A stretch of 64,000 bases of DNA from Cohaesibacter gelatinilyticus (GTDB lineage Bacteria > Pseudomonadota > Alphaproteobacteria > Rhizobiales > Cohaesibacteraceae). Under the pieces are notes generated by a model. That model was not told where the DNA came from, ran no database searches, and saw only the letters and a program-made list of their open reading frames with translations. Location of the stretch: the NCBI RefSeq assembly GCF_900215605.1, contig NZ_OBEL01000002.1, positions 620,001 through 684,000 of the forward strand, read 5' to 3'. Made by a program: the position numbers and the translations under genes. This document shows, piece by piece, positions 1 through 64,000 of this stretch (the first letter of the stretch is position 1; every line of letters begins with the position of its first letter).

Positions 1-869
1 ATGGATTGCAGATTGCCTTCGTAGAAACTTTGCGGAGAAATGGAACCGACCCGCCCGATTGATGCCCAGCCGGCAATGGCGCAAACAAGCCCAGCAAGCA
101 TATATACGGAGACAAGTGTGCGGTCGGTGCGGATACCCGCAAGGTCGGCTGCTTCCTTGTCATCGCCAATTGCATAAACATGGCGACCCCAGGCCGTCTT
201 GTTGAGCATGTACCACAGCACAATGAAGACCACGATCATCAGGATCGAGCCAAGCGTGATCCGGGCGCCGCCAAACGAAAAGGCAGTTCCGAAAAACTTA
301 AGCAATGGCGCGTTTGCATCAATATCCTGACTGCGGATCGACTGAGCCCCTGATAGCCACAAATTCAGCGCAAAGAAGATCGACCAGGTACCGAGTGTCG
401 TGATGAAAGGCGGCAACTTTATTTTGGTGATCAGAAGACCGTTCATCAGGCCCGCCGCTGCGCCGCCAGCAAACCCGACCAGCAACGCAATGCCCGATGG
501 CACCCCCATATTGACGGCCAGATTGCCCATGATGACCGACATCAGCACCATGATTGCCGCAACCGACAGATCAATTCCCGCCGTGATGATGATCAGGCTC
601 TGCCCGGCGGCCAGGATACCGATGATCGACACCTGCTGCATGATCAGACTGAGATTGAATGCAGAGAAAAATCGCTCACCGGCAATCAGGCCGAAAACGG
701 CCAGACTGATCCCGAGAACGATAACCGGAACAAGGGTCGGATTGTTGTGCAACACATGTTGAACACCATCCAGCGGAGAACGATAACTGGTTTCGAACTC
801 CGCCACCTTGGTATCGCTTCGATCCAATGAGCGCTCAAAGTCCTGCCCGGATTGTAATTGACTTGTCAC
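1..869 (-). CDS. frcC: Sugar ABC transporter permease, FrcC/RbsC type (partial, 3' end cut by window)
   Basis: Inner-membrane permease of a ribose/fructose-class (CUT2) ABC importer. Reading the minus strand from a GTG at 869, preceded by GGGAGG, gives a protein starting VTSQLQSGQDFERSL, a roughly 45-residue cytoplasmic leader, then hydrophobic segments. The motif ITAGIDLSVAAIMVLMSV is the classic BPD_transp_2 signature, followed by GLMNGLLITKIKLPPFITTL and a loop with RHVYAIGDDKEAADLAGI. About 289 codons are present, so roughly the last 60 residues and any ATPase gene lie beyond position 1. It is the second gene after the binding protein (1144-2157), but a 274-bp gap with a small mobile element separates them. 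The Frc assignment rests on recall of the Sinorhizobium FrcBCA system; substrate unproven. Confidence 0.85.
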   Translation of the reverse strand, partial: MTSQLQSGQDFERSLDRSDTKVAEFETSYRSPLDGVQHVLHNNPTLVPVIVLGISLAVFGLIAGERFFSAFNLSLIMQQVSIIGILAAGQSLIIITAGIDLSVAAIMVLMSVIMGNLAVNMGVPSGIALLVGFAGGAAAGLMNGLLITKIKLPPFITTLGTWSIFFALNLWLSGAQSIRSQDIDANAPLLKFFGTAFSFGGARITLGSILMIVVFIVLWYMLNKTAWGRHVYAIGDDKEAADLAGIRTDRTLVSVYMLAGLVCAIAGWASIGRVGSISPQSFYEGNLQS

Positions 870-937
870 TGAGGCCTCCCTTGCCGCTGCCGCAAAACAT
901 ATCAACGGCAATTAAGGGGTCAAATTTTTGGAACACC

Positions 938-1097
938 AGGACGTAGACTCATAAATGCGATGCATTTGGTAGAGGCAAATTTTTCTGGTCACAAGGAGCA
1001 AGGATGCAGACAATGTGCTGCATTTTCAAGCTCTTTGCCGACGCCAGATCTTGACCATATTGACGCCAAATCCAGTTCATTTATGAGTCTACGTTCT
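938..1097. mobile_element. 160-bp MITE-like element with about 33-bp terminal inverted repeats
   Basis: The left end (938-970) and the reverse complement of the right end (1065-1097) share AGrACGTAGACTCATAAATG, identical over 20 bases except one, and then an aligned ATTTGG. The interior is too short for a transposase and has no convincing reading frame. I could not find an unambiguous target duplication in the flanks. A related single end occurs at 49275-49302. The element fills the frcB-frcC gap, so it is a non-autonomous insertion between two genes of one transporter operon. The transposase family that mobilises it is unknown to me. Confidence 0.7.
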
Positions 1098-1143
1098 AAA
1101 GAGCGGAGTGCAAAATGCACCCCGCTTTCATGACAGGCTTTTA

Positions 1144-2157
1144 TCAGCCCCAGCACTTACCCAGTCCCTCTTTCGAGGAAAGGGAGTTGATGCCATCGAC
1201 TGGCTGGTCGGTAATCAATTCCACACCTGTATCGAAGAAATCAAGACCAGAGGTGTTTTGCGGCTTGGTGCCATTTTCCGCCCAGGCCTTGATGGCTTCG
1301 ACGCCCTTGGACGCCATCAGCAGCGGAAACTGCATGGAGGTTGCTCCGATGATCCCTTCCTTGACATTCTGAACGCCCGGGCAACCGCCATCAACCGAAA
1401 CAATCAACACGCCATCGGTTTTACCAGCCGCTTTCAACGCTTCATAAGCACCGGCAGCAGCGGGTTCATTGATTGTATAGACTACATTGACGCCCTGATC
1501 TTTCTGCAACAGGTTTTCCATGGCTGTCCGGCCACCTTCCTCATTGCCATTGGTTACATCATTGCCCACGATGCGCGGATCATCTTCATCACCGATATCC
1601 TTTGGGTTCTTGATGTCGATGCCGAACCCTTTCAGAAATCCGTTGTTGCGCAAATAATCGACAGAAACCTCGGAAGCATTCAGATCAAGCAACGCGATCT
1701 TCGCATTTGCCGCATTGTCGCCCATTTTTGCCTTGGCCCACTGCCCAATCAGCTCACCCGCCTTGAAATTGTCAGTCGCAAAAGTGGCATCAGCGGTATC
1801 AGCAGGTTCAAACGGTGTGTCCAAAGCAATCACAAGCAGGCCATTTTCACGGGCCTGTGTCACCACCGGCGCAAGAGCACGACTGTCAGATGGGGTAATC
1901 AGAATGCCCTTCGCTCCGCTTGCGATGCAGGTTTCCACTGCGGCCACCTGACTTTCCACATCACCATCAATCTTGCCTGCAAATGTATCAAGCTTGATAC
2001 CAAGCTCACCAGCCTTGGCAGTTGCGCCTTCCTTCATCTTGACGAAGAATGGATTGGTATCAGTCTTGGTAATCAGACAAGCGCTGATGTCACCAGCAAA
2101 CGCTGTGCTGCTTGAAAGCGCAAATGCCATGGCTGTAGTTGCAAGTATCTTTTTCAT
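1144..2157 (-). CDS. frcB: Sugar ABC transporter periplasmic binding protein, FrcB-like
   Basis: Periplasmic receptor of a CUT2-class sugar importer, 337 residues. Residues 1-21 form a signal peptide ending STAFA. The mature protein has the Peripla_BP_4 (RbsB-like) layout: an N-terminal [15 protein letters not shown] segment, [15 protein letters not shown] near 85-99, the sugar-site stretch [21 protein letters not shown], and [16 protein letters not shown] and VSVDGGCPG in the second lobe. NPFF and DGGCPG resemble fructose-binding FrcB proteins more than ribose-binding RbsB, by recall. It is first in the operon, divergent from the ROK regulator at 2341, and a TTTCCTCCG-type ribosome site lies just upstream of its start. 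Fructose is the most likely ligand, unproven. Confidence 0.85.
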
Positions 2158-2274
2158 GATTTCCTCCGCAAATCTGTAGTTTATCTCGTATGGTTCCCGG
2201 CTCCCTCCAGGTCCGAACCCTGAATATCAAGCTTCAGGTTGATAGCTAAAAAGCCACATTTCATTTTGCCTGTC

Positions 2275-2303
2275 AATTAATAAATAAAGTTGATTTATTA
2301 ATT
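2275..2303. promoter_or_regulatory. Probable ROK-repressor operator between frcB and the ROK gene
   Basis: A perfect inverted repeat with 11-bp arms, AATTAATAAAT (2275-2285) and ATTTATTAATT (2293-2303), separated by 7 bp. It lies in the 183-bp divergent intergenic region. AT-rich arms containing TTATT/AATAA are typical of NagC/Mlc-class ROK operators. It is 38 bp upstream of the ROK start at 2341 and 118 bp upstream of frcB, so it could control both. Binding by the neighbouring protein is inference. Confidence 0.6.
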
Positions 2304-2340
2304 AATCGATGCCAACTTGCGCATATAAATGGAGTTGAGT

Positions 2341-3552
2341 ATGGTCTCCACCGTGGATGTAAATAGAATCATTGGCCTCAAAGGAGGCGCAAACCAGAGC
2401 GGGGTTCGCGACCATAATGAGCGCCTGCTTCTTTCGGTGTTGCAGCAACGCGGTGGCATGTCAGGTGTTGATCTTGCAAGACATACCGGGCTCTCCCCTC
2501 AAACAGTCTCCATCATCCTACGCAAGCTCACAAAAGACGGACTTCTGAAACGCGGAAAACCCCAGCGCGGAAAAGTGGGCAAACCATCCATCCCCATGGA
2601 GCTGGACGAGAATGGTGTCTTCTCGCTTGGACTGAAAGTCGGCCGTCGCAGCGCCGATTTGCTGCTGCTGGATATCACGGGTGGTGTGCGAGAACAGGTC
2701 CATACGACATATGATTATGCATGGCCTGAAACAATCTTCGGCTTTGTCAAAACCGGCCTTGAAACAATACTCGCCAATATGAGCATTGAGGCGAGAAAAC
2801 GCTTGTGCGGGATAGGGATCGCTACACCATTCGAACTTTGGAAATGGCACGATCTATCGGGCGAATCTGCCAAAAAATTCCAATCATGGAAAGACATAGA
2901 TTTTACCGAAGAGATCCGGCGCTTCAGTGAACTTCCGGTTTTTGTTGTCAATGACGCCACGGCCGCTTGCAAGGCCGAGCATCTTTTCGGACGCAATAAA
3001 GACTATCGCGACTATGCTTACTTTTTCATCGGCTCCTTCATTGGTGGCGGCATCGTGATCAACGATACCGTGTTTGTCGGCAATCAGGGCAATGCCGGTG
3101 CGCTAGGTTCGATGCGAACCACCAGCCCGTTGGGCGAAAGCAAGCAGCTTGTGGATGTGGCGTCCATTCACTTGCTTGAAGCACGGCTGATAGAAGCAGG
3201 ACTGGACCCTGATTCATTATGGCGACAACCCCAGGATTGGGATGCACTATCGCGCTATGTTGAGCCATGGATCGGAGAAACGGCACAGGAACTTGCCAAG
3301 GCATCTCTGTCCATATGCTCGGTCGTCGATTTCGAAGCCATTGTCATCGACGGAGCATTTCCGACAAAAATTCGTGACGAGCTGGTAAGCAGGGTACAAC
3401 GGTATCTGGCCCATCAGGACATCCGGGGATTGATCGCCCCCATAGTGGAAACTGGCAGCATGGGAGAAAATGCGCGGGGGATTGGTGCAGCAAGCAGCCC
3501 GATCTTCAGCCAGTTCCTGCTCAATACAAATGCCGGACTGGCCGCAAGTTGA
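2341..3552 (+). CDS. ROK family transcriptional repressor (FrcR-like)
   Basis: Cytoplasmic DNA-binding regulator of about 403 residues. An N-terminal winged helix (NERLLLSVLQQ, MSGVDLARHTGLSPQTVSIILRKLTKDGLL, then a basic KRGKPQRGKVGKPSIP wing) precedes a ROK sugar-kinase fold with FVVNDATAACKAEHLFG and GSFIGGGIVINDTVFVGNQGN split over about 230-300. The cysteine zinc motif of many ROK proteins (CxCGxxGC) is not seen. I start at ATG 2341 because GGAG sits 6 bp upstream; an in-frame ATG at 2329 has no such site. Divergence from frcB and the shared palindrome suggest it represses the sugar transporter and is relieved by a phosphorylated or free sugar. Confidence 0.85.
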   Translation: MVSTVDVNRIIGLKGGANQSGVRDHNERLLLSVLQQRGGMSGVDLARHTGLSPQTVSIILRKLTKDGLLKRGKPQRGKVGKPSIPMELDENGVFSLGLKVGRRSADLLLLDITGGVREQVHTTYDYAWPETIFGFVKTGLETILANMSIEARKRLCGIGIATPFELWKWHDLSGESAKKFQSWKDIDFTEEIRRFSELPVFVVNDATAACKAEHLFGRNKDYRDYAYFFIGSFIGGGIVINDTVFVGNQGNAGALGSMRTTSPLGESKQLVDVASIHLLEARLIEAGLDPDSLWRQPQDWDALSRYVEPWIGETAQELAKASLSICSVVDFEAIVIDGAFPTKIRDELVSRVQRYLAHQDIRGLIAPIVETGSMGENARGIGAASSPIFSQFLLNTNAGLAAS

Positions 3553-3589
3553 ATTGCAGCCAGTGGCAAGTCAGTAACAATCATCCGGA

Positions 3590-4969
3590 TCAATCAGCAC
3601 GCTTTTGCGCGTGGAACATACCCCATGACAATTGGGTCTCCTGGGCTGCACGCCAAAGCACAAATATGGTGAGGACCAGTAGCAGGATCTCTGCCAGCGG
3701 CCCCGCATACCAGATGCCGATTTCGCCAAACCAGATTGGCATCAAAAAGGTCAACGGAATGGAAAAGGCATAGGGCTTGGTGAGCCCCAAAATCGCCGCC
3801 TTGGCAGCAAAGCCAATCGCCTGAAAATAAGTCGCCACCATCATCAAGGGACCTGCCAAGAAGAAGAAGATGGTCATGATGGGCAGGATGCGAACAACTT
3901 CCGCAATCACCGCTGCATCATCGACAAAGGCAGCCGCAATCTCGCCGGGAAAGAGCAGCACCAAGGTCTCAATCAGGGCGCAATAAATCAACGCTACCCA
4001 AATGGCAATGCGCAGGCTGGCGTCGGACCGATGCCAGAGCTCCGCCCCATAATTGTTGCCTGTGATCGTCTGCATGGCAAAGGACAGCCCCAAAAGCGGC
4101 AGGATGGCAAAGGTGATGATGCGCGTGATGATGCCATAGGCCGTCACCGTGTCGGCATATCCCGGCATGGCCACCCATTGCAGAGCGGCAATGATGGCAG
4201 CCGAGCCAAGGGCAATGCCAAGGAAATTGAGGCTCTGCGGTGCGCCCAGTGCAAAGATACGGCTCCAGTAGCTGCGCAAGGAATGATGCAGCAAAGTGGA
4301 TGGCCGCAATGCCGTCTCACCAAAGAAGCGAAAGCCAAAAATGATGGCAAAGGCCAGCGCCTGCGCTGCCGCCGTGCCATAGGCAGACCCGGCCACGCCC
4401 ATATCCAGCAGGGCGATGAGCACATAATTGAAGCCAATATTGGCAACACTGACCAAGAAGCTCATGGACGCCATGAAGCCCACCCGCCCCTCATTGCGCA
4501 AGGCATCAATATTGACTGACAGGACAAAGACCAGCGGCGAGAAGAAGACCGTGATGCGCAGATAGATCACGCCCATCTCCGCCAGCTCTTCCGAACCATT
4601 GGCCAGCAACAAGGCCATGGACCACCCAAAGGAAGCGAACAGCACAATCAGCACCACACTCATGGCCAGCGCCATGCCATGAGCTCCGGTGAAAACATTA
4701 CGGGCTTCGTCCAGATTTCCTGCGCCCAAAAACCGCGCCAACAGGCTGGACATGCCGTTCGAGACCAGCGTGGAAAGCGCGATGATCAGCATATAGATGG
4801 GAAACATCAAGGTGACGGCCGCGAGCGCTGACGGGCCGACATAAATGCCCAGGAAGATGGCATCGGCAACGGATAACAGACCATTCATGCCCATCATCAG
4901 GATGAGCGGAACAGCCGTGCGAACATAGATGCCACCAAGGGATCCATGGGTGAAAGAGTTGTCAGACAT
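3590..4969 (-). CDS. MATE family efflux transporter
   Basis: Inner-membrane multidrug/toxic-compound extrusion antiporter of 459 residues with twelve predicted membrane segments in two similar halves. Hallmarks are AVPLILMMGMNGLLSVADAIFLG near residues 18-40, with GPSALAAVTLMFP next, and the second-half counterparts APQSLNFLGIALGS and LLGLSFAMQTITGNNYGA. Such proteins export cationic compounds using Na+ or H+ gradients. It stands alone, facing the ROK gene tail to tail and diverging from the ArsR gene at 5222. The substrate cannot be inferred from sequence. The NorM versus DinF subgroup is not resolved. Confidence 0.85.
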   Translation of the reverse strand: MSDNSFTHGSLGGIYVRTAVPLILMMGMNGLLSVADAIFLGIYVGPSALAAVTLMFPIYMLIIALSTLVSNGMSSLLARFLGAGNLDEARNVFTGAHGMALAMSVVLIVLFASFGWSMALLLANGSEELAEMGVIYLRITVFFSPLVFVLSVNIDALRNEGRVGFMASMSFLVSVANIGFNYVLIALLDMGVAGSAYGTAAAQALAFAIIFGFRFFGETALRPSTLLHHSLRSYWSRIFALGAPQSLNFLGIALGSAAIIAALQWVAMPGYADTVTAYGIITRIITFAILPLLGLSFAMQTITGNNYGAELWHRSDASLRIAIWVALIYCALIETLVLLFPGEIAAAFVDDAAVIAEVVRILPIMTIFFFLAGPLMMVATYFQAIGFAAKAAILGLTKPYAFSIPLTFLMPIWFGEIGIWYAGPLAEILLLVLTIFVLWRAAQETQLSWGMFHAQKRAD

Positions 4970-5191
4970 ATCCAGTCTCTCTTGAACCTGACCACGCTAA
5001 TATTGATGGATCCCGCATTGCCATCCGCGTGATGCGGAAAGACGAAGATAGAAAAGGAAAGCATAGACCTTCACCAGGACGAATGTCAGCGGGAGGCAGG
5101 CGTCTACAACCTGTAAGAGGGATAGTCCGAAAGCTGCACCACGTCAAGGAAGCGGGCCACCCTATACAACAAAGAATGCCTCCCTCTTGCG

Positions 5192-5211
5192 AATCACATA
5201 AGCATGTGATT
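5192..5211. promoter_or_regulatory. Palindrome upstream of arsR-type regulator, probable autoregulatory operator
   Basis: Perfect inverted repeat AATCACAT-AAGC-ATGTGATT, ending 10 bp before the ATG of the ArsR-family gene. A palindrome at this position would overlap the transcription start or the -10 region, as expected for autorepression. Binding by the neighbouring regulator is inferred from position only. Confidence 0.5.
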
Positions 5212-5221
5212 ATGTATTGTC

Positions 5222-5536
5222 ATGACAGAGAATGACATATTCAAGGCTTTGGCCGATCCCACTCGGCGTGCCATTTTTGAAAAACTGGCCAGCGGCAGCA
5301 TGAATGCCAGCGGTTTGCGTGAAGGCATCGAAATCAGCCAGCCCGCCATGTCGCAGCATCTGGCGGTTTTGTGCGATGCCAAGCTGGTGCGCAAGGAAAA
5401 GCAGGGGCGTTTCGTCAATTATGAGGTCGACCCCGATGGCATGACGCTGATCCTTGGATGGCTGACCAAATATCGCACCTATTGGCCAACCCGCGTCGAT
5501 GCCTTGAAGAACTTGCTGAAGGACATGGATCAATGA
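5222..5536 (+). CDS. ArsR family transcriptional regulator (metal-independent, SRPBCC-linked type)
   Basis: Small winged-helix regulator of 104 residues. MTENDIFKALADPTRRAIFE is the canonical start of ArsR proteins, and ASGLREGIEISQPAMSQHLAVL forms the recognition helix region, followed by the wing RKEKQGRFVNYEVD. It has a single cysteine (C48 in LAVLCDAKL), and no CxC metal site. The stop overlaps the start of the next gene (ATGA), so the two are translationally coupled. ArsR-AHSA1 pairs of this type are widespread and generally of unknown ligand. The palindrome at 5192-5211 is a likely operator. Confidence 0.88.
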   Translation: MTENDIFKALADPTRRAIFEKLASGSMNASGLREGIEISQPAMSQHLAVLCDAKLVRKEKQGRFVNYEVDPDGMTLILGWLTKYRTYWPTRVDALKNLLKDMDQ

Positions 5537-5910
5537 GCGAGACGATTGCCCCAGACGGAAAAGCAGACAAAGCAGAGCAAGCCGAGATCAGAGAAGAATA
5601 TGCGCTGGATGCAGCGCCGGAAAAAGTCTGGCGCGCCATCTCCATCCCAGCCTTTCGCGAGCATTGGCTGCCTGAAAAAGATCTCGCAGAAGCCGAGCCT
5701 GCCACCAGTGAGGAAGGCAAGGAAGTGCGCTATAAAATACGCGATGATGCGCCTCCCTATCTTGAAAGCATGGTCCGCTTCCAGATCCGCCCGGACAATG
5801 AGGGCGGCACCATCCTGACCATCATTCACCAGCTGACAGATGCCCGCCTTGCTGCCAAGCCAATAGAGGCAGCAAACAGCAACAGCCCATTGATGATGCT
5901 GGCGGCTTAG
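5533..5910 (+). CDS. SRPBCC (AHSA1-like) domain protein
   Basis: 125-residue cytoplasmic protein of the START/Bet v1-like fold. EYALDAAPEKVWRAISIPAF with REHWLP is the usual first strand and helix of AHSA1 proteins, and the second half runs through VRYKIRDDAPPYLESMVRFQI to LTIIHQLTDARLA. The family binds hydrophobic ligands or acts as a cochaperone-like domain; no catalytic residues are evident. It overlaps the ArsR stop by ATGA and is probably its co-regulated partner. The TAG stop is partly supplied by the start of a palindromic repeat at 5909, so the last residues may have been altered by the repeat's insertion. Confidence 0.75.
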   Translation: MSETIAPDGKADKAEQAEIREEYALDAAPEKVWRAISIPAFREHWLPEKDLAEAEPATSEEGKEVRYKIRDDAPPYLESMVRFQIRPDNEGGTILTIIHQLTDARLAAKPIEAANSNSPLMMLAA

Positions 5911-5957
5911 AGCGCGTTCTGCGAAAAGTTGCAGACTTTTCGGATAAGAACTCGCTT
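5909..5957. repeat. RIME-like palindromic intergenic repeat, copy A1
   Basis: Sequence AGAGCGCGTTCTGCG followed by AAAAGTTGCAGACTTTTCGG and ATAAGAACTCGCTT. The core arms AAAAGT and ACTTTT can form a hairpin. A degraded second half (GAAGCGCATTCTGCGAGAAGC) follows to about 5985. Related copies are at 17077, 32386, 43958, 56109 and 60096. The arrangement recalls rhizobial intergenic mosaic elements. Confidence 0.75.
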
Positions 5958-6038
5958 AAAGAGAGAAGCGCATTCTGCGAGAAGCCTACGGCTTCAAGCC
6001 AGCTTACCAAACATATTTTACAATGAAGGAGTTCGCCC

Positions 6039-6635
6039 ATGCGCGAAGCGATGCAGCTCGTCCCTATGGTCGTGGAACAATCCAGCCGTGGCGAGAGATC
6101 TTTCGATATCTATTCCCGCCTGTTGCGAGAACGGATCATCTTCATCAATGGCGAGGTGAATGACACCATCTCGGCCCTTGTCTGCGCCCAGCTTCTGTTT
6201 CTGGAAGCCGAGAATAGCCAGCGCCCCATCCAGCTTTACATCAATTCCCCAGGCGGTGTGGTGAGTTCTGGCTTCGCCATGTATGACACCATGCAATATA
6301 TCAGCGCGCCGGTGCATACGCTTTGCATGGGAACAGCCTGTTCCATGGGCTCATTTCTGCTTATGGCAGGCGAACCCGGAGAGCGTACGGCCCTGCCCAA
6401 TGCCAGCATCCTGATCCATCAGCCCCTCGGTGGTTATAAAGGACAGGCGTCAGACATTCAGATCCATGCCGAACATATTCTGCGCAGCAAGAAGCATCTT
6501 ACCAATCTCTATGCCGAGCATTGCGGGCGCAGCTATGAGGAATTCGAAAAAGCCATGGATCGCGACCATTTCCTCACCGCAGAAGAGGCCGTGGAATGGG
6601 GCCTGATCGATCGCGTCCTCACCAAGCGTGCATAA
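6039..6635 (+). CDS. clpP: ATP-dependent Clp protease proteolytic subunit ClpP (orphan paralogue)
   Basis: Serine peptidase subunit that forms the tetradecameric chamber working with ClpA or ClpX. 198 residues, a normal length for bacterial ClpP. The triad is visible: Ser102 in [15 protein letters not shown], His127 in [11 protein letters not shown], and Asp176 in [37 protein letters not shown] carries the oxyanion-hole glycines. AAGGAG precedes the ATG. It has no clpX, lon or tig next to it, so it is probably a second ClpP rather than the housekeeping tig-clpP-clpX copy; that is inference from context. Confidence 0.92.
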
Positions 6636-6687
6636 GCTCAAATCATGTCGCGATTCTCTGCCTCACATTTCCAATCGACATGATAGC

Positions 6688-6721
6688 TGGCATCTGCAGA
6701 AAGTGATTTTCGCAGATGCCA
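6688..6721. terminator. Stem-loop between convergent clpP and thiolase genes
   Basis: Inverted repeat TGGCATCTGC (6688-6697) and GCAGATGCCA (6712-6721) with a 14-nt loop. A second repeat, ATCATGTCG (6642-6650) and CGACATGAT (6676-6684), lies just before it. There is no long T-run, so efficiency as an intrinsic terminator is uncertain, but the position between two converging genes fits a bidirectional terminator. Confidence 0.5.
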
Positions 6722-6774
6722 AATTGTCACCGTCTCAGTTCAATAACACTCTGATTGAACTCTATTCGATGGGA

Positions 6775-7959
6775 TCAGGCAACTTCAAACAACGCTGCGG
6801 CCCCCATGCCTCCGCCAACACACATGGAGGTCACTACGTATTTTACGCCACGACGCCTCCCCTCAAGCAGAGCGTGCCCGACTTGTCTCGCACCTGTCAT
6901 GCCGTAGGGGTGGCCAATCGATATCGCACCGCCGTTCACGTTGTAGATTTTGGGATCGATCCCAAGATGATCGCGGCAATAGAGAACCTGGCAGGCAAAG
7001 GCTTCGTTAAGCTCCCAAAGTCCGATGTCTTCGATGCGAAGACCTGCATTCTTCAGCAGCTTTGGAATTGCAAAGATCGGGCCGACCCCCATCTCTTCCG
7101 GTGCATTCCCGGCAACTGCCATGCCGCGATAAATACCCAGCGGAGTGAGGCCCTGTTGCTCTGCCATTTTGCCTTCCATAAGCACACAAGCCGAGGCCCC
7201 GTCAGAAAGTTGGCTGGCGTTTCCGGCGGTGATCACGCCTCCATCAACAACCGGTTTCAACTGACCAAGTGTTTCTGCCGTCGTCCCTGGCCGGTTGCCT
7301 TCGTCTTTCGACAAGGTCACCTCTTCCAGAGTTTCCTCCCCGGTTCCGCGGTTTTTGACCCGCTTAATCGCAGAGATTGGAACGATCTCGTCATCAAAGG
7401 CGCCAGCGGCCTGCGCCCGAGCCGTCCGACCTTGGGAGAGTGCAGCATATTCATCTTGGGCGTCACGACTGATCCCATAGGTTCGGGCTACATTTTCCGC
7501 CGTCATCAGCATCGGCATATAGGCATGCTCGGATTGGGCGACAACATCTGGATCTTTTTCATCGCCCGCCCATTTCAGATATGAATTCTGAACGGCGGAA
7601 ATGTTTTCCTGTCCGCCTGCAACGGCAACGTTCTGACCATCCAGAATAACCTGCTTTGCAGCAGTCGCAATGGCCATCAATCCGGAGGAACATTGCCTGT
7701 CAATCGTCTGTCCCGCCACCGTATTGGGCAGGCCGGCTGCCAGTGCAGATAACCGGCCAACATTCAGACCTCCTGTTCCAGCAGTCAAGGCTGATCCGAT
7801 GACAACATCTTCGATTAACCCGGGGTCCACGCCTGCACGTTTAACCGCGTGCTGAATGGCGTGCCCCATCATGATCGGTGACTTGATGTTGTTTAGCGCG
7901 CCTTTGAAGGCAACCCCAATAGGGGTTCGGGCGGTTGAAACAATAACGGCTTCTCTCAT
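6775..7959 (-). CDS. Thiolase (acetyl-CoA C-acyltransferase), FadA-like
   Basis: Cytoplasmic thiolase of 394 residues that should cleave a 3-oxoacyl-CoA with CoA to acetyl-CoA and a shortened acyl-CoA. The nucleophile is Cys90 in TIDRQCSSGLMAIA; His350 lies in GGAISIGHPYGMTG and Cys380 in SMCVGGGMGAA. The N-terminus EAVIVSTARTPIG is family standard. Its start overlaps the end of the FadB-like gene by 4 bp (ATGA), so the two are coupled as in fadBA operons, here in the order B then A. It is last in an operon that also encodes a CoA ligase and a DMSP-lyase-like cupin, so the substrate may be an osmolyte derivative rather than a plain fatty acid (inference). Confidence 0.9.
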   Translation of the reverse strand: MREAVIVSTARTPIGVAFKGALNNIKSPIMMGHAIQHAVKRAGVDPGLIEDVVIGSALTAGTGGLNVGRLSALAAGLPNTVAGQTIDRQCSSGLMAIATAAKQVILDGQNVAVAGGQENISAVQNSYLKWAGDEKDPDVVAQSEHAYMPMLMTAENVARTYGISRDAQDEYAALSQGRTARAQAAGAFDDEIVPISAIKRVKNRGTGEETLEEVTLSKDEGNRPGTTAETLGQLKPVVDGGVITAGNASQLSDGASACVLMEGKMAEQQGLTPLGIYRGMAVAGNAPEEMGVGPIFAIPKLLKNAGLRIEDIGLWELNEAFACQVLYCRDHLGIDPKIYNVNGGAISIGHPYGMTGARQVGHALLEGRRRGVKYVVTSMCVGGGMGAAALFEVA

Positions 7960-10076
7960 GATTTTTCCTTTTTGGCATCAAAATGCGTGGCAAGTGTCAC
8001 GCCCGAGGTTGCGAGTTCTTCCAGCAAAGGTGCAGGCGTGAACCACATCTCGCCATAAGCGCCAAGCGACTGTCGATAGTGGGTCATGCGCTCCAGAATC
8101 TGGCTTAATCCAATCTCGTCGGCATAGTGCATCGGGCCGCCGCGCCAGTTTGGGAAACCATAGCCATTAACCCAGATCAGGTCGCAATCACCCGGGCGCG
8201 TTGCGATGCCCTCTTCAAGGATCAGAAAACCCTCGTTGATCAGGGGGAACAGACATCGTTCAAGGATTTCCTGATCGTCGATGTCCCTGCGCTTAACACC
8301 ATGCAGGTCCGCCAAATGGTCGCTGATTTGAACAACCTCGGGATCTTCAACTCGTGTTCGGCCGTCGTAGACATAGCTTCCTTGCCCGGTTTTCTGTCCC
8401 AATCGGCCCAGCTCAAACAGTTTGTCCTGCACAGCTTGATAAGTCGGATCATGTGCTATTTCACTTCGCCGCTCCTGACGCACGCGTGCCCCCACATCGA
8501 CTCCGGCCAGATCCGCCATCGCGTGAATACCCATGGCCATGCCGAATGTCTCAAGGACATCATCGACCTGTTTGGGTGTTGCCCCTTCAAGAAGCAGACG
8601 AGATCCTTCGCGAAAGTATGGCTCCAGCATCCGGTTTCCGACAAAGCCGTAGCACACACCAACCGTAACAGGGATCTTCCGGAGCTTCTTTGCGACCGTG
8701 ATTGCCGTTGCAATGACATCTGGAGCGGTCTTGGCGCCGCGCACTACCTCCAGCAAGCGCATGACATTGGCCGGGCTGAAGAAATGGAGACCAATCACAT
8801 CCTCCGGGCGGGACGTGACCGTGGCAATTTCATCAAGATCCAACGTCGATGTGTTTGAGGCCAGTATCGCGCCAGGTTTTGCGTGCAGGTCTAACGCTTC
8901 GAAAATCTGGTGTTTAACATTCATGCTTTCAAATGCAGCTTCAATGATCAGGTCAGCCTTCGCAAGATCTGCATAGCTGAGCGTTCCGGTGACATTGGCG
9001 GCGATTACCTCTGCCCGATCGGCACTGAGCCGCCCTTTTTGAGCCGCACGTTGGAAATGCTCCCGGACCTTTTCCAGCCCCTGTTCGAGCGCACCTTGCG
9101 TAGTTTCAAGAAGCGTGACCGAATACCCCGCCTGCAGAAAGGCAATAGCAATGCCCCGCCCCATTGTTCCGGCACCAATCACGGCAACCGATGAAATGTC
9201 ACGTGGCTGGTCAGCACGGGTAACGCCGGGAACCTTGGTGCATTCACGCTCTGCAAAGAACAGATGCCGCCCCGCGCGCGATTGAGGTGTGTCGAGCAGT
9301 TCAGCGAAACCTGCCTTCTCTTGTGCCAACCCCTCCGCAAGCGGCAAGTTGCATGCGGCCTCGATGGATACCAGACATCGTTCAGGGGCGACAAGGTTCT
9401 TGGACTTTGGTGCTATCCGGTCCCGGAAACCCGCAAGAAAACCCTTTGGATCAAGGTGTGTGACAGTTATATTGGCACAACTGCGTTTCGGATCGCCCTC
9501 ATGGCTGACACGGATGGCAAAACCCAAAACATGCGCGCGAAAATCCTGGTCATTTTCAAACAGTGCATCAACCAACCCACAAGACAGGGCATATTCGCCT
9601 TTCACGGGATCTCCCGACAGGATCATCTGCGTTGCCGCTTCCAGCCCAGCAATCCGGGGTAGTCGCTGGGTGCCGCCAGCACCGGGCAGCAGTCCCAGTT
9701 TGATCTCTGGTAGGCCCATCACGGCATCCGGAGTCGCGACACGGTAATCACAGGCAAGCGCAATCTCCAGCGCGCCCCCCATCGCGGGGCCTGCTATCGC
9801 TGCGATAACCGGCTTCTTGCTGTTTTCAATCGTGACACACAGGTCCGGCAGGTCGGGCTTGTCCCAAACTGCCCCGGTGCGGAACTCAACAATATCAGCG
9901 CCGCCACAAAAGAGCGGCAGGGCCGAACACAGAATGATGGCTTTGACCTGATCATCAGATTCCAGGTCGTGAATGGCTGAAGAAAGTACCTGTCGCATCT
10001 TGAGGCCAAGGGCGTTCACCGGTGGGGCATTCAGCTCAATGAAAGCGACATTCTCGGTGTGTTTAATGGAAATCAT
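7956..10076 (-). CDS. Bifunctional enoyl-CoA hydratase / 3-hydroxyacyl-CoA dehydrogenase, FadB/FadJ-like
   Basis: Two-domain beta-oxidation enzyme of about 706 residues. Residues 1-190 are a crotonase fold: PPVNALGLKMRQVL, CGGADIVEF, GPAMGGALEIALACDYRVA and LPEIKLGLLPGAGGTQRLPR. The NAD-binding domain begins near 290 with VAVIGAGTMGRGIAIAFLQAG, followed by SNTSTLDLDEIA and the catalytic-histidine motif GLHFFSPANVMRLLEVVRG. The C-terminal domains include GVCYGFVGNRMLEPYFREG. I choose ATG 10076 with TTGAGG 8 bp upstream; an in-frame TTG at 10091 would overlap that site. It hydrates a 2-enoyl-CoA and oxidises the 3-hydroxyacyl-CoA with NAD+. It lies 11 bp after the cupin gene and overlaps the thiolase. 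Confidence 0.9.
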   Translation of the reverse strand: MISIKHTENVAFIELNAPPVNALGLKMRQVLSSAIHDLESDDQVKAIILCSALPLFCGGADIVEFRTGAVWDKPDLPDLCVTIENSKKPVIAAIAGPAMGGALEIALACDYRVATPDAVMGLPEIKLGLLPGAGGTQRLPRIAGLEAATQMILSGDPVKGEYALSCGLVDALFENDQDFRAHVLGFAIRVSHEGDPKRSCANITVTHLDPKGFLAGFRDRIAPKSKNLVAPERCLVSIEAACNLPLAEGLAQEKAGFAELLDTPQSRAGRHLFFAERECTKVPGVTRADQPRDISSVAVIGAGTMGRGIAIAFLQAGYSVTLLETTQGALEQGLEKVREHFQRAAQKGRLSADRAEVIAANVTGTLSYADLAKADLIIEAAFESMNVKHQIFEALDLHAKPGAILASNTSTLDLDEIATVTSRPEDVIGLHFFSPANVMRLLEVVRGAKTAPDVIATAITVAKKLRKIPVTVGVCYGFVGNRMLEPYFREGSRLLLEGATPKQVDDVLETFGMAMGIHAMADLAGVDVGARVRQERRSEIAHDPTYQAVQDKLFELGRLGQKTGQGSYVYDGRTRVEDPEVVQISDHLADLHGVKRRDIDDQEILERCLFPLINEGFLILEEGIATRPGDCDLIWVNGYGFPNWRGGPMHYADEIGLSQILERMTHYRQSLGAYGEMWFTPAPLLEELATSGVTLATHFDAKKEKS

Positions 10077-10087
10077 GTTTGGAAACC

Positions 10088-10774
10088 TCAATTAGGCTGT
10101 TTAGCAAGATCCTGTTCGACCTCGGCCCAGTCGTCGAAATGGATTACATTGCAGGGTGAATGCACGTTCTCGAGCCAGACAAAGACCGAGATGAACGGCT
10201 GGTCATAGACACGAGTGGCATGAGGTTCGCCTGCGGCGTTCCAGATCAGTGATCCAGCCGGAAAATCCTGCCAATCGCGGGTGCCAAACCGCCAACCCGA
10301 TTTTTCGGACAGGTTCAGATAAAGCTCTGGCGCGTCGTGGTTGTGGTCCCGATACAACGTCCGCGGCCCCAGCATGAAAATACCAAGGCTGAAATCGGGA
10401 TGGTAATGCCCACATGCGCCCGGCCCAATCAGCAGAGTATGCAGGTTGCACTTTGCGTATCCCTCCCCCAAATTGGCACCGGGTGGATAGAATTGGGCAT
10501 TGTCTTCGCACCAGACCAGATCATCTTTGGCCGCTTTTAGACAACCAGCAATTTCGTGCAATTCAGGATCAGAAATTCCGGCGATGGCGTTCTTTAGAAT
10601 TTCATCATGCCGGGTTCCTTGGGGAGGTATATCAAGGAGCCTCTCGTCGGACAGATCCATGGCTGCCAGCTTGCCCAACGTCAGATCAACGCCAGCCGTA
10701 GCAGTTCTGTGAGACTGTAGATAAGTGATAATGGAATGGGTAAGCGCCTGAATACGACGTTGCTTGTCTGTCAT
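10088..10774 (-). CDS. Cupin of the DMSP-lyase-like (cupin-DLL) superfamily
   Basis: 228-residue protein with an alpha-helical N-terminal half and a C-terminal cupin barrel. Candidate metal ligands are His144, His146 and Glu150 in YRDHNHDAPELYLNLS and His185 in GEPHATRV; Tyr152 is placed as the catalytic base is in DddK/DddW-type lyases (His-x-His-x3-Glu-x-Tyr, then His about 35 residues later, as I recall those enzymes). A second HxH (His123, His125 in GHYHPDF) precedes it. Such enzymes split dimethylsulfoniopropionate into DMS and acrylate, but many relatives have other or unknown substrates. It overlaps the CoA ligase stop by ATGA and sits in one operon with FadB-like and thiolase genes. 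The DMSP-lyase family assignment is fairly strong; the substrate is open. Confidence 0.7.
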   Translation of the reverse strand: MTDKQRRIQALTHSIITYLQSHRTATAGVDLTLGKLAAMDLSDERLLDIPPQGTRHDEILKNAIAGISDPELHEIAGCLKAAKDDLVWCEDNAQFYPPGANLGEGYAKCNLHTLLIGPGACGHYHPDFSLGIFMLGPRTLYRDHNHDAPELYLNLSEKSGWRFGTRDWQDFPAGSLIWNAAGEPHATRVYDQPFISVFVWLENVHSPCNVIHFDDWAEVEQDLAKQPN

Positions 10775-12375
10775 GATTTCAAGTCCGCGCGTGTTGAAAC
10801 CTCTTGCCGCACAAGCTTCTTATCAAGCTTGCCGACACTGGTTTTAGGAAGGCGGGGAACAAAAATTATATCGTCTGGAACTGCCCACTTCGAAAGCTCA
10901 CCAGCATCAACACTCGACTGGATTGCCTCCATGACACTCATACGGACAAGATCCAGATCGGCATCCTTTAAAAGCCGAGCCACCAACACCGGCCTTTCAC
11001 CCCATTTTTCGTGCGGCAGCCCAATCGCGGCGACTTCTTCGATGCCACTACATGACGATGCAATATTTTCCAATGCCAGCGAGGAAATCCATTCGCCGCC
11101 GGTCTTGATTACATCCTTGAGGCGGTCAGTGATCTGCAGCGATCCATCCTCGCGGATATAGCCAACATCCCCGGTGTGAAGATACCCACCGGCCCAGAGC
11201 TCATTCGAGGCTTGTAGGTTATCCAGATACCCTTGTGTCAACCAGGGAGCCCGCACAACAACTTCACCGGTTGTCTCACCATCATGTGGGACATCCTTCA
11301 TATCCGGCGTCACAACACGGAGGTCCACAAGCGGGCCGGGAAAGCCGGTTTGCGACTGTACGTCCGGATCATTGCTGGATAAATCTGCCACTGTCAGAAA
11401 TGGGCAGGTTTCAGACATCCCATATGCAGCATGCAAGGATATACCAGCCGCTGCCGTGCGATCCAGTAGACCACGTGGCAAAGCGGCCCCACCGATTATA
11501 ACCTTCCAACAGCTTAGATCTATTTGCGAACAGTCGGGATGGTCGAGCACCATTGACAGAACCGTGGGCACGCAATGGGAAAAAGTGACGCCTTCTTGGG
11601 CAATCAGTTGCAAGATTATGTCAGGCGCATATCGGCCGGGATAAACCTGACGCAGCCCTAGCAACGTTGCGGCATATGGAAATCCCCAGCCGTGGACGTG
11701 AAACAAGGGCGTCAGCGGCATGTAAACGTCACCACGATGAAATCCGGCATTCCCGGGCCGCCCACCAAAACCAGCGAGCAGACCCAATGTGTGAAGTACC
11801 AATTGCCGATGTGAATAGCTCACTCCTTTAGGACTTCCGGTGGTCCCGGTCGTATAAAATAGTGTGGCGGTTTGGTTCTCATCGAAGTCCGGGAAGTCAA
11901 AACTGGTTGGAGCCTCGCCTATCCACTCTTCATATCCATCACCGTCTCCAATTGGCACGATGACAATGTCCCGACTGAAGCCAGACTTGATATCATCAAT
12001 GATCGGAATGAAATCGCGGTGCACGATGATCAGGTCCGACTTCCCATGGTTGATCGTATAAAGAATCTGCGCAGGAGATAAACGCACATTGATTGTGAAA
12101 AGGGTCGCCCCCATCATCGGAACTGCAAAAAAACATTCCAGATAGCGATGCGTATCCCAATCCATGACACCGACGCGCATGCCCTCACATATCCCACTTG
12201 CCTTTAGAGCATTGGCAAGTTGGCATATGCGTTTGCCCAAGTCCGCATAACTCAGCCGCATATCGGCACCGCTGACAATCTCTTGGCAGGCGGACGCAAT
12301 ATTCGATCTGGTCAACAAGTGTTTGATCAGCAATGGATAGCCATATGCATTTGGTGAGGATGATAATGGTGACAT
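10771..12375 (-). CDS. AMP-dependent acyl-CoA synthetase, medium-chain/DmdB-like
   Basis: Adenylate-forming CoA ligase of 534 residues. The ATP-binding P-loop is LFYTTGTTGSPKGVSYSH (residues 172-189); AAYGMSETCPFLTVADL is the A5 motif, YLHTGDVGYIREDG the A7 motif, ITDRLKDVIKTGGEWIS the A8 hinge, and Lys516 in SVGKLDKK the catalytic A10 lysine. Length and motif spelling match medium-chain acyl-CoA or methylmercaptopropionate-CoA (DmdB) ligases. It is the first gene of the operon and would activate the acid handled by the downstream cupin, FadB-like and thiolase enzymes. It diverges from the LysR gene at 12613. Its natural acid substrate is unknown. Confidence 0.87.
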   Translation of the reverse strand: MSPLSSSPNAYGYPLLIKHLLTRSNIASACQEIVSGADMRLSYADLGKRICQLANALKASGICEGMRVGVMDWDTHRYLECFFAVPMMGATLFTINVRLSPAQILYTINHGKSDLIIVHRDFIPIIDDIKSGFSRDIVIVPIGDGDGYEEWIGEAPTSFDFPDFDENQTATLFYTTGTTGSPKGVSYSHRQLVLHTLGLLAGFGGRPGNAGFHRGDVYMPLTPLFHVHGWGFPYAATLLGLRQVYPGRYAPDIILQLIAQEGVTFSHCVPTVLSMVLDHPDCSQIDLSCWKVIIGGAALPRGLLDRTAAAGISLHAAYGMSETCPFLTVADLSSNDPDVQSQTGFPGPLVDLRVVTPDMKDVPHDGETTGEVVVRAPWLTQGYLDNLQASNELWAGGYLHTGDVGYIREDGSLQITDRLKDVIKTGGEWISSLALENIASSCSGIEEVAAIGLPHEKWGERPVLVARLLKDADLDLVRMSVMEAIQSSVDAGELSKWAVPDDIIFVPRLPKTSVGKLDKKLVRQEVSTRADLKS

Positions 12376-12612
12376 GAAGGTTGTATCCTTGAGCTTCTTT
12401 AGCCGTTAATTTGGCACTTCTCACCCGGTTGAAGAATTGAAAGAAATTTCCTTTCATCAAGGTTTTCTAACCAATCACACCGCAGTTCGATTTGCGCGTG
12501 ATCCCTTGAAAAGTTATAAGAAAGAGCATGACAACACTGCTAGCATCCTGTCTGCAGTCGGTTAACTCTGCTCAGGGATAAGTAGATTTTGTGTCATCAA
12601 GGAGATATTGCA

Positions 12613-13536
12613 ATGACCTCTCATATGCCCACACTGGTTTCACTGCGTGCTTTTGAGGCGGTGGCGCGTCACAAGAGTTTCCGAAAGGCAGCTGACGAGA
12701 TTTGTGTGACGCATGCGGCAATCAGCCACCAGGTCAAGGCACTGGAAACTTCAATCGGCGTCAAGCTATTGGAACGCACAAGCCGCTGGGTAGAACTGAC
12801 ACCAGCTGGGGAGCAATATTACCCGCCGATCCGTGAACACCTTCAAGGTATCATTAAAGCCACAAGGCGCATCCAGACCCCTGAGGAACCAGACGTGTTG
12901 CTCGTTCAGTCTTATGCAAGTTTCAACACAATGTGGCTTCAGCCCAGATTGGCTGAATTTCTTCAGGACAATCCGGACACGCGTGTGCGCATAGTCTCTA
13001 CCTTTGAAGACGGTGACTACGATATGCACCGGTTCGATGTCGGCGTGTTTAACGCGCCACCGTTTGATAAGAGATTTGACTATAGCCCTTTGTTCGAAAC
13101 AGATATCTACCCGGTGTGCGCTCCGGAGGCCTTAAATTCTGCAAGCGGCGGGATACCGCTGAAAGAGCTAAAAAATTTCTTGCTGCTGAGTGTTCCAAGC
13201 ACATGGAATGAGCCGGATGACTGGAATTGTTGGTTGGATGCGGTGGGCTTGGATCGCCAAACCATGAAATTCGGTTCGATATTCGACAATTATCCACTTG
13301 TTCGGGAAGCTGTTCTGAACAATCACGGCATCAGCGTCGCAAGGGCACCATTTTGCGCACGTGATCTTGAAAGAGGGCGGCTGGTCAGACCGTTCGATAT
13401 TTCGGTACCGGAACCAGGCCGCTGGTATCTGGCGACGCAAAAAGAGCGTGCACCCAACCCAAAGCTCGATACATTTATCGACTGGCTATTCGAACAGATC
13501 GAGACCGACCCGACCATGCGATTATTTCGAGCCTGA
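12613..13536 (+). CDS. LysR family regulator, GcvA-like
   Basis: LysR-type transcription factor of 307 residues. The N-terminal HTH reads LRAFEAVARHKSFRKAADEI, CVTHAAISHQVKALETSIG and KLLERTSR; the effector domain begins near 90 with VQSYASFNTMWLQPRLAEF, as in GcvA-like proteins. Start chosen at ATG 12613 because AAGGAG lies 8 bp upstream; the longer frame from TTG 12589 would run through that site. It is divergent from the CoA ligase operon and convergent with the betaine transporter operon, so it is the natural candidate to control both. The inducer could be the osmolyte or a breakdown product. Confidence 0.87.
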   Translation: MTSHMPTLVSLRAFEAVARHKSFRKAADEICVTHAAISHQVKALETSIGVKLLERTSRWVELTPAGEQYYPPIREHLQGIIKATRRIQTPEEPDVLLVQSYASFNTMWLQPRLAEFLQDNPDTRVRIVSTFEDGDYDMHRFDVGVFNAPPFDKRFDYSPLFETDIYPVCAPEALNSASGGIPLKELKNFLLLSVPSTWNEPDDWNCWLDAVGLDRQTMKFGSIFDNYPLVREAVLNNHGISVARAPFCARDLERGRLVRPFDISVPEPGRWYLATQKERAPNPKLDTFIDWLFEQIETDPTMRLFRA

Positions 13537-13569
13537 TCTGATGAATTCCAGCTCTGCCGTCAGCTCACA

Positions 13570-14628
13570 TCAGGACTGACGCGCACCGGCCTCGGATGCG
13601 ACGCGAGGCACAAGAGCGCGCACCAGTTCCGTCATATCCAAGGTGCCGACCGTTTGCTCCCCATCCTTTACGATATAAGCGTGTGACGTATCCCCGCCAG
13701 ACCGCGAGATCATGCTTTCGAGCGTGTCGTTCACGTCCACTTCGCCGTGGGCATCTTTTGGCACTTTACCACCGCCAAGCGGGGTCATGATCGAACGAAC
13801 CTTCAGAACCCGTGCACGATTGATATCACTCACGAAGTCTTCGATGTAAGGATCGTTGGGGTTCAGCAGGATATGCTGCGGCTCGCCTTGTTGTACTACG
13901 AAGCCATCCTTCAGGATTACAAGATGATCAGCCAACTTCAACGCCTCATCGAGATCATGAGTGATGAATATTATGGTCTTATGCAGCTCTTTTTGCAACT
14001 CCAGCAGCAGATCCTGCATATCAGTCCGGATCAATGGATCAAGCGCCGAGAAAGCCTCATCCATCAGCATGATCGGTGTGTTTGCGGTCAGCGCTCGGGC
14101 AATGCCCACTCGCTGTTGCATGCCCCCGGAAAGCTGCGCTGGATAATGGTTTTCAAAGCCACTCAGCCCCACACGATCCAACCACCTGGCAGCCTCCTTA
14201 TCGCAATCTGTTTCGGACACACCGCGCACGGACAGAGGCATTCCTGCATTCTTCAACACAGTCTGGTGTGGCAAAAGCGCAAATTTCTGGAACACCATCG
14301 ACATCTTTTCCTGACGGGCATGACGCAGCCCGTCTTCAGACAGACCTGTCACGTCCTCACCTTGCACGATTATTTCACCCGCAGTGGGTTCAATCAATCT
14401 GTTCAGGTGGCGGATGAGCGTGGACTTACCCGAACCGGACAGCCCCATGACCACTGTGATTTCTCCCGCCTGCATATCGACGTTAATGTTGTTAAGACCA
14501 AGCACGTGCCCGTGCCGTGTCAACAACTCCTCTTTACCCATGCCATCCCGAACATGGTGTAACACGTCCTTATTGCGGGCACCAAAAATCTTGTAGAGGC
14601 CGCGAAGGCTGACCATTGGTTGTGTCAT
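13570..14628 (-). CDS. Quaternary-amine ABC transporter ATP-binding protein, ProV/OpuAA-like
   Basis: 352-residue ATPase of a glycine-betaine-class importer. Walker A GLSGSGKST (62-70), signature LSGGMQQRV (166-174), Walker B LMDEA (188-192), and the D-loop SALDPLIR. The N-terminal extension FGARNKDVLHHVRDG and the insertion MVFQKFALLPHQTVLKN are typical of ProV/OpuAA. The C-terminus carries a single CBS-like region (MISRSGGDTSHAYIVKD, TVGTLDMTELV), which in relatives senses ionic strength or cyclic-di-AMP. It is the last gene of the binding protein, permease, ATPase operon. The substrate may be glycine betaine, DMSP, carnitine or a relative. Confidence 0.9.
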   Translation of the reverse strand: MTQPMVSLRGLYKIFGARNKDVLHHVRDGMGKEELLTRHGHVLGLNNINVDMQAGEITVVMGLSGSGKSTLIRHLNRLIEPTAGEIIVQGEDVTGLSEDGLRHARQEKMSMVFQKFALLPHQTVLKNAGMPLSVRGVSETDCDKEAARWLDRVGLSGFENHYPAQLSGGMQQRVGIARALTANTPIMLMDEAFSALDPLIRTDMQDLLLELQKELHKTIIFITHDLDEALKLADHLVILKDGFVVQQGEPQHILLNPNDPYIEDFVSDINRARVLKVRSIMTPLGGGKVPKDAHGEVDVNDTLESMISRSGGDTSHAYIVKDGEQTVGTLDMTELVRALVPRVASEAGARQS

Positions 14629-14640
14629 CGAGCCTGCTCC

Positions 14641-15669
14641 TTAATGTTTGACTTGGGTTTTATCGGCCCGTGTGAGAGCTGCTTTGGATACGCGATCAAG
14701 AATCACTGCCAGCAGCACGATACCCATGCCAGCGACGATGCCCACGCCCAACTCAAGGTTTCGAATGCCGCGTAACACGTTCACACCCAAACCTGGTGCC
14801 GATACCAGAGAAGCAATCACGACCATGGCAAGACTCATCATGATGGTCTGATTGATCCCGGCCATGATATTGGGCAGGGCCAAAGGGAGTTGTACTCGTA
14901 TTAGTTTCTGGCGATCATTCATACCAAAGGCATCGGCCGCCTCGATCACGTCTCGGTCTACAAGACGGATGCCCAGATCGGTCAGACGGATCACCGGTAC
15001 GATCGCGTAAAGAATGATAGCGATCCCATAAAGTTTGGATTCCGTGACCGAGAACAAGAAAATCAGAGGGATCAGATACACGAAGGTTGGCAAGGTCTGC
15101 AGCAGATCAAGTATTGGCACAACGCTTTTTTGTAATCGGTCAGATTTCGACATGGCAATTCCAATGGGCACGCCCAAAAGCACCGATATCGTCGTACAGA
15201 CAAAGATGATCGACAGGGTTTGCATCGCCACATCATAGTGGTCTACGACGGCCAGTAGCATAATAGAGGCGGCCACCAAGATCGTCACAGGGCGCGAACG
15301 CGACGCGTACCAGGAAATAATCACCAGAAAGGGGACCATGATGAACCACGGCGTCGCTTCAAACAGCCAAAGTGCGCCATCCAACATCCAGCTCAGTGGT
15401 TGTGTGATCGGGTCCAGAACAGTTTTCAGGACCGGTTTGGCTGCAAGAAACCCGTCTTCGATCCCGTTGGTTACATCGCGCGACTGCCATATGCGGTTGC
15501 AACTTTCATGAAGATTGTCAAATGAGGGAATTGGCAATAGTCGCCCAGAGGCCTCTTCTCCTCCTGCCTGCGCCGCAAGGTCCGCCAGCGAAAGCGGCGC
15601 TTTGTCGTCTGACGTGCCACACCATTCGCTCAAACCCAATGCGCTGAATAACTTGTCATAGAAGGCCAT
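14641..15669 (-). CDS. Quaternary-amine ABC transporter permease, ProW-like
   Basis: Inner-membrane permease of 342 residues. A long soluble N-terminus (residues 1-105) contains an amphipathic region, then about six to seven membrane segments from WFIMVPFLVIISWYAS onward. The BPD_transp_1 coupling motif is ADAFGMNDRQKLIRVQLPLA, the EAA loop that contacts the ATPase, with PNIMAGINQTIMMSLAMVVI after it. It is separated from the ATPase gene by 12 bp and from the binding-protein gene by 67 bp containing a stem-loop. Together these three genes form a complete importer. Confidence 0.9.
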   Translation of the reverse strand: MAFYDKLFSALGLSEWCGTSDDKAPLSLADLAAQAGGEEASGRLLPIPSFDNLHESCNRIWQSRDVTNGIEDGFLAAKPVLKTVLDPITQPLSWMLDGALWLFEATPWFIMVPFLVIISWYASRSRPVTILVAASIMLLAVVDHYDVAMQTLSIIFVCTTISVLLGVPIGIAMSKSDRLQKSVVPILDLLQTLPTFVYLIPLIFLFSVTESKLYGIAIILYAIVPVIRLTDLGIRLVDRDVIEAADAFGMNDRQKLIRVQLPLALPNIMAGINQTIMMSLAMVVIASLVSAPGLGVNVLRGIRNLELGVGIVAGMGIVLLAVILDRVSKAALTRADKTQVKH

Positions 15670-15701
15670 TTATCCCACTTTCCAATCTGTTTCAGTGCGT
15701 T

Positions 15702-15725
15702 AGGGGCATCGCTGAGGATGCCCCT
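15702..15725. promoter_or_regulatory. Intercistronic stem-loop after the binding-protein gene
   Basis: Perfect 9-bp arms AGGGGCATC (15702-15710) and GATGCCCCT (15717-15725) with a 6-nt loop, located between the stop of the binding protein and the start of the permease. Hairpins in this position commonly stabilise the binding-protein mRNA or cause partial termination so that more receptor than permease is made. No T-run follows. Confidence 0.55.
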
Positions 15726-15736
15726 GTCTATGCAGT

Positions 15737-16708
15737 TTACTGCAGCAATGCGGAAAGTTTGTTGCGCGCAGCATCGTTAAGCCACGCCCCCCAAACATCC
15801 TTGTAGGTTGTTAGGAAATGCACCGCGCCTTCATCGTAGGAGGCATTGTTGTCTTCAACCCATGCCAACGTTTCGCCCATCTGTGCGTTGGTGAAGGACA
15901 GATTTGTCATCAGGTCAGAGATTTCTGCGTTTTCAGCCATGAATTCCTTGGAAAGAACTGTAACCACTTCACTACGAGGGAAGGCGCTCATTGCTGGTGT
16001 CTCGCATTCCGCTGTGATGTTGCAGGCATGCTTTTCAGGGTCATGGGGGCCCATATCGACCAGGGTCATCGGGTATTTGCCCAGTACCGATGTCGGTGCC
16101 CAATAAAAGCCGAACCACGGTTCTTTGTTTTCGTAGGCGGCAGCGATCGAAGCCGCAAGGGTTTCGCCTGATCCATGCACGAAGTTTTCAATGCCTGCAT
16201 CAATCAGCCCGCCTGCCTTCATCAGGTTGGTGCTGACATTTAGACAGGTCCATCCCTCGGGGCAGTTGTGAAAGCGATTTCCGACGAGTTCGGGGTTGGC
16301 TGCGATGCCTTCAATTGTTGCCAGTTCCGGATGCTCCTCAACAAGGTAGTTCGGAACAAAGAACCCTTCAACACCGCCATCTGATAGAACTTCGGTCACA
16401 GGAATTATTGCACCTGAATCAACCAGCCCTTGGTAAGCCGGCGCGCCGTTTGTCCAAATTTCAGTCAGAATGTCGGGCTCTCCGGTCTCGGATACGGATG
16501 CCAGCGCAGGGTTGCCCGAGAGCGGCATTGCGGTGACCTCGCACCCATACCCTTTCTCCATCAGGAACTTCGCAACCGCGGTGACGATCTGCGCAGACCC
16601 CCAATCACCTTGCATGATGGACACTTCACCACATTCATTTGCCCGGGCTGCCGAGGTAGTGATTATCGCAGCAAGCACAAATCCAAGAACCGTTGAAACC
16701 TTGAACAT
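15737..16708 (-). CDS. Glycine-betaine/proline-type ABC transporter substrate-binding protein, ProX/OpuAC-like
   Basis: Periplasmic receptor of 323 residues. Residues 1-23 form a signal peptide (MFKVSTVLGFVLAAIITTSA, cleaved after ARA); the mature protein starts NECGEVSIMQGDWGSAQI and contains conserved tryptophans (GDWGSA, EIWTNGAP, GWTCLN, EPWFGFYWAPT) that in this family form the aromatic cage for a trimethylammonium or dimethylsulfonium head group. I start at ATG 16708 with AGGAGG upstream, not at the longer in-frame 16801. It is the first gene of the transporter operon. Four cysteines (CGEV, GYGC, HNCPEGWTCLN) may form disulphides. Exact ligand undetermined. Confidence 0.88.
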   Translation of the reverse strand: MFKVSTVLGFVLAAIITTSAARANECGEVSIMQGDWGSAQIVTAVAKFLMEKGYGCEVTAMPLSGNPALASVSETGEPDILTEIWTNGAPAYQGLVDSGAIIPVTEVLSDGGVEGFFVPNYLVEEHPELATIEGIAANPELVGNRFHNCPEGWTCLNVSTNLMKAGGLIDAGIENFVHGSGETLAASIAAAYENKEPWFGFYWAPTSVLGKYPMTLVDMGPHDPEKHACNITAECETPAMSAFPRSEVVTVLSKEFMAENAEISDLMTNLSFTNAQMGETLAWVEDNNASYDEGAVHFLTTYKDVWGAWLNDAARNKLSALLQ

Positions 16709-17287
16709 TTCTTTCCTCCTTGTTATTGGCGAAACAGGGACGGAGAAACGCTCCAGGCCAGAATTCGCCTTGTTTATAGCGACAATTAGTATCGGCAGCA
16801 CTATGAGTAAAGAACTGAAAAGAATTTTGGATCATATACAAATGATTACAGATGGAGAGTTGAGACCAAGCGTGAACCCAGTGTTGTGAAATTGAAATAG
16901 ATATCATTTATCCAGCTGGTATGTTTGCCTGGTTAAATTCCCAAAACCAGACCAGACCATGTCTCGATGAATCGCATTAACCTCGAATGATCTAATTATT
17001 TGCCAACCATCCTTTTGAATCTGAAGTTCGTTCGGTGCTCGCAGCTCTATGTGACGAACTTTAGATTCGGGTGACTAGAGCGCGTTCTGCGAAAAGTTGC
17101 AGACTTTTCGGATAGGAACTCGCTTAGACGATAGAGCGCGTTCACCTGACCGACAATTGCGGGCAGGCACTCTCATCAGAAATTCAAGATATCCATTGAC
17201 TTCTATAGCCAGGAACAGTGATTGTTCGACATGTTGCAGGCACATAATAAGTGCATATGCCTGTGTCTTTCCCAGAGGAGATTTCCG
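16709..17287. other. Intergenic region of 579 bp, no gene recognised
   Basis: This gap separates the divergent betaine transporter operon and the LysE-like gene. Apart from repeat A2 (17077-17125) and a short echo of its first half (AGAGCGCGTTC at 17133) I see no supported coding frame, RNA gene or clear operator. Promoters for both flanking units must lie here. Confidence 0.6.
17077..17125. repeat. RIME-like palindromic intergenic repeat, copy A2
   Basis: Nearly identical to copy A1: AGAGCGCGTTCTGCG, then AAAAGTTGCAGACTTTTCGG, then ATAGGAACTCGCTT. It differs from A1 at one base (AGGAAC for AAGAAC). Confidence 0.75.
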
Positions 17288-17935
17288 GTGACGCTTGAAT
17301 TGTTAATGCTGTATTTTCCGAATTTACTGATCATTCTCACGGTCTTCACCGTTGGGGTTGCCAGCCCCGGACCAGCAACATTGATGATCCTGGGCACGGC
17401 AATGTCACGGGGGCGAGCTTCGGCACTGGCCCTGTCATTTGGGATCGTCACCGGGTCATTCTTCTGGGGAACTGTTGCAGCATTCGGACTTGTTGCAGCG
17501 ATGAAAACATCCGCAGATTTATTCACGGCAATGAAAGTGGCTGGCGGAATATATTTGTTCTATCTGGCTTTTCGGGCCTGGCGCTCTGCTCTGACAACAG
17601 ATCAATCTCTCACCGTGAAAGCATCTGATAGTGTGAGCCTCGGGCGCAGCTATGTCCGGGGGTTACTGCTGCATCTAACCAACCCCAAGGCACCTTTGGT
17701 CTGGTTGGCAACGCTTTCTGTGGGGTTGGGCGAAACAGCACCATTTCCGTTTCTCATTCTGGCGATCACACTATGTATGCTCGTCGCAATGATCATTTTC
17801 ATCGGATATGCCGTTTTATTCTCCACGCCGACAGCAACCAGATTCTATATATCCTTCAGACGCCCGTTTGATGCGGTTCTGGGATTTCTTTTCGGTGCAG
17901 CGGCAATCAAGATCCTGACATCCCGACTGAATTGA
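17288..17935 (+). CDS. LysE/RhtB family amino-acid exporter
   Basis: Inner-membrane exporter of about 215 residues with six predicted membrane segments. The family signature is VASPGPATLMILGTAMSRGR near residues 20-40, followed by ALALSFGIVTGSFFWG and VAGGIYLFYLAFRAWRSAL. Start chosen at GTG 17288, 7 bp after AGAGGAG; a longer in-frame start at 17222 lacks a ribosome site. RhtB/LysE proteins export amino acids or homoserine lactones. It faces a second LysE-family gene tail to tail, 16 bp apart, but the two are only distantly alike. Confidence 0.85.
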   Translation: MTLELLMLYFPNLLIILTVFTVGVASPGPATLMILGTAMSRGRASALALSFGIVTGSFFWGTVAAFGLVAAMKTSADLFTAMKVAGGIYLFYLAFRAWRSALTTDQSLTVKASDSVSLGRSYVRGLLLHLTNPKAPLVWLATLSVGLGETAPFPFLILAITLCMLVAMIIFIGYAVLFSTPTATRFYISFRRPFDAVLGFLFGAAAIKILTSRLN

Positions 17936-17951
17936 CAAAGCTGCAACAGCA

Positions 17952-18584
17952 TCATTGACGATTGAACGCGACATTCAGACCAAGAGCAACCAGAATGCCG
18001 CCGCCCAATCGCTGCGCGATGCGATTGGCAGAAGCCGAGCTCTTGAAATACACCGCCAGCCTGTCAGCCAGAACCACACATAGCATATCTGCGCTCGAAA
18101 AGACGATATTCACGATCGTCCCAAGAATGAGCAATTGCACCCACATAGCAAATCCTGCATTGGGATCGGTAAATTGCGGTAGAAATGTAAGATAGAAAAT
18201 CGCAGTCTTGGGATTCAGAACCTCGACCGTGACACTTTCCCAAAATGCCCGTCGCGGGCTTTTCGGATCTATCTTCAGATCCGTACTTTCCAGAAGTGCG
18301 CTTGATGTAAACATCTTGTAGCCCAGCCAGATCAGATAGACCGCACCACCAAATTTCAGAGCCAGATAAAGAACCGGCACAGCCTTGAAAACCAAGGCCA
18401 GACCGAAAGCCGCCGCCAAAACATGGACATACCCACCAATATGGATGCCAAAAGCAGCAAACCAGCCAGCCCGTTGTCCACGCGCGATGGTCTGAGCCGT
18501 TGTATAGAGCGTAGCGGGGCCTGGCATATAGGCAAAGATGCAGGTTGCCAGAAAAAATGCGATCAAAAGGTCAGTGGATGGCAT
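17952..18584 (-). CDS. LysE/RhtB family translocator
   Basis: Six-span exporter of about 210 residues. FAYMPGPATLYTTAQTIARG is the N-terminal signature, then AFGIHIGGYVHVLAAAFGLA, FGGAVYLIWLGYKMF, and VEVLNPKTAIFYLTFLPQFT, the conserved NPK loop. I begin at ATG 18584 (MPSTDLLIAFF); an in-frame ATG 15 bp upstream is possible and the frame stays open to 18671. Substrate unknown. Confidence 0.83.
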   Translation of the reverse strand: MPSTDLLIAFFLATCIFAYMPGPATLYTTAQTIARGQRAGWFAAFGIHIGGYVHVLAAAFGLALVFKAVPVLYLALKFGGAVYLIWLGYKMFTSSALLESTDLKIDPKSPRRAFWESVTVEVLNPKTAIFYLTFLPQFTDPNAGFAMWVQLLILGTIVNIVFSSADMLCVVLADRLAVYFKSSASANRIAQRLGGGILVALGLNVAFNRQ

Positions 18585-18773
18585 GAAGACAGCTCTCATC
18601 AACTCGGCATGGCGGGAACCAAAATCTACACCGCACCCAATGTGATAGCAATTTAATACCGCCAACAACAATCACAGTTCGATTATGATCGAAGCATTCA
18701 TATCTTACTCTCTTGTATATCTTGAAAAACGGCACGTCGGGTACCCGATCTACAAGAGGAAGGTCCATATGCA

Positions 18774-19175
18774 ATGACATCGCCAAATCCGAGAATGGAA
18801 CTCGCATTGCTGGCACTATTGGCATTGCTTTGGGGGTCATCCTACTTGTTCATCAAAATGGCAGTCACCGAAATCCCGCCCATCACTCTGATCGCACTGC
18901 GGGTCTTCGGTGCTGCAGTCTTCCTTATCATCGTGATGAGAATCCGATCCGAAAAGCTACCCAGAGATAGCAAGACCTGGCGGATGTTGTTTCTACAGGC
19001 AATCTTCAACAGTATTGGGGCCTGGAGCGTGTTGGCATGGGGTCAACAATATGTGGACTCGGGTCTGGCGAGTGTTCTGAACTCCACATCGCCAATATTC
19101 GTCTTTCTGATCACGGCAACAATCACCCATCATGAGACTCTCGATGGGCGTAGCAAGCCAGGCTCATTCACTTGA
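18774..19175 (+). pseudogene. Truncated EamA/DMT-family transporter
   Basis: The frame encodes MTSPNPRMELALLALLALLW, then GSSYLFIKMAV, an EamA domain start, and continues through the fourth membrane segment (STSPIFVFLITATITHHETL). It then breaks into DGRSKPGSFT and stops after 133 codons, whereas DMT exporters have about 280-300 residues and two EamA repeats. The 3' end overlaps the tail of the phosphatase gene at 19168. The second repeat is missing entirely, so this is best read as a remnant left by a deletion that joined it to the phosphatase gene. Confidence 0.75.
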
Positions 19176-19902
19176 TGGGCAAGAGCGGTTCTCTGCCTTT
19201 GTCGGTCAAGATCCAGCAATCCCGCCCTTCAAACACGGCAGGCATCAGCGGATGACCATAGCCGCACCCGGTATCCAGCGCTATGCGATTGCCAAAATGC
19301 GTGGCCTCATCCACCGGAGTGTGGCCATGCACCACGAGAAACGGATGTTCGGTTCTATCATCAAGAAATCCATCCCGGATCCAGACAAGATCATCCTTAT
19401 CCTGCTGCTCCAACGGCACACCGGCCCGAATGCCCGCATGAACGAACAGACAGTCCCCCTCTTGGTGAGAATAGTGCAAGCTATCCAGAAAATTCAGATG
19501 CTCCTGTGGCACCACAGCACGCGCCCGCTGGTGAATATTCTCGATCCGCTCTTTCTCGGCAATGGCCACGCCATAGGATTCCAGAGTTTCCACCCCACCG
19601 ATGCGCTCATGAAACCAGTGATAACCCACCGGCAAATGCTTGTCGGTGCGCGGATAATCTTCCATGAACATGGAGAACATGCGGTCATGATTGCCCAACA
19701 GGCAAATCCAGTTACGCCCCTTGGCAAGGCCTTCCATCAGAAACTCGATAACCTCACGGCTCTGCGGTCCGCGATCGACATAATCGCCCAGAAAGACAAT
19801 GCGGGCATCCCGTCCGCCATCCTGCTCTATTCTGTCAATGGCATCCTGCATCCGGTCCGGCGCACCATGAATGTCGCCGATGGCATAAAGTCTTTCAGTC
19901 AA
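19168..19902 (-). CDS. PPP-type serine/threonine metallophosphatase
   Basis: Cytoplasmic calcineurin-like phosphoesterase of 244 residues. The metal-site signatures are complete: YAIGDIHGAPDRM (residues 6-18), FLGDYVDRGPQSREV, LLGNHDRMF, then VHAGIRAGVPL and FLVVHGHTPV. These are motifs of bacterial PPP-family protein phosphatases (PrpA/PrpB-like, also distant from ApaH). Mn2+ or Fe would be bound by the Asp/His/Asn residues. It follows the SDR gene (19956-20720) on the same strand after a 53-bp gap. Physiological target unknown. Confidence 0.87.
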   Translation of the reverse strand: MTERLYAIGDIHGAPDRMQDAIDRIEQDGGRDARIVFLGDYVDRGPQSREVIEFLMEGLAKGRNWICLLGNHDRMFSMFMEDYPRTDKHLPVGYHWFHERIGGVETLESYGVAIAEKERIENIHQRARAVVPQEHLNFLDSLHYSHQEGDCLFVHAGIRAGVPLEQQDKDDLVWIRDGFLDDRTEHPFLVVHGHTPVDEATHFGNRIALDTGCGYGHPLMPAVFEGRDCWILTDKGREPLLPIK

Positions 19903-19955
19903 TTTTCAGGCCTCAAAGTTGGAAAAGGTGCAGGGCGGAAAGGAAAGGAAGAGCC

Positions 19956-20720
19956 TCACGGCAACAGCCCGCCAGCAACGGTCAGAATGGTGCCGGAGAC
20001 AAATCCGGCTTTATCAGACGCCAGCCAGACAGCAGCCTCGGCTATGTCCGTGGGCTGAGCAATTCGCCCCAATGGCGTGGCAGCGGCAATCATCGCCGGG
20101 CGGTCCGGATTGCCTTCACGTTGATGCATATCGGTCTGTGTGGTGCCAACGCGAATGGCGCAGACCCGCACACCAACCAGTCCAAGCTCCTTGCCCGCAC
20201 CAATGGTCATGGTCTCCACTGCGCCCTTGGAGGCAGCATAATGGATATATTCGCCCGGGCTTCCCACACTAGCCGCGACAGATGACATATTGACGACGCA
20301 GCCCCCTGCCCCACCTTCATCTGCGCGCATGCGCTTTGCCGCTTCCTGCAAGCAATAGATCGAGCCAAACAGATTGGCCTCGAAGGTGGCATAGAGCGTC
20401 TCTTTCTTCAGATCCGTGATGCTCGTGCTTCCACCAATGATGCCAGCATTATTGACCAGACAAGTGACTGGCCCCAAGGCTTCATCGCAAGTCACGAACA
20501 TCGCTTTCACGGCATCCTGATCTGCCACATCGCCTTGCACGGCAATGGCACGAACGCCTTCCGCCTCACATTGAGCGACAGTCTGCTGCGCGCCTTTCAG
20601 ATCAGACTTATAATTCACGCAGACATCATATCCATCTTTGGCAAAGGTAAGTGCAGTCGCCGCGCCAATGCCTTTGCTGGCCCCGGTGATCAGAGCAATC
20701 TTCTTTGCAGATAGGGTCAT
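19956..20720 (-). CDS. Short-chain dehydrogenase/reductase (SDR), classical
   Basis: 254-residue NAD(P)-dependent oxidoreductase. The dinucleotide motif is ALITGASKGIGAATALTFA (9-27), then LVNNAGII, catalytic Ser in VVNMSSVAASVGS, and YIHYAASKGAVE with the YxxxK pair. The C-terminus SDKAGFVSGTILTVAGGLLP is typical of FabG-like enzymes. Asn following the first strand (CVNYKSDLKG) resembles NADP-preferring glucose-1-dehydrogenase-like members. Substrate not predictable; the phosphatase gene lies downstream on the same strand. Confidence 0.85.
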   Translation of the reverse strand: MTLSAKKIALITGASKGIGAATALTFAKDGYDVCVNYKSDLKGAQQTVAQCEAEGVRAIAVQGDVADQDAVKAMFVTCDEALGPVTCLVNNAGIIGGSTSITDLKKETLYATFEANLFGSIYCLQEAAKRMRADEGGAGGCVVNMSSVAASVGSPGEYIHYAASKGAVETMTIGAGKELGLVGVRVCAIRVGTTQTDMHQREGNPDRPAMIAAATPLGRIAQPTDIAEAAVWLASDKAGFVSGTILTVAGGLLP

Positions 20721-20904
20721 GGAAAATGCCTTCGCTCACATCATCATGAATTTGGGAGACCGATGACAGAGACGCTGTCATACTGGAATCGGTAGGAAGA
20801 GACCTCTTTTTGCAAAAAATTTGTCCAAATGTCCATCGGCTTCCTGCCCGTTCGTCATGTCTATGAAGGCAATCTCGCCTTTGAAGCGATAGAAAGAGGA
20901 AAAT

Positions 20905-21414
20905 ATGACGATCTGGACAATTCTCGCAAGCACCATAGCAGTCGTGGCCCTGGCCGCAGCAGGCACATTGTTGCTGCCAAAACAAATAAAGGTCGAGCGG
21001 CAGGCAACCATTTCTGCAACACCCTCAGCAATATTGACCCTTGCTGCATCCAATGAAGGATACCAGCGCTTCAATCCCTATCTGAGCGCAGATCCAAATC
21101 TGAAAATCTCTCACTTTGGCCCCTCATCCGGCATCGGCTCAGGTTTCACATTTGACGGCAAGGATGGAAAAGGCAGTCAAACGGTTGCAGAGCTCTCCTC
21201 CAATTCAGTGCGCTATGCCATTGATCTTGGCCCCATGGGCAAACCAGCCCAGACAATCGAAGTAAATCCGGTGACAGGTGGCTCCCTTGTGACATGGAGC
21301 ATGGATATGGACCTTGGCTACAATCCAATCGCCCGCATCTTTGGCCTCTTCATGGATGGCATGGTGGGCAGGACATTCGAACAAGGCCTTGACAATCTGG
21401 CCACCGCTACTTGA
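20905..21414 (+). CDS. SRPBCC family (polyketide cyclase-like) membrane-anchored protein
   Basis: 169 residues. One hydrophobic segment at 4-24 (IWTILASTIAVVALAAAGTL) probably anchors the protein, with the rest outside or inside the membrane. The remaining domain resembles SRPBCC proteins: VERQATISATPSAILTLAA, GYQRFNPYLS, and GGSLVTWSMDMDLGYNPIAR. GAAAGAGGAAAATATGACG supplies a ribosome site. It is the first of three tightly spaced genes with the DGPF protein and the ECF42-type sigma factor, and is thus probably part of that regulatory operon. Confidence 0.72.
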   Translation: MTIWTILASTIAVVALAAAGTLLLPKQIKVERQATISATPSAILTLAASNEGYQRFNPYLSADPNLKISHFGPSSGIGSGFTFDGKDGKGSQTVAELSSNSVRYAIDLGPMGKPAQTIEVNPVTGGSLVTWSMDMDLGYNPIARIFGLFMDGMVGRTFEQGLDNLATAT

Positions 21415-21444
21415 GTTTGAGGCTTGAAATAAAGGAAGACTTTC

Positions 21445-21798
21445 ATGCGTTATACATTTTTGCTCTATACCGACCCCGCTGACCTTGCCGACATGACCCA
21501 GCAAGATTGGGAGGCCGAAAAAGAGGTTTACGGCGCTTATATTGGTGCCCTGAATGCTGCCGGGGTTTTTGTCGACACCGACTGGCTGCAACCAGTGCAA
21601 ACCGCCACGACACTTTCCCTGAAAGGTGGCACCATACAGGTTCAGGATGGCCCTTTTGCCGACACCAAGGAAACTCTGGGCGGTTATTTTGTCATCGACG
21701 TGCCCGACCTTGATGCGGCCATGGCCTGGGCTGAAAAATGCCCGGCCGCCAAAACCGGTAAGGTGGAAATTCGCGCCTCCGCAATGGGGACCATATGA
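21445..21798 (+). CDS. YCII-related/DGPF-domain protein of the ECF42 type
   Basis: 117-residue cytoplasmic protein of the dimeric ferredoxin-like YciI fold. The family tetrapeptide DGPF is present in QVQDGPFADTKETLGGYFV (residues about 68-86), with MRYTFLLYTDP at the start and a C-terminal AAKTGKVEIRAS strand. Proteins of this family are almost always encoded next to ECF42 sigma factors, as here: its stop overlaps the sigma start (ATGA). Their biochemical role is not established. Confidence 0.85.
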   Translation: MRYTFLLYTDPADLADMTQQDWEAEKEVYGAYIGALNAAGVFVDTDWLQPVQTATTLSLKGGTIQVQDGPFADTKETLGGYFVIDVPDLDAAMAWAEKCPAAKTGKVEIRASAMGTI

Positions 21799-23006
21799 GT
21801 AATCCATCCCGCGCAGCAGAAATAGCAGCGCGGGATTCCTATGGTCGGCTGCTGGCATTCCTGTCATCCCGCACCCATGACATCGCCATGGCCGAGGATG
21901 CTCTGGCGGATGCCTTTGCCAAAGCACTCAGCCATTGGCCGGAGCATGGCATTCCTCAAAACCCGGACGCCTGGCTCCTGACCGCAGCCCGCAACAAGCT
22001 GACTGACAATCAGCGCCACCAGACCCGCTTCCCAACCCAGAGCGAGATCCCGGAAGGATCGTCAGAACATGATGCAGACACGACCATTCCGGATGAGCGC
22101 CTCTCACTGCTGATGGTTTGCGCCCATCCATCCATAGCGCCTGACATACATGTACCCTTGATGTTGCAAACCGTGCTTGGGATGGAAGCCAAAACCATTG
22201 CTCACTTGTTTCTGGTCTCGCCAGCAGCATTGGCCAAGCGATTGGTGCGGGCAAAGACAAAAATTCGCGATGCAGGCATTCCGTTCAAGATCCCCGATGA
22301 TGACAGCTTGCCCGATCGAAGTATGGCCATCTTCGAGGCCATCTACGCGCTGCATGCCCATGACTGGCTGGATCCAAAGGATGCCATGGGTGAAGAAGCC
22401 CTGTATTTGGCAGATCTGTTATGCCGCCTGATGCCAGGCAATGCCGAAGCCCTTGGGCTGGCAGCGCTGATCGCCCTGAGCCAATCCAGGGCAAATGCAC
22501 GAATCATCGACAATCAGCTGATCCCAACCCACGAACAGGATCCGTCCCGTTGGAACAATCAGCTCATCCAATATGGCTCCAGACAATTGAGACGAGCCTA
22601 TCAATTGGGCTCAATCGGACGCTTTCAGATAGAAGCGGCCATCGAAGCAGCCCATATCGCAAGAAAAGACACCGGCAAGACGGATTGGGCGGCGCTGAAC
22701 AAGCTCTATTTCGCGCTTCAAAAAATCGCCCCGAGCGCCGGAGCTCTGGTCGCACAAGCCGCCATTACCGGACGATTGCACGGCCCAAAGCAAGGGCTGG
22801 ATGCATTGGAACAAGTCGAACAGCAAGTCGGCTCTGCATTCCAGCCCCTATGGGCATCCCGCGCCGAGATGCATGCGCAATTGAATGAAAATGAAGCAGC
22901 CAGCCGCTGCTACCGAAAAGCCTTGTCACTGACCACAGACGGCCCAACCATCAAGCTCCTGAACAAGAAGCTTCTGGCTTTGGAGGCAAATTCCATCGCA
23001 AAATAA
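21795..23006 (+). CDS. ECF42-type RNA polymerase sigma factor with long C-terminal extension
   Basis: 403 residues, more than twice the length of a plain ECF sigma factor. Region 2 spans about 8-80 (SYGRLLAFLSSRTHDIAMAE, ALADAFAKALSHWPEHG, PDAWLLTAARNKLTDNQRH), and region 4 lies around 115-165 (LMLQTVLGMEAKTIAHLFLV, SPAALAKRLVRAKTKIRDAG). The remaining 230 residues form the DUF6596/TPR-like extension (FEAIYALHAHDWLDP, GEEALYLADLLCRLMPGNAE) characteristic of ECF42. No anti-sigma gene is adjacent; in this group the extension and the DGPF partner are thought to control activity. Confidence 0.88.
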   Translation: MSNPSRAAEIAARDSYGRLLAFLSSRTHDIAMAEDALADAFAKALSHWPEHGIPQNPDAWLLTAARNKLTDNQRHQTRFPTQSEIPEGSSEHDADTTIPDERLSLLMVCAHPSIAPDIHVPLMLQTVLGMEAKTIAHLFLVSPAALAKRLVRAKTKIRDAGIPFKIPDDDSLPDRSMAIFEAIYALHAHDWLDPKDAMGEEALYLADLLCRLMPGNAEALGLAALIALSQSRANARIIDNQLIPTHEQDPSRWNNQLIQYGSRQLRRAYQLGSIGRFQIEAAIEAAHIARKDTGKTDWAALNKLYFALQKIAPSAGALVAQAAITGRLHGPKQGLDALEQVEQQVGSAFQPLWASRAEMHAQLNENEAASRCYRKALSLTTDGPTIKLLNKKLLALEANSIAK

Positions 23007-23055
23007 ACCCCTGAAAATAGACGCATTTTTCAGATCAAAATATGCTTTGACGTCT

Positions 23056-23955
23056 TTAAGCGCTATCACTTTCATTGAGCAAGACTGATGCATCCTGGCT
23101 ATTCATGTAAGAGCAGATCGCCTGCGCCAGACCTGATGCAGAGCCGGGAACAATATTGAAAAACATTGCCGGTTCAATCAGCTCCAGCTCTGTCAGAAGG
23201 AAGTCACCGTCAGACATCATGACGCCATCAACCCGCGCATAAAGTGGTAGGGTAGCAAGGTCAGATAGACAGGCAGTTGCTGCTCCAATGGCAGTGACAG
23301 GTGCATCCGCAGGGGTCACCGTCACGCCATATTGGCTATTGGCCCGCCAGTCTTCAGCGGATGGCATGCGCGTCACCGCATGAGAAAAGCCACCATTCAG
23401 GAAAATCATCGACAGCTCACCCTGTTTGATCTCAGGGACCCAATCTTGCAGGATATGTGGCCTGTCGATCTCCAGAACGTCCGGCAGCGGTCCCTCCAGC
23501 ATGCGCACGCCATGGCCGCTTTGCCCAATGGCAGGCTTGATGACCGCCCGCGGCCAATCTTGCGCTTCCATGACAGGCAGCACCTGCTCGGTCTTGTCGA
23601 TCAGAATGGTCTTTGGAACAGTAACGCCCCTTTGCTGCAAATCCAGCAAATAGGATTTCTCCATATTCCAGGCCATCAGCTTCGGACAATTGCCAAAACG
23701 CCCGCCAGCCTCGCTGACCTCATCCAACCAATCCCGAAAGACTTGCGGATATTTGGCATAATCCCAGATCGCCAATGGCAAGATCAGATCGGCATCCGCA
23801 AAGGCCTGAACCCCATCCTGCCAGGGCAAGACGGTCACGGAATACCCTTCCACCTCCAAGGCTTCCATCACCACCAGCAAACCTTCACCCGGCAAGGGCC
23901 AATCGTTGCAGGTGGCAATTGCGATGGAAAGCGGACTGGACGGACAGCCTTTCAT
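23056..23955 (-). CDS. RimK-like ATP-grasp protein
   Basis: About 299 residues. ATP-grasp fold with PKLMAWNMEKSYLLDLQQRG, KTILIDKTEQVL, the nucleotide-binding loop AVIKPAIGQSGHGVRMLEG (around 150-168), and LARVDGVMMSDGDFLLTELE followed by PAMFFN near the end, where Glu and Asn would hold Mg2+. Family members ligate amino acids or make peptide-like products. I start at ATG 23955 (MKGCPSSPLSIAIATCNDW); the frame extends to 24006 without a good ribosome site. It lies tail to tail with the ECF42 sigma gene and is otherwise isolated. Substrate unknown. Confidence 0.75.
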   Translation of the reverse strand: MKGCPSSPLSIAIATCNDWPLPGEGLLVVMEALEVEGYSVTVLPWQDGVQAFADADLILPLAIWDYAKYPQVFRDWLDEVSEAGGRFGNCPKLMAWNMEKSYLLDLQQRGVTVPKTILIDKTEQVLPVMEAQDWPRAVIKPAIGQSGHGVRMLEGPLPDVLEIDRPHILQDWVPEIKQGELSMIFLNGGFSHAVTRMPSAEDWRANSQYGVTVTPADAPVTAIGAATACLSDLATLPLYARVDGVMMSDGDFLLTELELIEPAMFFNIVPGSASGLAQAICSYMNSQDASVLLNESDSA

Positions 23956-24104
23956 GAAATACACCTGCAAATAAGAAGAACAAAGACATGCAAAATGCGG
24001 CTTCACGGTGATCGTGCCAATGGTTGCTATTACAGCTTAGACTCAGCGCAGCAAAGCGGCGAGGCTATCTTCTACAGGACAGCGGCAAGCACCATAAGCT
24101 ACGA

Positions 24105-24494
24105 TCAGTCAGCACCGCCAAAATAAACAAAACTCATCTTGTTGCCATCAAGATCACGGACATAAGCTCCGTAAAAATCAGGTCCATATTGCGGACGCGG
24201 CCCCGGTTCCCCCTCACTGGTGCCACCAGCAGAGAGTGCCGCTGCATAGGCCGCTTGCACTTCGGCCTCATTTTCACATAGCAAACCCACCATATTACCA
24301 TTACCTGGCGTTGCTGCTTCCTTATTGAACGGAGGCGTCACCCAAATCCGCCCGCCTCCACGCAGGCCATAGCAAAAACCATTGGGCATGAATTCCATGA
24401 CCACCGCTCCACCAACCAGAGGTAGGACAGCATCAAAATAGGCCCTTGCTTTTGTTACATCGTTGGAACCGATCATCACATAATTTAAAGACAT
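24105..24494 (-). CDS. VOC family (glyoxalase/bleomycin-resistance-like) protein
   Basis: 129-residue protein with two beta-alpha-beta-beta-beta modules: LNYVMIGSNDVTKARAYFDA at the N-terminus and GAYVRDLDGNKMSFVYFG at the C-terminus. His is absent from the usual first metal position (NYVMIG), so it may bind a small molecule without the standard metal site, or be a non-catalytic member. Single gene, same strand as the ATP-grasp gene. Confidence 0.78.
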   Translation of the reverse strand: MSLNYVMIGSNDVTKARAYFDAVLPLVGGAVVMEFMPNGFCYGLRGGGRIWVTPPFNKEAATPGNGNMVGLLCENEAEVQAAYAAALSAGGTSEGEPGPRPQYGPDFYGAYVRDLDGNKMSFVYFGGAD

Positions 24495-24754
24495 TATACG
24501 CCTCGCCTGAATTCAGAACAAAATAGGAACATATCATCTCCCCAAGCATATAACAACCCCTGGAATACTCGGTCCGTTTATAGGCTTGCGCCCAATAAAC
24601 TCTGCTTTCCTACGCTTCTTGATGAGCTAACGGAATTGATCAGAGCGGGAGATCTCCCAGAAGGCCTCCCTTTCCCACAAACACCACAGGTGCTGCGTGA
24701 TGCCCAAGAAGTGAGGCAAAAAACTATTCTTCACCACCCAAGACTCATCGCAGT

Positions 24755-26164
24755 TCACCCTGCGTCAGGGTCATCTTTTTTATCACTTCCACCAATGTCA
24801 TCTGTCTCATCAGACTGCCCCTTATCGGAAGCCCCACCCGAGCTCTCTGACGAATTCTCAGTGGTAAGCGTCTTGATGTCGTGAAACAGCTCAAAGATTT
24901 CCTTATCCAGCAACACGGCTATGACTTGTTGCGCATTCAAGGGAGCCGGATTGCTGCCCGAGACCCACGCTTCAACCTTGTCCTGATCGACGCCTAAGAG
25001 ATGAGCAAGCTTTGGAACAGCCTGATCGGAGTGCCCATCCAGTTTTTCTCTCAAACTGGTTCCAGGAATTGCAATGGCATATCGACCATGATCCGTGTCG
25101 GTGGATGTACGGAACAAGCTTTCACCCGCAACCTGAATGCGTTTGAGTGCATTGGGGGCCATCAAACCGGAAACGACGCCCAAGAATGCCACGAAATAGG
25201 GGTTCAGACTATCTGTACCGTTCGGAGTTGCGCCAGCAGCCACAAGCACTCCTGCTTTGACCAGAATAAACACGGCAAAGGCTGCCAGGATGCCCAGAAT
25301 TGGTCTGAAAATATAGTAGGACGGATGAGGATCCGGTTCACTATCGCTCAGAAAGCTTTGCGTCAAACTGATAAGACCGCCGAGCCCACCCATGATCAGA
25401 ACAAGGAATAAGGTGACAAGAACTGGCTGTTTGGTCGAAAAATCGGGAAATAGACCACTATTCAATGAATGAAGCTTCATCGCCATGGCATAAGCCATCG
25501 TCACTTGTTCGCGACTGGGCTCATCATTCATCACACTTTTCAGCTTATCCTGCACCGCATCAAGTATGGATTGAGCACCACCCTTCTGACTAACCTCAAT
25601 TACTTTTTGCAGATTATTGATCATCTCATTTCTAGTTTCCCTTTCATCATAGAGCGGGGAATAAACAGCCCGAAGCTGTTTCACTTTTTCTTCTATTTGC
25701 TCTGCAGTCAAAACATCTGTTGTATATTCTTTAGTATTCTCAAGTAGAAAGTCATATTTCAATGAAGGCCATACATAAGCCGTGTCATTTGCCTCCCGGA
25801 CAGCCTTGAGCCCTTCATTACCAAGCGTTTGATCCATAAACCCGACATATTTTTCCATAGCAGTCTCAAATTTGGGGTCTTCCTCTATCCTTTCATCCAT
25901 CAGTTTTTTGAGGTCATGCTGGTAAGTTGAGATATCAGCCCTTTCAGCCTGTGCTTCCAATTTCTCGGTATCCTGGACAATTTTCTCCAAAAGCCAAAAA
26001 TAGACTGGAGCTTCTTTGGTTCCTAATGCCTGTAATTCTTGCTGAGTTTGATGGGTTGCCAGCAAGGAAGCGGAAAAATAAATCGCAGCAACATACAAAA
26101 TGAATAGATAAGCCCCAGTAATGAACGGGTTTCTACTCGCCGAAAACCCTTCAAAAAAAGCCAT
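24755..26164 (-). CDS. Unrecognised multi-span membrane protein with coiled-coil region and HTH-like tail
   Basis: 469 residues, no family recognised. One membrane segment at about 14-36 is followed by a long polar, probably helical region (40-245; ELQALGTKEAP, EKLEAQAERADIST, AEQIEEKVKQLRAVYSP). Three further hydrophobic segments fall at about 247-269, 285-311 and 322-338. Residues 363-425 (SLREKLDGHSDQAVPKLAHL, LGVDQDKVEAWVSGSNPAPL) resemble a compact helix-turn-helix of XRE or Rv2175c type, but I cannot confirm this. The tail 435-469 is acidic and serine-rich. The gene stands alone, with 259 bp and 283 bp of empty sequence on its two sides. It could be a membrane-bound sensor; function unknown. 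Confidence 0.75.
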   Translation of the reverse strand: MAFFEGFSASRNPFITGAYLFILYVAAIYFSASLLATHQTQQELQALGTKEAPVYFWLLEKIVQDTEKLEAQAERADISTYQHDLKKLMDERIEEDPKFETAMEKYVGFMDQTLGNEGLKAVREANDTAYVWPSLKYDFLLENTKEYTTDVLTAEQIEEKVKQLRAVYSPLYDERETRNEMINNLQKVIEVSQKGGAQSILDAVQDKLKSVMNDEPSREQVTMAYAMAMKLHSLNSGLFPDFSTKQPVLVTLFLVLIMGGLGGLISLTQSFLSDSEPDPHPSYYIFRPILGILAAFAVFILVKAGVLVAAGATPNGTDSLNPYFVAFLGVVSGLMAPNALKRIQVAGESLFRTSTDTDHGRYAIAIPGTSLREKLDGHSDQAVPKLAHLLGVDQDKVEAWVSGSNPAPLNAQQVIAVLLDKEIFELFHDIKTLTTENSSESSGGASDKGQSDETDDIGGSDKKDDPDAG

Positions 26165-26447
26165 AATATTAACCTCCGCCTCTTCAAAACATGAAGATGC
26201 TTTTCAAAAATTTGGTAATAAAACAAATTCCAGAATAAAGACTATGACAGGCAACCGAACCAGAGAACCATATCGGTTAAAGATTTCTGCTTTTTGGAAA
26301 GACAGGTCGATACGTCGCCGCAATTGGCTCACGGCAATATTGAACAAACCATTGAAAAAGAGCGGAAAAAGAAAATACAACCTTTAGCTTTATTTTTTGT
26401 GAATAACGTTGAAAAGTTGAATTTTCTTTCAACCTTCGAAGCCATTA

Positions 26448-26804
26448 TCAAACACCTAACCTCCGCAAAGCCTCAATCCGCTCGACAAGTGCATTCCGTC
26501 GCTCGTCCAGATCGGCGCGGAGGCGGTCTATATGCTCCAGCTTTTCAGATAGGCGGTCGATGCCGTCTTCGCAGGGGCCCGCAGCGCCTTCGTCGCTTAG
26601 GCAATTACTCATGGCACGGACTTCGCGGGTGGAGAAGCCCGTGGCGATGAAGTCTCGGATGCGGCCAGCGCGGCGCAGATCAGCTTCGCTATAATGGCGA
26701 TAGCCATTGTCTGAGCGGGAGACCTCCAGCAAGCCTTCTTTTTCATAATGGCGCAGCATGCGCTGGCTGATGCCCAAACGCTCGGCGGCTTCCTTGGCTT
26801 GCAT
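26448..26804 (-). CDS. MerR family transcriptional regulator
   Basis: 118 residues. MQAKEAAERLGISQRMLRHY is the winged HTH and EKEGLLEVSRSDNGYRHYSE the second wing of MerR proteins, followed by a dimerisation helix (SEKLEHIDRLRADLDERRNA). Two cysteines (SNCLSDEG, GPCEDGI; about residues 71 and 80) could respond to thiol-reactive compounds or a metal; the spacing differs from CueR. Start at ATG 26804, 6 bp after GAGGAG. It lies on the same strand downstream of the SDR gene, with hairpin repeat B1 between them, and may control that gene. Confidence 0.83.
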   Translation of the reverse strand: MQAKEAAERLGISQRMLRHYEKEGLLEVSRSDNGYRHYSEADLRRAGRIRDFIATGFSTREVRAMSNCLSDEGAAGPCEDGIDRLSEKLEHIDRLRADLDERRNALVERIEALRRLGV

Positions 26805-26833
26805 GATATCTCCTCTTGATGCCAGTTTAGGCC

Positions 26834-26896
26834 GCCCTCTCCCCCTCCCAACCACCTGTCATGGTACCCTTATGGCGGTTGGGAGGGGGAGAGGGC
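26834..26896. repeat. GGTACC-centred hairpin repeat, copy B1
   Basis: Perfect 20-bp inverted arms, GCCCTCTCCCCCTCCCAACC (26834-26853) and its complement (26877-26896), with a 23-nt loop containing ATGGTACCCTTAT. It lies between the SDR and MerR genes. Other copies are near 32295, 43880, 56336 and 58405. It could act as a transcript-stabilising or terminating hairpin as well as a repeat. Confidence 0.85.
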
Positions 26897-26958
26897 TTGG
26901 CTGGGACCTCTTCTATAAGACATATATGGAAAGGCATCTTTGCCCGATCAAGGACGTT

Positions 26959-27723
26959 CTAAATCCGAAGTGACCAGCCGCCATCGACGGTGAGGATCTG
27001 GCCGGTCAGCCATTCATTCTCCGGGCTGCCAAGACCCAAGATCCAGGGCACGATATCGTCGGTCACACCACGTCGGCCCAGCGGGATTTCCGCCGCTTCC
27101 TGCGCTTCCACCTGTTGCGCCATCTCGGATGACAGCCCCATCATGCCGGTCAGAGCCCCACTTTTCACCGGCCCCGGCGCGATGGTATTGACACGAATGC
27201 CATCACCAGCCAGTTCCACAGCCCAGGATTGGGTCAGATGATCCAGCGCCGCTTTGGTGGCGGCATAATGGGCCAGCATGGGCGCAGCATTCCGCGCAAC
27301 GGCCGTGCCGATATTGACGATGGCGCCTTTGCTCTCCTTCAAAGCCGCATGGCCTGCCTTGATCAGCAATGACGGCGCGGCAATATTGACCGTCGCCAGA
27401 TTGGCCATGCTGTCCGCATCATAACCCGGCAATGGCATGACCTTACCCGCCCCTGAATTGTTGACGATCAGATCCAGCCGCCCCCAATGAGAGAGCGGCG
27501 CCTCAACGATACGCTCACCGCTGTCTGCATCTGCACTATCAATCTGCAATGCCTTGATGCCATCACTCTCGGTCGCGACCTCATCGAGCGTCTCAGCTGT
27601 GCGACCGGTGATCAGCACCTTTGCACCCTGCTCAGCCAATGCCAGTGCGGTTGCCTTGCCAATACCCGAACTGCCACCGGTGACAATCGCGACCCGATCC
27701 GTCCAAATGCTCTTCTGTGTCAT
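26959..27723 (-). CDS. Short-chain dehydrogenase/reductase (SDR)
   Basis: 254 residues. NAD(P) motif AIVTGGSSGIGKATALALAE, then IVNNSGAGK, IVNIGTAVARNAAP with the Ser position replaced by Thr/Gly context, ALAHYAATKAALDHLTQ giving the YxxxK pair, and C-terminal NEWLTGQILTVDGGW. I start at ATG 27723 with AGGAG 6 bp upstream; the ATG at 27729 would be only one base from that site. It is 154 bp upstream of the MerR gene on the same strand and divergent from the Crp-like gene. Substrate unknown. Confidence 0.83.
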   Translation of the reverse strand: MTQKSIWTDRVAIVTGGSSGIGKATALALAEQGAKVLITGRTAETLDEVATESDGIKALQIDSADADSGERIVEAPLSHWGRLDLIVNNSGAGKVMPLPGYDADSMANLATVNIAAPSLLIKAGHAALKESKGAIVNIGTAVARNAAPMLAHYAATKAALDHLTQSWAVELAGDGIRVNTIAPGPVKSGALTGMMGLSSEMAQQVEAQEAAEIPLGRRGVTDDIVPWILGLGSPENEWLTGQILTVDGGWSLRI

Positions 27724-27972
27724 ATCCATCTCCTATGCATGAAGGCGTCAGACCTTCTTCAGCACAGGGATCTAGCAGATTGACACTAGTGTCAGGGTCA
27801 AGCCCTTTCAGAAGCCTGGTTGGGGATGAATGGCACCAAGAAGCGTTTGTCATGAACGAAACAAGGCACCTCTTTTGAGATAGGGGAAATTACGATAGTC
27901 TCGCCAAATAAAGCCTCTGCCTGCAGGAACTTGTCAATCATGGTGAATGGCGGTTGGAAATGGAATGTGCCT

Positions 27973-28521
27973 ATGAAGATTTCGCCGGAACTGCAAAAAA
28001 CTTTCCTGACCCTCGGTCGGGAAAAAACACTGTCCCCAAAGACCACCTTGCTTGCAGAAGGAGACATAAGCCGCCATGCCTATTTCATCCTATCAGGAAG
28101 CATTCGGCTTTGGCATAACAATGACGGCGCGGATACATCGGTAAAGTTCTTCCTGCCCGGCGAGTTATGTGCATCCCTTCAGAGCATGCATCTGGAAGAG
28201 CCAAGCAGATACGAACTGGAAGCAATCTCACCTTGCATCGTCCGCGCGATCACCAAGTCGGAACTTCATCAGAAAGCCACCGAAACACCGGGGTTGAATG
28301 ACTATTTCAACTCGATCATGGTCCATTGTCTGGTCAATTATCAGGATCTTTTTGTAGATCGGATCGCAAAATCTCCTGAAGAGCGGTATCGGGCGCTGAT
28401 CGAGGATGATCCGGAAATCCTCGAGGTCGTTCCCTTGCATTACATTGCCTCCTATCTCGGCATCACCCCGGTCTCACTCAGCAGAATTCGCAAAAAAGTG
28501 CGCTCGGCTAAACAAATGTAA
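27973..28521 (+). CDS. Crp/Fnr family transcriptional regulator
   Basis: About 182 residues. A cyclic-nucleotide-binding fold covers residues 1-110 (LLAEGDISRHAYFILSGSIR, FFLPGELCASLQSMHLEEPS) and a winged HTH the C-terminus (VPLHYIASYLGITPVSLSRI, RKKVR). The cysteine cluster of FNR is absent, and the DNA-binding domain is short, as in small Crp-like regulators near quinone or nitrogen-stress genes. ATG at 27973 is a best guess; in-frame ATG codons also occur at 27931 and 27940. It is upstream of a small membrane protein and a zinc-free alcohol dehydrogenase-like gene on the same strand. Confidence 0.78.
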   Translation: MKISPELQKTFLTLGREKTLSPKTTLLAEGDISRHAYFILSGSIRLWHNNDGADTSVKFFLPGELCASLQSMHLEEPSRYELEAISPCIVRAITKSELHQKATETPGLNDYFNSIMVHCLVNYQDLFVDRIAKSPEERYRALIEDDPEILEVVPLHYIASYLGITPVSLSRIRKKVRSAKQM

Positions 28522-28666
28522 AGGCGGCAGCTCGCTCCTCCATATAGGCTGAAACGAATAAGGATGCGGCGTTTTCTTCGAGCGCTGCATTTTTCTTTGT
28601 GGCTGCCATTTGTGCAGCTCGTCAATCAACAATGCGCCTGCGCGCTGCTGCAAGGGAACAGAGATA

Positions 28667-29071
28667 ATGGCATCAAGAATATTGGTCGGGCGTTTGCTGA
28701 TGGCATTCGGCATCATCGCGGGCTTCGTGAGCTTTTGGTACACATTGGAATACACCTGGACACCAGAATTTCAGGCGACAAATCTTCCAGAAGGTCCCAC
28801 CCATTCAAACTATCACGCCTTTCGCGAAGCCATGCTTGCCTTTGCAGTCAATCTGCTATTGATCTGGGTCGCAATCAAAGGGACCAATATCACGCGCGAG
28901 ACCTGGCTCATCACGACTTTCATGGCCATATTCTATTATCTTGGATGGTGGGCAGCCTGGCCGATCTGGGGCTATCACGCACCCAATATGATTGCAGAGA
29001 CCAATCACCTGATCGGCACGATTGGGGGCATGGGAGGCCTGCTGCTATTGCGTTGGCGCGAAAGCACCTGA
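28667..29071 (+). CDS. Small four-span membrane protein, unknown
   Basis: 134 residues with hydrophobic segments at about 5-25 (VGRLLMAFGIIAGFVSFW), 52-67 (AMLAFAVNLLLIWVAI), 80-95 (TTFMAIFYYLGWWAAW) and 108-123 (LIGTIGGMGGLLLL). Between the first two is a soluble loop with TWTPEFQATNLPEGPTHSNY. I do not recognise the family; it is perhaps a relative of BphX-like or DUF-type membrane proteins. ATG 28667 follows GGGAACAGAG. It is 145 bp after the Crp-like gene and 84 bp before the oxidoreductase, and so might be one transcription unit. Confidence 0.6.
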   Translation: MASRILVGRLLMAFGIIAGFVSFWYTLEYTWTPEFQATNLPEGPTHSNYHAFREAMLAFAVNLLLIWVAIKGTNITRETWLITTFMAIFYYLGWWAAWPIWGYHAPNMIAETNHLIGTIGGMGGLLLLRWREST

Positions 29072-29155
29072 GGAACAGGACCCGATAGAGCGATCCATTT
29101 GGACATTCGCTCCAGTATAAGCAAATGGAAATCAAAAAGAGCAAGGAAGTCAGAG

Positions 29156-30181
29156 ATGAGCCAAGGCATTGCATTGTCCTGCAAAGACCCGGCAGCCAGC
29201 AAACTGACTGTCGTCGAATTTGCACGGACGCCACCAAAGCCAGACGAGGTGGAAGTCTGTGTCAAGGCCGCATCCGTCAATCCGATTGATGTGCATCGGG
29301 CATCGGGGTACGGACGCAAATTATTGTCACTGCTGGGTGCGGGTAAATTCCCCATGGTGCTGGGAAATGATTTTGCCGGAACCATCTCTGCAGTCGGCAA
29401 CAATATCAATTCCTTCAAGATCGGAGATCGGGTCTTCGGCGCAAGAAAACCCTCGCGCAACGGGACCCATGCAAGCCATATAACCTTGAAGGCTGATCCG
29501 GCAACGATTACGAAGGTACCAGATGGCCATGCGCTGAAATCCATCGCAGCCCTGCCCTATTGTTTCACAACCATGTGGCTGGCTGTGCGCGAAGCCGGTC
29601 TTACCAAACGCAACGCCAAGGATAAAAAGATCCTTGTTCACGGTGCAGCCGGCGGCCTTGGGTCACTGGCACTCCAGATGCTGTCCGATTGGGGGGGCGA
29701 TGTGACAGCCATTGCATATCCAGCAGCCCATGAAACATGCCTTAGCCTTGGGGCAACGCACACAATTGATCTGACATCGACGCCATTTTCCGAGCTTAAC
29801 CGATCATTTGATGCCACCTTGAATTTTGCAACCTGGGACCATGATCTTCAGCTTCTTGGATGTTTGAAGAAAGGTGCCATGGGACACGCAACCACAGTAC
29901 ATCCCATGGTGCGAACGTTCGACGAAAACGGGTTGATTGGTGGAGCAGCCAAAACATTATGGCGCAAACGGAGCCACCAAAATGCATTACCATCAGGCGT
30001 CGACAAATACAGCTGGACAATCTTCCAGCCAAATCGATATACCCTCACCGAACTCACCCGCCTTTTGAAGCTGGATCGGGCAAAGCTGGAGATTGGTCTT
30101 GAAGTCCCCTTGCAGGATGGAGAAAAAGCCTTCGATCATATCAGAAAGGGGCAAGCCGGGCGGGCAATCATAGTGCCCTGA
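29156..30181 (+). CDS. Zinc-independent medium-chain oxidoreductase, quinone-oxidoreductase-like
   Basis: 341 residues. GroES-like domain (PKPDEVEVCVKAASVNPIDV, GKFPMVLGNDFAGTISAVG, FKIGDRVFGA) precedes a Rossmann domain with the NADPH motif ILVHGAAGGLGSLALQMLSD (around 160-180). The catalytic zinc ligands of alcohol dehydrogenases are missing, as in quinone reductases and RTN4IP1-like proteins. Start ATG 29156 has AAGGAAG upstream. It is the last gene of the Crp-like/membrane-protein group, followed by a strong hairpin. Confidence 0.8.
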   Translation: MSQGIALSCKDPAASKLTVVEFARTPPKPDEVEVCVKAASVNPIDVHRASGYGRKLLSLLGAGKFPMVLGNDFAGTISAVGNNINSFKIGDRVFGARKPSRNGTHASHITLKADPATITKVPDGHALKSIAALPYCFTTMWLAVREAGLTKRNAKDKKILVHGAAGGLGSLALQMLSDWGGDVTAIAYPAAHETCLSLGATHTIDLTSTPFSELNRSFDATLNFATWDHDLQLLGCLKKGAMGHATTVHPMVRTFDENGLIGGAAKTLWRKRSHQNALPSGVDKYSWTIFQPNRYTLTELTRLLKLDRAKLEIGLEVPLQDGEKAFDHIRKGQAGRAIIVP

Positions 30182-30208
30182 TGGTCAGACGGCTGCTCTT
30201 ACTACATC

Positions 30209-30235
30209 GGCACTGGCTACCAGTAAGCCAGTGCC
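30209..30235. terminator. Stem-loop after the oxidoreductase gene
   Basis: Perfect 10-bp inverted repeat GGCACTGGCT (30209-30218) and AGCCAGTGCC (30226-30235) with a 7-nt loop, 28 bp after the stop at 30181. No T-run follows, so termination strength is uncertain. Confidence 0.5.
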
Positions 30236-30419
30236 TGCTGCCTCACCAAACACAAGTTATGACGGAAATTTTCAAAAACGCCATGCCTCAATTCTATGTT
30301 TGAAATCCACAGTCCCTCTTGGCACCCCACCTCACTATGCTATCAATAGCAAAGCCATGATATCGTCATGCCCCGCCCTGTGATCCTTGCTGGATCGACC
30401 TCACCTTGAAGGACCGTCC

Positions 30420-31241
30420 ATGACCTATAAGTCAGCCCAAAGCCTTGGCGTGCGTAGCAATCTTCTTGTCGCGCAAGGCGTGAGCATCACCGAGCAGCAG
30501 GAGGACCGCATCATCCTGCGCATGCCGGATGAGCCCTATAATTGGGGTGGCAACATGCTCTATTTCAAAGGCGATGAGATCAGGGCTGAGGAGCATGTCG
30601 CCCGCTTCAAGCAAGACTTCCCGACCATGGCCCATATTGCCCTGTCATGGGATGTGAGCGACATGACAATCGGGCCAGACCATAAGGGCCTGAGCGATCT
30701 TGGCTTCGAGCTGGAACAATTGGACATTCTCACCCTCACCGGCTCGCTGAACCGATCCGAGGCACCGAAAGGCATCATCATTCGCCCGGTGACAAGCGAA
30801 ACCGATTGGGAACAAGTCATCCAATTGCAGCTCGATGTCGGCGAGGAGCAAGGCTATGAACGCTCATCCTTTGAGCATTTCATCCGTGGGCGTTTTCTGG
30901 CACGACGAAAACAGATCCAGGATGGCTGGGCCATCTGGCTTGGGGCCTTTGACGGTGATCTGCTGGTTGCAGATCTTGGCATCTATGCCGATAAAGTGGT
31001 CGCCAGATTTCAGGATGTCGAAACCCGTAAAAGCCACCGCAAGAAAGGCATCTGCGCAGCATTGGTCACGGCTGGCATCGACTGGGCCAAATCAAAAGCA
31101 CCAGACACCATCCCCGTTCTGCAGGCCCTCAGCGATGGCCCCGCTGGCCGCGTCTATCGCCGTTGCGGATTTGCGCATCAGGAAACCCAGGTCCTCGCCA
31201 TCCTGCCACCGCAAGGCATGTATGAGCGCCCCGAGGAGTGA
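30420..31241 (+). CDS. GNAT family N-acetyltransferase
   Basis: 273 residues in two GNAT-like halves. The C-terminal half (about 120-265) holds the acetyl-CoA site: FQDVETRKSHRKKGICAALV matches the V-x-x-x-x-R-x-x-G motif A (spelled VETRKSHRKKG), then GIDWAKSKAPDTIPVL and GRVYRRCGFAHQE as motif B. The N-terminal half (MTYKSAQSLGVRSNLLVAQG, EPYNWGGNMLYF) has a degenerate GNAT fold, a layout seen in two-domain acetyltransferases. ATG 30420 is 9 bp after AAGGACCG. Acceptor substrate unknown. Its stop is 12 bp from the LysR gene stop, which runs opposite. Confidence 0.8.
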   Translation: MTYKSAQSLGVRSNLLVAQGVSITEQQEDRIILRMPDEPYNWGGNMLYFKGDEIRAEEHVARFKQDFPTMAHIALSWDVSDMTIGPDHKGLSDLGFELEQLDILTLTGSLNRSEAPKGIIIRPVTSETDWEQVIQLQLDVGEEQGYERSSFEHFIRGRFLARRKQIQDGWAIWLGAFDGDLLVADLGIYADKVVARFQDVETRKSHRKKGICAALVTAGIDWAKSKAPDTIPVLQALSDGPAGRVYRRCGFAHQETQVLAILPPQGMYERPEE

Positions 31242-31253
31242 GCAAAGCACCCC

Positions 31254-32132
31254 TCACCTCTGGACCCCTAATGCTCCGCTCAGATGATCCACCAGCAGGC
31301 GCACTTTGGGCGAGAGGTTACGATTGTGCGGATAGAGGGCCCAGATGCCCTCATCCGGGGCGCGGTAGGCGTCGAGCATGGAGACCAGCTGCCCGGTGGC
31401 CAAGGCTTCCTGCACATAATAGTCGGGCAATTGGATGATACCGATGCCCTTGATGGCGGCATCCACGAGCGACGAGCCGCTATTGCAGCGTAAATTCCCG
31501 CTCACCCGGATATGACGCAGCTTACCCCTTTCCTGAAATTTCCAGAAATCCAGCGTGCCCAGCAGACAATTATGTTTGTCCAAATCTGACAGACTATTGG
31601 GCCTACCATGCTCCGCCAGATAATCGGGCGAGGCACAGACATGGTGAGAGCGAGACGCCAGCCGCCGTGCCATCATGGTGCTGTCTTCCAACTGGCCCAA
31701 TCGAATGGCAAGGTCATAGCTCTCGGCTACCAGATCCAGAATGCGATTGGTCAGGGTCAGATTGACCTCCAGCTCGGGATAGCAGGCGACAAAGTCATTG
31801 ATCAGCGGCGCGATGCGGTTCTCGCCAAAGGTCACCGGCGCGGTGAGATTGAGCTTGCCCTTCGGGCTCTGCTCCAGATCCAGCACCGCCCGTTCGGCTT
31901 CCATCAGACCATCCAGCACCTGCCGACAATGATTGTAATAGACCTGCCCGCTTTCGGTGATCGTGACCTTGCGCGTGGTGCGATAAAAGAGCTTGACCGA
32001 CAGCCGTACTTCCAGCGCCCCGATCTGGCGACTGACCTGCGCGGTGGAAATGCCAAGCCGCTCACCGGCTGCGGTAAAGCTACCGCTTTCTGCCACGGCA
32101 ACGAACTCTGACACCCCTTCCCAATTGGACAT
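31254..32132 (-). CDS. LysR family regulator, divergent from frmA
   Basis: 292 residues. HTH: GVSEFVAVAESGSFTAAGER, LGISTAQVSRQIGALEVRLS, VKLFYRTTRKVTITESG; effector domain from LNLTAPVTFGENRIAPLIND. Start ATG 32132 (MSNWEGVSEF) is favoured over the in-frame 32162 because the HTH then begins at residue 8. It diverges from the S-(hydroxymethyl)glutathione dehydrogenase gene, and LysR genes commonly control this enzyme. The palindrome at 32172-32185 just upstream is a possible site. Confidence 0.86.
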   Translation of the reverse strand: MSNWEGVSEFVAVAESGSFTAAGERLGISTAQVSRQIGALEVRLSVKLFYRTTRKVTITESGQVYYNHCRQVLDGLMEAERAVLDLEQSPKGKLNLTAPVTFGENRIAPLINDFVACYPELEVNLTLTNRILDLVAESYDLAIRLGQLEDSTMMARRLASRSHHVCASPDYLAEHGRPNSLSDLDKHNCLLGTLDFWKFQERGKLRHIRVSGNLRCNSGSSLVDAAIKGIGIIQLPDYYVQEALATGQLVSMLDAYRAPDEGIWALYPHNRNLSPKVRLLVDHLSGALGVQR

Positions 32133-32171
32133 GGACAGGCCCCTCTCACTCTTCCTGTGCAAGTTACATTT

Positions 32172-32185
32172 TTACCAAATGGTAA
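32172..32185. promoter_or_regulatory. Possible LysR operator upstream of the LysR gene
   Basis: Perfect palindrome TTACCA-AA-TGGTAA, 39 bp upstream of the LysR start. The 358-bp region to frmA otherwise holds repeats B2 and A3 and AT-rich sequence. The binding partner is inferred from position. Confidence 0.45.
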
Positions 32186-32294
32186 CAGTGATTTACATGA
32201 TCATCAATTATCTTTCATCAGGAATAGTTTACATCTATTAGGATCGACCAAATTTGCGTAAATTTTGGACCCTGATTTAAAAGTCCTGCGCCAA

Positions 32295-32369
32295 GCCCTC
32301 TCTCCCACCCAAACCACCCGTCATGGTACCCACTTGGTACATTCGGGGGCGGCCGGGAGGGCAGAGAGC
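32295..32369. repeat. GGTACC-centred hairpin repeat, copy B2 (part of a composite element)
   Basis: CCCTCTCTCCCACCCAAACC, ACCCGTCATGGTACCC in the centre, and a diverged right arm (GGGGGCGGCCGGGAGGGCAG, AGAGC). Arms pair less well than in B1 or B4. The left flank TTTAAAAGTCCTGCGCCAAG and the following A-type repeat A3 are shared with the copy at 43864-43990, so B2 and A3 form one composite. Confidence 0.65.
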
Positions 32370-32385
32370 TGGCGATGCAGCCTAC

Positions 32386-33618
<1,233 letters not shown>

Positions 33619-33667
33619 TTACGGGCAATGGTCACAGGGCAAGTGAGCCTCAGATGATTATTGATGA

Positions 33668-34378
33668 CTAAAGGCCAGCGCACTCGGCAATCAGTTGCTC
33701 GAGCTGCGCTGGTTCGGTGCAATGGGCCGCATCCTTGTCGGCCGTGCGTTCAAAGCCAACCCTGAAACCATGCACCTTGAGGGAGAGTTGCTCGCTCTGC
33801 GCCCATTCTTGCGCATTTTGCGCGGTCTCGAGATCTGTTGCATGATCCCCGACATAGATGACGATGCCATCCTCCCCCATTCCGCTGCCAAGCAGTTCTT
33901 TTATGGCAAGAACCAGTCCGGTCGGATCCGGCTTCTGCGCGCTATAGGGCACATCCTGATAGCCAATGATCTTTGAGAAATAATGATCGCATTGCTCATC
34001 AATGAGGCAGTTCTGGATATTGTCTTTTGAATTCTGAGAGACGATGGCCTGCGGAACGGGATGTATTCTGTCAAAGACGGATCTCAGACCGGGAAAGACC
34101 GGCGTGCGCACCTGCATCTTCACCTGATAGTCGTGCCAGAGATCACCCGCCTCATCGATCCGCTCGCTGGCAATGCCAAAGCCTTCTGCATAGAGACTGC
34201 GCCAGTTACTATAGCGATTGAGAGCCGTCGTATAATCATCATAGCTACTCAGTGCAGCGATCAGACTGATATCCAGCCCCATGCCCTGACAGAACAGCTC
34301 CTTGGTGATCGCATAATTTTTCTGATTGCTGTCTGCAATCGTTCCATCGAAGTCCCAAATAACGGCTTTCAAACTCAT
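33668..34378 (-). CDS. HAD superfamily hydrolase (phosphoglycolate-phosphatase-like)
   Basis: 236 residues. Motif I is MSLKAVIWDFDGTIADSNQK, with nucleophile Asp10 and acid Asp12; motif II Ser/Thr in AIVSQNSKDNIQNCL; Lys in YSAQKPDPTGLVLAI; motif IV IVIYVGDHATDLETAQNAQE. A cap of alpha-helical type lies between motifs I and II (IALLSSY style). The frame extends to 34450 but motif I begins near ATG 34378. Convergent with frmA. The phosphate ester substrate is unknown; Gph- or PhnX-like. Confidence 0.83.
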   Translation of the reverse strand: MSLKAVIWDFDGTIADSNQKNYAITKELFCQGMGLDISLIAALSSYDDYTTALNRYSNWRSLYAEGFGIASERIDEAGDLWHDYQVKMQVRTPVFPGLRSVFDRIHPVPQAIVSQNSKDNIQNCLIDEQCDHYFSKIIGYQDVPYSAQKPDPTGLVLAIKELLGSGMGEDGIVIYVGDHATDLETAQNAQEWAQSEQLSLKVHGFRVGFERTADKDAAHCTEPAQLEQLIAECAGL

Positions 34379-34555
34379 CGAAACGCTCCATATCAGCCAT
34401 GCCCATGCTGCCAAAAATGACGCTATCCAAGCAGCGAACCACTTTGACAAAGCTTAAACCCGGCAACATCCCATGCGCCAGCCATTGCTCAAGATCCTCA
34501 CATCAAATGACCAGGCATTTCACAAAGAACTGCACCCTCTATCAATACTCATGAT

Positions 34556-35149
34556 CTATGCCTTGGGATCAACAAACATCAGGTCCAGCGATGCATCGAT
34601 CATCTGTCGGTGCTTCCTGGTTGAAATGGAAAACAGGCCCTTATGCAGGATCAGGCCATCCATCATTGCCACCAATGCACGCCCGGTGATCCCTGCATCC
34701 ATATCTGATCGAAGCGCATCCGCCTTTTGCAGATGGGTAAGCTGCTCGGCATAATGCGCACCAAGCTGATCAAAGAAGCCAGCCACCTTTTTCACGAATG
34801 CATCCGAGGCAAAGCTTGGCCCCAGCACCTCGAAGAAGACCCGAATGAAAGCTGCATGCTCCTTGGAGATATCCAATGTCGCGCGCAATTGTTTTCGAAA
34901 TTCCTCAAGGCTTGCGCAAGGCTTTTCACCAATGAAGTCCTCGGCCATTCTACCAAAAATCCGATCCACCAGCGCGATGGTCAAGGTTTCCTTGCTCTTG
35001 AAATAGAGATAGACCGTACCCTTCCCGAGACCGGATTGCCGGGCAATGGCATCCATGGTCGCGACATGAAACCCCACATCCGAATAGACAATCATGGCGG
35101 CATCCATAATCTTGTTTTTCATTTCTTCCTTATCGACAATCTTGGGCAT
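34556..35149 (-). CDS. TetR/AcrR family transcriptional repressor
   Basis: 197 residues. N-terminal TetR HTH: KNKIMDAAMIVYSDVGFHVA, TMDAIARQSGLGKGTVYLYF, KSKETLTIALVDRI. C-terminal ligand domain LEEFRKQLRATLDISKEHAA and IRVFFEVLGPSF. ATG 35149 has AAAGGTAA 8 bp upstream; a GTG at 35155 is closer. It diverges from the NAD(P)-binding gene at 35314, and two similar TGAC-N5-AGTCA palindromes lie between them. Confidence 0.88.
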   Translation of the reverse strand: MPKIVDKEEMKNKIMDAAMIVYSDVGFHVATMDAIARQSGLGKGTVYLYFKSKETLTIALVDRIFGRMAEDFIGEKPCASLEEFRKQLRATLDISKEHAAFIRVFFEVLGPSFASDAFVKKVAGFFDQLGAHYAEQLTHLQKADALRSDMDAGITGRALVAMMDGLILHKGLFSISTRKHRQMIDASLDLMFVDPKA

Positions 35150-35196
35150 GCGCACTTACCTTTTCGCCAAAACTCAGCTTGTCAGAACATTTAAAC

Positions 35197-35240
35197 TGAC
35201 TTGACAGTCATAATAAAATACCTATATGACCAACCAGTCA
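35197..35240. promoter_or_regulatory. Twin TetR-type operators TGAC-N5-AGTCA
   Basis: Two 14-bp sites, TGACTTGACAGTCA (35197-35210) and TGACCAACCAGTCA (35227-35240), both fitting TGAC-N4-CAGTCA, in the 164-bp region between the divergent TetR and NAD(P)-binding genes. Centres are 30 bp apart, about three helical turns. TetR proteins with the HTH seen here usually bind such sites; this match is inferred. Confidence 0.65.
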
Positions 35241-35313
35241 GTCATAATACAGCAATCACTCCTGACCACACAACCCTTCAGGCCTTAAATGGTTGATCGT
35301 GAAAGGATAGAAG

Positions 35314-36195
35314 ATGAAATCAATATTGGTTGCAGGTGCCACCGGATATCTGGGGCGCCATATCGTCAAACATTATATGGATAAAGGCTTTCATGTGCGT
35401 GCTCTGGTCAGAGACGCAGCACGCGCAAAAGCATCAGGCCTCATGGCGTCGGATCTGTTCGAAGGCGAAGCCACACGCCCGCAAAGCTTGACCGGATTGA
35501 TGAAGGATATCGACCTTGTCATCTCGGCCCTTGGCATCACCCGCCAACGGGACAATCTCAGCTATCGCGACGTTGATTTTCAGGCAAATGACAACCTGCT
35601 GACCCTGGCATTGGAGGCAAATGTCGAACATTTTGCCTATGTCCATGTGCTGCATGCCAAAGCCATGAAGGGCGTACCAATGGTCGACGCCAAGCAGGCC
35701 TTTGCCGAAAAACTTCAGGCAGCTCCTATTCGCTCAACCCTGATCTGCCCCAGCGGCTTCTTTTCCGATATGGCCGATTTCTACGCCATGTCCAAGTCTG
35801 GTCGCATTTGGTTGTTCGGCGATGGATCACACAAACTGAACCCAATCGACGGCAAAGACCTCGCAGTCGCACTCGCCGATGCCATCGCACAAAAGAAAGA
35901 CATGAGCGAAATCGGTGGACCTGATATCTTCTCTCAACGCGACATCGCCGAGCTGGCATTCGCCATCCAATCCAAGCCCACCAAAATCACCTATTTGCCC
36001 GATAGTTTACGCAAACTGGCTCTATGGCTGCTGCCTTGGGTGACACCCAAACATATCCATGGCCCGGCGCTGATGTTCCTCACCGCATTCGGCATGGATA
36101 TGGTCGGAAAACCCCATGGTTCCAAAACCCTGACCAGTCATTTCAAGGAACTGGCCGAGCAGGACAAGATTGCCTCTTCTAACGGGGTAGACTAA
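35314..36195 (+). CDS. NmrA/NAD(P)H-binding atypical SDR protein
   Basis: 293 residues. MKSILVAGATGYLGRHIVKH carries the GxxGxxG dinucleotide motif of atypical SDRs, followed by VRALVRDAARAKASG, VISALGITRQRDNLSYRDVD and FAYVHVLHAKAMKGVPMVD. The usual YxxxK is not clear: a KQAF stretch occurs instead (VDAKQAFAEKL), so it may be a non-catalytic NmrA-like sensor or a reductase of quinone type. Good ribosome site GAAAGGATAGAAG before ATG. Its promoter region contains the twin TetR operators. The 3' end overlaps the tail of the opposite MFS gene by 17 bp. Confidence 0.78.
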   Translation: MKSILVAGATGYLGRHIVKHYMDKGFHVRALVRDAARAKASGLMASDLFEGEATRPQSLTGLMKDIDLVISALGITRQRDNLSYRDVDFQANDNLLTLALEANVEHFAYVHVLHAKAMKGVPMVDAKQAFAEKLQAAPIRSTLICPSGFFSDMADFYAMSKSGRIWLFGDGSHKLNPIDGKDLAVALADAIAQKKDMSEIGGPDIFSQRDIAELAFAIQSKPTKITYLPDSLRKLALWLLPWVTPKHIHGPALMFLTAFGMDMVGKPHGSKTLTSHFKELAEQDKIASSNGVD

Positions 36196-37627
36196 TGACG
36201 CCATCCCTGTGCAAGACTGCGCGATAAAGATAGAGCGCACTGAGCACGGCATAGATGAGGATCGGCAACAGCAGCGCGGTTTGCGCAGCATTGACATAGG
36301 TGAGCTGAGATGTATCTACGCCAAGATGAGAGAAGAAAATCTGCCCGATCACTGCAATACTCAAAGCAATGCCGATCTGTTGAAACGTCTGCAAAATACC
36401 CGAACCTGCCCCTGCATCACTGTTGGCAACACGGGACAAGGTGACCTGAAAAAGAGCAACGATTGTGGTTCCCATCCCAGTCCCGATAAGAACAAATGGC
36501 CCTACCAACGCCGCGCTGTTCAAGGCACCCCCTACGCCGGATAAAACCGAATAGAGCCAAATCATTCCCAGCAACAAAGACAAGGCCCCCGTGCCGATAC
36601 GTGCATCAAACCAGCGAGGCCCAAGCCTGCCGGTCAGCAAGGATGCCACCATCGCACTGGCTGGATGTGGCACCAAGGCAAGGCCTGTTTCAGCGGCTGA
36701 ATAATCCAATCCCGACTGCAATAAAATAGCCATCATGACAAAGACACCCGCAATTCCGGCGGAAAAGGCCGTCACCGCCGCCAGTCCAGAGACAAAAAAA
36801 CCATCTGCCATCAGATTGACTGGCAAGGTTTGCACCCTGCCCTGCCCCTCAAGCTGCTTTTGCCTCTGCACAAACCAGACCGCAAGCCCAGCAGAGCACA
36901 GCATCAAGCCAATCATCCAGACAGGCCATCCATAGCTACTTCCCTCGATAAGCGGAAAGATCAGGCCAATGATAATGAATGCGAAGAGAACAGTCCCAAA
37001 CCAGTCGGGGGAGATACGGTTTGTTGCCCGAACTTTGGGAACCAGAAACAATGCTCCAATCATGGCCACAAAACCAAGAGGGATATTGATCAGAAAGATC
37101 AGTCGCCAGCCAAGATCAAGCAAATTGGCTGATATCAAAAACCCACCCACAAGTGGCCCAGCCACAGCACCAAGCGCACTGATCATGCCATAGAATCCGA
37201 TTGCCTTGCCCTTGCTCTCTGCCGGGAAAGTCGCATGAATGATCGCCAGCACTTGCGGCACCATCATAGCCGAGGCAAAGCCTTGCAAGACACGATAGGC
37301 AATCAAAAGTTCTATGCTTGAGGCAAAGCCGCACGCAGCTGAGCTGATCAGAAAAACCACCAATCCCCAAAGGAACATGCGATCCCGCCCGAACAGATCA
37401 CCAAAACGTCCAAAGGGGAGCAGCCCTGCCGCAAAGCTCACAATGTAAACGACCATGATCCACTGCAATTGGGCTGAGCTCGCATTCAGCGTATGTTGAA
37501 TTTCCGGCAACGCCAAATTCACGATGGTTGCGTCGAGCAAATTCATGAAAGCCGCCAGAAACAAGACCGAAGCCATGAGCCAGGGAGCCTTCTGCGCACC
37601 AGATTTCGCCATGGATGAGATCATCAT
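36179..37627 (-). CDS. MFS transporter, DHA2 (14-span) type drug exporter
   Basis: About 482 residues with about 14 membrane segments. VLFLAAFMNLLDATIVNLAL is the motif-D1-like start of EmrB/QacA-type exporters, FGRFGDLFGRDRMFLWGLVV contains motif A, IAYRVLQGFASAMMVPQVLA motif B, and GFYGMISALGAVAGPLVGGF motif C, which marks drug/H+ antiporters. ATG 37627 follows CAGGTGT. It diverges from an Rrf2-type regulator with a perfect palindrome between them, so it is probably repressed by it and induced by a toxic compound. Confidence 0.88.
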   Translation of the reverse strand: MMISSMAKSGAQKAPWLMASVLFLAAFMNLLDATIVNLALPEIQHTLNASSAQLQWIMVVYIVSFAAGLLPFGRFGDLFGRDRMFLWGLVVFLISSAACGFASSIELLIAYRVLQGFASAMMVPQVLAIIHATFPAESKGKAIGFYGMISALGAVAGPLVGGFLISANLLDLGWRLIFLINIPLGFVAMIGALFLVPKVRATNRISPDWFGTVLFAFIIIGLIFPLIEGSSYGWPVWMIGLMLCSAGLAVWFVQRQKQLEGQGRVQTLPVNLMADGFFVSGLAAVTAFSAGIAGVFVMMAILLQSGLDYSAAETGLALVPHPASAMVASLLTGRLGPRWFDARIGTGALSLLLGMIWLYSVLSGVGGALNSAALVGPFVLIGTGMGTTIVALFQVTLSRVANSDAGAGSGILQTFQQIGIALSIAVIGQIFFSHLGVDTSQLTYVNAAQTALLLPILIYAVLSALYLYRAVLHRDGVISLPR

Positions 37628-37656
37628 ACACCTGCTGAATTTATAATGACATTTCA

Positions 37657-37677
37657 CGTTACTTATAAAGTAACGTA
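37657..37677. promoter_or_regulatory. Perfect palindromic operator between MFS exporter and Rrf2 regulator
   Basis: ACGTTACTT (37657-37665), ATA, AAGTAACGT (37669-37677): a 21-bp perfect inverted repeat with a 3-bp centre, 30 bp upstream of the MFS start and 80 bp upstream of the Rrf2-type gene. Most likely the site of the Rrf2-type protein; this is inference. Confidence 0.65.
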
Positions 37678-37757
37678 ATTTCTTGTGTCAATATCTCGTG
37701 CTTTCATTTGTTGCATATACGCTGCTGCGCTAGACTGCGTGGGAGAAAGGGCGCTCA

Positions 37758-38219
37758 ATGAGAACCGACAACAGACTCCCCCGCGTACTCCATGTGTTGC
37801 TGCATCTTGAGGACAACAAAGACCCCATGACATCAGACCAGATCGGCCAGATGCTTGGCATGAATGCCTCCTTGGTGCGCAGAACAATGGCGGGCTTGCG
37901 AGATGCCGGATTTCTAAGCTCCACAAAGGGCCATGGCGGAGGCTGGTATCTGGTAAGACCGTTGAAAGAGATCACCCTGGCACAGGTTTATGACGCATTG
38001 GGGCAGCCAAGATTGTTTGCCATCGGACAGTCGGATGACACGCCGACCTGCTTACTGGAGCGCGCCGCCAACAAGGCCACGAAAAACGCGCTAACTGCTG
38101 CACAAGAAGTATTCACTACCACATTGGAGCAGACCAGCGTCGCAGATATCGTCGATGGTGTCCGTGATCAGATAGACCAGTTTCAGCCTCCCAATGCCAA
38201 CGATAATGAGACATGCTGA
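37758..38219 (+). CDS. Rrf2 family transcriptional regulator
   Basis: 153 residues. Winged HTH: LPRVLHVLLHLEDNKDPMTS, DQIGQMLGMNASLVRRTMAG, LRDAGFLSSTKGHGGGWYLV, the last being the glycine-rich wing of Rrf2 proteins. The three cysteines that bind an iron-sulfur cluster in IscR/NsrR are not there (only Cys at TCLLE and the C-terminal ETC), so it is likely cluster-free like YwnA or CymR. Divergent from the MFS exporter with a palindrome between. Confidence 0.85.
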   Translation: MRTDNRLPRVLHVLLHLEDNKDPMTSDQIGQMLGMNASLVRRTMAGLRDAGFLSSTKGHGGGWYLVRPLKEITLAQVYDALGQPRLFAIGQSDDTPTCLLERAANKATKNALTAAQEVFTTTLEQTSVADIVDGVRDQIDQFQPPNANDNETC

Positions 38220-38239
38220 GCACTTGCGCACTGTTTTAA

Positions 38240-38282
38240 CGGGCATCAAGAATAGACCTTAATGCCCGCCATCCCGTTTTTT
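38240..38282. terminator. Bidirectional terminator between Rrf2 gene and the VWA-operon tail
   Basis: Arms CGGGCAT (38240-38246) and ATGCCCG (38262-38268) followed by TTTTTT at 38277-38282, in the gap between two convergent genes. The T-run is nine bases past the stem, which weakens the call. Confidence 0.5.
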
Positions 38283-38320
38283 AGAGGCAGCGCTGACGAG
38301 TGCAACCTTATATTACTAAT

Positions 38321-41122
38321 TCACTCCCCTATCGGCTTCTCATTCAGCGGCTGCAGATCGGGCATCAGGTTGAGACCCTCATCAATATTGGGAAGCGCTG
38401 GCTCAGTAGTGTCCGGAGCAGGCAAGGCATCCTGAAGGTCAGGCAATTGAGGTAAGCCCGGCAATCCTTTTGGCAGAGCATCTTGTCCAAGCACGTCCTT
38501 TAACTTTTCAGCGGAGCGACGGGCACGCTCTTGCAGTTCAAGAAATTTGCCCTGCAATTCATTATTGGCCGCATTCACTCGTTTATGTTCAGCTCGTATT
38601 ATCTTTTCCGCTTCACTGCGAAGCATCAATTTGGGTTCGCTCGTGGCAACGTCATGCAGATAAACATATTTGCGCTGAATGCTTTCGGTATAGTCTGTTG
38701 CTGCTTTTTGCGTAGCAAAGACGGACCTCTTTCCCTGAAATTCGACAGCAATTCGAGCTGGCCCATTGGGATTGAATATGAATTCCTGATGCAGAACAAC
38801 GTTCAGAAGCGAATATCGGGGAAATTGGGGTAGCCCGAGATCCTGAGGTAGTCCCAAATTTCCCGGTTTTTCATCATCCGGTCTGATACGCAAAATGTGA
38901 TTGCTTGCTCCCGGTTCATAGCCAGTCCAGCCATTGCGCTCTATCCGAACCAATTGCGGTGGGGTTTTGGTGTTGCTGTCCAGCAATCCATAAGGCTCGC
39001 GCCGGTCCAGCTCGATGGACAATTTGACCTGTCTTGTATCCTCTGGCAATTGGGCATGATCAACATAAAAAATCCACTCCCGGTGGGGTAAATTCTCAGC
39101 CTTTCCAGCCGAGAAACCCATCCCATCAGCCTTGAGCACAGGGGGCCATAACAGGGGGCGGGAAAATCTCAGTTTGATCTGATAGCGGCCAAACTGATCG
39201 AACTCCTCCCGCGAGAAAGCATTGTCGGCCAGCACCTTATACTCGCGGGCTTGCGGGCCTTGCGCCAGCAATGTCTCGACGCTTTTCTTGAAAGTCTTCT
39301 TGGCGGCCAGCTCATCCTGCATGGCATTGCGCACATTCAGGATCTTGAAATATTCAGCCTTGAAGACCCCGGCCTTTGCCCCGGCAACAATGGCATCCTT
39401 CTGCCAGTCCTCGACCAAAAGATCGGTGATCATTTGATTGGCCACCTTCACCGTCGTACTGGCAATGGCAAGACCTGCTGCATTCATGCCCTTGACCTGT
39501 TCGGCGCTGAGCGCACTCAATTGGTTTGTGGCCACAGCTCGACCCAATTGGGCAGCATAGCGGGCATCATCAAACCCGCCATTGGTGATGACACTTTCCA
39601 GCACATCCGCAACCACAATGCCTTGAGCACCTGACAATTCGATATAATCCCCCAGAAAATATTCATTATCTCCCAGTCCGGACGCAATATTCTTGGCCGG
39701 AAGAGAGACAAAATAGACTTCCTTCGCGGTTCTCCTGACTGCCGCTTGGAACTGCTCTTGCTTGAAGCGATAAAATCGCTTGATCGCGTCAGAAGACAGC
39801 TTCACATAAGGATCATTCATGGCCTTGGCCGAAGCCTCCAGCACACGCGAAGAGAGCTCACGCACAGCCTTTGGCGCTTGACTGACGGCACCACCAATGG
39901 CCGCCCGGGCCGCCTTGGTCAGCGGATCCACATAATTGGGTGTTGTGACCACTTTCTTGGAAAGCGACGTCGCAACCGACTCCACTACATTGGGAGCATA
40001 TTGCACGGCGGACAGACCGCCAGAGGCCAGAATGCCAATGGCCATGAAGCTCATTTCTACGCCAAGATTGACCCATTGCGCATTGACCTTGAGCTGCGCG
40101 ATCGAATTGTCCAGATCAAAAGAGATATTGGCCTCTTTCCGCCATTTGGTCCCCAGCTCATTGACCAGCTTGGTGGCATCATCGATCTGGAATTCCAGCG
40201 ACAGCATATCCTCATCCAGCCGCTTCAAGACATCTTTATAGGCTTTCATGCGGATGTCGGGCGGGATCTCTCCCTTGGCCACTTCAACGGCCTTGCTGTC
40301 CTTCAGTTCAACCACATACCAGGGCTTGTCATCAAAATGGACATCAATCTTGTCCAATTGCACGGGCCCGCTATTCAGAAGCTCTACCAGATAATCATAA
40401 TTGGCGTCATTCACCCGCTCTGCGGCGATGGCCTTTTCACCGGCAAAGGTCATATCCGTCTTGGCAATGGCGCTGGCGGCAATGGCGTTCTTCAGCTTGC
40501 CCTGAGCTTTGACCATCTCATCCCATTTGGGATGAAAGACAGAAATGGGCCGAACCTTTGTCCTCAGCTTGGCAAGAGCACTCTGATAATTTTGCGTCAG
40601 TTGATCGAGCTGCGCCTTGGCATTGCGTTTCTGCTCACCCGCCAGAGACAGGCGATATTTGATGGCATTTTTCTTGGCCTTCCGCACCTCGCGGCCGGTA
40701 TCTTGCTTATCATTCGGAGCCCAGCTGTCCTCACGCTTCAGGATCTCCAGCGCCAGTTTGGCGGACTTGATCTGCTGATCGGCAAAGGCGGCAACGATCA
40801 TGGTCAGGCCGATATGCCGTCGCAGATCACGCAAACGCTCATTGAGCAGATCTGCTTCCACCCCTTGCGAGGCACGCTTCTTGTCATAGAGCCGCCAATT
40901 ATTCGTCCATTGCTTCATCAGCGATGCTGCAACACCCGGCGTCATGGCATCATAGTCTTTGATCTTCTGATCGGTTTCCTTCAGATAGGTCTTGGCCTTC
41001 AGCCATCGGTCCTCGGCCAGCTCGAAAGAACTTTTCTCAACAGGAGCCGCAGACAGACCGTTAACCAGATGAACGGCCACCAGGCTCGAGGCCATCAATA
41101 ACTTCAAAGTTCGGCAAGACAT
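38321..41122 (-). CDS. Large exported protein of unknown function, last gene of the VWA operon
   Basis: 933 residues; no family recognised. A signal peptide lies at 1-25 (LLMASSLVAVHLVNGLSAA). Residues 30-345 are charged and helical, with coiled-coil-like stretches (LNERLRDLRRHIGLTMIVAA, VRKAKKNAIKYRLSLAGEQ). A glycine-rich hydrophobic patch falls at about 351-372 (GVEMSFMAIGILASGGLSAV). The C-terminal third is beta-like and ends in a proline-leucine-rich tail (LPKGLPGLPQLPDLQDALP). It is fourth and last in a minus-strand operon with the VWA, SH3 and small exported proteins, 21 bp after the preceding stop. I infer an envelope structural or scaffolding role; this is not proven. Confidence 0.75.
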   Translation of the reverse strand: MSCRTLKLLMASSLVAVHLVNGLSAAPVEKSSFELAEDRWLKAKTYLKETDQKIKDYDAMTPGVAASLMKQWTNNWRLYDKKRASQGVEADLLNERLRDLRRHIGLTMIVAAFADQQIKSAKLALEILKREDSWAPNDKQDTGREVRKAKKNAIKYRLSLAGEQKRNAKAQLDQLTQNYQSALAKLRTKVRPISVFHPKWDEMVKAQGKLKNAIAASAIAKTDMTFAGEKAIAAERVNDANYDYLVELLNSGPVQLDKIDVHFDDKPWYVVELKDSKAVEVAKGEIPPDIRMKAYKDVLKRLDEDMLSLEFQIDDATKLVNELGTKWRKEANISFDLDNSIAQLKVNAQWVNLGVEMSFMAIGILASGGLSAVQYAPNVVESVATSLSKKVVTTPNYVDPLTKAARAAIGGAVSQAPKAVRELSSRVLEASAKAMNDPYVKLSSDAIKRFYRFKQEQFQAAVRRTAKEVYFVSLPAKNIASGLGDNEYFLGDYIELSGAQGIVVADVLESVITNGGFDDARYAAQLGRAVATNQLSALSAEQVKGMNAAGLAIASTTVKVANQMITDLLVEDWQKDAIVAGAKAGVFKAEYFKILNVRNAMQDELAAKKTFKKSVETLLAQGPQAREYKVLADNAFSREEFDQFGRYQIKLRFSRPLLWPPVLKADGMGFSAGKAENLPHREWIFYVDHAQLPEDTRQVKLSIELDRREPYGLLDSNTKTPPQLVRIERNGWTGYEPGASNHILRIRPDDEKPGNLGLPQDLGLPQFPRYSLLNVVLHQEFIFNPNGPARIAVEFQGKRSVFATQKAATDYTESIQRKYVYLHDVATSEPKLMLRSEAEKIIRAEHKRVNAANNELQGKFLELQERARRSAEKLKDVLGQDALPKGLPGLPQLPDLQDALPAPDTTEPALPNIDEGLNLMPDLQPLNEKPIGE

Positions 41123-41143
41123 GTGTCACCTACCCTCTAAATT

Positions 41144-41656
41144 TTATTGTTTGATCAAACGACCATCAAAATAATCAAGACGCGCCAAAGGCTTGCTCGC
41201 GTCTGCCCCGATCAGATCAAAACTGGGAGCACTGTCAGAATTGATCTGATTGACGCGCACATTTTCAAAATCCTGATCATGCGGTCCAACCACAAGAATG
41301 CCGTTTGATGTGACACTCAAAAGCATCAATTGCTCGCCCTGACTGGCCCCGCCCTGCCAGACGGTAAAGACATGCAATGTCTCCAGCCCATAATCTCCGT
41401 GGTCAATGGTGAGCGTATGTTGCAGATTGATGGATTGCATATCCGAGAAAGCTCGCAACCTGATGTCATTGACGCTCACATAAGGTGGCTGATCAAGGAT
41501 ATCGCCATTGGCAGTTTCCGTGGAGACACGGTTCTCCCAACTCACTTTGGGCAGGGTCTCGGCCATTGCATCAGAGAATGGCATCACCATTCCCAGCAGC
41601 AAGGCCGCCACAACAAAGAGGCCTTTACCCGGCAATGATTTCAATCCAATTCTCAT
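41144..41656 (-). CDS. Small exported protein of the VWA/SH3 operon, unknown
   Basis: About 170 residues. Signal peptide GLFVVAALLLGMVMPFSDAM, mature start AETLPKVSWENRVSTETANG. The rest appears all-beta (VNDIRLRAFSDMQSINLQHT, GLETLHVFTVWQGGASQGEQ, DLIGADASKPLARLDYFDGR). No family recognised. ATG 41656 has GGGATGGG upstream and overlaps the end of the SH3 gene by 32 bp; the frame stays open to 41857 inside that gene. Third gene of the operon. Confidence 0.7.
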   Translation of the reverse strand: MRIGLKSLPGKGLFVVAALLLGMVMPFSDAMAETLPKVSWENRVSTETANGDILDQPPYVSVNDIRLRAFSDMQSINLQHTLTIDHGDYGLETLHVFTVWQGGASQGEQLMLLSVTSNGILVVGPHDQDFENVRVNQINSDSAPSFDLIGADASKPLARLDYFDGRLIKQ

Positions 41657-42035
41657 GAACCCATCCCTTTTTGCCATCATGTGGAACCACGCGATCTTCG
41701 CTGATCGGGCTGCAGGAAAGCTCCCCCACCCCATAGACGATACCGATCCATTTGCCTTCTCGCCCGAACAGCCAGACCTTGTCGCCATTCTGCAATTCAT
41801 CGAGCTTGGTATAATTGCTGCCCGGACCCGAGCGCACTGAGAGGAAACCATCACCATCAGCTTTCAGGCCCATGACCTGCCCCAATGCGCAAGTGTCCAG
41901 ATCATCGCTGGCATATTCCATCACCGGCTTGTCCAGCTCATTGGCCCCTGCCGCCTGAAGAGCAGTAACAAAACCAAACATGGCCACGACCAGTCCAGCC
42001 AACAGGGCCAATCTTGAAAGATTGAATGTCATCAT
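41625..42035 (-). CDS. Exported SH3-like domain protein
   Basis: 136 residues. N-terminal signal (ALLAGLVVAMFGFVTALQAA) and a bacterial SH3 domain at about 58-110: LSVRSGPGSNYTKLDELQNG with VWLFGREGKWIGIV, then a C-terminal stretch ending GKKGWVHENWIEIIAG. Conserved cysteines (TCALG, LSCSP) may pair. SH3b domains usually bind peptidoglycan or wall peptides. Its start ATGATG overlaps the VWA stop (TGA), so the pair is translationally coupled. Second gene of the operon. Confidence 0.8.
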   Translation of the reverse strand: MMTFNLSRLALLAGLVVAMFGFVTALQAAGANELDKPVMEYASDDLDTCALGQVMGLKADGDGFLSVRSGPGSNYTKLDELQNGDKVWLFGREGKWIGIVYGVGELSCSPISEDRVVPHDGKKGWVHENWIEIIAG

Positions 42036-43831
42036 GGGACTGCCACCTCCAAAGTGGTTTTCTTGTTCGCTTGGATCTCGAAAGGCTTGGTATTGTATTT
42101 CTCGCCACTGGAGGTCAGAACACGCAGGAAATAGCGCCCCTTTGGCAAAGCGGTCGCAAAGGAGCTGCCCAGATTATAAAATGCCTGGCGTTTGCCATCA
42201 CTTTCGCGAACATAGTCGATATTGCTGATCCGCTTGCCGCTTTTGCTTTTCACCTTGTGGTCAAGCACCCCGGCCTGCATATCAAAGACCGGTTTTGTCA
42301 CCTCATTGGTCTTGATATCGAACGGGAAAATCTTGGTAGTCACCACCGTGCCACGGTTATAGCTCAGCATGGCTTTCACATAATAGCGACCCGGTTTGAG
42401 CGGCTTCTTCTTTTTGAATGTACCAAGCATGAAGCCGATATTATCGATGGTCCGTTTGGTTTTGGCGTCAGCTTCGGTTTTGAAGATCGCATAATCCATG
42501 AAGCGCCCCAGCGGCTTGCCACCCTCAGCCAGCACCGCTGACGGCTGAAAATACCCGACGCGCATATCGAAGTCATAGGTTGTTGTCTCACCCGGAAAAA
42601 TCTCGATCTCGGTGCTTTCCTTGATCTGGTCATGGCTTGCCACGACCTTATATCGGCCAGCCGGAAGCCAGACCGGCTCCTTGGAAACAACGGCTTCATC
42701 AAGAGCTTTACCGGAAGCCTTGCCATTCTTCATCGGATGGAATTGATAGAAGATCGGATTGGCAGCAATCGTCTTTTCATCGGTCGCATAGGCAAACATG
42801 CTGGCGGCACCGCCTTTCAAATTGACCGCGCCGACCTGTTTGCCATCCTTGCCAATCACCAGCTCCGCATCGCGGACCAAAACGCTGCTTTTGTAGCGTG
42901 CTTTCACCTTGTAGGTGCCCGGTGCCAATTTCGGATGGCGCGGATATAACACACCAAGACCGTAATAAATCTGCTTACCCGTCTCTCCCTGAATGGTCCA
43001 GTTCACATCCAAAGGTTCGAGGCGCTTGCAGCTTTCACAAAGCTTGCCATACAACAGCAGCGCTGGCTTTGGCTTGGCAGGTGTGGCTGCAGGCACTGGC
43101 GGGGCCGGTTGCAGCGGAGCAGAGGGCTGACCACCACTAGCAATCTTCACACTCTCGTGCAGGGCTTTTTGCAGCTCGTTGGCGTTGTTTGCCCGAAAGA
43201 ACTTACCACCGGATTTATCGGCAATACAGCGCAAGGCTTTGGATTCCGCATCCGTCAGATCAAAGCCGATAACATGCACTTCGGTGCCCGGATCATTTAC
43301 CTCCCGCTTGTCGATATTGGCGCATGGATCACTGCCGCAGGTCTCCAGACCGTCGCTGACAAGAACCAGCGATGATTTCGGCTTTGGAAATTTGCCAAGA
43401 TTTTTCAAAAGCAATTGCGCATGAGCCATGGTCAGAGACAGGCTGATCGGCGTCTTGCCCTGGGGCTTGATCGACTGCACCTTGCTGATCAGGCGTTTTC
43501 TGTCCACCTTGCCAGGCATCGACACCAGCTCGATATCCTGACAATCCTTTTTGCGCCGATGGCCATAAATCATCAGACCAACCGGCACTTTCGCATCCCA
43601 GTCAGAAATCAGATCCGTCATCACATCCTTGGCGATGGAAATTTTGGACTGGCCATTGATCTGACCCCACATGGAATTGGAGCCATCCAGCACAAACAAG
43701 ACTTCATTGTTCGGCTGAACTTGTGCCCTGGCGCTGGACACATGACCAGCACCCAATGTCAAACAGATGGTCGCGATGGATGCTGCCACGGTGCGGACCG
43801 GCACCATGAAAGAATGGGCTTTGATAAACAT
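42032..43831 (-). CDS. Exported VWA-domain protein with repeated beta-sandwich tail
   Basis: 599 residues. Signal peptide at 1-36 (TICLTLGAGHVSSARA). VWA domain about 43-225: the MIDAS motif DGSNS is at 49-53 (FVLDGSNSMWGQINGQSKI), Thr in QGKTPISLSLTMAHAQ, and Asp in LVLVSDGLETCGSDPC. A proline-rich linker (APLQPAPPVPAATPAKPKPA) leads into repeated PEGA-like or carboxypeptidase-regulatory-like modules, each with a conserved P-x-G-x-Y-x-V core (APGTYKVKARYKS, PAGRYKVVASHD, KPGRYYVKAMLSY, PKGRYFLRVLTSS). ATG 43831 follows GGGGGATA. First gene of the four-gene operon. Function unknown; probably protein interaction at the cell envelope. Confidence 0.87.
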   Translation of the reverse strand: MFIKAHSFMVPVRTVAASIATICLTLGAGHVSSARAQVQPNNEVLFVLDGSNSMWGQINGQSKISIAKDVMTDLISDWDAKVPVGLMIYGHRRKKDCQDIELVSMPGKVDRKRLISKVQSIKPQGKTPISLSLTMAHAQLLLKNLGKFPKPKSSLVLVSDGLETCGSDPCANIDKREVNDPGTEVHVIGFDLTDAESKALRCIADKSGGKFFRANNANELQKALHESVKIASGGQPSAPLQPAPPVPAATPAKPKPALLLYGKLCESCKRLEPLDVNWTIQGETGKQIYYGLGVLYPRHPKLAPGTYKVKARYKSSVLVRDAELVIGKDGKQVGAVNLKGGAASMFAYATDEKTIAANPIFYQFHPMKNGKASGKALDEAVVSKEPVWLPAGRYKVVASHDQIKESTEIEIFPGETTTYDFDMRVGYFQPSAVLAEGGKPLGRFMDYAIFKTEADAKTKRTIDNIGFMLGTFKKKKPLKPGRYYVKAMLSYNRGTVVTTKIFPFDIKTNEVTKPVFDMQAGVLDHKVKSKSGKRISNIDYVRESDGKRQAFYNLGSSFATALPKGRYFLRVLTSSGEKYNTKPFEIQANKKTTLEVAVP

Positions 43832-43879
43832 TATCCCCCGGCGAGATCTTGAAGGTTTGAATTAAACGTCCTGAGCCAA

Positions 43880-43945
43880 GCCCACTCCCCCTGCATCCCA
43901 CTCGTCATGATACCTCACAGGCAGGGCACAGATGGGAGAGGCAGG
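43880..43945. repeat. GTAC-type hairpin repeat, copy B3 (degenerate; part of a composite element)
   Basis: Starts GCCCACTCCCCCTGCATCCC, with CATGATACC in the centre and GATGGGAGAGGCAG in the right arm; the arms are eroded. The left flank TTAAACGTCCTGAGCCAAGC matches the left flank of B2, and A4 follows as A3 follows B2. It lies upstream of the VWA gene, in a 363-bp divergent region with no other recognised feature. Confidence 0.6.
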
Positions 43946-43957
43946 TGATGCGGGCCT

Positions 43958-43990
43958 AAAGCGTGTTCCCGAAAAGTTGCAGACTTTTAA
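43958..43990. repeat. RIME-like palindromic intergenic repeat, copy A4 (truncated)
   Basis: AAAGCGTGTTCCCGAAAAGT followed by TGCAGACTTTTAA. Its right half (CGGATAAGAACTCGCTT in the others) is replaced by AAATCGGGCGTCCAG, resembling the sequence after copy A3 (AAGTCGGGCATTTAG at 32456). Confidence 0.65.
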
Positions 43991-44194
43991 ATCGGGCGTC
44001 CAGACAAACCTCAAACAAAAAAACAGACATATTCATAATTACCCAAGTCTAAGCATAATCAGACCGGATAGTCGAAATCACATTCTCGTAAAAATACGCA
44101 TATTAACAGACCTGCGCTTGTAAATGACCGGAAAAGACGCATAATTTCCGGAAATTTCCATTCTTTCCAATTGTAGACTTGACCCTTTTCCAGC

Positions 44195-45010
44195 ATGGCC
44201 AATCCCTCAAACTCCAAGCAATCCACCAGCTATGAAGCTTTTGGTGCCTGCCTGACCAAACTGATACGCCAGCGTGGCTTTTCCTCAGATGAACAGCTGG
44301 TTCGAAAGGCCATGCAAGGCCAAAAGGAAGATGGTCCGAAGCTGACCATCCAGCGCCGCACCATCAGCAATTGGCGCAATGGCAAAAGCGCCCCTCGATC
44401 CAAGGATGATCCACGCTTTCAATTGGTGCTGGATGCGTTGAACTTATCCGAAGATCAGCAAGCGGAGCTGCTGAGCCTGCTGGAAAAGCCCTCAGTCACC
44501 ACCTCACAAGAAGCCCAGCCACAGCCGCAAAAACCAAAGCTGTCTGGCCGTCAAAAAAGCATGATGATCGGTGCCGCCATTCTTGGCCTTGGCTTGGTAC
44601 TGGGCATACCTTTTCTCTATTCCGACGATGTGCCCACCTATTTGTCCGAAATCCCAGAAGACGAGCTGCGCCTGTCTGAAAGCGGTTTCGTGCTACCTGC
44701 ATCAGACAAACGGGCAATCGAAGAAAAGGATCTGATTTCACTCACCGGCTGGGAGCTCTATATCGCCCGCAACGAGATCTTCGCTCGCAAGGGTCGTCCC
44801 TTCGTCAAGGACACTTCCATGTGCCTGCAGCGGCATTTTGACAGCTGGGCCAAAAGCGCTGACAAGGCAAATGGCTGGTATAAGAAACAAGCTGGCGGCC
44901 TTTCCTTGAGCGATCTGGAGCATCGCAACACCGAAACCATCCGCACCTATGAATGCACCCAGCGTGGCGGCCAAATGACCTGCACCGGCAAATTGACTCC
45001 ATGCCGTTAG
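44195..45010 (+). CDS. Membrane-tethered HTH protein with YARHG domain
   Basis: 271 residues. A cytoplasmic N-terminal helical domain (about 14-95: FGACLTKLIRQRGFSSDEQL, RTISNWRNGKSAPRSKDDPR) resembles an XRE-type HTH. One membrane span follows at about 121-142 (MMIGAAILGLGLVLGIPFLY). The C-terminal periplasmic part contains a YARHG domain (LTGWELYIARNEIFARKGRP, residues 183-202) and paired cysteines (CLQRHF, CTQRGGQMTCTG, LTPCR). It diverges from the VWA operon, the arrangement of a one-component membrane regulator and its target; that functional link is inference. Start at ATG 44195. Confidence 0.75.
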   Translation: MANPSNSKQSTSYEAFGACLTKLIRQRGFSSDEQLVRKAMQGQKEDGPKLTIQRRTISNWRNGKSAPRSKDDPRFQLVLDALNLSEDQQAELLSLLEKPSVTTSQEAQPQPQKPKLSGRQKSMMIGAAILGLGLVLGIPFLYSDDVPTYLSEIPEDELRLSESGFVLPASDKRAIEEKDLISLTGWELYIARNEIFARKGRPFVKDTSMCLQRHFDSWAKSADKANGWYKKQAGGLSLSDLEHRNTETIRTYECTQRGGQMTCTGKLTPCR

Positions 45011-45029
45011 GCTCAGGATGGGCAACGCC

Positions 45030-45929
45030 TCACCCATCCATCACCAGATTAAGGGTCTGATCGGACAGGCCTATACGGGCCTGAACACCCCAGTCAAAAT
45101 GCAGAAAGTCCTGTTCGATACCATCGGCAAAGATGGTGCCGCCATCATTCATGCGCGAGACCAGAGCGACACCCCCCTGTCCATCCACTTCCCCAAAGGC
45201 CAGATCATTACCTGTTGTGCTACTTGGCCAGGGTTCACGGGTAAAATAGACCGCCCGCTGGTCTTCTGGCGCTATGCTGATGGTTCGATGGGTCGCAGTC
45301 AGGATCGATTTCGCCCACCCCGTCAGACCGGTGCCAGTAGAGACAATCACACCTGAGGAAGATTGATATTCTTCCCTGCCATCAAACTGCATGAGATAGC
45401 GCGCAGACTGATGCGATTGATGCCCGATAAACAATTCATTCAGCGCAACAAGCGACTGCCCATTATCAAGCTTTGCTTCCACCATGGCCCGATGCTGCAG
45501 ACCAATGTCCTGATGGGCCACTTTGGGCAACAGGCTCTTTAATCGTTCCACACCAAGCGAAGTCAAGATGCCCTCACTCTCACCGGGGGCTGGTGTAACT
45601 CCTATCACCGGTTGACCAGACAGATATTTGGCAAGATTGGCGACCAGTCCATCCTGTCCGATTGCAATCACAATATCACGCTGCGAAAACAGAAATCGGT
45701 CCAGGTCATCTCGCATGATATGAGTGATCGTCCATTCCTCCGGTACCGCTTGTTTGGCAGCGGTCAATGCCGCTACCAATTGCTCGCTTTGCTGTTCCAA
45801 TCTGGCAAGGTTCTGTCCTCTCTGTTTGAGAAAGAACTCCGCCTGCCCTCGTGTGCCATGCAACGCCAAAAAGCGTTCGAACTCGGAAGGCCGCGTGACC
45901 AGAACAACACGGGGGGCCAGACTGGTCAT
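45030..45929 (-). CDS. NAD-kinase-like protein with altered GGDG motif
   Basis: 299 residues of the NAD kinase/diacylglycerol-kinase-like fold. FSQRDIVIAIGQDGLVANLA holds GQDG (91-94) where NAD kinases have GGDG; LVALNELFIG carries the NE pair (164-165), and SSSGVIVSTGTGLTGWAKSI (191-210) matches the SGL-x-V-S-T-x-T-G-S-T-A motif with changes. It has an N-terminal extension of about 80 residues with an EQQSEQLVAALTA helix. It may therefore be an active NAD kinase of a divergent subgroup or an NAD(P)-binding sensor. The start overlaps the SPFH stop by ATGA, so it is second in that operon. Confidence 0.75.
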   Translation of the reverse strand: MTSLAPRVVLVTRPSEFERFLALHGTRGQAEFFLKQRGQNLARLEQQSEQLVAALTAAKQAVPEEWTITHIMRDDLDRFLFSQRDIVIAIGQDGLVANLAKYLSGQPVIGVTPAPGESEGILTSLGVERLKSLLPKVAHQDIGLQHRAMVEAKLDNGQSLVALNELFIGHQSHQSARYLMQFDGREEYQSSSGVIVSTGTGLTGWAKSILTATHRTISIAPEDQRAVYFTREPWPSSTTGNDLAFGEVDGQGGVALVSRMNDGGTIFADGIEQDFLHFDWGVQARIGLSDQTLNLVMDG

Positions 45930-46963
45930 GACTTTGCTCGCATGTCTTTAGGAACGGCATCCTTGCTCAGCAAGCCACCAAACTGGCCAATCAGTCCGGC
46001 CAGCATATCGGGTGTCACCGTCAGATTGTCGATGGTCTTCACGCTGCCTGCAAATTCCTGAGCAGCCATGGCCATAAGCACATCAGAGGGGACATCACCA
46101 AAGATCTGCATGCGCGCGCCTTCCGCCTCCACCTTGGCCATTTCCACCGCCCGAATGCTCTGAGCTTCAGCCTCGGCCAAAACGGTCTTCATCTCTGCAT
46201 CAGCCAGAGCACTGACCTTTCGAGTAGCAGTGCTAGCCTCCACCCGGAAACGCTCATTGGCACTTTCCCTGTCAATCAGATCCTTTTGCTGGGCAGCCAA
46301 TTCAATCTGGTTGGTCAGTTCGTTCTCGGCGATGGCTCTTTCCTTCTCCACTGCTAGCGCTCGCCGGGCAAAAGAGGCCTCATCAGCTTGTTGCTGAAGG
46401 CTTTCATAGGTGGGCGCTTGCAGTGCACGGGCCAGTTCACTGCTTGGGGCAAGGCTGGATATGGTCACGCTTACCGCTTCGAGACCGATCTTGAGCAGAC
46501 TTTGTTCATTGACCAGACTATTTGCCACCATCTCTTGTAAAGGCGCAATACCGGCACTTAGCAGCGCCCGCACGCCCTGCTCTTGCAAGTAGGCAAAGAT
46601 CGCTTGCCGCGCCAAGCCCATCAGCACGGCCTCGATCTGATCAAGAGGCCTGCGCGTGGGTAAGCCCTTTTTCAAATCAATGGTGAAGTCGACCCGGTCA
46701 CCCAATATTTGCGGGTCCAGAACCCGCCAAACAACAGTACCCTGCACAGTCAATTCCTGAAAGTCCTCAGACTGCCCCCTGAGTATGAACGGCATGTGCC
46801 GGTCATCAAGCGGCACCTCGGTGATGGATGCACCATCGGGAGCAAACCAGAAAGCCAGACCCCGACCATCCTGAACCCGCTGTCCATTGCGGAAATACTG
46901 GATGTAGGAAGATGCATCTGCGCGCAATTGTCTTACAAACGGATAGGTCTTGATCTGTGCCAT
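45926..46963 (-). CDS. SPFH/Band-7 domain protein
   Basis: 345 residues. SPFH domain about 1-200: IQYFRNGQRVQDGRGLAFWF, LTVQGTVVWRVLDPQILGDR, ARQAIFAYLQEQGVRALLSA. A helical, coiled-coil region at 200-300 follows (SFARRALAVEKERAIAENEL, MKTVLAEAEAQSIRAVEMAK), ending with a Leu/Gly-rich segment (DMLAGLIGQFGGLLS). No strong membrane anchor is seen at the N-terminus, so association with membrane is uncertain. ATG 46963 is 9 bp after AAGGAG; the frame extends upstream to 47020 but that region carries the operator. First gene of the operon with the NAD-kinase-like gene, divergent from NrtR. Confidence 0.82.
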   Translation of the reverse strand: MAQIKTYPFVRQLRADASSYIQYFRNGQRVQDGRGLAFWFAPDGASITEVPLDDRHMPFILRGQSEDFQELTVQGTVVWRVLDPQILGDRVDFTIDLKKGLPTRRPLDQIEAVLMGLARQAIFAYLQEQGVRALLSAGIAPLQEMVANSLVNEQSLLKIGLEAVSVTISSLAPSSELARALQAPTYESLQQQADEASFARRALAVEKERAIAENELTNQIELAAQQKDLIDRESANERFRVEASTATRKVSALADAEMKTVLAEAEAQSIRAVEMAKVEAEGARMQIFGDVPSDVLMAMAAQEFAGSVKTIDNLTVTPDMLAGLIGQFGGLLSKDAVPKDMRAKS

Positions 46964-47029
46964 TGTCTTACTCCTTGGCAAATTGTCACCCACATCAGGA
47001 CTTTGCTCTTGTCGATGCATTATCCCAAT

Positions 47030-47099
47030 GTTAGTGTCACAGCAACACTAACTTAATTGGTGTTGAAATAACACTATCTAGTTTGCGTTGTCAATACAC
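47030..47099. promoter_or_regulatory. Three GTGT-N7-ACAC operators, probable NrtR sites
   Basis: Site 1: GTTAGTGT-CACAGCA-ACACTAAC (47030-47052), perfect inverted repeat. Site 2: TGGTGT-TGAAATA-ACACTA (47058-47076), one mismatch. Site 3: GCGT-TGTCAAT-ACAC (47085-47099), degenerate, 21 bp before the Nudix gene start. Centres fall near 47041, 47067 and 47092, i.e. about 25-26 bp apart. The region lies between the divergent SPFH operon and the NrtR-like gene. Recognition by that protein is inferred from position and from the similarity of ACACTAA arms to NrtR sites as I remember them. Confidence 0.7.
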
Positions 47100-47119
47100 T
47101 TACTCGAAAAGCAGCTATC

Positions 47120-47788
47120 ATGAGCTATACCTACGCCTATCCTCACCCTGCGGTAACGACAGACATCGTTGTTTTTACAGTAGAAAATAACAAATTGAGG
47201 GTTCTCCTCATCCAACGAAAACTCGATCCTCATCAGGGGAATTGGGCCTTGCCGGGAGGATTTCTGGATATTGATGAGAGCATCGACACCTGCGCCGCAA
47301 GAGAGTTGAAAGAGGAAACAGGGCTTGAAGATATCTTCCTCGAACAGCTCTACACCTTTGGCGCACCTGATCGCGACCCTCGCGAACGCGTTATAAGCAT
47401 CGCCTATTATGCCCTGATGCCACTGCAAGGCGTGGAGCTGAAATCGGGATCGGATGCTGCAGATGCCAGATGGTTTGATATTGATGCCTTGCCCAAATTG
47501 GCCTTCGACCACGACGAGATCATAAAGCTTGCCCGCGAACGGCTTACCGCCAAAATGGACTATTCCACGCTCGGCCTCATGTTCATGCCGCAAAGCTTTA
47601 CCTTGTCCGAAGTGCAATCTCTTTATGAAATTGTCTCGGGACAGGAGCGAGACAAGCGCAATTTTCGCAAATGGCTGCTCGGGCTTGAATGCCTGATCGA
47701 GACAGGCGAAAAGAAGTCTGTCGGAGCCCACCGCCCGGCCATGCTCTATCGCCTCAAAGATCCTGACAATCTAATCATCACCAAATGA
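47120..47788 (+). CDS. NrtR-type Nudix regulator of NAD metabolism
   Basis: 222 residues. The Nudix box is intact (G47-x5-E53-x7-R61-E62-L-x-E65-E66-x-G68-L, in FLDIDESIDTCAARELKEET), so ADP-ribose pyrophosphatase activity is possible; many NrtR proteins have lost it. The C-terminal winged helix carries the NrtR signature: FMPQSFTLSEVQSLYEIVSG followed by QERDKRNFRKWLL. NrtR senses ADP-ribose and represses NAD genes. Here the neighbour is an SPFH/NAD-kinase-like operon rather than nadA-E or pncB. Start ATG 47120, no strong ribosome site visible. Confidence 0.85.
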   Translation: MSYTYAYPHPAVTTDIVVFTVENNKLRVLLIQRKLDPHQGNWALPGGFLDIDESIDTCAARELKEETGLEDIFLEQLYTFGAPDRDPRERVISIAYYALMPLQGVELKSGSDAADARWFDIDALPKLAFDHDEIIKLARERLTAKMDYSTLGLMFMPQSFTLSEVQSLYEIVSGQERDKRNFRKWLLGLECLIETGEKKSVGAHRPAMLYRLKDPDNLIITK

Positions 47789-47889
47789 TGTAACTACGGC
47801 TCCAAGACCCCAAAGTTGCCGCAAAGATCGGACAGACTGCCTTCTTAATTCTTCCCCTCGTTGATATGAGAGCATGAAGGTTTAGAACA

Positions 47890-48342
47890 ATGTCTGTATT
47901 GATAAGATCAACCCTTCTGGTGATGGCAGCCAGCTTGTCATTATTTGCGGGCGCGGGTGCTACCCTTGCCGACCCTGCCGAAGCCGTGACTGCACTGAAT
48001 GTGCGTACTGGCCCCGGAGCAAGATTTCACAGAATAGCAACCTTGGGCCCGGGCGAGCCGGTCCATATCAGAGAATGCGTGCGCAATGGCTGGTGCGAAA
48101 TCAATTTCCGCCATCGCATCGGTTGGGTGTCCGGCCGATATCTGGATGTCTATGACGAAGAGCCCATCTATGTCGCGCCCCCTCCCCCTCGTCGCACCGT
48201 CATCATTGAGGTGCCCGAAGAGGACTATTATGATGAGTCGGACGAAGTCATCGTGATCCAACGATCTGAACCGGATGTCATCATCACAAATCCCGACATC
48301 TATGATGATGACGACCCACTGATCGTCACTCTCGACGATTAA
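47890..48342 (+). CDS. Exported SH3-domain protein with acidic C-terminus
   Basis: 150 residues. Signal peptide 1-27 (LLVMAASLSLFAGAGATLAD). A bacterial SH3b domain at about 31-90: VTALNVRTGPGARFHRIATL, GPGEPVHIRECVRNGWCEIN, HRIGWVSGRYLDVY. The tail (EEPIYVAPPPPRRTVIIEVP, PDIYDDDDPLIVTLDD) is proline-rich then very acidic. Similar in overall plan to the SH3 protein at 41625-42035 but on the other strand and not in that operon. Likely peptidoglycan-associated. Confidence 0.8.
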   Translation: MSVLIRSTLLVMAASLSLFAGAGATLADPAEAVTALNVRTGPGARFHRIATLGPGEPVHIRECVRNGWCEINFRHRIGWVSGRYLDVYDEEPIYVAPPPPRRTVIIEVPEEDYYDESDEVIVIQRSEPDVIITNPDIYDDDDPLIVTLDD

Positions 48343-48724
48343 TACCTCATCTGCAAAATCAATATGGTAGGGCTTTGGGAAAGTCCCACCATATCTATAA
48401 GCCAGCATAATACCACCACCTCGAAAGCTGCATATTTCCAATGGTCATCATCGGATGAAGAAGAATATTGTCCTTTCTTTTCCAGCCGATCATTTGATGA
48501 TCCAAAATCCATATTTCTGGATCAAACTTTCTACCCCGGCTCGAGCATCTGCTCCATTGTTCAAGCATCTTGCAAGGAATGATCGAGACCATGTCTTGCT
48601 GTCTGCCATTTCAATGAAATTCATGAGATTGAACAGCCAGACCATGCACGAAATCTCGATCCTTCCTTGATCTCCAAACCTGATGCAGCGCCCTCGCTCA
48701 TCCCTCAATCCCGGAAAAATCAAG
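48343..48724. other. Intergenic region of 382 bp, no gene recognised
   Basis: Between the SH3 gene and the azoreductase gene, both on the plus strand. Apart from the stem-loop at 48362-48394 I see no convincing reading frame with a ribosome site, and no RNA gene. Confidence 0.55.
48362..48394. terminator. Stem-loop downstream of the exported SH3 gene
   Basis: ATATGGTAGGGCTTT (48362-48376) faces AAAGTCCCACCATAT (48380-48394) with two G-U-type mismatches and a three-nucleotide GGG A-type loop. It is 20 bp past the stop at 48342. No T-run follows, so it is a weak or rho-assisted terminator candidate. Confidence 0.45.
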
Positions 48725-49276
48725 ATGAAGATATTGGAAATTCAAGCATCGGCCCGTTCCGAAGGCTCCATCACCCGCGCCCTGACACAAAAGATGATTG
48801 CACAACTGACCACGGCCCATAAAACCGAGGTGCTTACCCGCAATCTGGCCGAGGGCATCCCCTTTGTAACCAATGACTGGATCAACAATGATGATCTGGC
48901 ACGAAAAACAAGCAACACTTTGATTGACGAGTTGGAATGGGCTGATAGTCTCGTTATCGGCCTGCCAATTTACAATTTCGGAATGCCAGCCAGTTTCAAG
49001 GCCTGGTTTGATCAGATTGCCATGGCGGGGCGCACGTTCCAATATAAAGACGGCTGGCCTGTTGGCAAACTCAAGGACAGGCCTACCTGGGTCATCATTG
49101 CCTCCGACGGCGTCCCTGTGGGCTCAGAATATGACTTTGCCACCCCCTGGTTACAAACCGCCTTCAAGATGGTGGGTATCAATGACATCCGTTTCATCAA
49201 TGCCGACGGACATCTTCTGGATGATCAATGTATAAAACAGGCTGAGACCTTCATCAGCAATTTGCAGATCAGTTAG
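48725..49276 (+). CDS. FMN-dependent NADH-azoreductase-like flavoprotein
   Basis: 183 residues, flavodoxin-like fold: MKILEIQASARSEGSITRAL with the phosphate loop SARSEGS, then DSLVIGLPIYNFGMPASFKA binding flavin (PIYNFGMP), DQIAMAGRTFQY, and WVIIASDGVPVGSEY. AzoR enzymes reduce quinones and azo compounds with NAD(P)H. Start at ATG 48725 after GGAAAA; a longer frame begins at 48683. The stop TAG overlaps the beginning of the solitary repeat end at 49275. It faces the SDR gene across a terminator. Confidence 0.82.
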   Translation: MKILEIQASARSEGSITRALTQKMIAQLTTAHKTEVLTRNLAEGIPFVTNDWINNDDLARKTSNTLIDELEWADSLVIGLPIYNFGMPASFKAWFDQIAMAGRTFQYKDGWPVGKLKDRPTWVIIASDGVPVGSEYDFATPWLQTAFKMVGINDIRFINADGHLLDDQCIKQAETFISNLQIS

Positions 49277-49302
49277 GACGTAAACTCATAAATATGGTGC
49301 AT
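49275..49302. repeat. Solitary end of the 938-1097 element type
   Basis: AGGACGTAAACTCATAAATA then TGGTGCAT, matching the left end of the element at 938 (AGGACGTAGACTCATAAATG, CGATGCAT) with few differences. No matching second end is found nearby, so it is a remnant. Its first bases form the last two bases of the azoreductase stop codon TAG. Confidence 0.6.
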
Positions 49303-49311
49303 TCTCAAAGC

Positions 49312-49340
49312 GCTGCCGGGGCACAAACAGCCCCGGCAGC
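49312..49340. terminator. Bidirectional terminator between azoreductase and SDR genes
   Basis: Perfect 11-bp arms GCTGCCGGGGC (49312-49322) and GCCCCGGCAGC (49330-49340), 7-nt loop, followed by TTT on the plus strand; the minus strand has GCTTTGAGA after the stem. Strong GC-rich hairpin between convergent genes. Confidence 0.7.
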
Positions 49341-49350
49341 TTTCATCAAT

Positions 49351-50160
49351 CTATCGCGTCACAAACCCGCCATTGACAAAGAAAGTCTGTCCGGTTGCCC
49401 AACCTGCCGCATCACTGGCAAGAAAGACAATCCAGGGGGTGATGTCCTCGACCTTTCCCAGTCGGTTGGTCACACTGGCACTGGCCAACCACGCTAGTGT
49501 TTCTTCTGTTTCAGCGTCTCTGAGAAATGGCGTATCCAATGGACCCGGACACACCGTATTCACCGTAATGCCTCTGGATCCCACCTCCTTTGCCAACGCT
49601 TTGGAGAAATCCTCCAAAGGTGCCTTGGAACCGGAATAGGCACTGTAATATCCGGTGAAAGCACCAAGCAAGCTGGTGCCAATATTGATGATGCGCCCAT
49701 CATTGCTTACACGTTTGGCCGCTTCACGCATCAGAAAGAAGGCAGATTTGGTATTGAGTTGGAAGAGTGCATCATATTGTGCTTCACTCACCTCATGCAT
49801 TGGTGCTTTATGCATCTTGCCTGCGTTATTCACCAGGATATCAAGAGCACCATAGTCGGCCTCAATATGATCAAATAACAACTCGACTTCCTTCAGCGAC
49901 GTCAGATCAGCCTGTATCGAGGAAACCCGTCCACCAAAATCCCGAAGGCTTTGCTCCAGATTGGCAGCATCTTCCTTCGACGCATTGCTATGATAATGAA
50001 TAATGACATCTGCACCTGCTTGCGCCAATGCTCTGGCAAAGCCCGCTCCCAGATTTCGGGATGCACCCGTAACAAGAGCGATTTTACCTTTCAAGGGATT
50101 TGCAAATATGCTCGCCTGCCCTGATGCAGACACAGGTATCTTGTTTGGCATTTCAGGCAT
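49351..50160 (-). CDS. Short-chain dehydrogenase/reductase (SDR)
   Basis: About 269 residues. ALVTGASRNLGAGFARALAQ gives the GxxxGxG-type motif (spelled GASRNLG), then ILVNNAGKMHKAPM, IINIGTSLLGAFTGYYSAYS (Ser/Tyr region) and KAPLEDFSKALAKEVGSRG, C-terminus WATGQTFFVNGGF. ATG 50160 is 8 bp after AAAGG; ATG 50175 is another in-frame choice. It follows the SnoaL-like gene on the same strand (44 bp) and the two probably form an operon controlled by the LysR gene at 50665. Substrate unknown. Confidence 0.83.
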   Translation of the reverse strand: MPEMPNKIPVSASGQASIFANPLKGKIALVTGASRNLGAGFARALAQAGADVIIHYHSNASKEDAANLEQSLRDFGGRVSSIQADLTSLKEVELLFDHIEADYGALDILVNNAGKMHKAPMHEVSEAQYDALFQLNTKSAFFLMREAAKRVSNDGRIINIGTSLLGAFTGYYSAYSGSKAPLEDFSKALAKEVGSRGITVNTVCPGPLDTPFLRDAETEETLAWLASASVTNRLGKVEDITPWIVFLASDAAGWATGQTFFVNGGFVTR

Positions 50161-50204
50161 GATCAGCCTTTCCAATCATGAAAATCAATAGGTGAATGAA
50201 AAGA

Positions 50205-50576
50205 TCAGGCAGCAGCAAAGGCTCTGTCCAGAAGACCGGTTTCAGCATGCTGCTTGACGCTGGTGACCAATCCGCCATCCAGCGTCCAAACATGGGTGAA
50301 CGGAACAGCAAATTCCTCATTTTCTGCCTTGACGCGTCCCATATAGCGACCAATGACAACAACCTTGTTTTTCTCTTCCAGGATCAAGTCACGCTCTACA
50401 CGGAACTCACAAAACATGGGCATCAACTTTGCGAAAAAATTCTCATAGACATCCTTTGGTCCTTGATAGACCCCTGCACAGGGGAAACTCTCGCAAATAG
50501 AAAAACTGACAGTGTCAGCAAAAAGAGCGGGATCCCGTGTTTCATACCAGGCGATGACAAGCTCTGAAGAATTCAT
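50205..50576 (-). CDS. SnoaL-like/NTF2-fold protein
   Basis: 123 residues. The cone-shaped alpha+beta barrel family is suggested by IAWYETRDPALFADTVSFSI, PCAGVYQGPKDVYENFFAKL, KVVVIGRYMGRVKAENEEFA and VPFTHVWTLDGGLVTSVKQH. ATG 50576 is 6 bp after AAAGGAAT; the frame extends upstream to 50738 into the divergent LysR gene, which is not supported. Members of this fold often act as isomerases or bind small metabolites, but no catalytic residues can be asserted. It is first in the pair with the SDR gene. Confidence 0.78.
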   Translation of the reverse strand: MNSSELVIAWYETRDPALFADTVSFSICESFPCAGVYQGPKDVYENFFAKLMPMFCEFRVERDLILEEKNKVVVIGRYMGRVKAENEEFAVPFTHVWTLDGGLVTSVKQHAETGLLDRAFAAA

Positions 50577-50664
50577 GATAATTCCTTTGAATGATTGAGA
50601 GACTTGTAGTATGTCATCGAAAAGATATGCGGAAAAATCGATTGTTATGCTCGGAGGTATTGAT

Positions 50665-51582
50665 TTGAACGATATCAAAGGAATCGATCTCAATCTTCTC
50701 AAGGCATTCGTGGTGCTTTTGGAAGAGCGCAACGTCACCTATGCTGCTGATCGGCTGAGGCGAGGACAGTCGGCCACCAGCGGTATGTTGGCAAGACTTC
50801 GCGATATGCTGGGAGATGAGGTCCTTGTACGTTCCGGTCGCGATATGGTGCCGACACCGCGCGCTCAGGAATTGCTGCTGGAAATCAAACCAATGCTGGA
50901 GCGTCTGTCAGTCATCCTGAATCACGCTCCCTCTTTTGATCCTCGCAAGACAAAGCGACAATTTCGCATCGGTTTACCAGATGATCTGGAACTGGCACTT
51001 TTACCTTCGCTCTCAAATGCTATTGCAAAAGAAGCACCAAACGCCCAGATCCTTGTGAAATCCATCGACTATGAAACGGTTTGTGAAGCAATCGACAAGA
51101 ATGAAATCGATCTTGCTGTCACCGTATATGAAGAACCACAAGAATCCTGGCATAGCATTGATATAGTAGGAGACACGCGTTTTGCCTGTGTTTTCGCGCC
51201 AGAAACCCTTCTGGCAGATCCGCAAGATCTGGAGGATTTTGTGCAGGCCCGTCATGCGCTTGTCTCTGTCGTCGGCGATGCCCAAGGCATTGTCGACATA
51301 TCCTTGCAGCAGATATCCAGAATGCGCAAAATCAGTTTTGTGGTGCCGCATTTCATGGCCCTGCCCCCGCTCCTTCAGGCCATGGATCTGATTGCCACCG
51401 TTCCCGATTATGTGGCGGCCCGGTTTGTTCAGGATTTTGATCTCTCCATGTGTGCACCTCCTATCGATCTGCCACCCTACCCGATCAAGATGATGTGGCA
51501 TCGCATACGCGAGCGCGACAATGCAGACATCTGGTTCCGCTCTCTTGTGAAACGAGAATTGAAACAGGTGTTATTGTCATGA
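50665..51582 (+). CDS. LysR family regulator (probable TTG start)
   Basis: 305 residues if started at TTG 50665, which has GGAGG 7 bp upstream; in-frame ATGs at 50647 and 50611 lack such a site. HTH: IDLNLLKAFVVLLEERNVTY, AADRLRRGQSATSGMLARLR, DMLGDEVLVRSGRDMVPTPR. Effector domain from FDPRKTKRQFRIGLPDDLEL. The helix sequence (RGQSATSGML) resembles NodD/LeuO-like LysR proteins. It is divergent from the SnoaL-SDR pair and 67 bp upstream of the AraC gene, so may control either. Confidence 0.8.
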   Translation: MNDIKGIDLNLLKAFVVLLEERNVTYAADRLRRGQSATSGMLARLRDMLGDEVLVRSGRDMVPTPRAQELLLEIKPMLERLSVILNHAPSFDPRKTKRQFRIGLPDDLELALLPSLSNAIAKEAPNAQILVKSIDYETVCEAIDKNEIDLAVTVYEEPQESWHSIDIVGDTRFACVFAPETLLADPQDLEDFVQARHALVSVVGDAQGIVDISLQQISRMRKISFVVPHFMALPPLLQAMDLIATVPDYVAARFVQDFDLSMCAPPIDLPPYPIKMMWHRIRERDNADIWFRSLVKRELKQVLLS

Positions 51583-51649
51583 CCTCACATCAAGACAAAC
51601 CGATGATCCATTCAGGACTTGAGAAATCGATGCAGGAAGGACAACAGCC

Positions 51650-52549
51650 ATGACAGTCACCACGCTTCCTCAATATTGCGACGAAAACGTACTTCTGGTG
51701 CCGGACGGATTGTTTGGTCTTGCTGATGCCACACCTCTCATGGCCCATCGAAATTCTGGAATATTCCATAAGCTCATTTCACGGGAGATGACGGGAATAG
51801 AGTTTTTCACCAACATGCCCTGTCTGGCCTATGTCGTTCGAGGTGTGGAAACCTTCTATTCGGCAGATGATGAGGAATTTATCATTCATGCAGGGGATAC
51901 GCTCCTGCTGCCACGTCATCATTATATGATTTCCGATTTCCATAGTACAGACGGTCCTTTGGAAGCATTCCTGTTCTGCTTCAGCGATGACGTCATCAAG
52001 GAATTCTTGAAGATAAAATCCGCTGCCGAGGTACGTTCTGGAAAAAGCTCCCCTGCCCTGTTCCGTGGATCGGTCAATCTCACCGCCTATATCAATGCAT
52101 TGCCGCAGGTCTATGACACCTTCTCGTCAAGTGCAGCTCTGGTAAAGCTGAAATTGCTCGAACTTCTCATGTTGCTTGATCATCATGATACAGGACAATT
52201 GGTGGATTTCCTTGCAACGCAAAATGCATCACATACCCGGCGCAACATTCGTCAGATCATGCGCGAACATGCCATCAAGAATTTCACGGTATCAGATTTT
52301 GCCCGCCTGTCCGGACGTTCTCTCTCCACCTTCAAGCGCGACTTCAAACGAGATTTCGGCATATCGCCGAGCAGATGGATGCGAAATGCAAAACTTGAAG
52401 AAGCTCGTGAGTTGGTATTGGAAAGCCCCACCCCGATTCTGGAAATTGCCCAGCATGTCGGATATGCCGATGCCTCTCATTTCATCAAGGCCTTCAAGGC
52501 ACGCTATGATGCAACTCCAAAGCAGCTGAGACGCAGTTTGGCAGAATAG
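51650..52549 (+). CDS. AraC family transcriptional regulator
   Basis: 299 residues. N-terminal cupin-like sensing domain (GLFGLADATPLMAHRNSGIF, EFIIHAGDTLLLPRHHYMIS). C-terminal tandem HTH: NFTVSDFARLSGRSLSTFKR, DFKRDFGISPSRWMRNAKLE, EEARELVLESPTPILEIAQH, VGYADASHFIKAFKARYDAT. ATG 51650 has AAGGAC 10 bp upstream. It stands 129 bp upstream of two ABM-like genes on the same strand, which it may activate. Confidence 0.87.
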   Translation: MTVTTLPQYCDENVLLVPDGLFGLADATPLMAHRNSGIFHKLISREMTGIEFFTNMPCLAYVVRGVETFYSADDEEFIIHAGDTLLLPRHHYMISDFHSTDGPLEAFLFCFSDDVIKEFLKIKSAAEVRSGKSSPALFRGSVNLTAYINALPQVYDTFSSSAALVKLKLLELLMLLDHHDTGQLVDFLATQNASHTRRNIRQIMREHAIKNFTVSDFARLSGRSLSTFKRDFKRDFGISPSRWMRNAKLEEARELVLESPTPILEIAQHVGYADASHFIKAFKARYDATPKQLRRSLAE

Positions 52550-52678
52550 ACCGACAAAACCGCACTACACTCGAATTAGTGAGCCAAAATCACTATTTTT
52601 AATCTGCACTTTCTATGGGCCTCTCAAAAAACCGACAATACTGATCATCATCAAGACTTTGATAATCAGGAGATTTTT

Positions 52679-52969
52679 ATGAGTATCTGGGTAACACTGG
52701 AAATGACCGTCAAAGAAGGTGCATTTGACAAGCTAAGCGAGTTTCTCAAGGCCAACTTGCCCAATGTTCGCGGTTTTGACGGAGCTTTGCAGGTCACACT
52801 TTATTATGATCAGGCGAGCCGTAGCTTCCTGCTCCAGGAGGAATGGTCCAGTCAGCAACATCATCAGGCCTATCTCAAGTTCATCGAAGAAAAAGGCGTG
52901 ATGGGAACTCTGCTTTCTTTCATGGAAGGAGCACCAAAGGTTACCTATTACAACAGACTGGTGATGTAA
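52679..52969 (+). CDS. Antibiotic biosynthesis monooxygenase (ABM) domain protein
   Basis: 96 residues. Dimeric alpha-beta barrel fold of the ABM/quinol monooxygenase family: MSIWVTLEMTVKEGAFDKLS, VRGFDGALQVTLYYDQASRS, FLLQEEWSSQQHHQAYLKF. Often a heme-free quinol oxygenase or a small sensor. Start after AGGAGA. The stop TAA shares its last A with the start of the next gene (TAATG), so both are co-expressed. Confidence 0.8.
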   Translation: MSIWVTLEMTVKEGAFDKLSEFLKANLPNVRGFDGALQVTLYYDQASRSFLLQEEWSSQQHHQAYLKFIEEKGVMGTLLSFMEGAPKVTYYNRLVM

Positions 52970-53331
52970 TGGCAGAGCACTTTGTTGCCACCCTGTCGCG
53001 CAGGAACCTGATGGTCGGGCTGTGCGCTATTCCTGCCAGTCTGACCCTGGCAAGGATGTCCTTTGCAAGCGCGCTTTCCTCCCCCAAAAGCGCGGTTCAG
53101 AACGGCCCCGTTCATCACATGATATCGCTTGAAGCAGGTTCGACCGAGACAAAACAGTTGCTGGCAACGTTACGCCGGCAACCAGATTGTCTGAGTGTCA
53201 AAGTTCTGCTTGGAGAGGACCAAAAAATCACCCTCTGGCAGGAATGGAGCCATTCCGACGCATGCACCGCTTTTTGGAGCGCTCAAAAGCAGGAAAACGC
53301 GGGCAATGTCCTGCAGCGACTGGCCCTGTAA
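52969..53331 (+). CDS. Exported ABM-like protein with probable Tat signal
   Basis: 120 residues. A twin-arginine-like start (LSRRNLMVGLCAIPASLTLA) precedes a mature part with a short barrel (HHMISLEAGSTETKQLLATL, VKVLLGEDQKITLWQEWSHS). Its core ITLWQEW resembles the QEEW region of the preceding ABM protein, so it looks like a duplicated, exported partner. The longer frame from 52843 is not used; ATG 52969 overlaps the previous stop. I am not sure it keeps ABM activity. Confidence 0.65.
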   Translation: MAEHFVATLSRRNLMVGLCAIPASLTLARMSFASALSSPKSAVQNGPVHHMISLEAGSTETKQLLATLRRQPDCLSVKVLLGEDQKITLWQEWSHSDACTAFWSAQKQENAGNVLQRLAL

Positions 53332-53427
53332 ACACCATGGTTGCCACGATTAAATTGAGCCATCTATATCCATATGACGCCAAGCAAGTCTGAACCGTCA
53401 TCACGGATTTCAATCATCTGGCGACAG

Positions 53428-53455
53428 TTACGAAAGGCCTCCTGGCCTTTCGTAA
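53428..53455. terminator. Bidirectional terminator between ABM and Kef genes
   Basis: Perfect 12-bp arms TTACGAAAGGCC (53428-53439) and GGCCTTTCGTAA (53444-53455) with a 4-nt TCCT loop in a 163-bp convergent gap. No long T-run, but the stem is strong and the position fits. Confidence 0.65.
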
Positions 53456-53494
53456 TTCGCTCAATATGTGATCCATCCTCAATCCATACCTTGT

Positions 53495-55423
53495 CTATGA
53501 ATTCGCATCCCCTTTTGGCGGGGGTGTCCAGCCGCGCTCGGACCGCTCAGAGGCATCATCCCTGTCCGCTTTCATCAGCTCATAGAGAGTATCGGCATGG
53601 GCACGCATGGCATCGATATAGGATGCCGAGACCCCATCCTCATTCCAGCTTTGCCGCAGGCTTGCCACAGCATCCAGATCGTGTTCACGGAAAGTGCGCC
53701 CAGCCATTTCCGCCCGAAACGGATGATAACCCAGTGACACCAGCGCATTGCAGCCCATGGCAAGACCCGCTTCAAAAGTCTCACGCTCCACATGATGCGC
53801 TCCGGCATTTTCCAACTCATAAATATGATGGCGATCTCGAGCTCGGGCAAAGATCTTGATGTTCGGATAGGTCTTGGAGACATGCTCCACCATCTCCGTC
53901 TGCTTCTCGCGATCATCAAGTGCCGCAATGAACAGATCGGCCTTGTGCAACCCGGCGCTATGCAGCAGATCCGGTCGCGTGGCATCGCCATAATAGGCGC
54001 GAAAGCCGACCTTGGTCAGGTTCTCGATGGTCTCGGCATCATGATCGAGCACCGTCACCTTGAAACCATTGGTCACCAGAATACGGGTGATGATCTGCCC
54101 GACACGTCCCAACCCGGCAACCACCACTTCGCCCTGCTCATCAATGACATCTGCGTCCCTGTCGGCAGAGGTAACAGCGCGCGGTGCAATCACCCGCTCA
54201 TAGAAGATGATCAGGGCTGGCGTGAACAGCATGGTCAACGCCACAACCAAAGTCATGGGCTTGGCGATGGAGGCATCCAGCACCCCGGCAGTCGTGGCAA
54301 AGCCAAACAGAACGAAGGCAAATTCGCCAGCCTGCGCCAAGGCCAGCGAGAACATCCAGCGGTCCGCCCCATACAGACCGAAGATGGTGCCCAAGACAAA
54401 CAATAAAGCCGCCTTCACCACCATCAAACCCACAGCCAGACCGACCAGCCCAAGTGGGTTGGAGAAGAGCAATTGAAAATCAATACCTGCCCCAACAGTG
54501 ATGAAGAAGAGCCCCAGCAACAGACCCTTGAAAGGCTCGATATCGGCTTCCAGCTCATGGCGATATTCGCTATCAGACAGCACCACCCCGGCCAGAAATG
54601 TACCAAGCGCCGGAGACAACCCGACATAATTCATGGCCAGTGCAATGCCTATCACCAGCATCAAAGCCGCAGCGGTAAAGATCTCCCGCAAGCGAGACTG
54701 AGCAATGAAGCGAAAAATCGGCCGAATGATGGTGCGCCCGCCAAGGATGATGGCAATGATCACACCCAGCACCGACAGCCCCTGCGCCCAGCCCGGCAAG
54801 CTATCGAACCAGGTCGGCGCGCCATCGGAACCGCCGCCGGCGGCATGGGCCACACCCAAACTGATGGCATCAAACAGCGGCGCAAAAGCGTCGCCATTGA
54901 TCATCGGCCCTGCCTGCACCGCCAAAAGCGGCATCAAGGCCAGCATCGGGATCACGGCAATGTCTTGCGTCAGCAAAACCGAGAAGGCGCTATTGCCGCC
55001 AGTGCTGCTCATCCAGCCTTTTTCATTCAGTGTTTGCAGAACAATGGCCGTAGAAGACAACGCCAAAATCATGCCAAGCGCCAGCGCCACTTGCCAGCTC
55101 AGATCAAAAGCCAGAGCAATGCCAGCAAGGACAGCTGTCGTGCCCACCACCTGCAGGCCACCAAGCCCAAGCAATTGCGCGCGCATGCGCCACAGCACGG
55201 CGGGCTGCAATTCCAGCCCTACCAGAAACAACATCATCACCACGCCAAATTCGGCAAAATGCTGCAGATCGGCGGTCTCGCCCCCGACCAGACCAAGCAC
55301 GGGTCCGATGGCGACACCGGCAATCAGATAGCCAAGCACAGAGCCAAGGCCCAGCTTGTTGGCCACAGGCACCGCAACCACGGCAGCCACCAGATAGACA
55401 AAAGCAGCGGCAAGCAATTCCAT
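53495..55423 (-). CDS. Kef-type potassium:proton antiporter with TrkA-N domain
   Basis: 642 residues. N-terminal CPA2 antiporter core of about 12 membrane segments (GLGSVLGYLIAGVAIGPVLG, FAEFGVVMMLFLVGLELQPA, ALSSTAIVLQTLNEKGWMSS, FLAGVVLSDSEYRHELEADI). A C-terminal RCK/TrkA-N domain starts near 430 (VVVAGLGRVGQIITRILVTN) and includes GDATRPDLLHSAGLHKADLF. Such transporters close with glutathione and open with electrophile adducts to acidify the cell. It is coupled to the oxidoreductase gene at 55423 (start and stop overlap by one base), as in kefFC or kefGB. Confidence 0.88.
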   Translation of the reverse strand: MELLAAAFVYLVAAVVAVPVANKLGLGSVLGYLIAGVAIGPVLGLVGGETADLQHFAEFGVVMMLFLVGLELQPAVLWRMRAQLLGLGGLQVVGTTAVLAGIALAFDLSWQVALALGMILALSSTAIVLQTLNEKGWMSSTGGNSAFSVLLTQDIAVIPMLALMPLLAVQAGPMINGDAFAPLFDAISLGVAHAAGGGSDGAPTWFDSLPGWAQGLSVLGVIIAIILGGRTIIRPIFRFIAQSRLREIFTAAALMLVIGIALAMNYVGLSPALGTFLAGVVLSDSEYRHELEADIEPFKGLLLGLFFITVGAGIDFQLLFSNPLGLVGLAVGLMVVKAALLFVLGTIFGLYGADRWMFSLALAQAGEFAFVLFGFATTAGVLDASIAKPMTLVVALTMLFTPALIIFYERVIAPRAVTSADRDADVIDEQGEVVVAGLGRVGQIITRILVTNGFKVTVLDHDAETIENLTKVGFRAYYGDATRPDLLHSAGLHKADLFIAALDDREKQTEMVEHVSKTYPNIKIFARARDRHHIYELENAGAHHVERETFEAGLAMGCNALVSLGYHPFRAEMAGRTFREHDLDAVASLRQSWNEDGVSASYIDAMRAHADTLYELMKADRDDASERSERGWTPPPKGDANS

Positions 55424-56037
55424 CAGGCATTCTCCATCTGCAGGGCTGGACGGGGCAGGATCTGATTGAGCGAGCGCGCAGATTTCGCCGCTTTCAGATC
55501 CAGCGTGCCATCACGAAGGCTGATCAGAAGATTTTGCCATTGCTGCATATGGCGTTTGTCGCTGCCCATCTCCCGCGCCCGGCCGGATGAGAAAAGCGCA
55601 AAGGGGGCCAGATAGGTCATCCGGCACAGATCGAAGCTTTTCTCAAACGGGATCAACAGAGTGCGGACATCCGCCCCATTGGCCCCTTTGGGCTGATAGG
55701 CCTCTTCCATCGCACCGCAACTGACAGCATTGAAGACATATTTGCCTTCCAGCGCATGGCTGTCATGCCCATAGGCAAACCCATATTCCAGAACCCTATC
55801 CTGCCATTCTTTCAGGATAGCGGGAGAGGAATACCAAAAAAGCGGATGCTGCAGGATGATCACATCATGGGCCAACAGACGGGACTGCTCCTTATCGACA
55901 TCAATGCAAAGCTGCGGATAATCGGCATAGAGATCCACGCATGTAATGCCTCCCATCCTTTGCGCCAGTTCAAACATCGGTCGATTGATCTCGGACCGAT
56001 CAAGACGGGGATGGGCCATATACAACAATATCTTCAT
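55423..56037 (-). CDS. NAD(P)H oxidoreductase, Kef accessory subunit (KefF/KefG-like)
   Basis: 204 residues of the NQO1-like flavodoxin fold: MKILLYMAHPRLDRSEINRP, GITCVDLYADYPQLCIDVDK, HDVIILQHPLFWYSSPAILK (the PLFWYS flavin region), EWQDRVLEYGFAYGHDSHAL. KefF and KefG bind the antiporter and activate it and can reduce quinones. It precedes the antiporter gene with a 1-bp overlap. Downstream of its start region lies repeat A5. Confidence 0.86.
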   Translation of the reverse strand: MKILLYMAHPRLDRSEINRPMFELAQRMGGITCVDLYADYPQLCIDVDKEQSRLLAHDVIILQHPLFWYSSPAILKEWQDRVLEYGFAYGHDSHALEGKYVFNAVSCGAMEEAYQPKGANGADVRTLLIPFEKSFDLCRMTYLAPFALFSSGRAREMGSDKRHMQQWQNLLISLRDGTLDLKAAKSARSLNQILPRPALQMENA

Positions 56038-56108
56038 GGTCGCGATCCTGCGCTAAAAGCCTTTCTCGTGATTTTTGATCAGCGCAAAAGGCTTTATCTT
56101 TTTTGAAA

Positions 56109-56152
56109 CGAGTTCTTATCCGAAAAGTCTGCAGCTTTTCAGGAACGCGCTT
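56109..56152. repeat. RIME-like palindromic intergenic repeat, copy A5 (opposite orientation)
   Basis: CGAGTTCTTATCCGAAAAGT then CTGCAGCTTTTCAGGAACGC and GCTT, the reverse complement of the A-type layout. It lies in the 389-bp gap between the kef pair and the TRAP operon. Confidence 0.7.
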
Positions 56153-56335
56153 TGGGTGGTTCAGACGGAGTGGTGCATTTGACAGTAAACCACATTATCG
56201 GCATTGTTTTTCAAAGATCAGCAACAATTTTTCAATTCCTGAACATGTCGCAAAAGCTGCCCAGCCCAATAGAAAAGCCTTCCCGATGAATATCCCATCA
56301 TCGGAAAGGCTTTGATCTTTTTGGCCGCATCACCG

Positions 56336-56401
56336 GCCCTCTCCCCCTCCCAAACCACCCACGAGGGTACCATGACGGGTGGTTTGGGAGGGGGAGAGGG
56401 C
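56336..56401. repeat. GGTACC-centred hairpin repeat, copy B4
   Basis: Perfect 25-bp inverted arms (56336-56360 and 56377-56401), GCCCTCTCCCCCTCCCAAAC plus CACCC, with a 16-nt loop ACGAGGGTACCATGAC. It lies 26 bp beyond the stop of dctM, so it may also terminate or protect the TRAP operon transcript. The rest of the 389-bp gap 56038-56426 holds copy A5 and nothing else I can support. Confidence 0.85.
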
Positions 56402-56426
56402 TGGCCCGGAACTTTGAAAGCAGACC

Positions 56427-57755
56427 TTAGTGCCAAGCAAGACCTGGGAAGAGGATGAGCAATCCAACCGCCAGCATTTGCAACAGGATGAAAGGCAACA
56501 GCGAGCGGAAAATCTCACCAAGGCTGATATCGGGCGGTGCCACGCTTTTCAAATAGAATGCAGCGGGGCCGAAGGGTGGCGACAGGAAGCTGACCTGCAT
56601 ATTCATGGCAAACAACACACCAAACCAGATCGGATCATAGCCAAGGCTGGTCACGATGGGCACGAAGATCGGCATGGTCAGCAAGGCAACGCCAACCCAA
56701 TCCAGGAACATGCCCAAAATGAACAAGATCAGCATCATGAACAGAATAACGATGGTCGGATTGTCCGAGATGCCGGTGATCAAGGCCTGAACGAAGCGAA
56801 TACCGCCCATCAGGTTGAAGACGCCAACCAGAGCCGATGCGCCAATGCCGATCCAGACAATCATGGCAACCGTCGACAAGGTCTGACGGGCCGCACCCAT
56901 CAAGAGGCCGAGCGAGAATTCGCGGCGCAGCATGGTGGAGAGCGCCACGCCCAGAACCCCGAGGGCGGAGGCTTCGGTCACGCTGGCAATGCCGCCATAG
57001 ATCGATCCCAGAACAAAGATGACCACGAGAATGGGCAGAACCAGCCCTTTGAGAAGACGTAACTTCTCGGCACTTGGAATATCTTCCGGCTCACAAATGG
57101 GCGCAACAGAGGGATTGGTATAGGCACGTACCAGAATATAAACCGCATACATACTGGCCAGCATCAAGCCCGGCAGGAAGGATGCGGTGAACAGATCGCC
57201 AATGGAAACACTTGCCGTCAAACCATAAATGATCAGCACGATGGATGGCGGGATCATGGTGCCCAATGCGCCACCGGCGCAGCAAACGCCAATGGCCAGT
57301 CGCTTGTCATAGCCAAGCCGCAGCATTTGCGGCAGGGCGATCACGCCCAGCAAGACCACCTCGCCGCCAATAATGCCGGACATGGCGGCCAGAACCACTG
57401 CCACCAAGAGCGTCTGGATGGCAACACCACCGCGCAGCCGACCACCGATCAGGCGCATGGCGTCGAACAGGTCTTTCGCGATGCCGGAACGATCCAGAAT
57501 AGCCGCCATCAGCACGAACATCGGCACCGAGACAAAGACAAATGAATTCACGAAGCTGAAAATGCGGCTGACAATCAGCGGAATGGCCATGGGACCAAAC
57601 CAGCCAAGCGCGAAGATCAGCGCCACAAGCAGGGTCACAAATGCCAGCGGCATCCCGGTCAGCAGAAGCAACAGGAGCGATGCGAACATCAAAAGCGTCG
57701 CCGTTTCAATGCCCAGCGCCTTGAGGTCGGGTAACAGAGCGAGAAGGTCCATCAT
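56427..57755 (-). CDS. dctM: TRAP transporter large permease, DctM-like
   Basis: 442 residues, about 12 membrane segments. DctM family marks: LLLTGMPLAFVTLLVALIFA, PLIVSRIFSFVNSFVFVSVP, GVCCAGGALGTMIPPSIVLI (GGxLGxxIPPS motif), and YDPIWFGVLFAMNMQVSFLS near the C-terminus. Works with DctQ and DctP for Na+-driven import of organic or sugar acids. Its start overlaps the dctQ stop by 4 bp (ATGA). Confidence 0.9.
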   Translation of the reverse strand: MMDLLALLPDLKALGIETATLLMFASLLLLLLTGMPLAFVTLLVALIFALGWFGPMAIPLIVSRIFSFVNSFVFVSVPMFVLMAAILDRSGIAKDLFDAMRLIGGRLRGGVAIQTLLVAVVLAAMSGIIGGEVVLLGVIALPQMLRLGYDKRLAIGVCCAGGALGTMIPPSIVLIIYGLTASVSIGDLFTASFLPGLMLASMYAVYILVRAYTNPSVAPICEPEDIPSAEKLRLLKGLVLPILVVIFVLGSIYGGIASVTEASALGVLGVALSTMLRREFSLGLLMGAARQTLSTVAMIVWIGIGASALVGVFNLMGGIRFVQALITGISDNPTIVILFMMLILFILGMFLDWVGVALLTMPIFVPIVTSLGYDPIWFGVLFAMNMQVSFLSPPFGPAAFYLKSVAPPDISLGEIFRSLLPFILLQMLAVGLLILFPGLAWH

Positions 57756-58321
57756 TTCCGTCTCAGATAATTGAAAGTGAGAATGAGAAATTGCACGGAC
57801 ATCACGATCAGGATGCCAAGCAAGGCAAGCTTCAGAAGACCCGGCGTTGGCGGATCCCAGGCAGAGCCTGATGTCTCAAGCCGAAAGTCACCGGCGGGGG
57901 TAAAGATGGCCCGCTGAACCACCAGCCATCCCGCCCAGGAAAAGAGCATCGAGGCAATGGCGCAGGCAAGAGAAATGACAATATTGAAGATGCGGCGGAG
58001 CTTCGGCGACAGCATGTCATAAATCAGCACGACGCGAATGTGCTTGTTCATGGCAACGCCATAGAGCCCGCCATAAACAAAGGTGATGGCCGTCAGGAAA
58101 ATGACCGTCTCATGCGCCCAACTGGTCGGGGCATTGAAGCCATAGCGCATGATGACCTCATAGATCAGCGCCAGGGCAGACAGGATGATGGCGACCGCGA
58201 ACACATTCCCCGTTCGGGCAACCCATCGCCCCAGAAATCCGGCTTCCGGAATGGGCTTTTGCTCGCGCTCGTCTCGCTCAGATGTCTCAGATGCGCCAAA
58301 TTCGTCAGATGCGTCAGTCAT
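57752..58321 (-). CDS. dctQ: TRAP transporter small permease, DctQ-like
   Basis: 189 residues. About four membrane spans (NVFAVAIILSALALIYEVIM, TVIFLTAITFVYGGLYGVAM, ILIVMSVQFLILTFNYLRRK) with a long acidic N-terminus (TDASDEFGASETSERDEREQ). The stretch HIRVVLIYDMLSPKLRRIFN is typical of DctQ. It comes after dctP, with hairpin B5 between, and overlaps dctM. Confidence 0.85.
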   Translation of the reverse strand: MTDASDEFGASETSERDEREQKPIPEAGFLGRWVARTGNVFAVAIILSALALIYEVIMRYGFNAPTSWAHETVIFLTAITFVYGGLYGVAMNKHIRVVLIYDMLSPKLRRIFNIVISLACAIASMLFSWAGWLVVQRAIFTPAGDFRLETSGSAWDPPTPGLLKLALLGILIVMSVQFLILTFNYLRRK

Positions 58322-58404
58322 TGGTCCGGCCTGTCAAGTTGCTGAACCGGCAACATAGCCGGTCCAGCTTTGGTTGGATCGCAATTTTGGATCTCAATTA
58401 AAGA

Positions 58405-58466
58405 CCTCTCCCCCTTCCAAACCGCCCACATGGGCACGTTATCGGGTGGTTTGGGAGGGGGAGAGG
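58405..58466. repeat. GTAC-type hairpin repeat, copy B5, inside the TRAP operon
   Basis: CCTCTCCCCCTTCCAAACCG at 58405-58424 pairs with GGTTTGGGAGGGGGAGAGG at 58448-58466, with one or two mismatches; the loop has ATGGGCACGTTAT in place of GGTACC. It lies between dctP and dctQ, a site where hairpins can favour more binding protein than permease. Confidence 0.8.
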
Positions 58467-58493
58467 GCCTGGCCAAGAAACTAGGCCAAGAGA

Positions 58494-59513
58494 TTACTCT
58501 TTGAGCAAGCCTTGTTCGACGAGGTAAGTGGAGAGCACATCATAAACGCGCTGGGCATTTGCTGATTTTGCTGCAACCTTTGCCCACTGAGACTTGGCAA
58601 TGGCACGGAATTTCGCGCGCTCTGCTGCGGACCAATTGTGAACGGTGATCTTCGGATTGGCATTGGCTTCTGCCACAGCCACCACATCACGCATGGCCAG
58701 CTGATTGGTCATGTCGCGCGCAAAATCACGAACGGACATTTCCAGAATGGCTTGCAGATCCGGAGACATCTTGTCCCAAGTGCCTTTGTTCATGGACACT
58801 TCGACCAGTGGCATGGAATGGAAGCCAGGATAGACCGGATGACCGGCCACATCATGCATGCCTTGCTTGTGGTTGGTGGAGAAGACGGTGTAGTCAGCCG
58901 CATCAATCACGCCTTTATCCAGAGAGGTGAACACCTCGGAGCCTGGCAGGTTCACAGGCGCAGCACCGGCTGCCTGAAACACATTCTGCACCAGACCTTC
59001 CGGCGCACGCATTTTCAGACCCTTCAGATCATCAACACCATCGAGCGGCACCTTGGAAATGAAGGCTTCCAGACCCGGAGTGGTCGCACCAATGAATTGC
59101 AAGCCATAAGGATTAAGCAGATCATTCATGAGCTGCTTGCCGCCACCATATTCGATGAAGTTCAGCATCTCGGATGGAGAGCCATAAGCCCCAACCGGGT
59201 TGGCGATCAGGCTGAAGGCCGCATCCTTACCAGCGAAGTAGGAGGTGTCAGTCACATGGCCATCAATGATGCCAGAGGCAACCGCATCCTGGGTCTCGGT
59301 ATGTTTGACGATGGAGCCAACCGGCAGCATTTCAATGGTGACGCGGCCATTGGTCAGGGTACCAACCTGTTTGGCCCACTTCTGCTGCAGCTCGAAATTC
59401 GGGTTGCCTGATGGATCAGATGACTGAAATCTCAGGGCATAATCTGCTGCCATGGTGGCTGTCGACACACAGCTCAGGGCTGCTGCCATGACAAGGGATT
59501 TGATGAGTTTCAT
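58494..59513 (-). CDS. dctP: TRAP transporter solute receptor, DctP-like
   Basis: 339 residues. Signal peptide about 1-22 (LVMAAALSCVSTATMA), mature ADYALRFQSSDPSGNPNFEL. The DctP core includes VDDLKGLKMRAPEGLVQNVF with the conserved Arg that binds a carboxylate (KMRAPEG), SEVFTSLDKGVIDAADYTVF and HPVYPGFHSMPLVEVSMNKG. Good ribosome site GGAGGA upstream. It follows gntK by 24 bp. With gntK first, gluconate or another sugar acid is the likely cargo (inference). Confidence 0.88.
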   Translation of the reverse strand: MKLIKSLVMAAALSCVSTATMAADYALRFQSSDPSGNPNFELQQKWAKQVGTLTNGRVTIEMLPVGSIVKHTETQDAVASGIIDGHVTDTSYFAGKDAAFSLIANPVGAYGSPSEMLNFIEYGGGKQLMNDLLNPYGLQFIGATTPGLEAFISKVPLDGVDDLKGLKMRAPEGLVQNVFQAAGAAPVNLPGSEVFTSLDKGVIDAADYTVFSTNHKQGMHDVAGHPVYPGFHSMPLVEVSMNKGTWDKMSPDLQAILEMSVRDFARDMTNQLAMRDVVAVAEANANPKITVHNWSAAERAKFRAIAKSQWAKVAAKSANAQRVYDVLSTYLVEQGLLKE

Positions 59514-59537
59514 GATGGTATTCCTCCCAATAATTAT

Positions 59538-60083
59538 TCATCTCATTTGCAGAATTTGGTCTGATTGATGGGCCAGCTCGGCCAACACCGAGGCGACAAT
59601 GAGCTCCTGCGGCAGGCTTGCATCAATCGGAATATGCTTCTCCCCCTCACTTGGCGGCTCCAGATCGGCCAGTTGGCTTTCCAAAAGCTCAAGCGGCATG
59701 AAGTGATCCTTGCGGCCCGTCATGCGTTCGGCGATCAAGGACTTGGGCGCAGTCAAAAACACGAAGGTCGCTTCCGGCAATCCATCTCGCAAAATGGCGC
59801 GATAGGATTCTTTCAGCGCTGAACAGGCCACCACGATGGGTTGGCTTGGATGCGTCTGTTGCAAGGACTGGATCTCGTCGGAAATGCCGCGCAGCCATGG
59901 CCCGCGCATGTCATCACTCAGCGGAATGCCCTGCCGCATGGCTTCGATATTGTCCGGGGAATGAAACTCATCGGCCTCGACATAACGCCCCTCCAGACGC
60001 TCGGCCAAGGCTTTGGCCACGGACGTTTTGCCAACGCCGCAGACGCCCATCACGATGAGTATCAATGTTTGCTTTTCACGCAT
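59538..60083 (-). CDS. gntK: Gluconokinase, GntK-like
   Basis: 181 residues. ATP-dependent kinase that makes 6-phosphogluconate. P-loop LIVMGVCGVGKTSVAKALAE (GVCGVGKT, about residues 11-18), EADEFHSPDNIEAMRQGIPL, DMRGPWLRGISDEI, VVACSALKESYRAILRDGLP, TGRKDHFMPLELLESQLADL. The DEFH, PWL and LKxxYR motifs are diagnostic. ATG 60083 is 8 bp after AAGGGA. It is first in the gntK-dctPQM unit, facing a LacI regulator. Confidence 0.9.
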   Translation of the reverse strand: MREKQTLILIVMGVCGVGKTSVAKALAERLEGRYVEADEFHSPDNIEAMRQGIPLSDDMRGPWLRGISDEIQSLQQTHPSQPIVVACSALKESYRAILRDGLPEATFVFLTAPKSLIAERMTGRKDHFMPLELLESQLADLEPPSEGEKHIPIDASLPQELIVASVLAELAHQSDQILQMR

Positions 60084-60095
60084 TCGTGGTCCCTT

Positions 60096-60144
60096 AGAGC
60101 GCATCCCCGAAAAGTGACTTCACTTTTCGGACAAGAATTCGCTT
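60096..60144. repeat. RIME-like palindromic intergenic repeat, copy A6 (variant core)
   Basis: AGAGCGCATCCCCGAAAAGT, GACTTCACTTTTCGGACAAG, AATTCGCTT. The stem CCGAAAAGTGA/TCACTTTTCGG is longer and more symmetric than in the other copies. It sits between gntK and the LacI-type operator. Confidence 0.7.
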
Positions 60145-60173
60145 CAGCAAAGATTCAAGTTGAGGATGACCAT

Positions 60174-60193
60174 AAATGATTGCGCAATCATTT
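60174..60193. promoter_or_regulatory. LacI-family operator between gntK and the LacI gene
   Basis: 20-bp perfect palindrome AAATGATTGC-GCAATCATTT with the central CG typical of LacI-family operators. It lies 57 bp upstream of the LacI start and 91 bp upstream of gntK. Control of gntK-dctPQM by the divergent LacI protein is inference. Confidence 0.7.
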
Positions 60194-60249
60194 TGCAACA
60201 AAAAAAGATTCTGATATAATTTCCCCTTAAATTACAGGATGTTTGATGC

Positions 60250-61245
60250 ATGACTAAAGTGACATTGATTGATGTTGGACGGGAGGCTGGCGTTAGCGCA
60301 ATCACGGTTTCCCGGGCGTTGCGCTCACCGGAAAAAGTCTCCGATTCTTTGCGCGCCAAGGTCGAAGCGGCTGTGCGTAAATTGGGATATGTGCCCAATC
60401 AATCGGCCTCGGCTCTGGCCTCCAGCGAGACCAATTCCATCGTTGTCATGATCCCGTCCATGTCGAACCATGTGTTCACCGACGTCTTGCGCGGCATTGA
60501 AGATGCCCTCAAAGACACCCGCATCACATTGCAGATCGGCAACACCGGCTATGACCCGCTGGAAGAAGAACGCATCCTGCGCTCCTTTTTGAACCCAGCC
60601 CCCAAAGGCGTCATTCTGGCGGGCATCGAACAAACGGACGAGACCCGATCCATGCTCGCCAATATCGGCGTGCCTGTGGTGCAAATCATGGATTTGAGCG
60701 ATGCCCCCATCGGCAAGATTGTGGGCTTTTCGCATGAGAAAGCCGCCATGTCCGCCGTGCAGCATCTGCTCGATCAGGGCTATCAAAAAATCGGATTTCT
60801 GGGAGCGCAAATGGATCCGCGTTCACAAAAGCGTCTGGCAGGTTTCAAACGGACTTTGCAAAATGCGGACTTGCTGGATGAGCAAGCCATTGTGGTGACC
60901 AATCGCCCATCAGATGTGCGTACCGGCTCAAATCTCTATGGCAAGCTGATGCAGCAATATCCGGAATGCGACGCCATTTTCTGCAACAACGATGACATGG
61001 CCCTCGGCGTGCTGTTCGAATGCCAGCGGCGGGGCATCAACATCCCCCGCGATTTCGGCCTTTGCGGCTTCAACGATCTGGGCGTCACCGCCGAATGCGT
61101 GCCAACCATTTCCACGGTTCAAACCCCACTGTTCGAGATAGGCCAAACCGCAGGCACCATCCTGCTCAAAGGGCTGGAACAATATCCCGAAGACACAATA
61201 GATTTAGGCTTCGCCGTCGCCCCTCGCGAAAGCTCACGAAAGTGA
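60250..61245 (+). CDS. LacI family regulator, GntR-like
   Basis: 331 residues. HTH at 1-50: MTKVTLIDVGREAGVSAITV, SRALRSPEKVSDSLRAKVEA with the hinge VPNQSASALASSETNSIVVM. The periplasmic-binding-like core includes GVILAGIEQTDETRSMLANI, PVVQIMDLSDAPIGKIVGFS and FCNNDDMALGVLFECQRRGI. Closely matches GntR-type gluconate repressors of the LacI family by gene context and motif spelling. Divergent from gntK-dctPQM; the palindrome at 60174-60193 is its likely site. Confidence 0.87.
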   Translation: MTKVTLIDVGREAGVSAITVSRALRSPEKVSDSLRAKVEAAVRKLGYVPNQSASALASSETNSIVVMIPSMSNHVFTDVLRGIEDALKDTRITLQIGNTGYDPLEEERILRSFLNPAPKGVILAGIEQTDETRSMLANIGVPVVQIMDLSDAPIGKIVGFSHEKAAMSAVQHLLDQGYQKIGFLGAQMDPRSQKRLAGFKRTLQNADLLDEQAIVVTNRPSDVRTGSNLYGKLMQQYPECDAIFCNNDDMALGVLFECQRRGINIPRDFGLCGFNDLGVTAECVPTISTVQTPLFEIGQTAGTILLKGLEQYPEDTIDLGFAVAPRESSRK

Positions 61246-61263
61246 GCTGCCTACAAACAGCAC

Positions 61264-61839
61264 TCACGCATATTCGTGGCAGATCAGATCGGCTTCTTCG
61301 GGCTGAAGGGCCAGATTGAGCAAGGTGCAATAGCCGCCCTCGCCTTGGCTGTTGGCAGCGTTCTTGTGATAGCGGCAATCCTTACAAAGGCCAAAAGCGC
61401 GGCCTTCCCGGCGGCTGATCACATCGCGCAGGCTCTGGGTCAGCACCCCTTCCAACAGCTTACAATCCTCCGATGGCAAATTTTTGAGCGCCTCGATCAG
61501 ATCAGACGGTTGCTGCACGAGCTCCCGGCCCGTTTGCGTCAATTCATAGGAAATGCTGCGCCGATCTTCCTGAGAGCGATGCTCTTCGACAAACCCCTTG
61601 CGCGCCAGGGTCTTGAGTGTTTGGGACATGGTGCCACGGGTGGTGCCCAGATAGTCGGCCACATGGCTGGGCGCATGGGAAAAGCGATTGGAACGAAGCA
61701 GATAATCCAGCGCTGACATCTGCGCAGGATTGACCTGATCACTCCAGCGTTCAGACGCAATCAGCCTCCCCAGCCGATCAATCAGCGCCAGAATTTGCCG
61801 AAATCTTTGGTCCTTGTCACTGGTTGAGCGCGTGGTCAC
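61264..61839 (-). CDS. MarR family regulator with four-cysteine C-terminal tail
   Basis: 191 residues. Winged-helix MarR core (RFSHAPSHVADYLGTTRGTM, SQTLKTLARKGFVEEHRSQE, DRRSISYELTQTGRELVQQP). The last 45 residues carry Cys152-x2-Cys155-x15-Cys171-x15-Cys187 (FGLCKDCRYHKNAANSQGEG, GYCTLLNLALQPEEADLICH), a pattern suited to binding an iron-sulfur cluster, zinc or heme, or to thiol sensing. Such a tail is unusual in MarR. It diverges from the His-rich exported protein and the redoxin, and a repeat of ATCGAGTCGA motifs lies between. Confidence 0.82.
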   Translation of the reverse strand: MTTRSTSDKDQRFRQILALIDRLGRLIASERWSDQVNPAQMSALDYLLRSNRFSHAPSHVADYLGTTRGTMSQTLKTLARKGFVEEHRSQEDRRSISYELTQTGRELVQQPSDLIEALKNLPSEDCKLLEGVLTQSLRDVISRREGRAFGLCKDCRYHKNAANSQGEGGYCTLLNLALQPEEADLICHEYA

Positions 61840-61897
61840 GATTGGTCCTTTTTCCTTCTAATCCCCTCTTATAGCGAGTCGATATTATAAACGCAAT

Positions 61898-61945
61898 AGT
61901 ATCGAGTCGAAACTTTTTTCTTGATTTTAGTTTCGAGTCGATACT
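61898..61945. promoter_or_regulatory. Inverted ATCGAGTCGA repeats upstream of the His-rich exported protein
   Basis: AGTATCGAGTCGAAACT (61898-61914) and AGTTTCGAGTCGATACT (61929-61945) form an inverted repeat with one mismatch at the centre of each arm; a further GCGAGTCGATA lies at 61874. Probable MarR operators; they lie between the MarR start at 61839 and the target start at 61991. Confidence 0.6.
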
Positions 61946-61990
61946 AAATAGAATGCATTCTTCCTCCCTCAAACTGTTTGGAGTATCGAA

Positions 61991-62764
61991 ATGCCCATGA
62001 AATCTCTCTCCCTCGCCTTAGCTCTGCTTGCCGGATCCAGTCTTTCAGTCAGCGCTGGCGGACAAGGGGATCACTCCCATTCCCACGCCATCAATCAGAA
62101 AGGCGCGGTCACCTCCGATGCCGACACATCCAAAGTCGCCGCCTTTGACATTCTGGCCGCTCACGTCCATCGCAAGGGCCGGGTCGTGACCTTTCACATG
62201 ACCACAAATGGCATTGCGGGTAGTGAAAAACCAACGCCCGCAGGCTCCCTTGGTGGTGCTCCTGTGCTGTCCTACGTCTGGCCAACGTCGCTTGATCCGT
62301 CCGCTGTGGGCTTCGAAGGCAAAACCGGCATTCTGGCGCTGGCCGCAACCAGTCATCCGGACTTTGACGACACCCCATTCATTGACGAAAATGGCGATGG
62401 TGATCTGACCAATGATGGCGAGCAATGGCATAGCCACTGGGTGGTGCTGACGCCCAATGAGGCCTGTGGCAAGAATGCCCTCTCCGTTCGCGACATCCCC
62501 GAAGGCCAGACACCAAAGATGCCGGCCACCTGGCCGGGCTTGCCGCTTTTCATCGACAGCCCCGGCTTCTCTCCCGTCTTTGACGGACCGGAAATCGCCA
62601 TCAATGTCGCCTTTGCCGACAACAATGTACTGGACAATCTGTCCTATGACGGAGTGACGGCAGCGCTGCGCGTCAATGCCAATGTCCATAGCCCGCTTCT
62701 ATGCGTCACCAATGTCTTTGATGTTGCCTCAGGCGATCTGAGCCTGCCCGGGAAGCTGAACTAA
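61991..62764 (+). CDS. Exported His-rich protein of unknown family
   Basis: 257 residues. Signal peptide MPMKSLSLALALLAGSSLSV, then SAGGQGDHSHSHAINQKGAV, a short histidine-rich stretch that could bind metal. Later an EF-hand-like loop DENGDGDLTNDGE occurs (about residues 134-146), and C-terminal sequence is all-beta (AFADNNVLDNLSYDGVTAAL). I do not recognise the family. ATG 61991 has GGAG 9 bp upstream. It precedes the redoxin by 133 bp on the same strand. Confidence 0.72.
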   Translation: MPMKSLSLALALLAGSSLSVSAGGQGDHSHSHAINQKGAVTSDADTSKVAAFDILAAHVHRKGRVVTFHMTTNGIAGSEKPTPAGSLGGAPVLSYVWPTSLDPSAVGFEGKTGILALAATSHPDFDDTPFIDENGDGDLTNDGEQWHSHWVVLTPNEACGKNALSVRDIPEGQTPKMPATWPGLPLFIDSPGFSPVFDGPEIAINVAFADNNVLDNLSYDGVTAALRVNANVHSPLLCVTNVFDVASGDLSLPGKLN

Positions 62765-62897
62765 ACCTCGGTGCAAATGCGCACCCGGTCGTAGCGCCTT
62801 CCCCCTTACACCCAACGCGCATTTGCATCTGGCGGGGCTGCCATCAGCCCTGCTATCCATTTACCAGAGACAGCCATGCAAAACATGGAGCCAAGCC

Positions 62898-63479
62898 ATG
62901 ATCATCGCCGAAAAAGCCCGCCCTGCCCCAGACTGGCAAGTCAGCCGCTGGTTCAACAGCTCCAAAGCCCTGCAAGTCGGCGACTTTGCAGGCAAGGTCA
63001 TTGTGCTGGAAGCCTTTCAAATGCTTTGCCCGGGCTGCATCTATTATGGCCTGCCGATGGCCCAGAAAATCACCAGCCATTTCAAACCGGAAGATGTCGC
63101 GGTGATTGGCCTGCATACGGTGTTTGAACATCACCACGCCATGGGGCCGGAAGCATTGGAGGTGTTCCTGAAGGAATATCGCATCACCTTCCCCGTCGGT
63201 GTCGATGAAAAGGGAGACGATGCCATGCCCCGCACCATGGAGGCTTATCATATGCAGGGAACGCCCAGCACCATATTGATTGATGCGCAAGGGCGCTATC
63301 GAACCCGCTATTTCGGCACAGTGGAAGACATGCGCATCGCCGCCGACATCACCAAGCTCATAGCCGAGCGCGATGCAAATCTGGCGATGAATGAGGAAGA
63401 AACTTTCACATCAGACGCAGCAGATCTTATCGGAGCAACGAACGATCAATGCACCGATGAAGGCTGCAAACTGCCCTGA
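62898..63479 (+). CDS. Redoxin/TlpA-like thiol protein
   Basis: 193 residues of the thioredoxin fold: FAGKVIVLEAFQMLCPGCIY with a CPGC active site, DVAVIGLHTVFEHHHAMGPE, GTPSTILIDAQGRYRTRYFG (cis-proline region TPST). The C-terminus adds NDQCTDEGCKLP, a second CxxxxC pair. No signal peptide is evident at ATG 62898, which follows GGAG by 8 bp; a longer upstream frame to 62823 is less likely. Probable peroxidase or thiol-disulfide role. With the MarR protein and the His-rich exported protein it may make one redox-response unit. Confidence 0.78.
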   Translation: MIIAEKARPAPDWQVSRWFNSSKALQVGDFAGKVIVLEAFQMLCPGCIYYGLPMAQKITSHFKPEDVAVIGLHTVFEHHHAMGPEALEVFLKEYRITFPVGVDEKGDDAMPRTMEAYHMQGTPSTILIDAQGRYRTRYFGTVEDMRIAADITKLIAERDANLAMNEEETFTSDAADLIGATNDQCTDEGCKLP

Positions 63480-63691
63480 TAATTGGTCCGGCAAAACATG
63501 GCGAGAAGGATAGAAGCCATCTCCTGCCGGACCGCCCAACCCACCCCGGGAAACTGTCGCATAAGAGAGGGTGGGCCTGGTTTCATGATCTGGTCAATAA
63601 GGAAGGAAGAGACAAAACCGGATCGTTCACGGAAGGCAAGCAAGGCCTGAACCGGCGTGCCGGTCCAGCCCCTGCTCGCTGTCACGCTTCT

Positions 63692-64000
63692 TTAAGATGC
63701 AGGAAGCAGGACCTTGTCGATCACATGGATGACACCGTTGGACTGTTTCACATCAGCGATGGTCACGGTGGCAACACCGCCCTTTTCGTCCTTGATCTGA
63801 ATCTTGCCTTTCTTCTGCATCACGGTGAATTTGCAGCCACCCACAGTCTTGACAATATGAGCACCACCATCATCGGCGATCATCTTCTTGATTGCGCCGG
63901 ACAAGGCCTTGGTGGAAACCACATGGCAAGTCAGGATCTTGGTCAGCATTTTCTTGTTTTCTGGCTTCAGCAAGGTCTCGACGGTACCTTTTGGCAGAGC
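63692..64000 (-). CDS. Fasciclin-domain protein (partial, 5' end beyond window)
   Basis: 103 codons of the minus strand continuing past position 64000. ALPKGTVETLLKPENKKMLT, LTKILTCHVVSTKALSGAIK, GCKFTVMQKKGKIQIKDEKG, VTIADVKQSNGVIHVIDKVL match the second half of a FAS1 domain, including the conserved YHVV-type H2 motif and the NGVIHVIDKVLLP end. Internal TTG/ATG codons are not the real start. Usually an exported adhesion protein. Confidence 0.85.
   Translation of the reverse strand, partial: ALPKGTVETLLKPENKKMLTKILTCHVVSTKALSGAIKKMIADDGGAHIVKTVGGCKFTVMQKKGKIQIKDEKGGVATVTIADVKQSNGVIHVIDKVLLPAS

Follow-up and report, generated by a model that had tools for sequence, protein, structure and literature searches.

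Why a DMSP-lyase-like (DLL) cupin should be encoded together with an acyl-CoA ligase, a FadB-like hydratase/dehydrogenase and a thiolase, beside a betaine-type importer, is the question raised by a locus in the 64-kb stretch of Cohaesibacter gelatinilyticus DNA analysed here (the window). A preliminary description had placed these genes, with a LysR-type regulator gene, at positions 6775-16708, and all eight are indeed present by open reading frame check and Pfam (Table 1). The thiolase, FadB-like, cupin and ligase genes overlap their neighbours by 4 bp, and the LysR gene is divergent from this operon. An ATG after AGGAGG agrees with 16708 as the upper coordinate of proX, the longest reading frame reaching 16801, and an internal ATG near 12613 would give the 307-aa form of LysR that is annotated in P. 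inhibens.

Table 1. Genes, regulatory elements and extent of the cassette in the window.
Feature	Position	Strand	Basis
Thiolase (acetyl-CoA C-acyltransferase type)	6775..7959	-	PF00108/PF02803; TIGR01930 over cut-off
FadB-like enoyl-CoA hydratase / 3-hydroxyacyl-CoA dehydrogenase	7956..10091	-	ECH_1, 3HCDH_N, 3HCDH
DLL cupin, proposed onium lyase	10088..10774	-	DMSP_lyase PF16867
Acyl-CoA ligase (AMP-forming)	10771..12375	-	AMP-binding; NF004837 544.7 bits, cut-off 476
Shared regulatory element TTCTTTCAATTCTTC	12431..12445	-	55 bp upstream of ligase start; phylogenetic footprint and scan
LysR-type regulator (GcvA-like)	12589..13536	+	HTH_1, LysR_substrate; PRK11139 251.7 bits, below cut-off 288
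ABC transporter ATPase (ProV-like)	13570..14628	-	ABC_tran; TIGR01186 331.7 bits, cut-off 326.6
ABC transporter permease (ProW-like)	14641..15669	-	PF00528 (BPD_transp_1)
Substrate-binding protein (ProX-like, DmpX relative with Phe at 200)	15737..16708	-	OpuAC
Shared regulatory element TTCTTTTCAGTTCTTT	16809..16824	-	100 bp upstream of proX ATG; footprint and scan
Whole transferable cassette, 10.2 kb	6666..16871	.	blastn homology end to end, flanks excluded

The linkage of import, CoA activation, cupin, beta-oxidation and thiolysis on which that description relied is conserved across genera. Among 49 loci drawn from GTDB through the cupin, the ligase, cupin, FadB and thiolase genes occur together in 23, and in 16 of the 49 the block also includes LysR and ProXWV, with gene order unchanged, a recurrence that argues against chance grouping; presence here stands for a tblastn match (E 1e-20, identity of at least 55%) rather than for a verified full-length frame, and the GTDB scan, made with two peptide patterns, under-samples distant relatives. 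The LysR gene accompanies 29 of the 43 loci whose cupin is at least 50% identical. By blastn, the whole cassette matches seven roseobacter loci (L042, L045, L046, L051-L053 and L056) at 86.9-87.7% over 10.1-10.2 kb, a locus on a conjugative Phaeobacter plasmid (L154) at 87.3% DNA identity and L060 at 74%, and its flanks are without homology to the roseobacter and plasmid loci. The block is thus common to distantly related marine bacteria and some plasmids, nearly unchanged, and the cupin is absent from all 17 same-genus genomes searched. G+C content is 0.52-0.54 within the cassette and 0.52-0.53 outside, which does not distinguish it from its surroundings, so the case for transfer is built on the DNA identity, the sharp edges and the patchy distribution. 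We tentatively regard the block as a catabolic cassette that spreads horizontally and acts on an onium carboxylate. No published account of such a cassette or its substrates was found in a search of titles and abstract openings, mostly outside the subscription literature.

A shared DNA element precedes both the operon and the importer genes. In scans, a like element also precedes the gene for a substitute substrate-binding protein in Roseovarius and Leisingera, and it was found at all five SBP_bac_5 loci tested (L043, L049, L062, L155 and L156) as well as at L063 and L064; no such element pair was seen in the cassettes of L068 and L071. The element was defined from ProXWV cassettes, so the SBP_bac_5 loci alone provide an independent test. 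For comparison, a match to it occurred in 9 of 4000 intergenic sequences after block shuffling and in 48 of 2595 pieces of 300 bp cut from L042-L088, the cassette sites among them. Since the element precedes operon and importer even where the importer protein is an unrelated substitute, it suggests that the two form one regulon, and the element (TTCTTTYCARTTCTTY) is a putative binding site for LysR. The SBP_bac_5 proteins were also examined for hints of the ligand, but their PDB relatives have such varied ligands that nothing specific follows.

The cupin belongs to the DLL superfamily, as had been claimed: it scores 80.3 bits with PF16867 against a cut-off of 27, and structural comparison reveals the DLL/DddQ fold, at 15-17% identity to DddQ over the structural alignment. 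The six DddQ residues implicated in DMSP cleavage (Y120, H123, H125, E129, Y131 and H163) are all retained in the alignment, as Y141, H144, H146, E150, Y152 and H185. Within the superfamily, however, the window cupin lies outside the DddQ clade, since RlDddQ (4la2), RpDddQ (5cu1) and RnDddQII (4b29) group on their own (support 0.995) in a tree that has these three PDB segments as its sole named references; DddK and DddY were compared by fold. The tree was built on 118 columns from 122 sequences, reduced to 83 by dropping those identical over the last 150 residues and to 77 by removing six fragments or over-long frames (L022, L027, L115, L191, L192 and L113), and the nodes printed around the window cupin have supports of 0.91, 0.79, 0.26, 0.38 and 0.90. 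The window clade carries a signature, LYRDHxHxAPExY with N110, H112 and W161-R162, at which the three DddQ differ: they have F/Y and C/Y/W in place of N110 and H112, and the RDH..AP stretch likewise distinguishes the clade. The gene context differs as well. DLL cupins, as Lei et al. reportedly set out in 2018, comprise DMSP lyases and lyase-like proteins, some with a function still to be assigned. The window member is set apart from this wider group by its company of importer, regulator and three additional catabolic genes, a setting that narrows the range of its possible activities. DddU, said to have been described by Wang et al. in 2023, is likewise described as a cupin lyase of marine bacteria. 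A further parallel is dddW, a cupin lyase gene controlled by a divergently transcribed LysR regulator, the LysR gene being likewise divergent in the window, although the available part of that report mentions no ligase, FadB or thiolase beside it (PMC4437653; DddW was compared by description).

The importer had been described as betaine-type, which agrees with its family matches. The ProX-like protein is best matched by RnDmpX (7yle, 387.7 bits), to which it is 56% identical (53-56% across the linked set). The tryptophan cage (W35, W84, W152 and W202) is retained in all 22 cassette-linked binding proteins, and Glu113 is kept. Tyr200 of DmpX, in contrast, is Phe in 22 of 22, and this substitution abolished DMSP binding in RnDmpX according to the accessible text of its description, which also states that dmpXWV lies apart from the known genes of DMSP catabolism (PMC10030565). 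Further pocket changes among the 22 affect A153 (T in 20, V in 2) and T64 (S in 18, G in 2, T in 2); the comparison also took in L139 and two distant proteins (24% identity). The 22 proteins are closely related, so the Y200F change stands for few events.

Catalytic residues of the downstream enzymes are conserved. All 26 aligned thiolase orthologues have C90, H350 and C380, and all 27 aligned orthologues of the FadB-like protein have E109, E129, H436 and E448. The closest paralogues of the ligase outside the cassette are 32-38% identical in the eight genomes searched. A FadB/thiolase pair in L238 appeared to be a separate operon, and paralogous thiolases in G211, G206 and G203 were without clear link. 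The preliminary description had noted that an acyl-CoA dehydrogenase (ACAD) is missing and had taken this to fit a substrate already hydroxylated at C3. No such gene occurs in the 64-kb window, but the absence is local: an ACAD-like gene lies just beyond the thiolase gene in 11 of the 49 homologous loci, which weakens the argument, and a 71% identical relative is found on another contig of the window's genome. The ACAD-like protein reads IVDGT where ACADs usually carry YEGT, and it may therefore not be a normal dehydrogenase. A sterol-desaturase-like hydroxylase (PF04116) encoded beside the cupin in Leisingera and others (L062, L085) was considered as a pathway step and set aside; roseobacter genomes hold several paralogues each, and the genome of the window has only a distant match (E 2e-5).

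Cupin genes also occur without nearby ligase, FadB and thiolase genes, in four loci with readable flanks (L077, L079, L059 and L066) and in four more where one flank is short (L058, L075, L076 and L078). L077 has a weak FadB-like, hydratase-like reading frame at a distance of 8.7 kb (29% identical over 180 residues), and the functions missing from such minimal units may be supplied by genes at other places in the genome. Although the persistence of the cupin is partly by design, as the loci were found through it, these units favour a cupin that acts first, on the imported acid. Characterised cupin lyases act on the free acid. The order advanced in the preliminary description, with ligase, dehydrogenase and thiolase preceding the cupin, is a poor fit with both.

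Our preferred, if tentative, reading is that a beta-onium acid of at least four carbons first loses its onium group through the cupin, and that CoA activation, hydration, oxidation and thiolysis follow. LysR would control importer and operon through the shared element, the ProX-like protein with its altered pocket would capture the compound, and ProWV would import it. By analogy with DddQ and DddW, the cupin metal (bound by H146, E150 and H185) would hold the carboxylate while Y152 or Y141 takes the alpha proton, so that trimethylamine or dimethyl sulfide (DMS) leaves from the beta position and a 2-alkenoate remains. The ligase would convert the alkenoate to an enoyl-CoA, which the FadB-like enzyme would hydrate and, as 3-hydroxyacyl-CoA, oxidise before the thiolase splits the product. 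No ACAD would be needed, because elimination itself creates the double bond. It is less likely that the substrate is specifically 3-dimethylsulfoniobutyrate or 3-trimethylammoniobutyrate, a four-carbon homologue of DMSP. Such an acid would yield crotonate and DMS or trimethylamine, crotonate passing through acetoacetyl-CoA to two acetyl-CoA by way of ligase, FadB and thiolase, with every gene used and none missing. The literature searched held no proven natural beta-onium acid of at least four carbons; a dimethylsulfoniobutyrate has been tentatively identified in a diatom, the sulfonium position not being given in the part of the source available (PMC5063337). We count against cupin-first elimination the ACAD-like gene of eleven loci, for which the first cycle has no need, the small number of events behind Y200F, and L065, where 4.5 kb containing other genes separate a cupin of the clade from an importer of the Y200 type.

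It is possible, though on balance unlikely, that the cassette simply serves DMSP or DMSOP. The cupin would then be an ordinary lyase, possibly DddU, acrylate would proceed through acryloyl-CoA to 3-hydroxypropionyl-CoA, and the thiolase would serve another substrate. The fold and catalytic residues of the cupin and the kinship of the binding protein with the DMSP-specific DmpX agree with this, the P. inhibens and Leisingera cupin genes are annotated as dimethylsulfoniopropionate lyase (family), and cupin lyases tested by others reportedly cleave DMSOP too, judging from the available portion of that study (PMC10686828). However, Y200F in every linked binding protein and the position of the cupin outside the DddQ clade speak against it. 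So does the thiolase, as the preliminary description had argued with respect to plain C3 DMSP: a C3 acyl-CoA is no normal thiolase substrate, yet the gene travels with the block with its active site kept. Betaine-lipid head groups were also considered as substrate; elimination is plausible, but the thiolase would be left without anything to split.

A reading in which the thiolase does find a substrate is that first proposed for this locus, where a C5 omega-onium acid with a 3-hydroxyl group, for example gonyol, is converted to its CoA ester and oxidised at C3, after which thiolysis yields acetyl-CoA and DMSP-CoA (or beta-alanine betaine-CoA), the cupin removing the onium group last. Every enzyme has a place in it, the altered pocket would permit another ligand, and four bacteria are reported to consume gonyol by a route not established in the accessible part of the paper, whose authors nonetheless report no DMS from gonyol in their strains (PMC7221440). 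This scheme requires that the cupin accept a CoA ester or that a thioesterase free the acid, and the cassette encodes no thioesterase. Weakened also by Y200F, by the ACAD-like genes of eleven cassettes and by the cupin-only loci, it now seems decidedly doubtful. Still less probable is a gamma-onium or carnitine-like route, in which activation and thiolysis turn 4-trimethylammoniobutyrate, 4-dimethylsulfoniobutyrate or carnitine into acetyl-CoA and betainyl-CoA (or dimethylsulfonioacetyl-CoA). The betaine-type importer would suit it, as would the ACAD-like gene of the longer cassettes, which would make the double bond, and its relative elsewhere in the window's genome. However, the IVDGT motif of that protein casts doubt on such a role, and the cupin, reduced to an accessory, would have no function to explain why it persists (in loci selected by cupin) without ligase, FadB and thiolase. 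Cupins are capable of other chemistry, and an oxidation or isomerisation in place of beta-elimination, which we consider improbable, would be in keeping with the clade signature unlike that of the three DddQ; a cupin dioxygenase acting on cysteine is described in the available part of one report (PMC6331615). Retention of all six DMSP-cleavage residues of DddQ argues against this.

Whichever substrate applies, a DLL subfamily here comes equipped with an importer, a regulator and a downstream pathway of its own, so that its substrate can be sought directly. If DMSP is not that substrate but another osmolyte of the sulfonium or ammonium type is, its cleavage would be an extra source of DMS or methylamine that gene surveys might miss or mistake for DMSP cleavage. 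Since the cassette moves among marine bacteria, also via plasmids, the trait can appear outside the roseobacters, as in this window. Should the four-carbon reading be true, marine bacteria would have a new onium pathway, encoded on mobile DNA, that also adds a new source of DMS or trimethylamine.

The cassette of thiolase, FadB-like, cupin, ligase, LysR and importer genes (window 6666-16871) is a real, conserved and transferable catabolic unit. Gene calls and Pfam recovered every gene named in the preliminary description (table), and neighbouring genes from thiolase to ligase overlap by 4 bp in each pair. The cupin, a member of the DMSP lyase-like superfamily, is the sole DMSP_lyase match in the genome at E 0.001 and, judged by its sequence, it falls outside the DddQ clade of cupin DMSP lyases.

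Coordinates of the cassette genes and associated features (L-numbers, loci from GTDB genomes drawn by cupin)
Feature	Position	Strand	Remark
Thiolase	window 6775-7959	-	operon gene
FadB-like hydratase/dehydrogenase	window 7956-10091	-	operon gene
Cupin	window 10088-10774	-	Pfam DMSP_lyase, 80.3 bits (cut-off 27)
AMP-forming ligase	window 10771-12375	-	operon gene
LysR gene	window 12589-13536	+	divergent from ligase-to-thiolase operon
ProV-ProW-ProX importer	window 13570-16708	-	beyond LysR gene
Conserved elements	window 12431; 16809		upstream of ligase; of proX
GAGCGCGTTC, two copies	window 17078-17146		about 57 bp apart, just beyond cassette right edge
AraC + ACAD-like module	L046:14129-16653		also in ten further loci
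Ligase-like remnant	L069:4865-5071		69 residues, 54% identity
FA_hydroxylase-type protein	L062:6162-7163; L069:3748-4776; L076:3363-4412; L079:10724-11725; L085:8946-9986		beside cupins
Cupin, aminotransferase, 359-aa protein	L065:7460-10702; L067:7456-10687		two Rhodobacteraceae SAG/MAG contigs
DddQ-relative cluster	L240:3270-14295		Ruegeria sp. A3M17

The cupin alignment, run once against GTDB genomes, drew 49 loci, 43 of them with a cupin at least 50% identical. Among these 43, the LysR gene is present at 29 and the ligase at 28; ligase, cupin, FadB and thiolase occur together at 23, with one further four-gene candidate (L061) interrupted by a contig end, and the same eight genes stand in the same order at 16. 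The four-gene block occurs in, among others, Aliiroseovarius, Ruegeria, Shimia, Boseongicola, Roseovarius, Leisingera, Pseudophaeobacter and a Cocleimonas MAG. Plasmids carry it too: a conjugative one in Phaeobacter inhibens P72 and two in Leisingera. Residues with a catalytic role in these enzyme families are invariant, namely E109, E129, H436 and E448 of FadB in 27 of 27 aligned orthologues and C90, H350 and C380 of the thiolase in 26 of 26, and thus all cassette steps seem to be in use.

The cassette was probably acquired by transfer, since its DNA matches other loci end to end while its flanks do not align and the cupin is missing from genomes of the same genus. In a DNA-level comparison with eleven loci, the cassette matched seven roseobacter loci end to end at 86.9-87.7% identity, the P. 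inhibens plasmid at 87.3% and L060 at 74%; L062 and L071 aligned only in part, and the flanks did not align. The cupin is absent from 17 of 17 same-genus genomes, and in the family of Ruegeria a cupin at least 58% identical occurs in 6 of 394 genomes, that is, patchily in roseobacters. Roseobacters are the most likely donor. Genome G057 belongs to the same order as the window's genome; the G057 contig, reverse-complemented, is identical to one from MAG OFTM207, called Hyphomicrobiales. The doubled GAGCGCGTTC outside the right edge is possibly a small dispersed repeat.

Aligned intergenic regions contain a conserved element upstream of the ligase gene and a similar one upstream of proX, with one match at two mismatches in the 52 kb of window outside the cassette. 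In Roseovarius and Leisingera an unrelated SBP_bac_5 protein takes the place of the importer, and a like element precedes its gene in five of five tested loci and also in L063 and L064. Over 75 bp of promoter DNA the window and L062 are 76% identical. It thus seems that the same control has been extended to a different importer gene. The element scan did not reveal the pair in L068 and L071. We infer that LysR binds the shared element, and the cassette is probably co-regulated.

A hint at what the importer delivers comes from its binding protein, whose best solved relative is the DMSP-specific RnDmpX (387.7 bits), with eight pocket residues described (PMC10030565). Cassette-linked binding proteins retain the four Trp and the Glu of this pocket; Ala153 is replaced by Thr or Val, and position Thr64 is Ser, Gly or Thr. 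Tyr200 is Phe in all 22, the window included, and is kept in eight of nine other relatives (24-60% identical). In RnDmpX, Y200F abolished DMSP binding, and the authors describe Tyr200 as hydrogen-bonded to the sulfonium sulfur (PMC10030565). Since the 22 proteins are closely related, the substitution is one conserved change rather than 22 events. A trimethylammonium nitrogen is unable to accept such a hydrogen bond, so that the loss of Tyr200 hints at a nitrogen compound as ligand.

The preliminary description had proposed a C5 osmolyte such as gonyol, with elimination after thiolysis, and had taken the missing acyl-CoA dehydrogenase (ACAD) to fit a 3-hydroxylated substrate. This absence cannot bear such a reading, given that ACAD-like genes occur in homologous loci and in the window genome. 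Past the thiolase, the homologous block extends with an AraC gene and an ACAD-like gene in 11 of the 49 loci, mostly ending at one identical base (L046:16653), and ends before the AraC gene in the window, L042, L044, L053 and the P. inhibens plasmid; an ACAD 71% identical lies elsewhere in the window genome. ACADs usually carry YEGT, with the usual catalytic Glu, where the ACAD-like protein has IVDGT. With Asp in place of this Glu, the protein may be something other than an ordinary dehydrogenase. Among curated models it comes nearest to acryloyl-CoA reductase (224 bits, cut-off 640) and a sulfinopropanoyl-CoA desulfinase (175 bits, cut-off 600).

Within the loci compared, some cupins also stand without cassette-like ligase, FadB or thiolase: at L077 (with LysR, a ProX-like protein carrying F200, and a weak hydratase-like ORF 8.7 kb away), at L079 (with LysR and SBP_bac_5), at L076 and L078 (short flanks), and alone at L059 and L066; those of L058 and L075 are likewise lone, with one short flank each. 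In L069, a Planktomarina MAG, a ligase-like remnant lies directly before the cupin, and the ligase seems to have been lost and the cupin retained. Taken together, these loci favour a cupin whose own substrate is the imported acid and whose product goes to the other enzymes. The cupin itself would eliminate the onium group to leave a double bond, and the thiolase would in turn call for an acid with at least four carbons. The four lone cupins, away from any cassette gene, have planktonic Rhodobacteraceae as hosts.

Some cupins of the DMSP lyase-like superfamily are located among betaine-type genes, as the contexts of L088 and L240 indicate. A more distant cupin (39%) at L088 adjoins two Rieske oxygenases; of the curated models, glycine betaine monooxygenase fits these oxygenases best, below its cut-off. 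At L240 a protein closely related to DddQ (69% to the RlDddQ segment) lies among an RpiR regulator, a Rieske oxygenase, a DAO-GCV_T protein, a Zn-dehydrogenase, enolase-superfamily proteins and a class III aminotransferase; this looks like an N-onium betaine cluster, and the main substrate of its DddQ may be other than DMSP. Related gene sets occur at L241-L244.

Further associations recur. An FA_hydroxylase (sterol desaturase) type membrane protein with an N-terminal NW/YHPDLP-like motif, of which roseobacters have several paralogues, lies beside cupins, its gene overlapping the cupin start at L085. At L065 and L067 the genes ahead of the cupin encode a class III aminotransferase and a 359-aa protein with no Pfam match; farther along L065 come a PhyH-type oxygenase and a ProXWV importer. 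In an uncultured gammaproteobacterium (L074) a ligase and cupin pair stands beside a TRAP-TAXI-type binding protein, a DUF2889 protein, a nitronate monooxygenase-like protein and a different FadB/thiolase/ACAD set, an arrangement that L072 and L073 resemble.

Of the scheme proposed earlier, the general idea is retained: breakdown through CoA steps of an onium osmolyte that is not simply DMSP. The gonyol scheme in particular is one among several and has less support than the best of them. The evidence fits best with a pathway in which the cupin acts first, on a beta-onium acid with at least four carbons. Dimethylsulfoniobutyrate, a tentatively identified diatom metabolite (PMC5063337), would fit such a pathway if its sulfonium is at C3.
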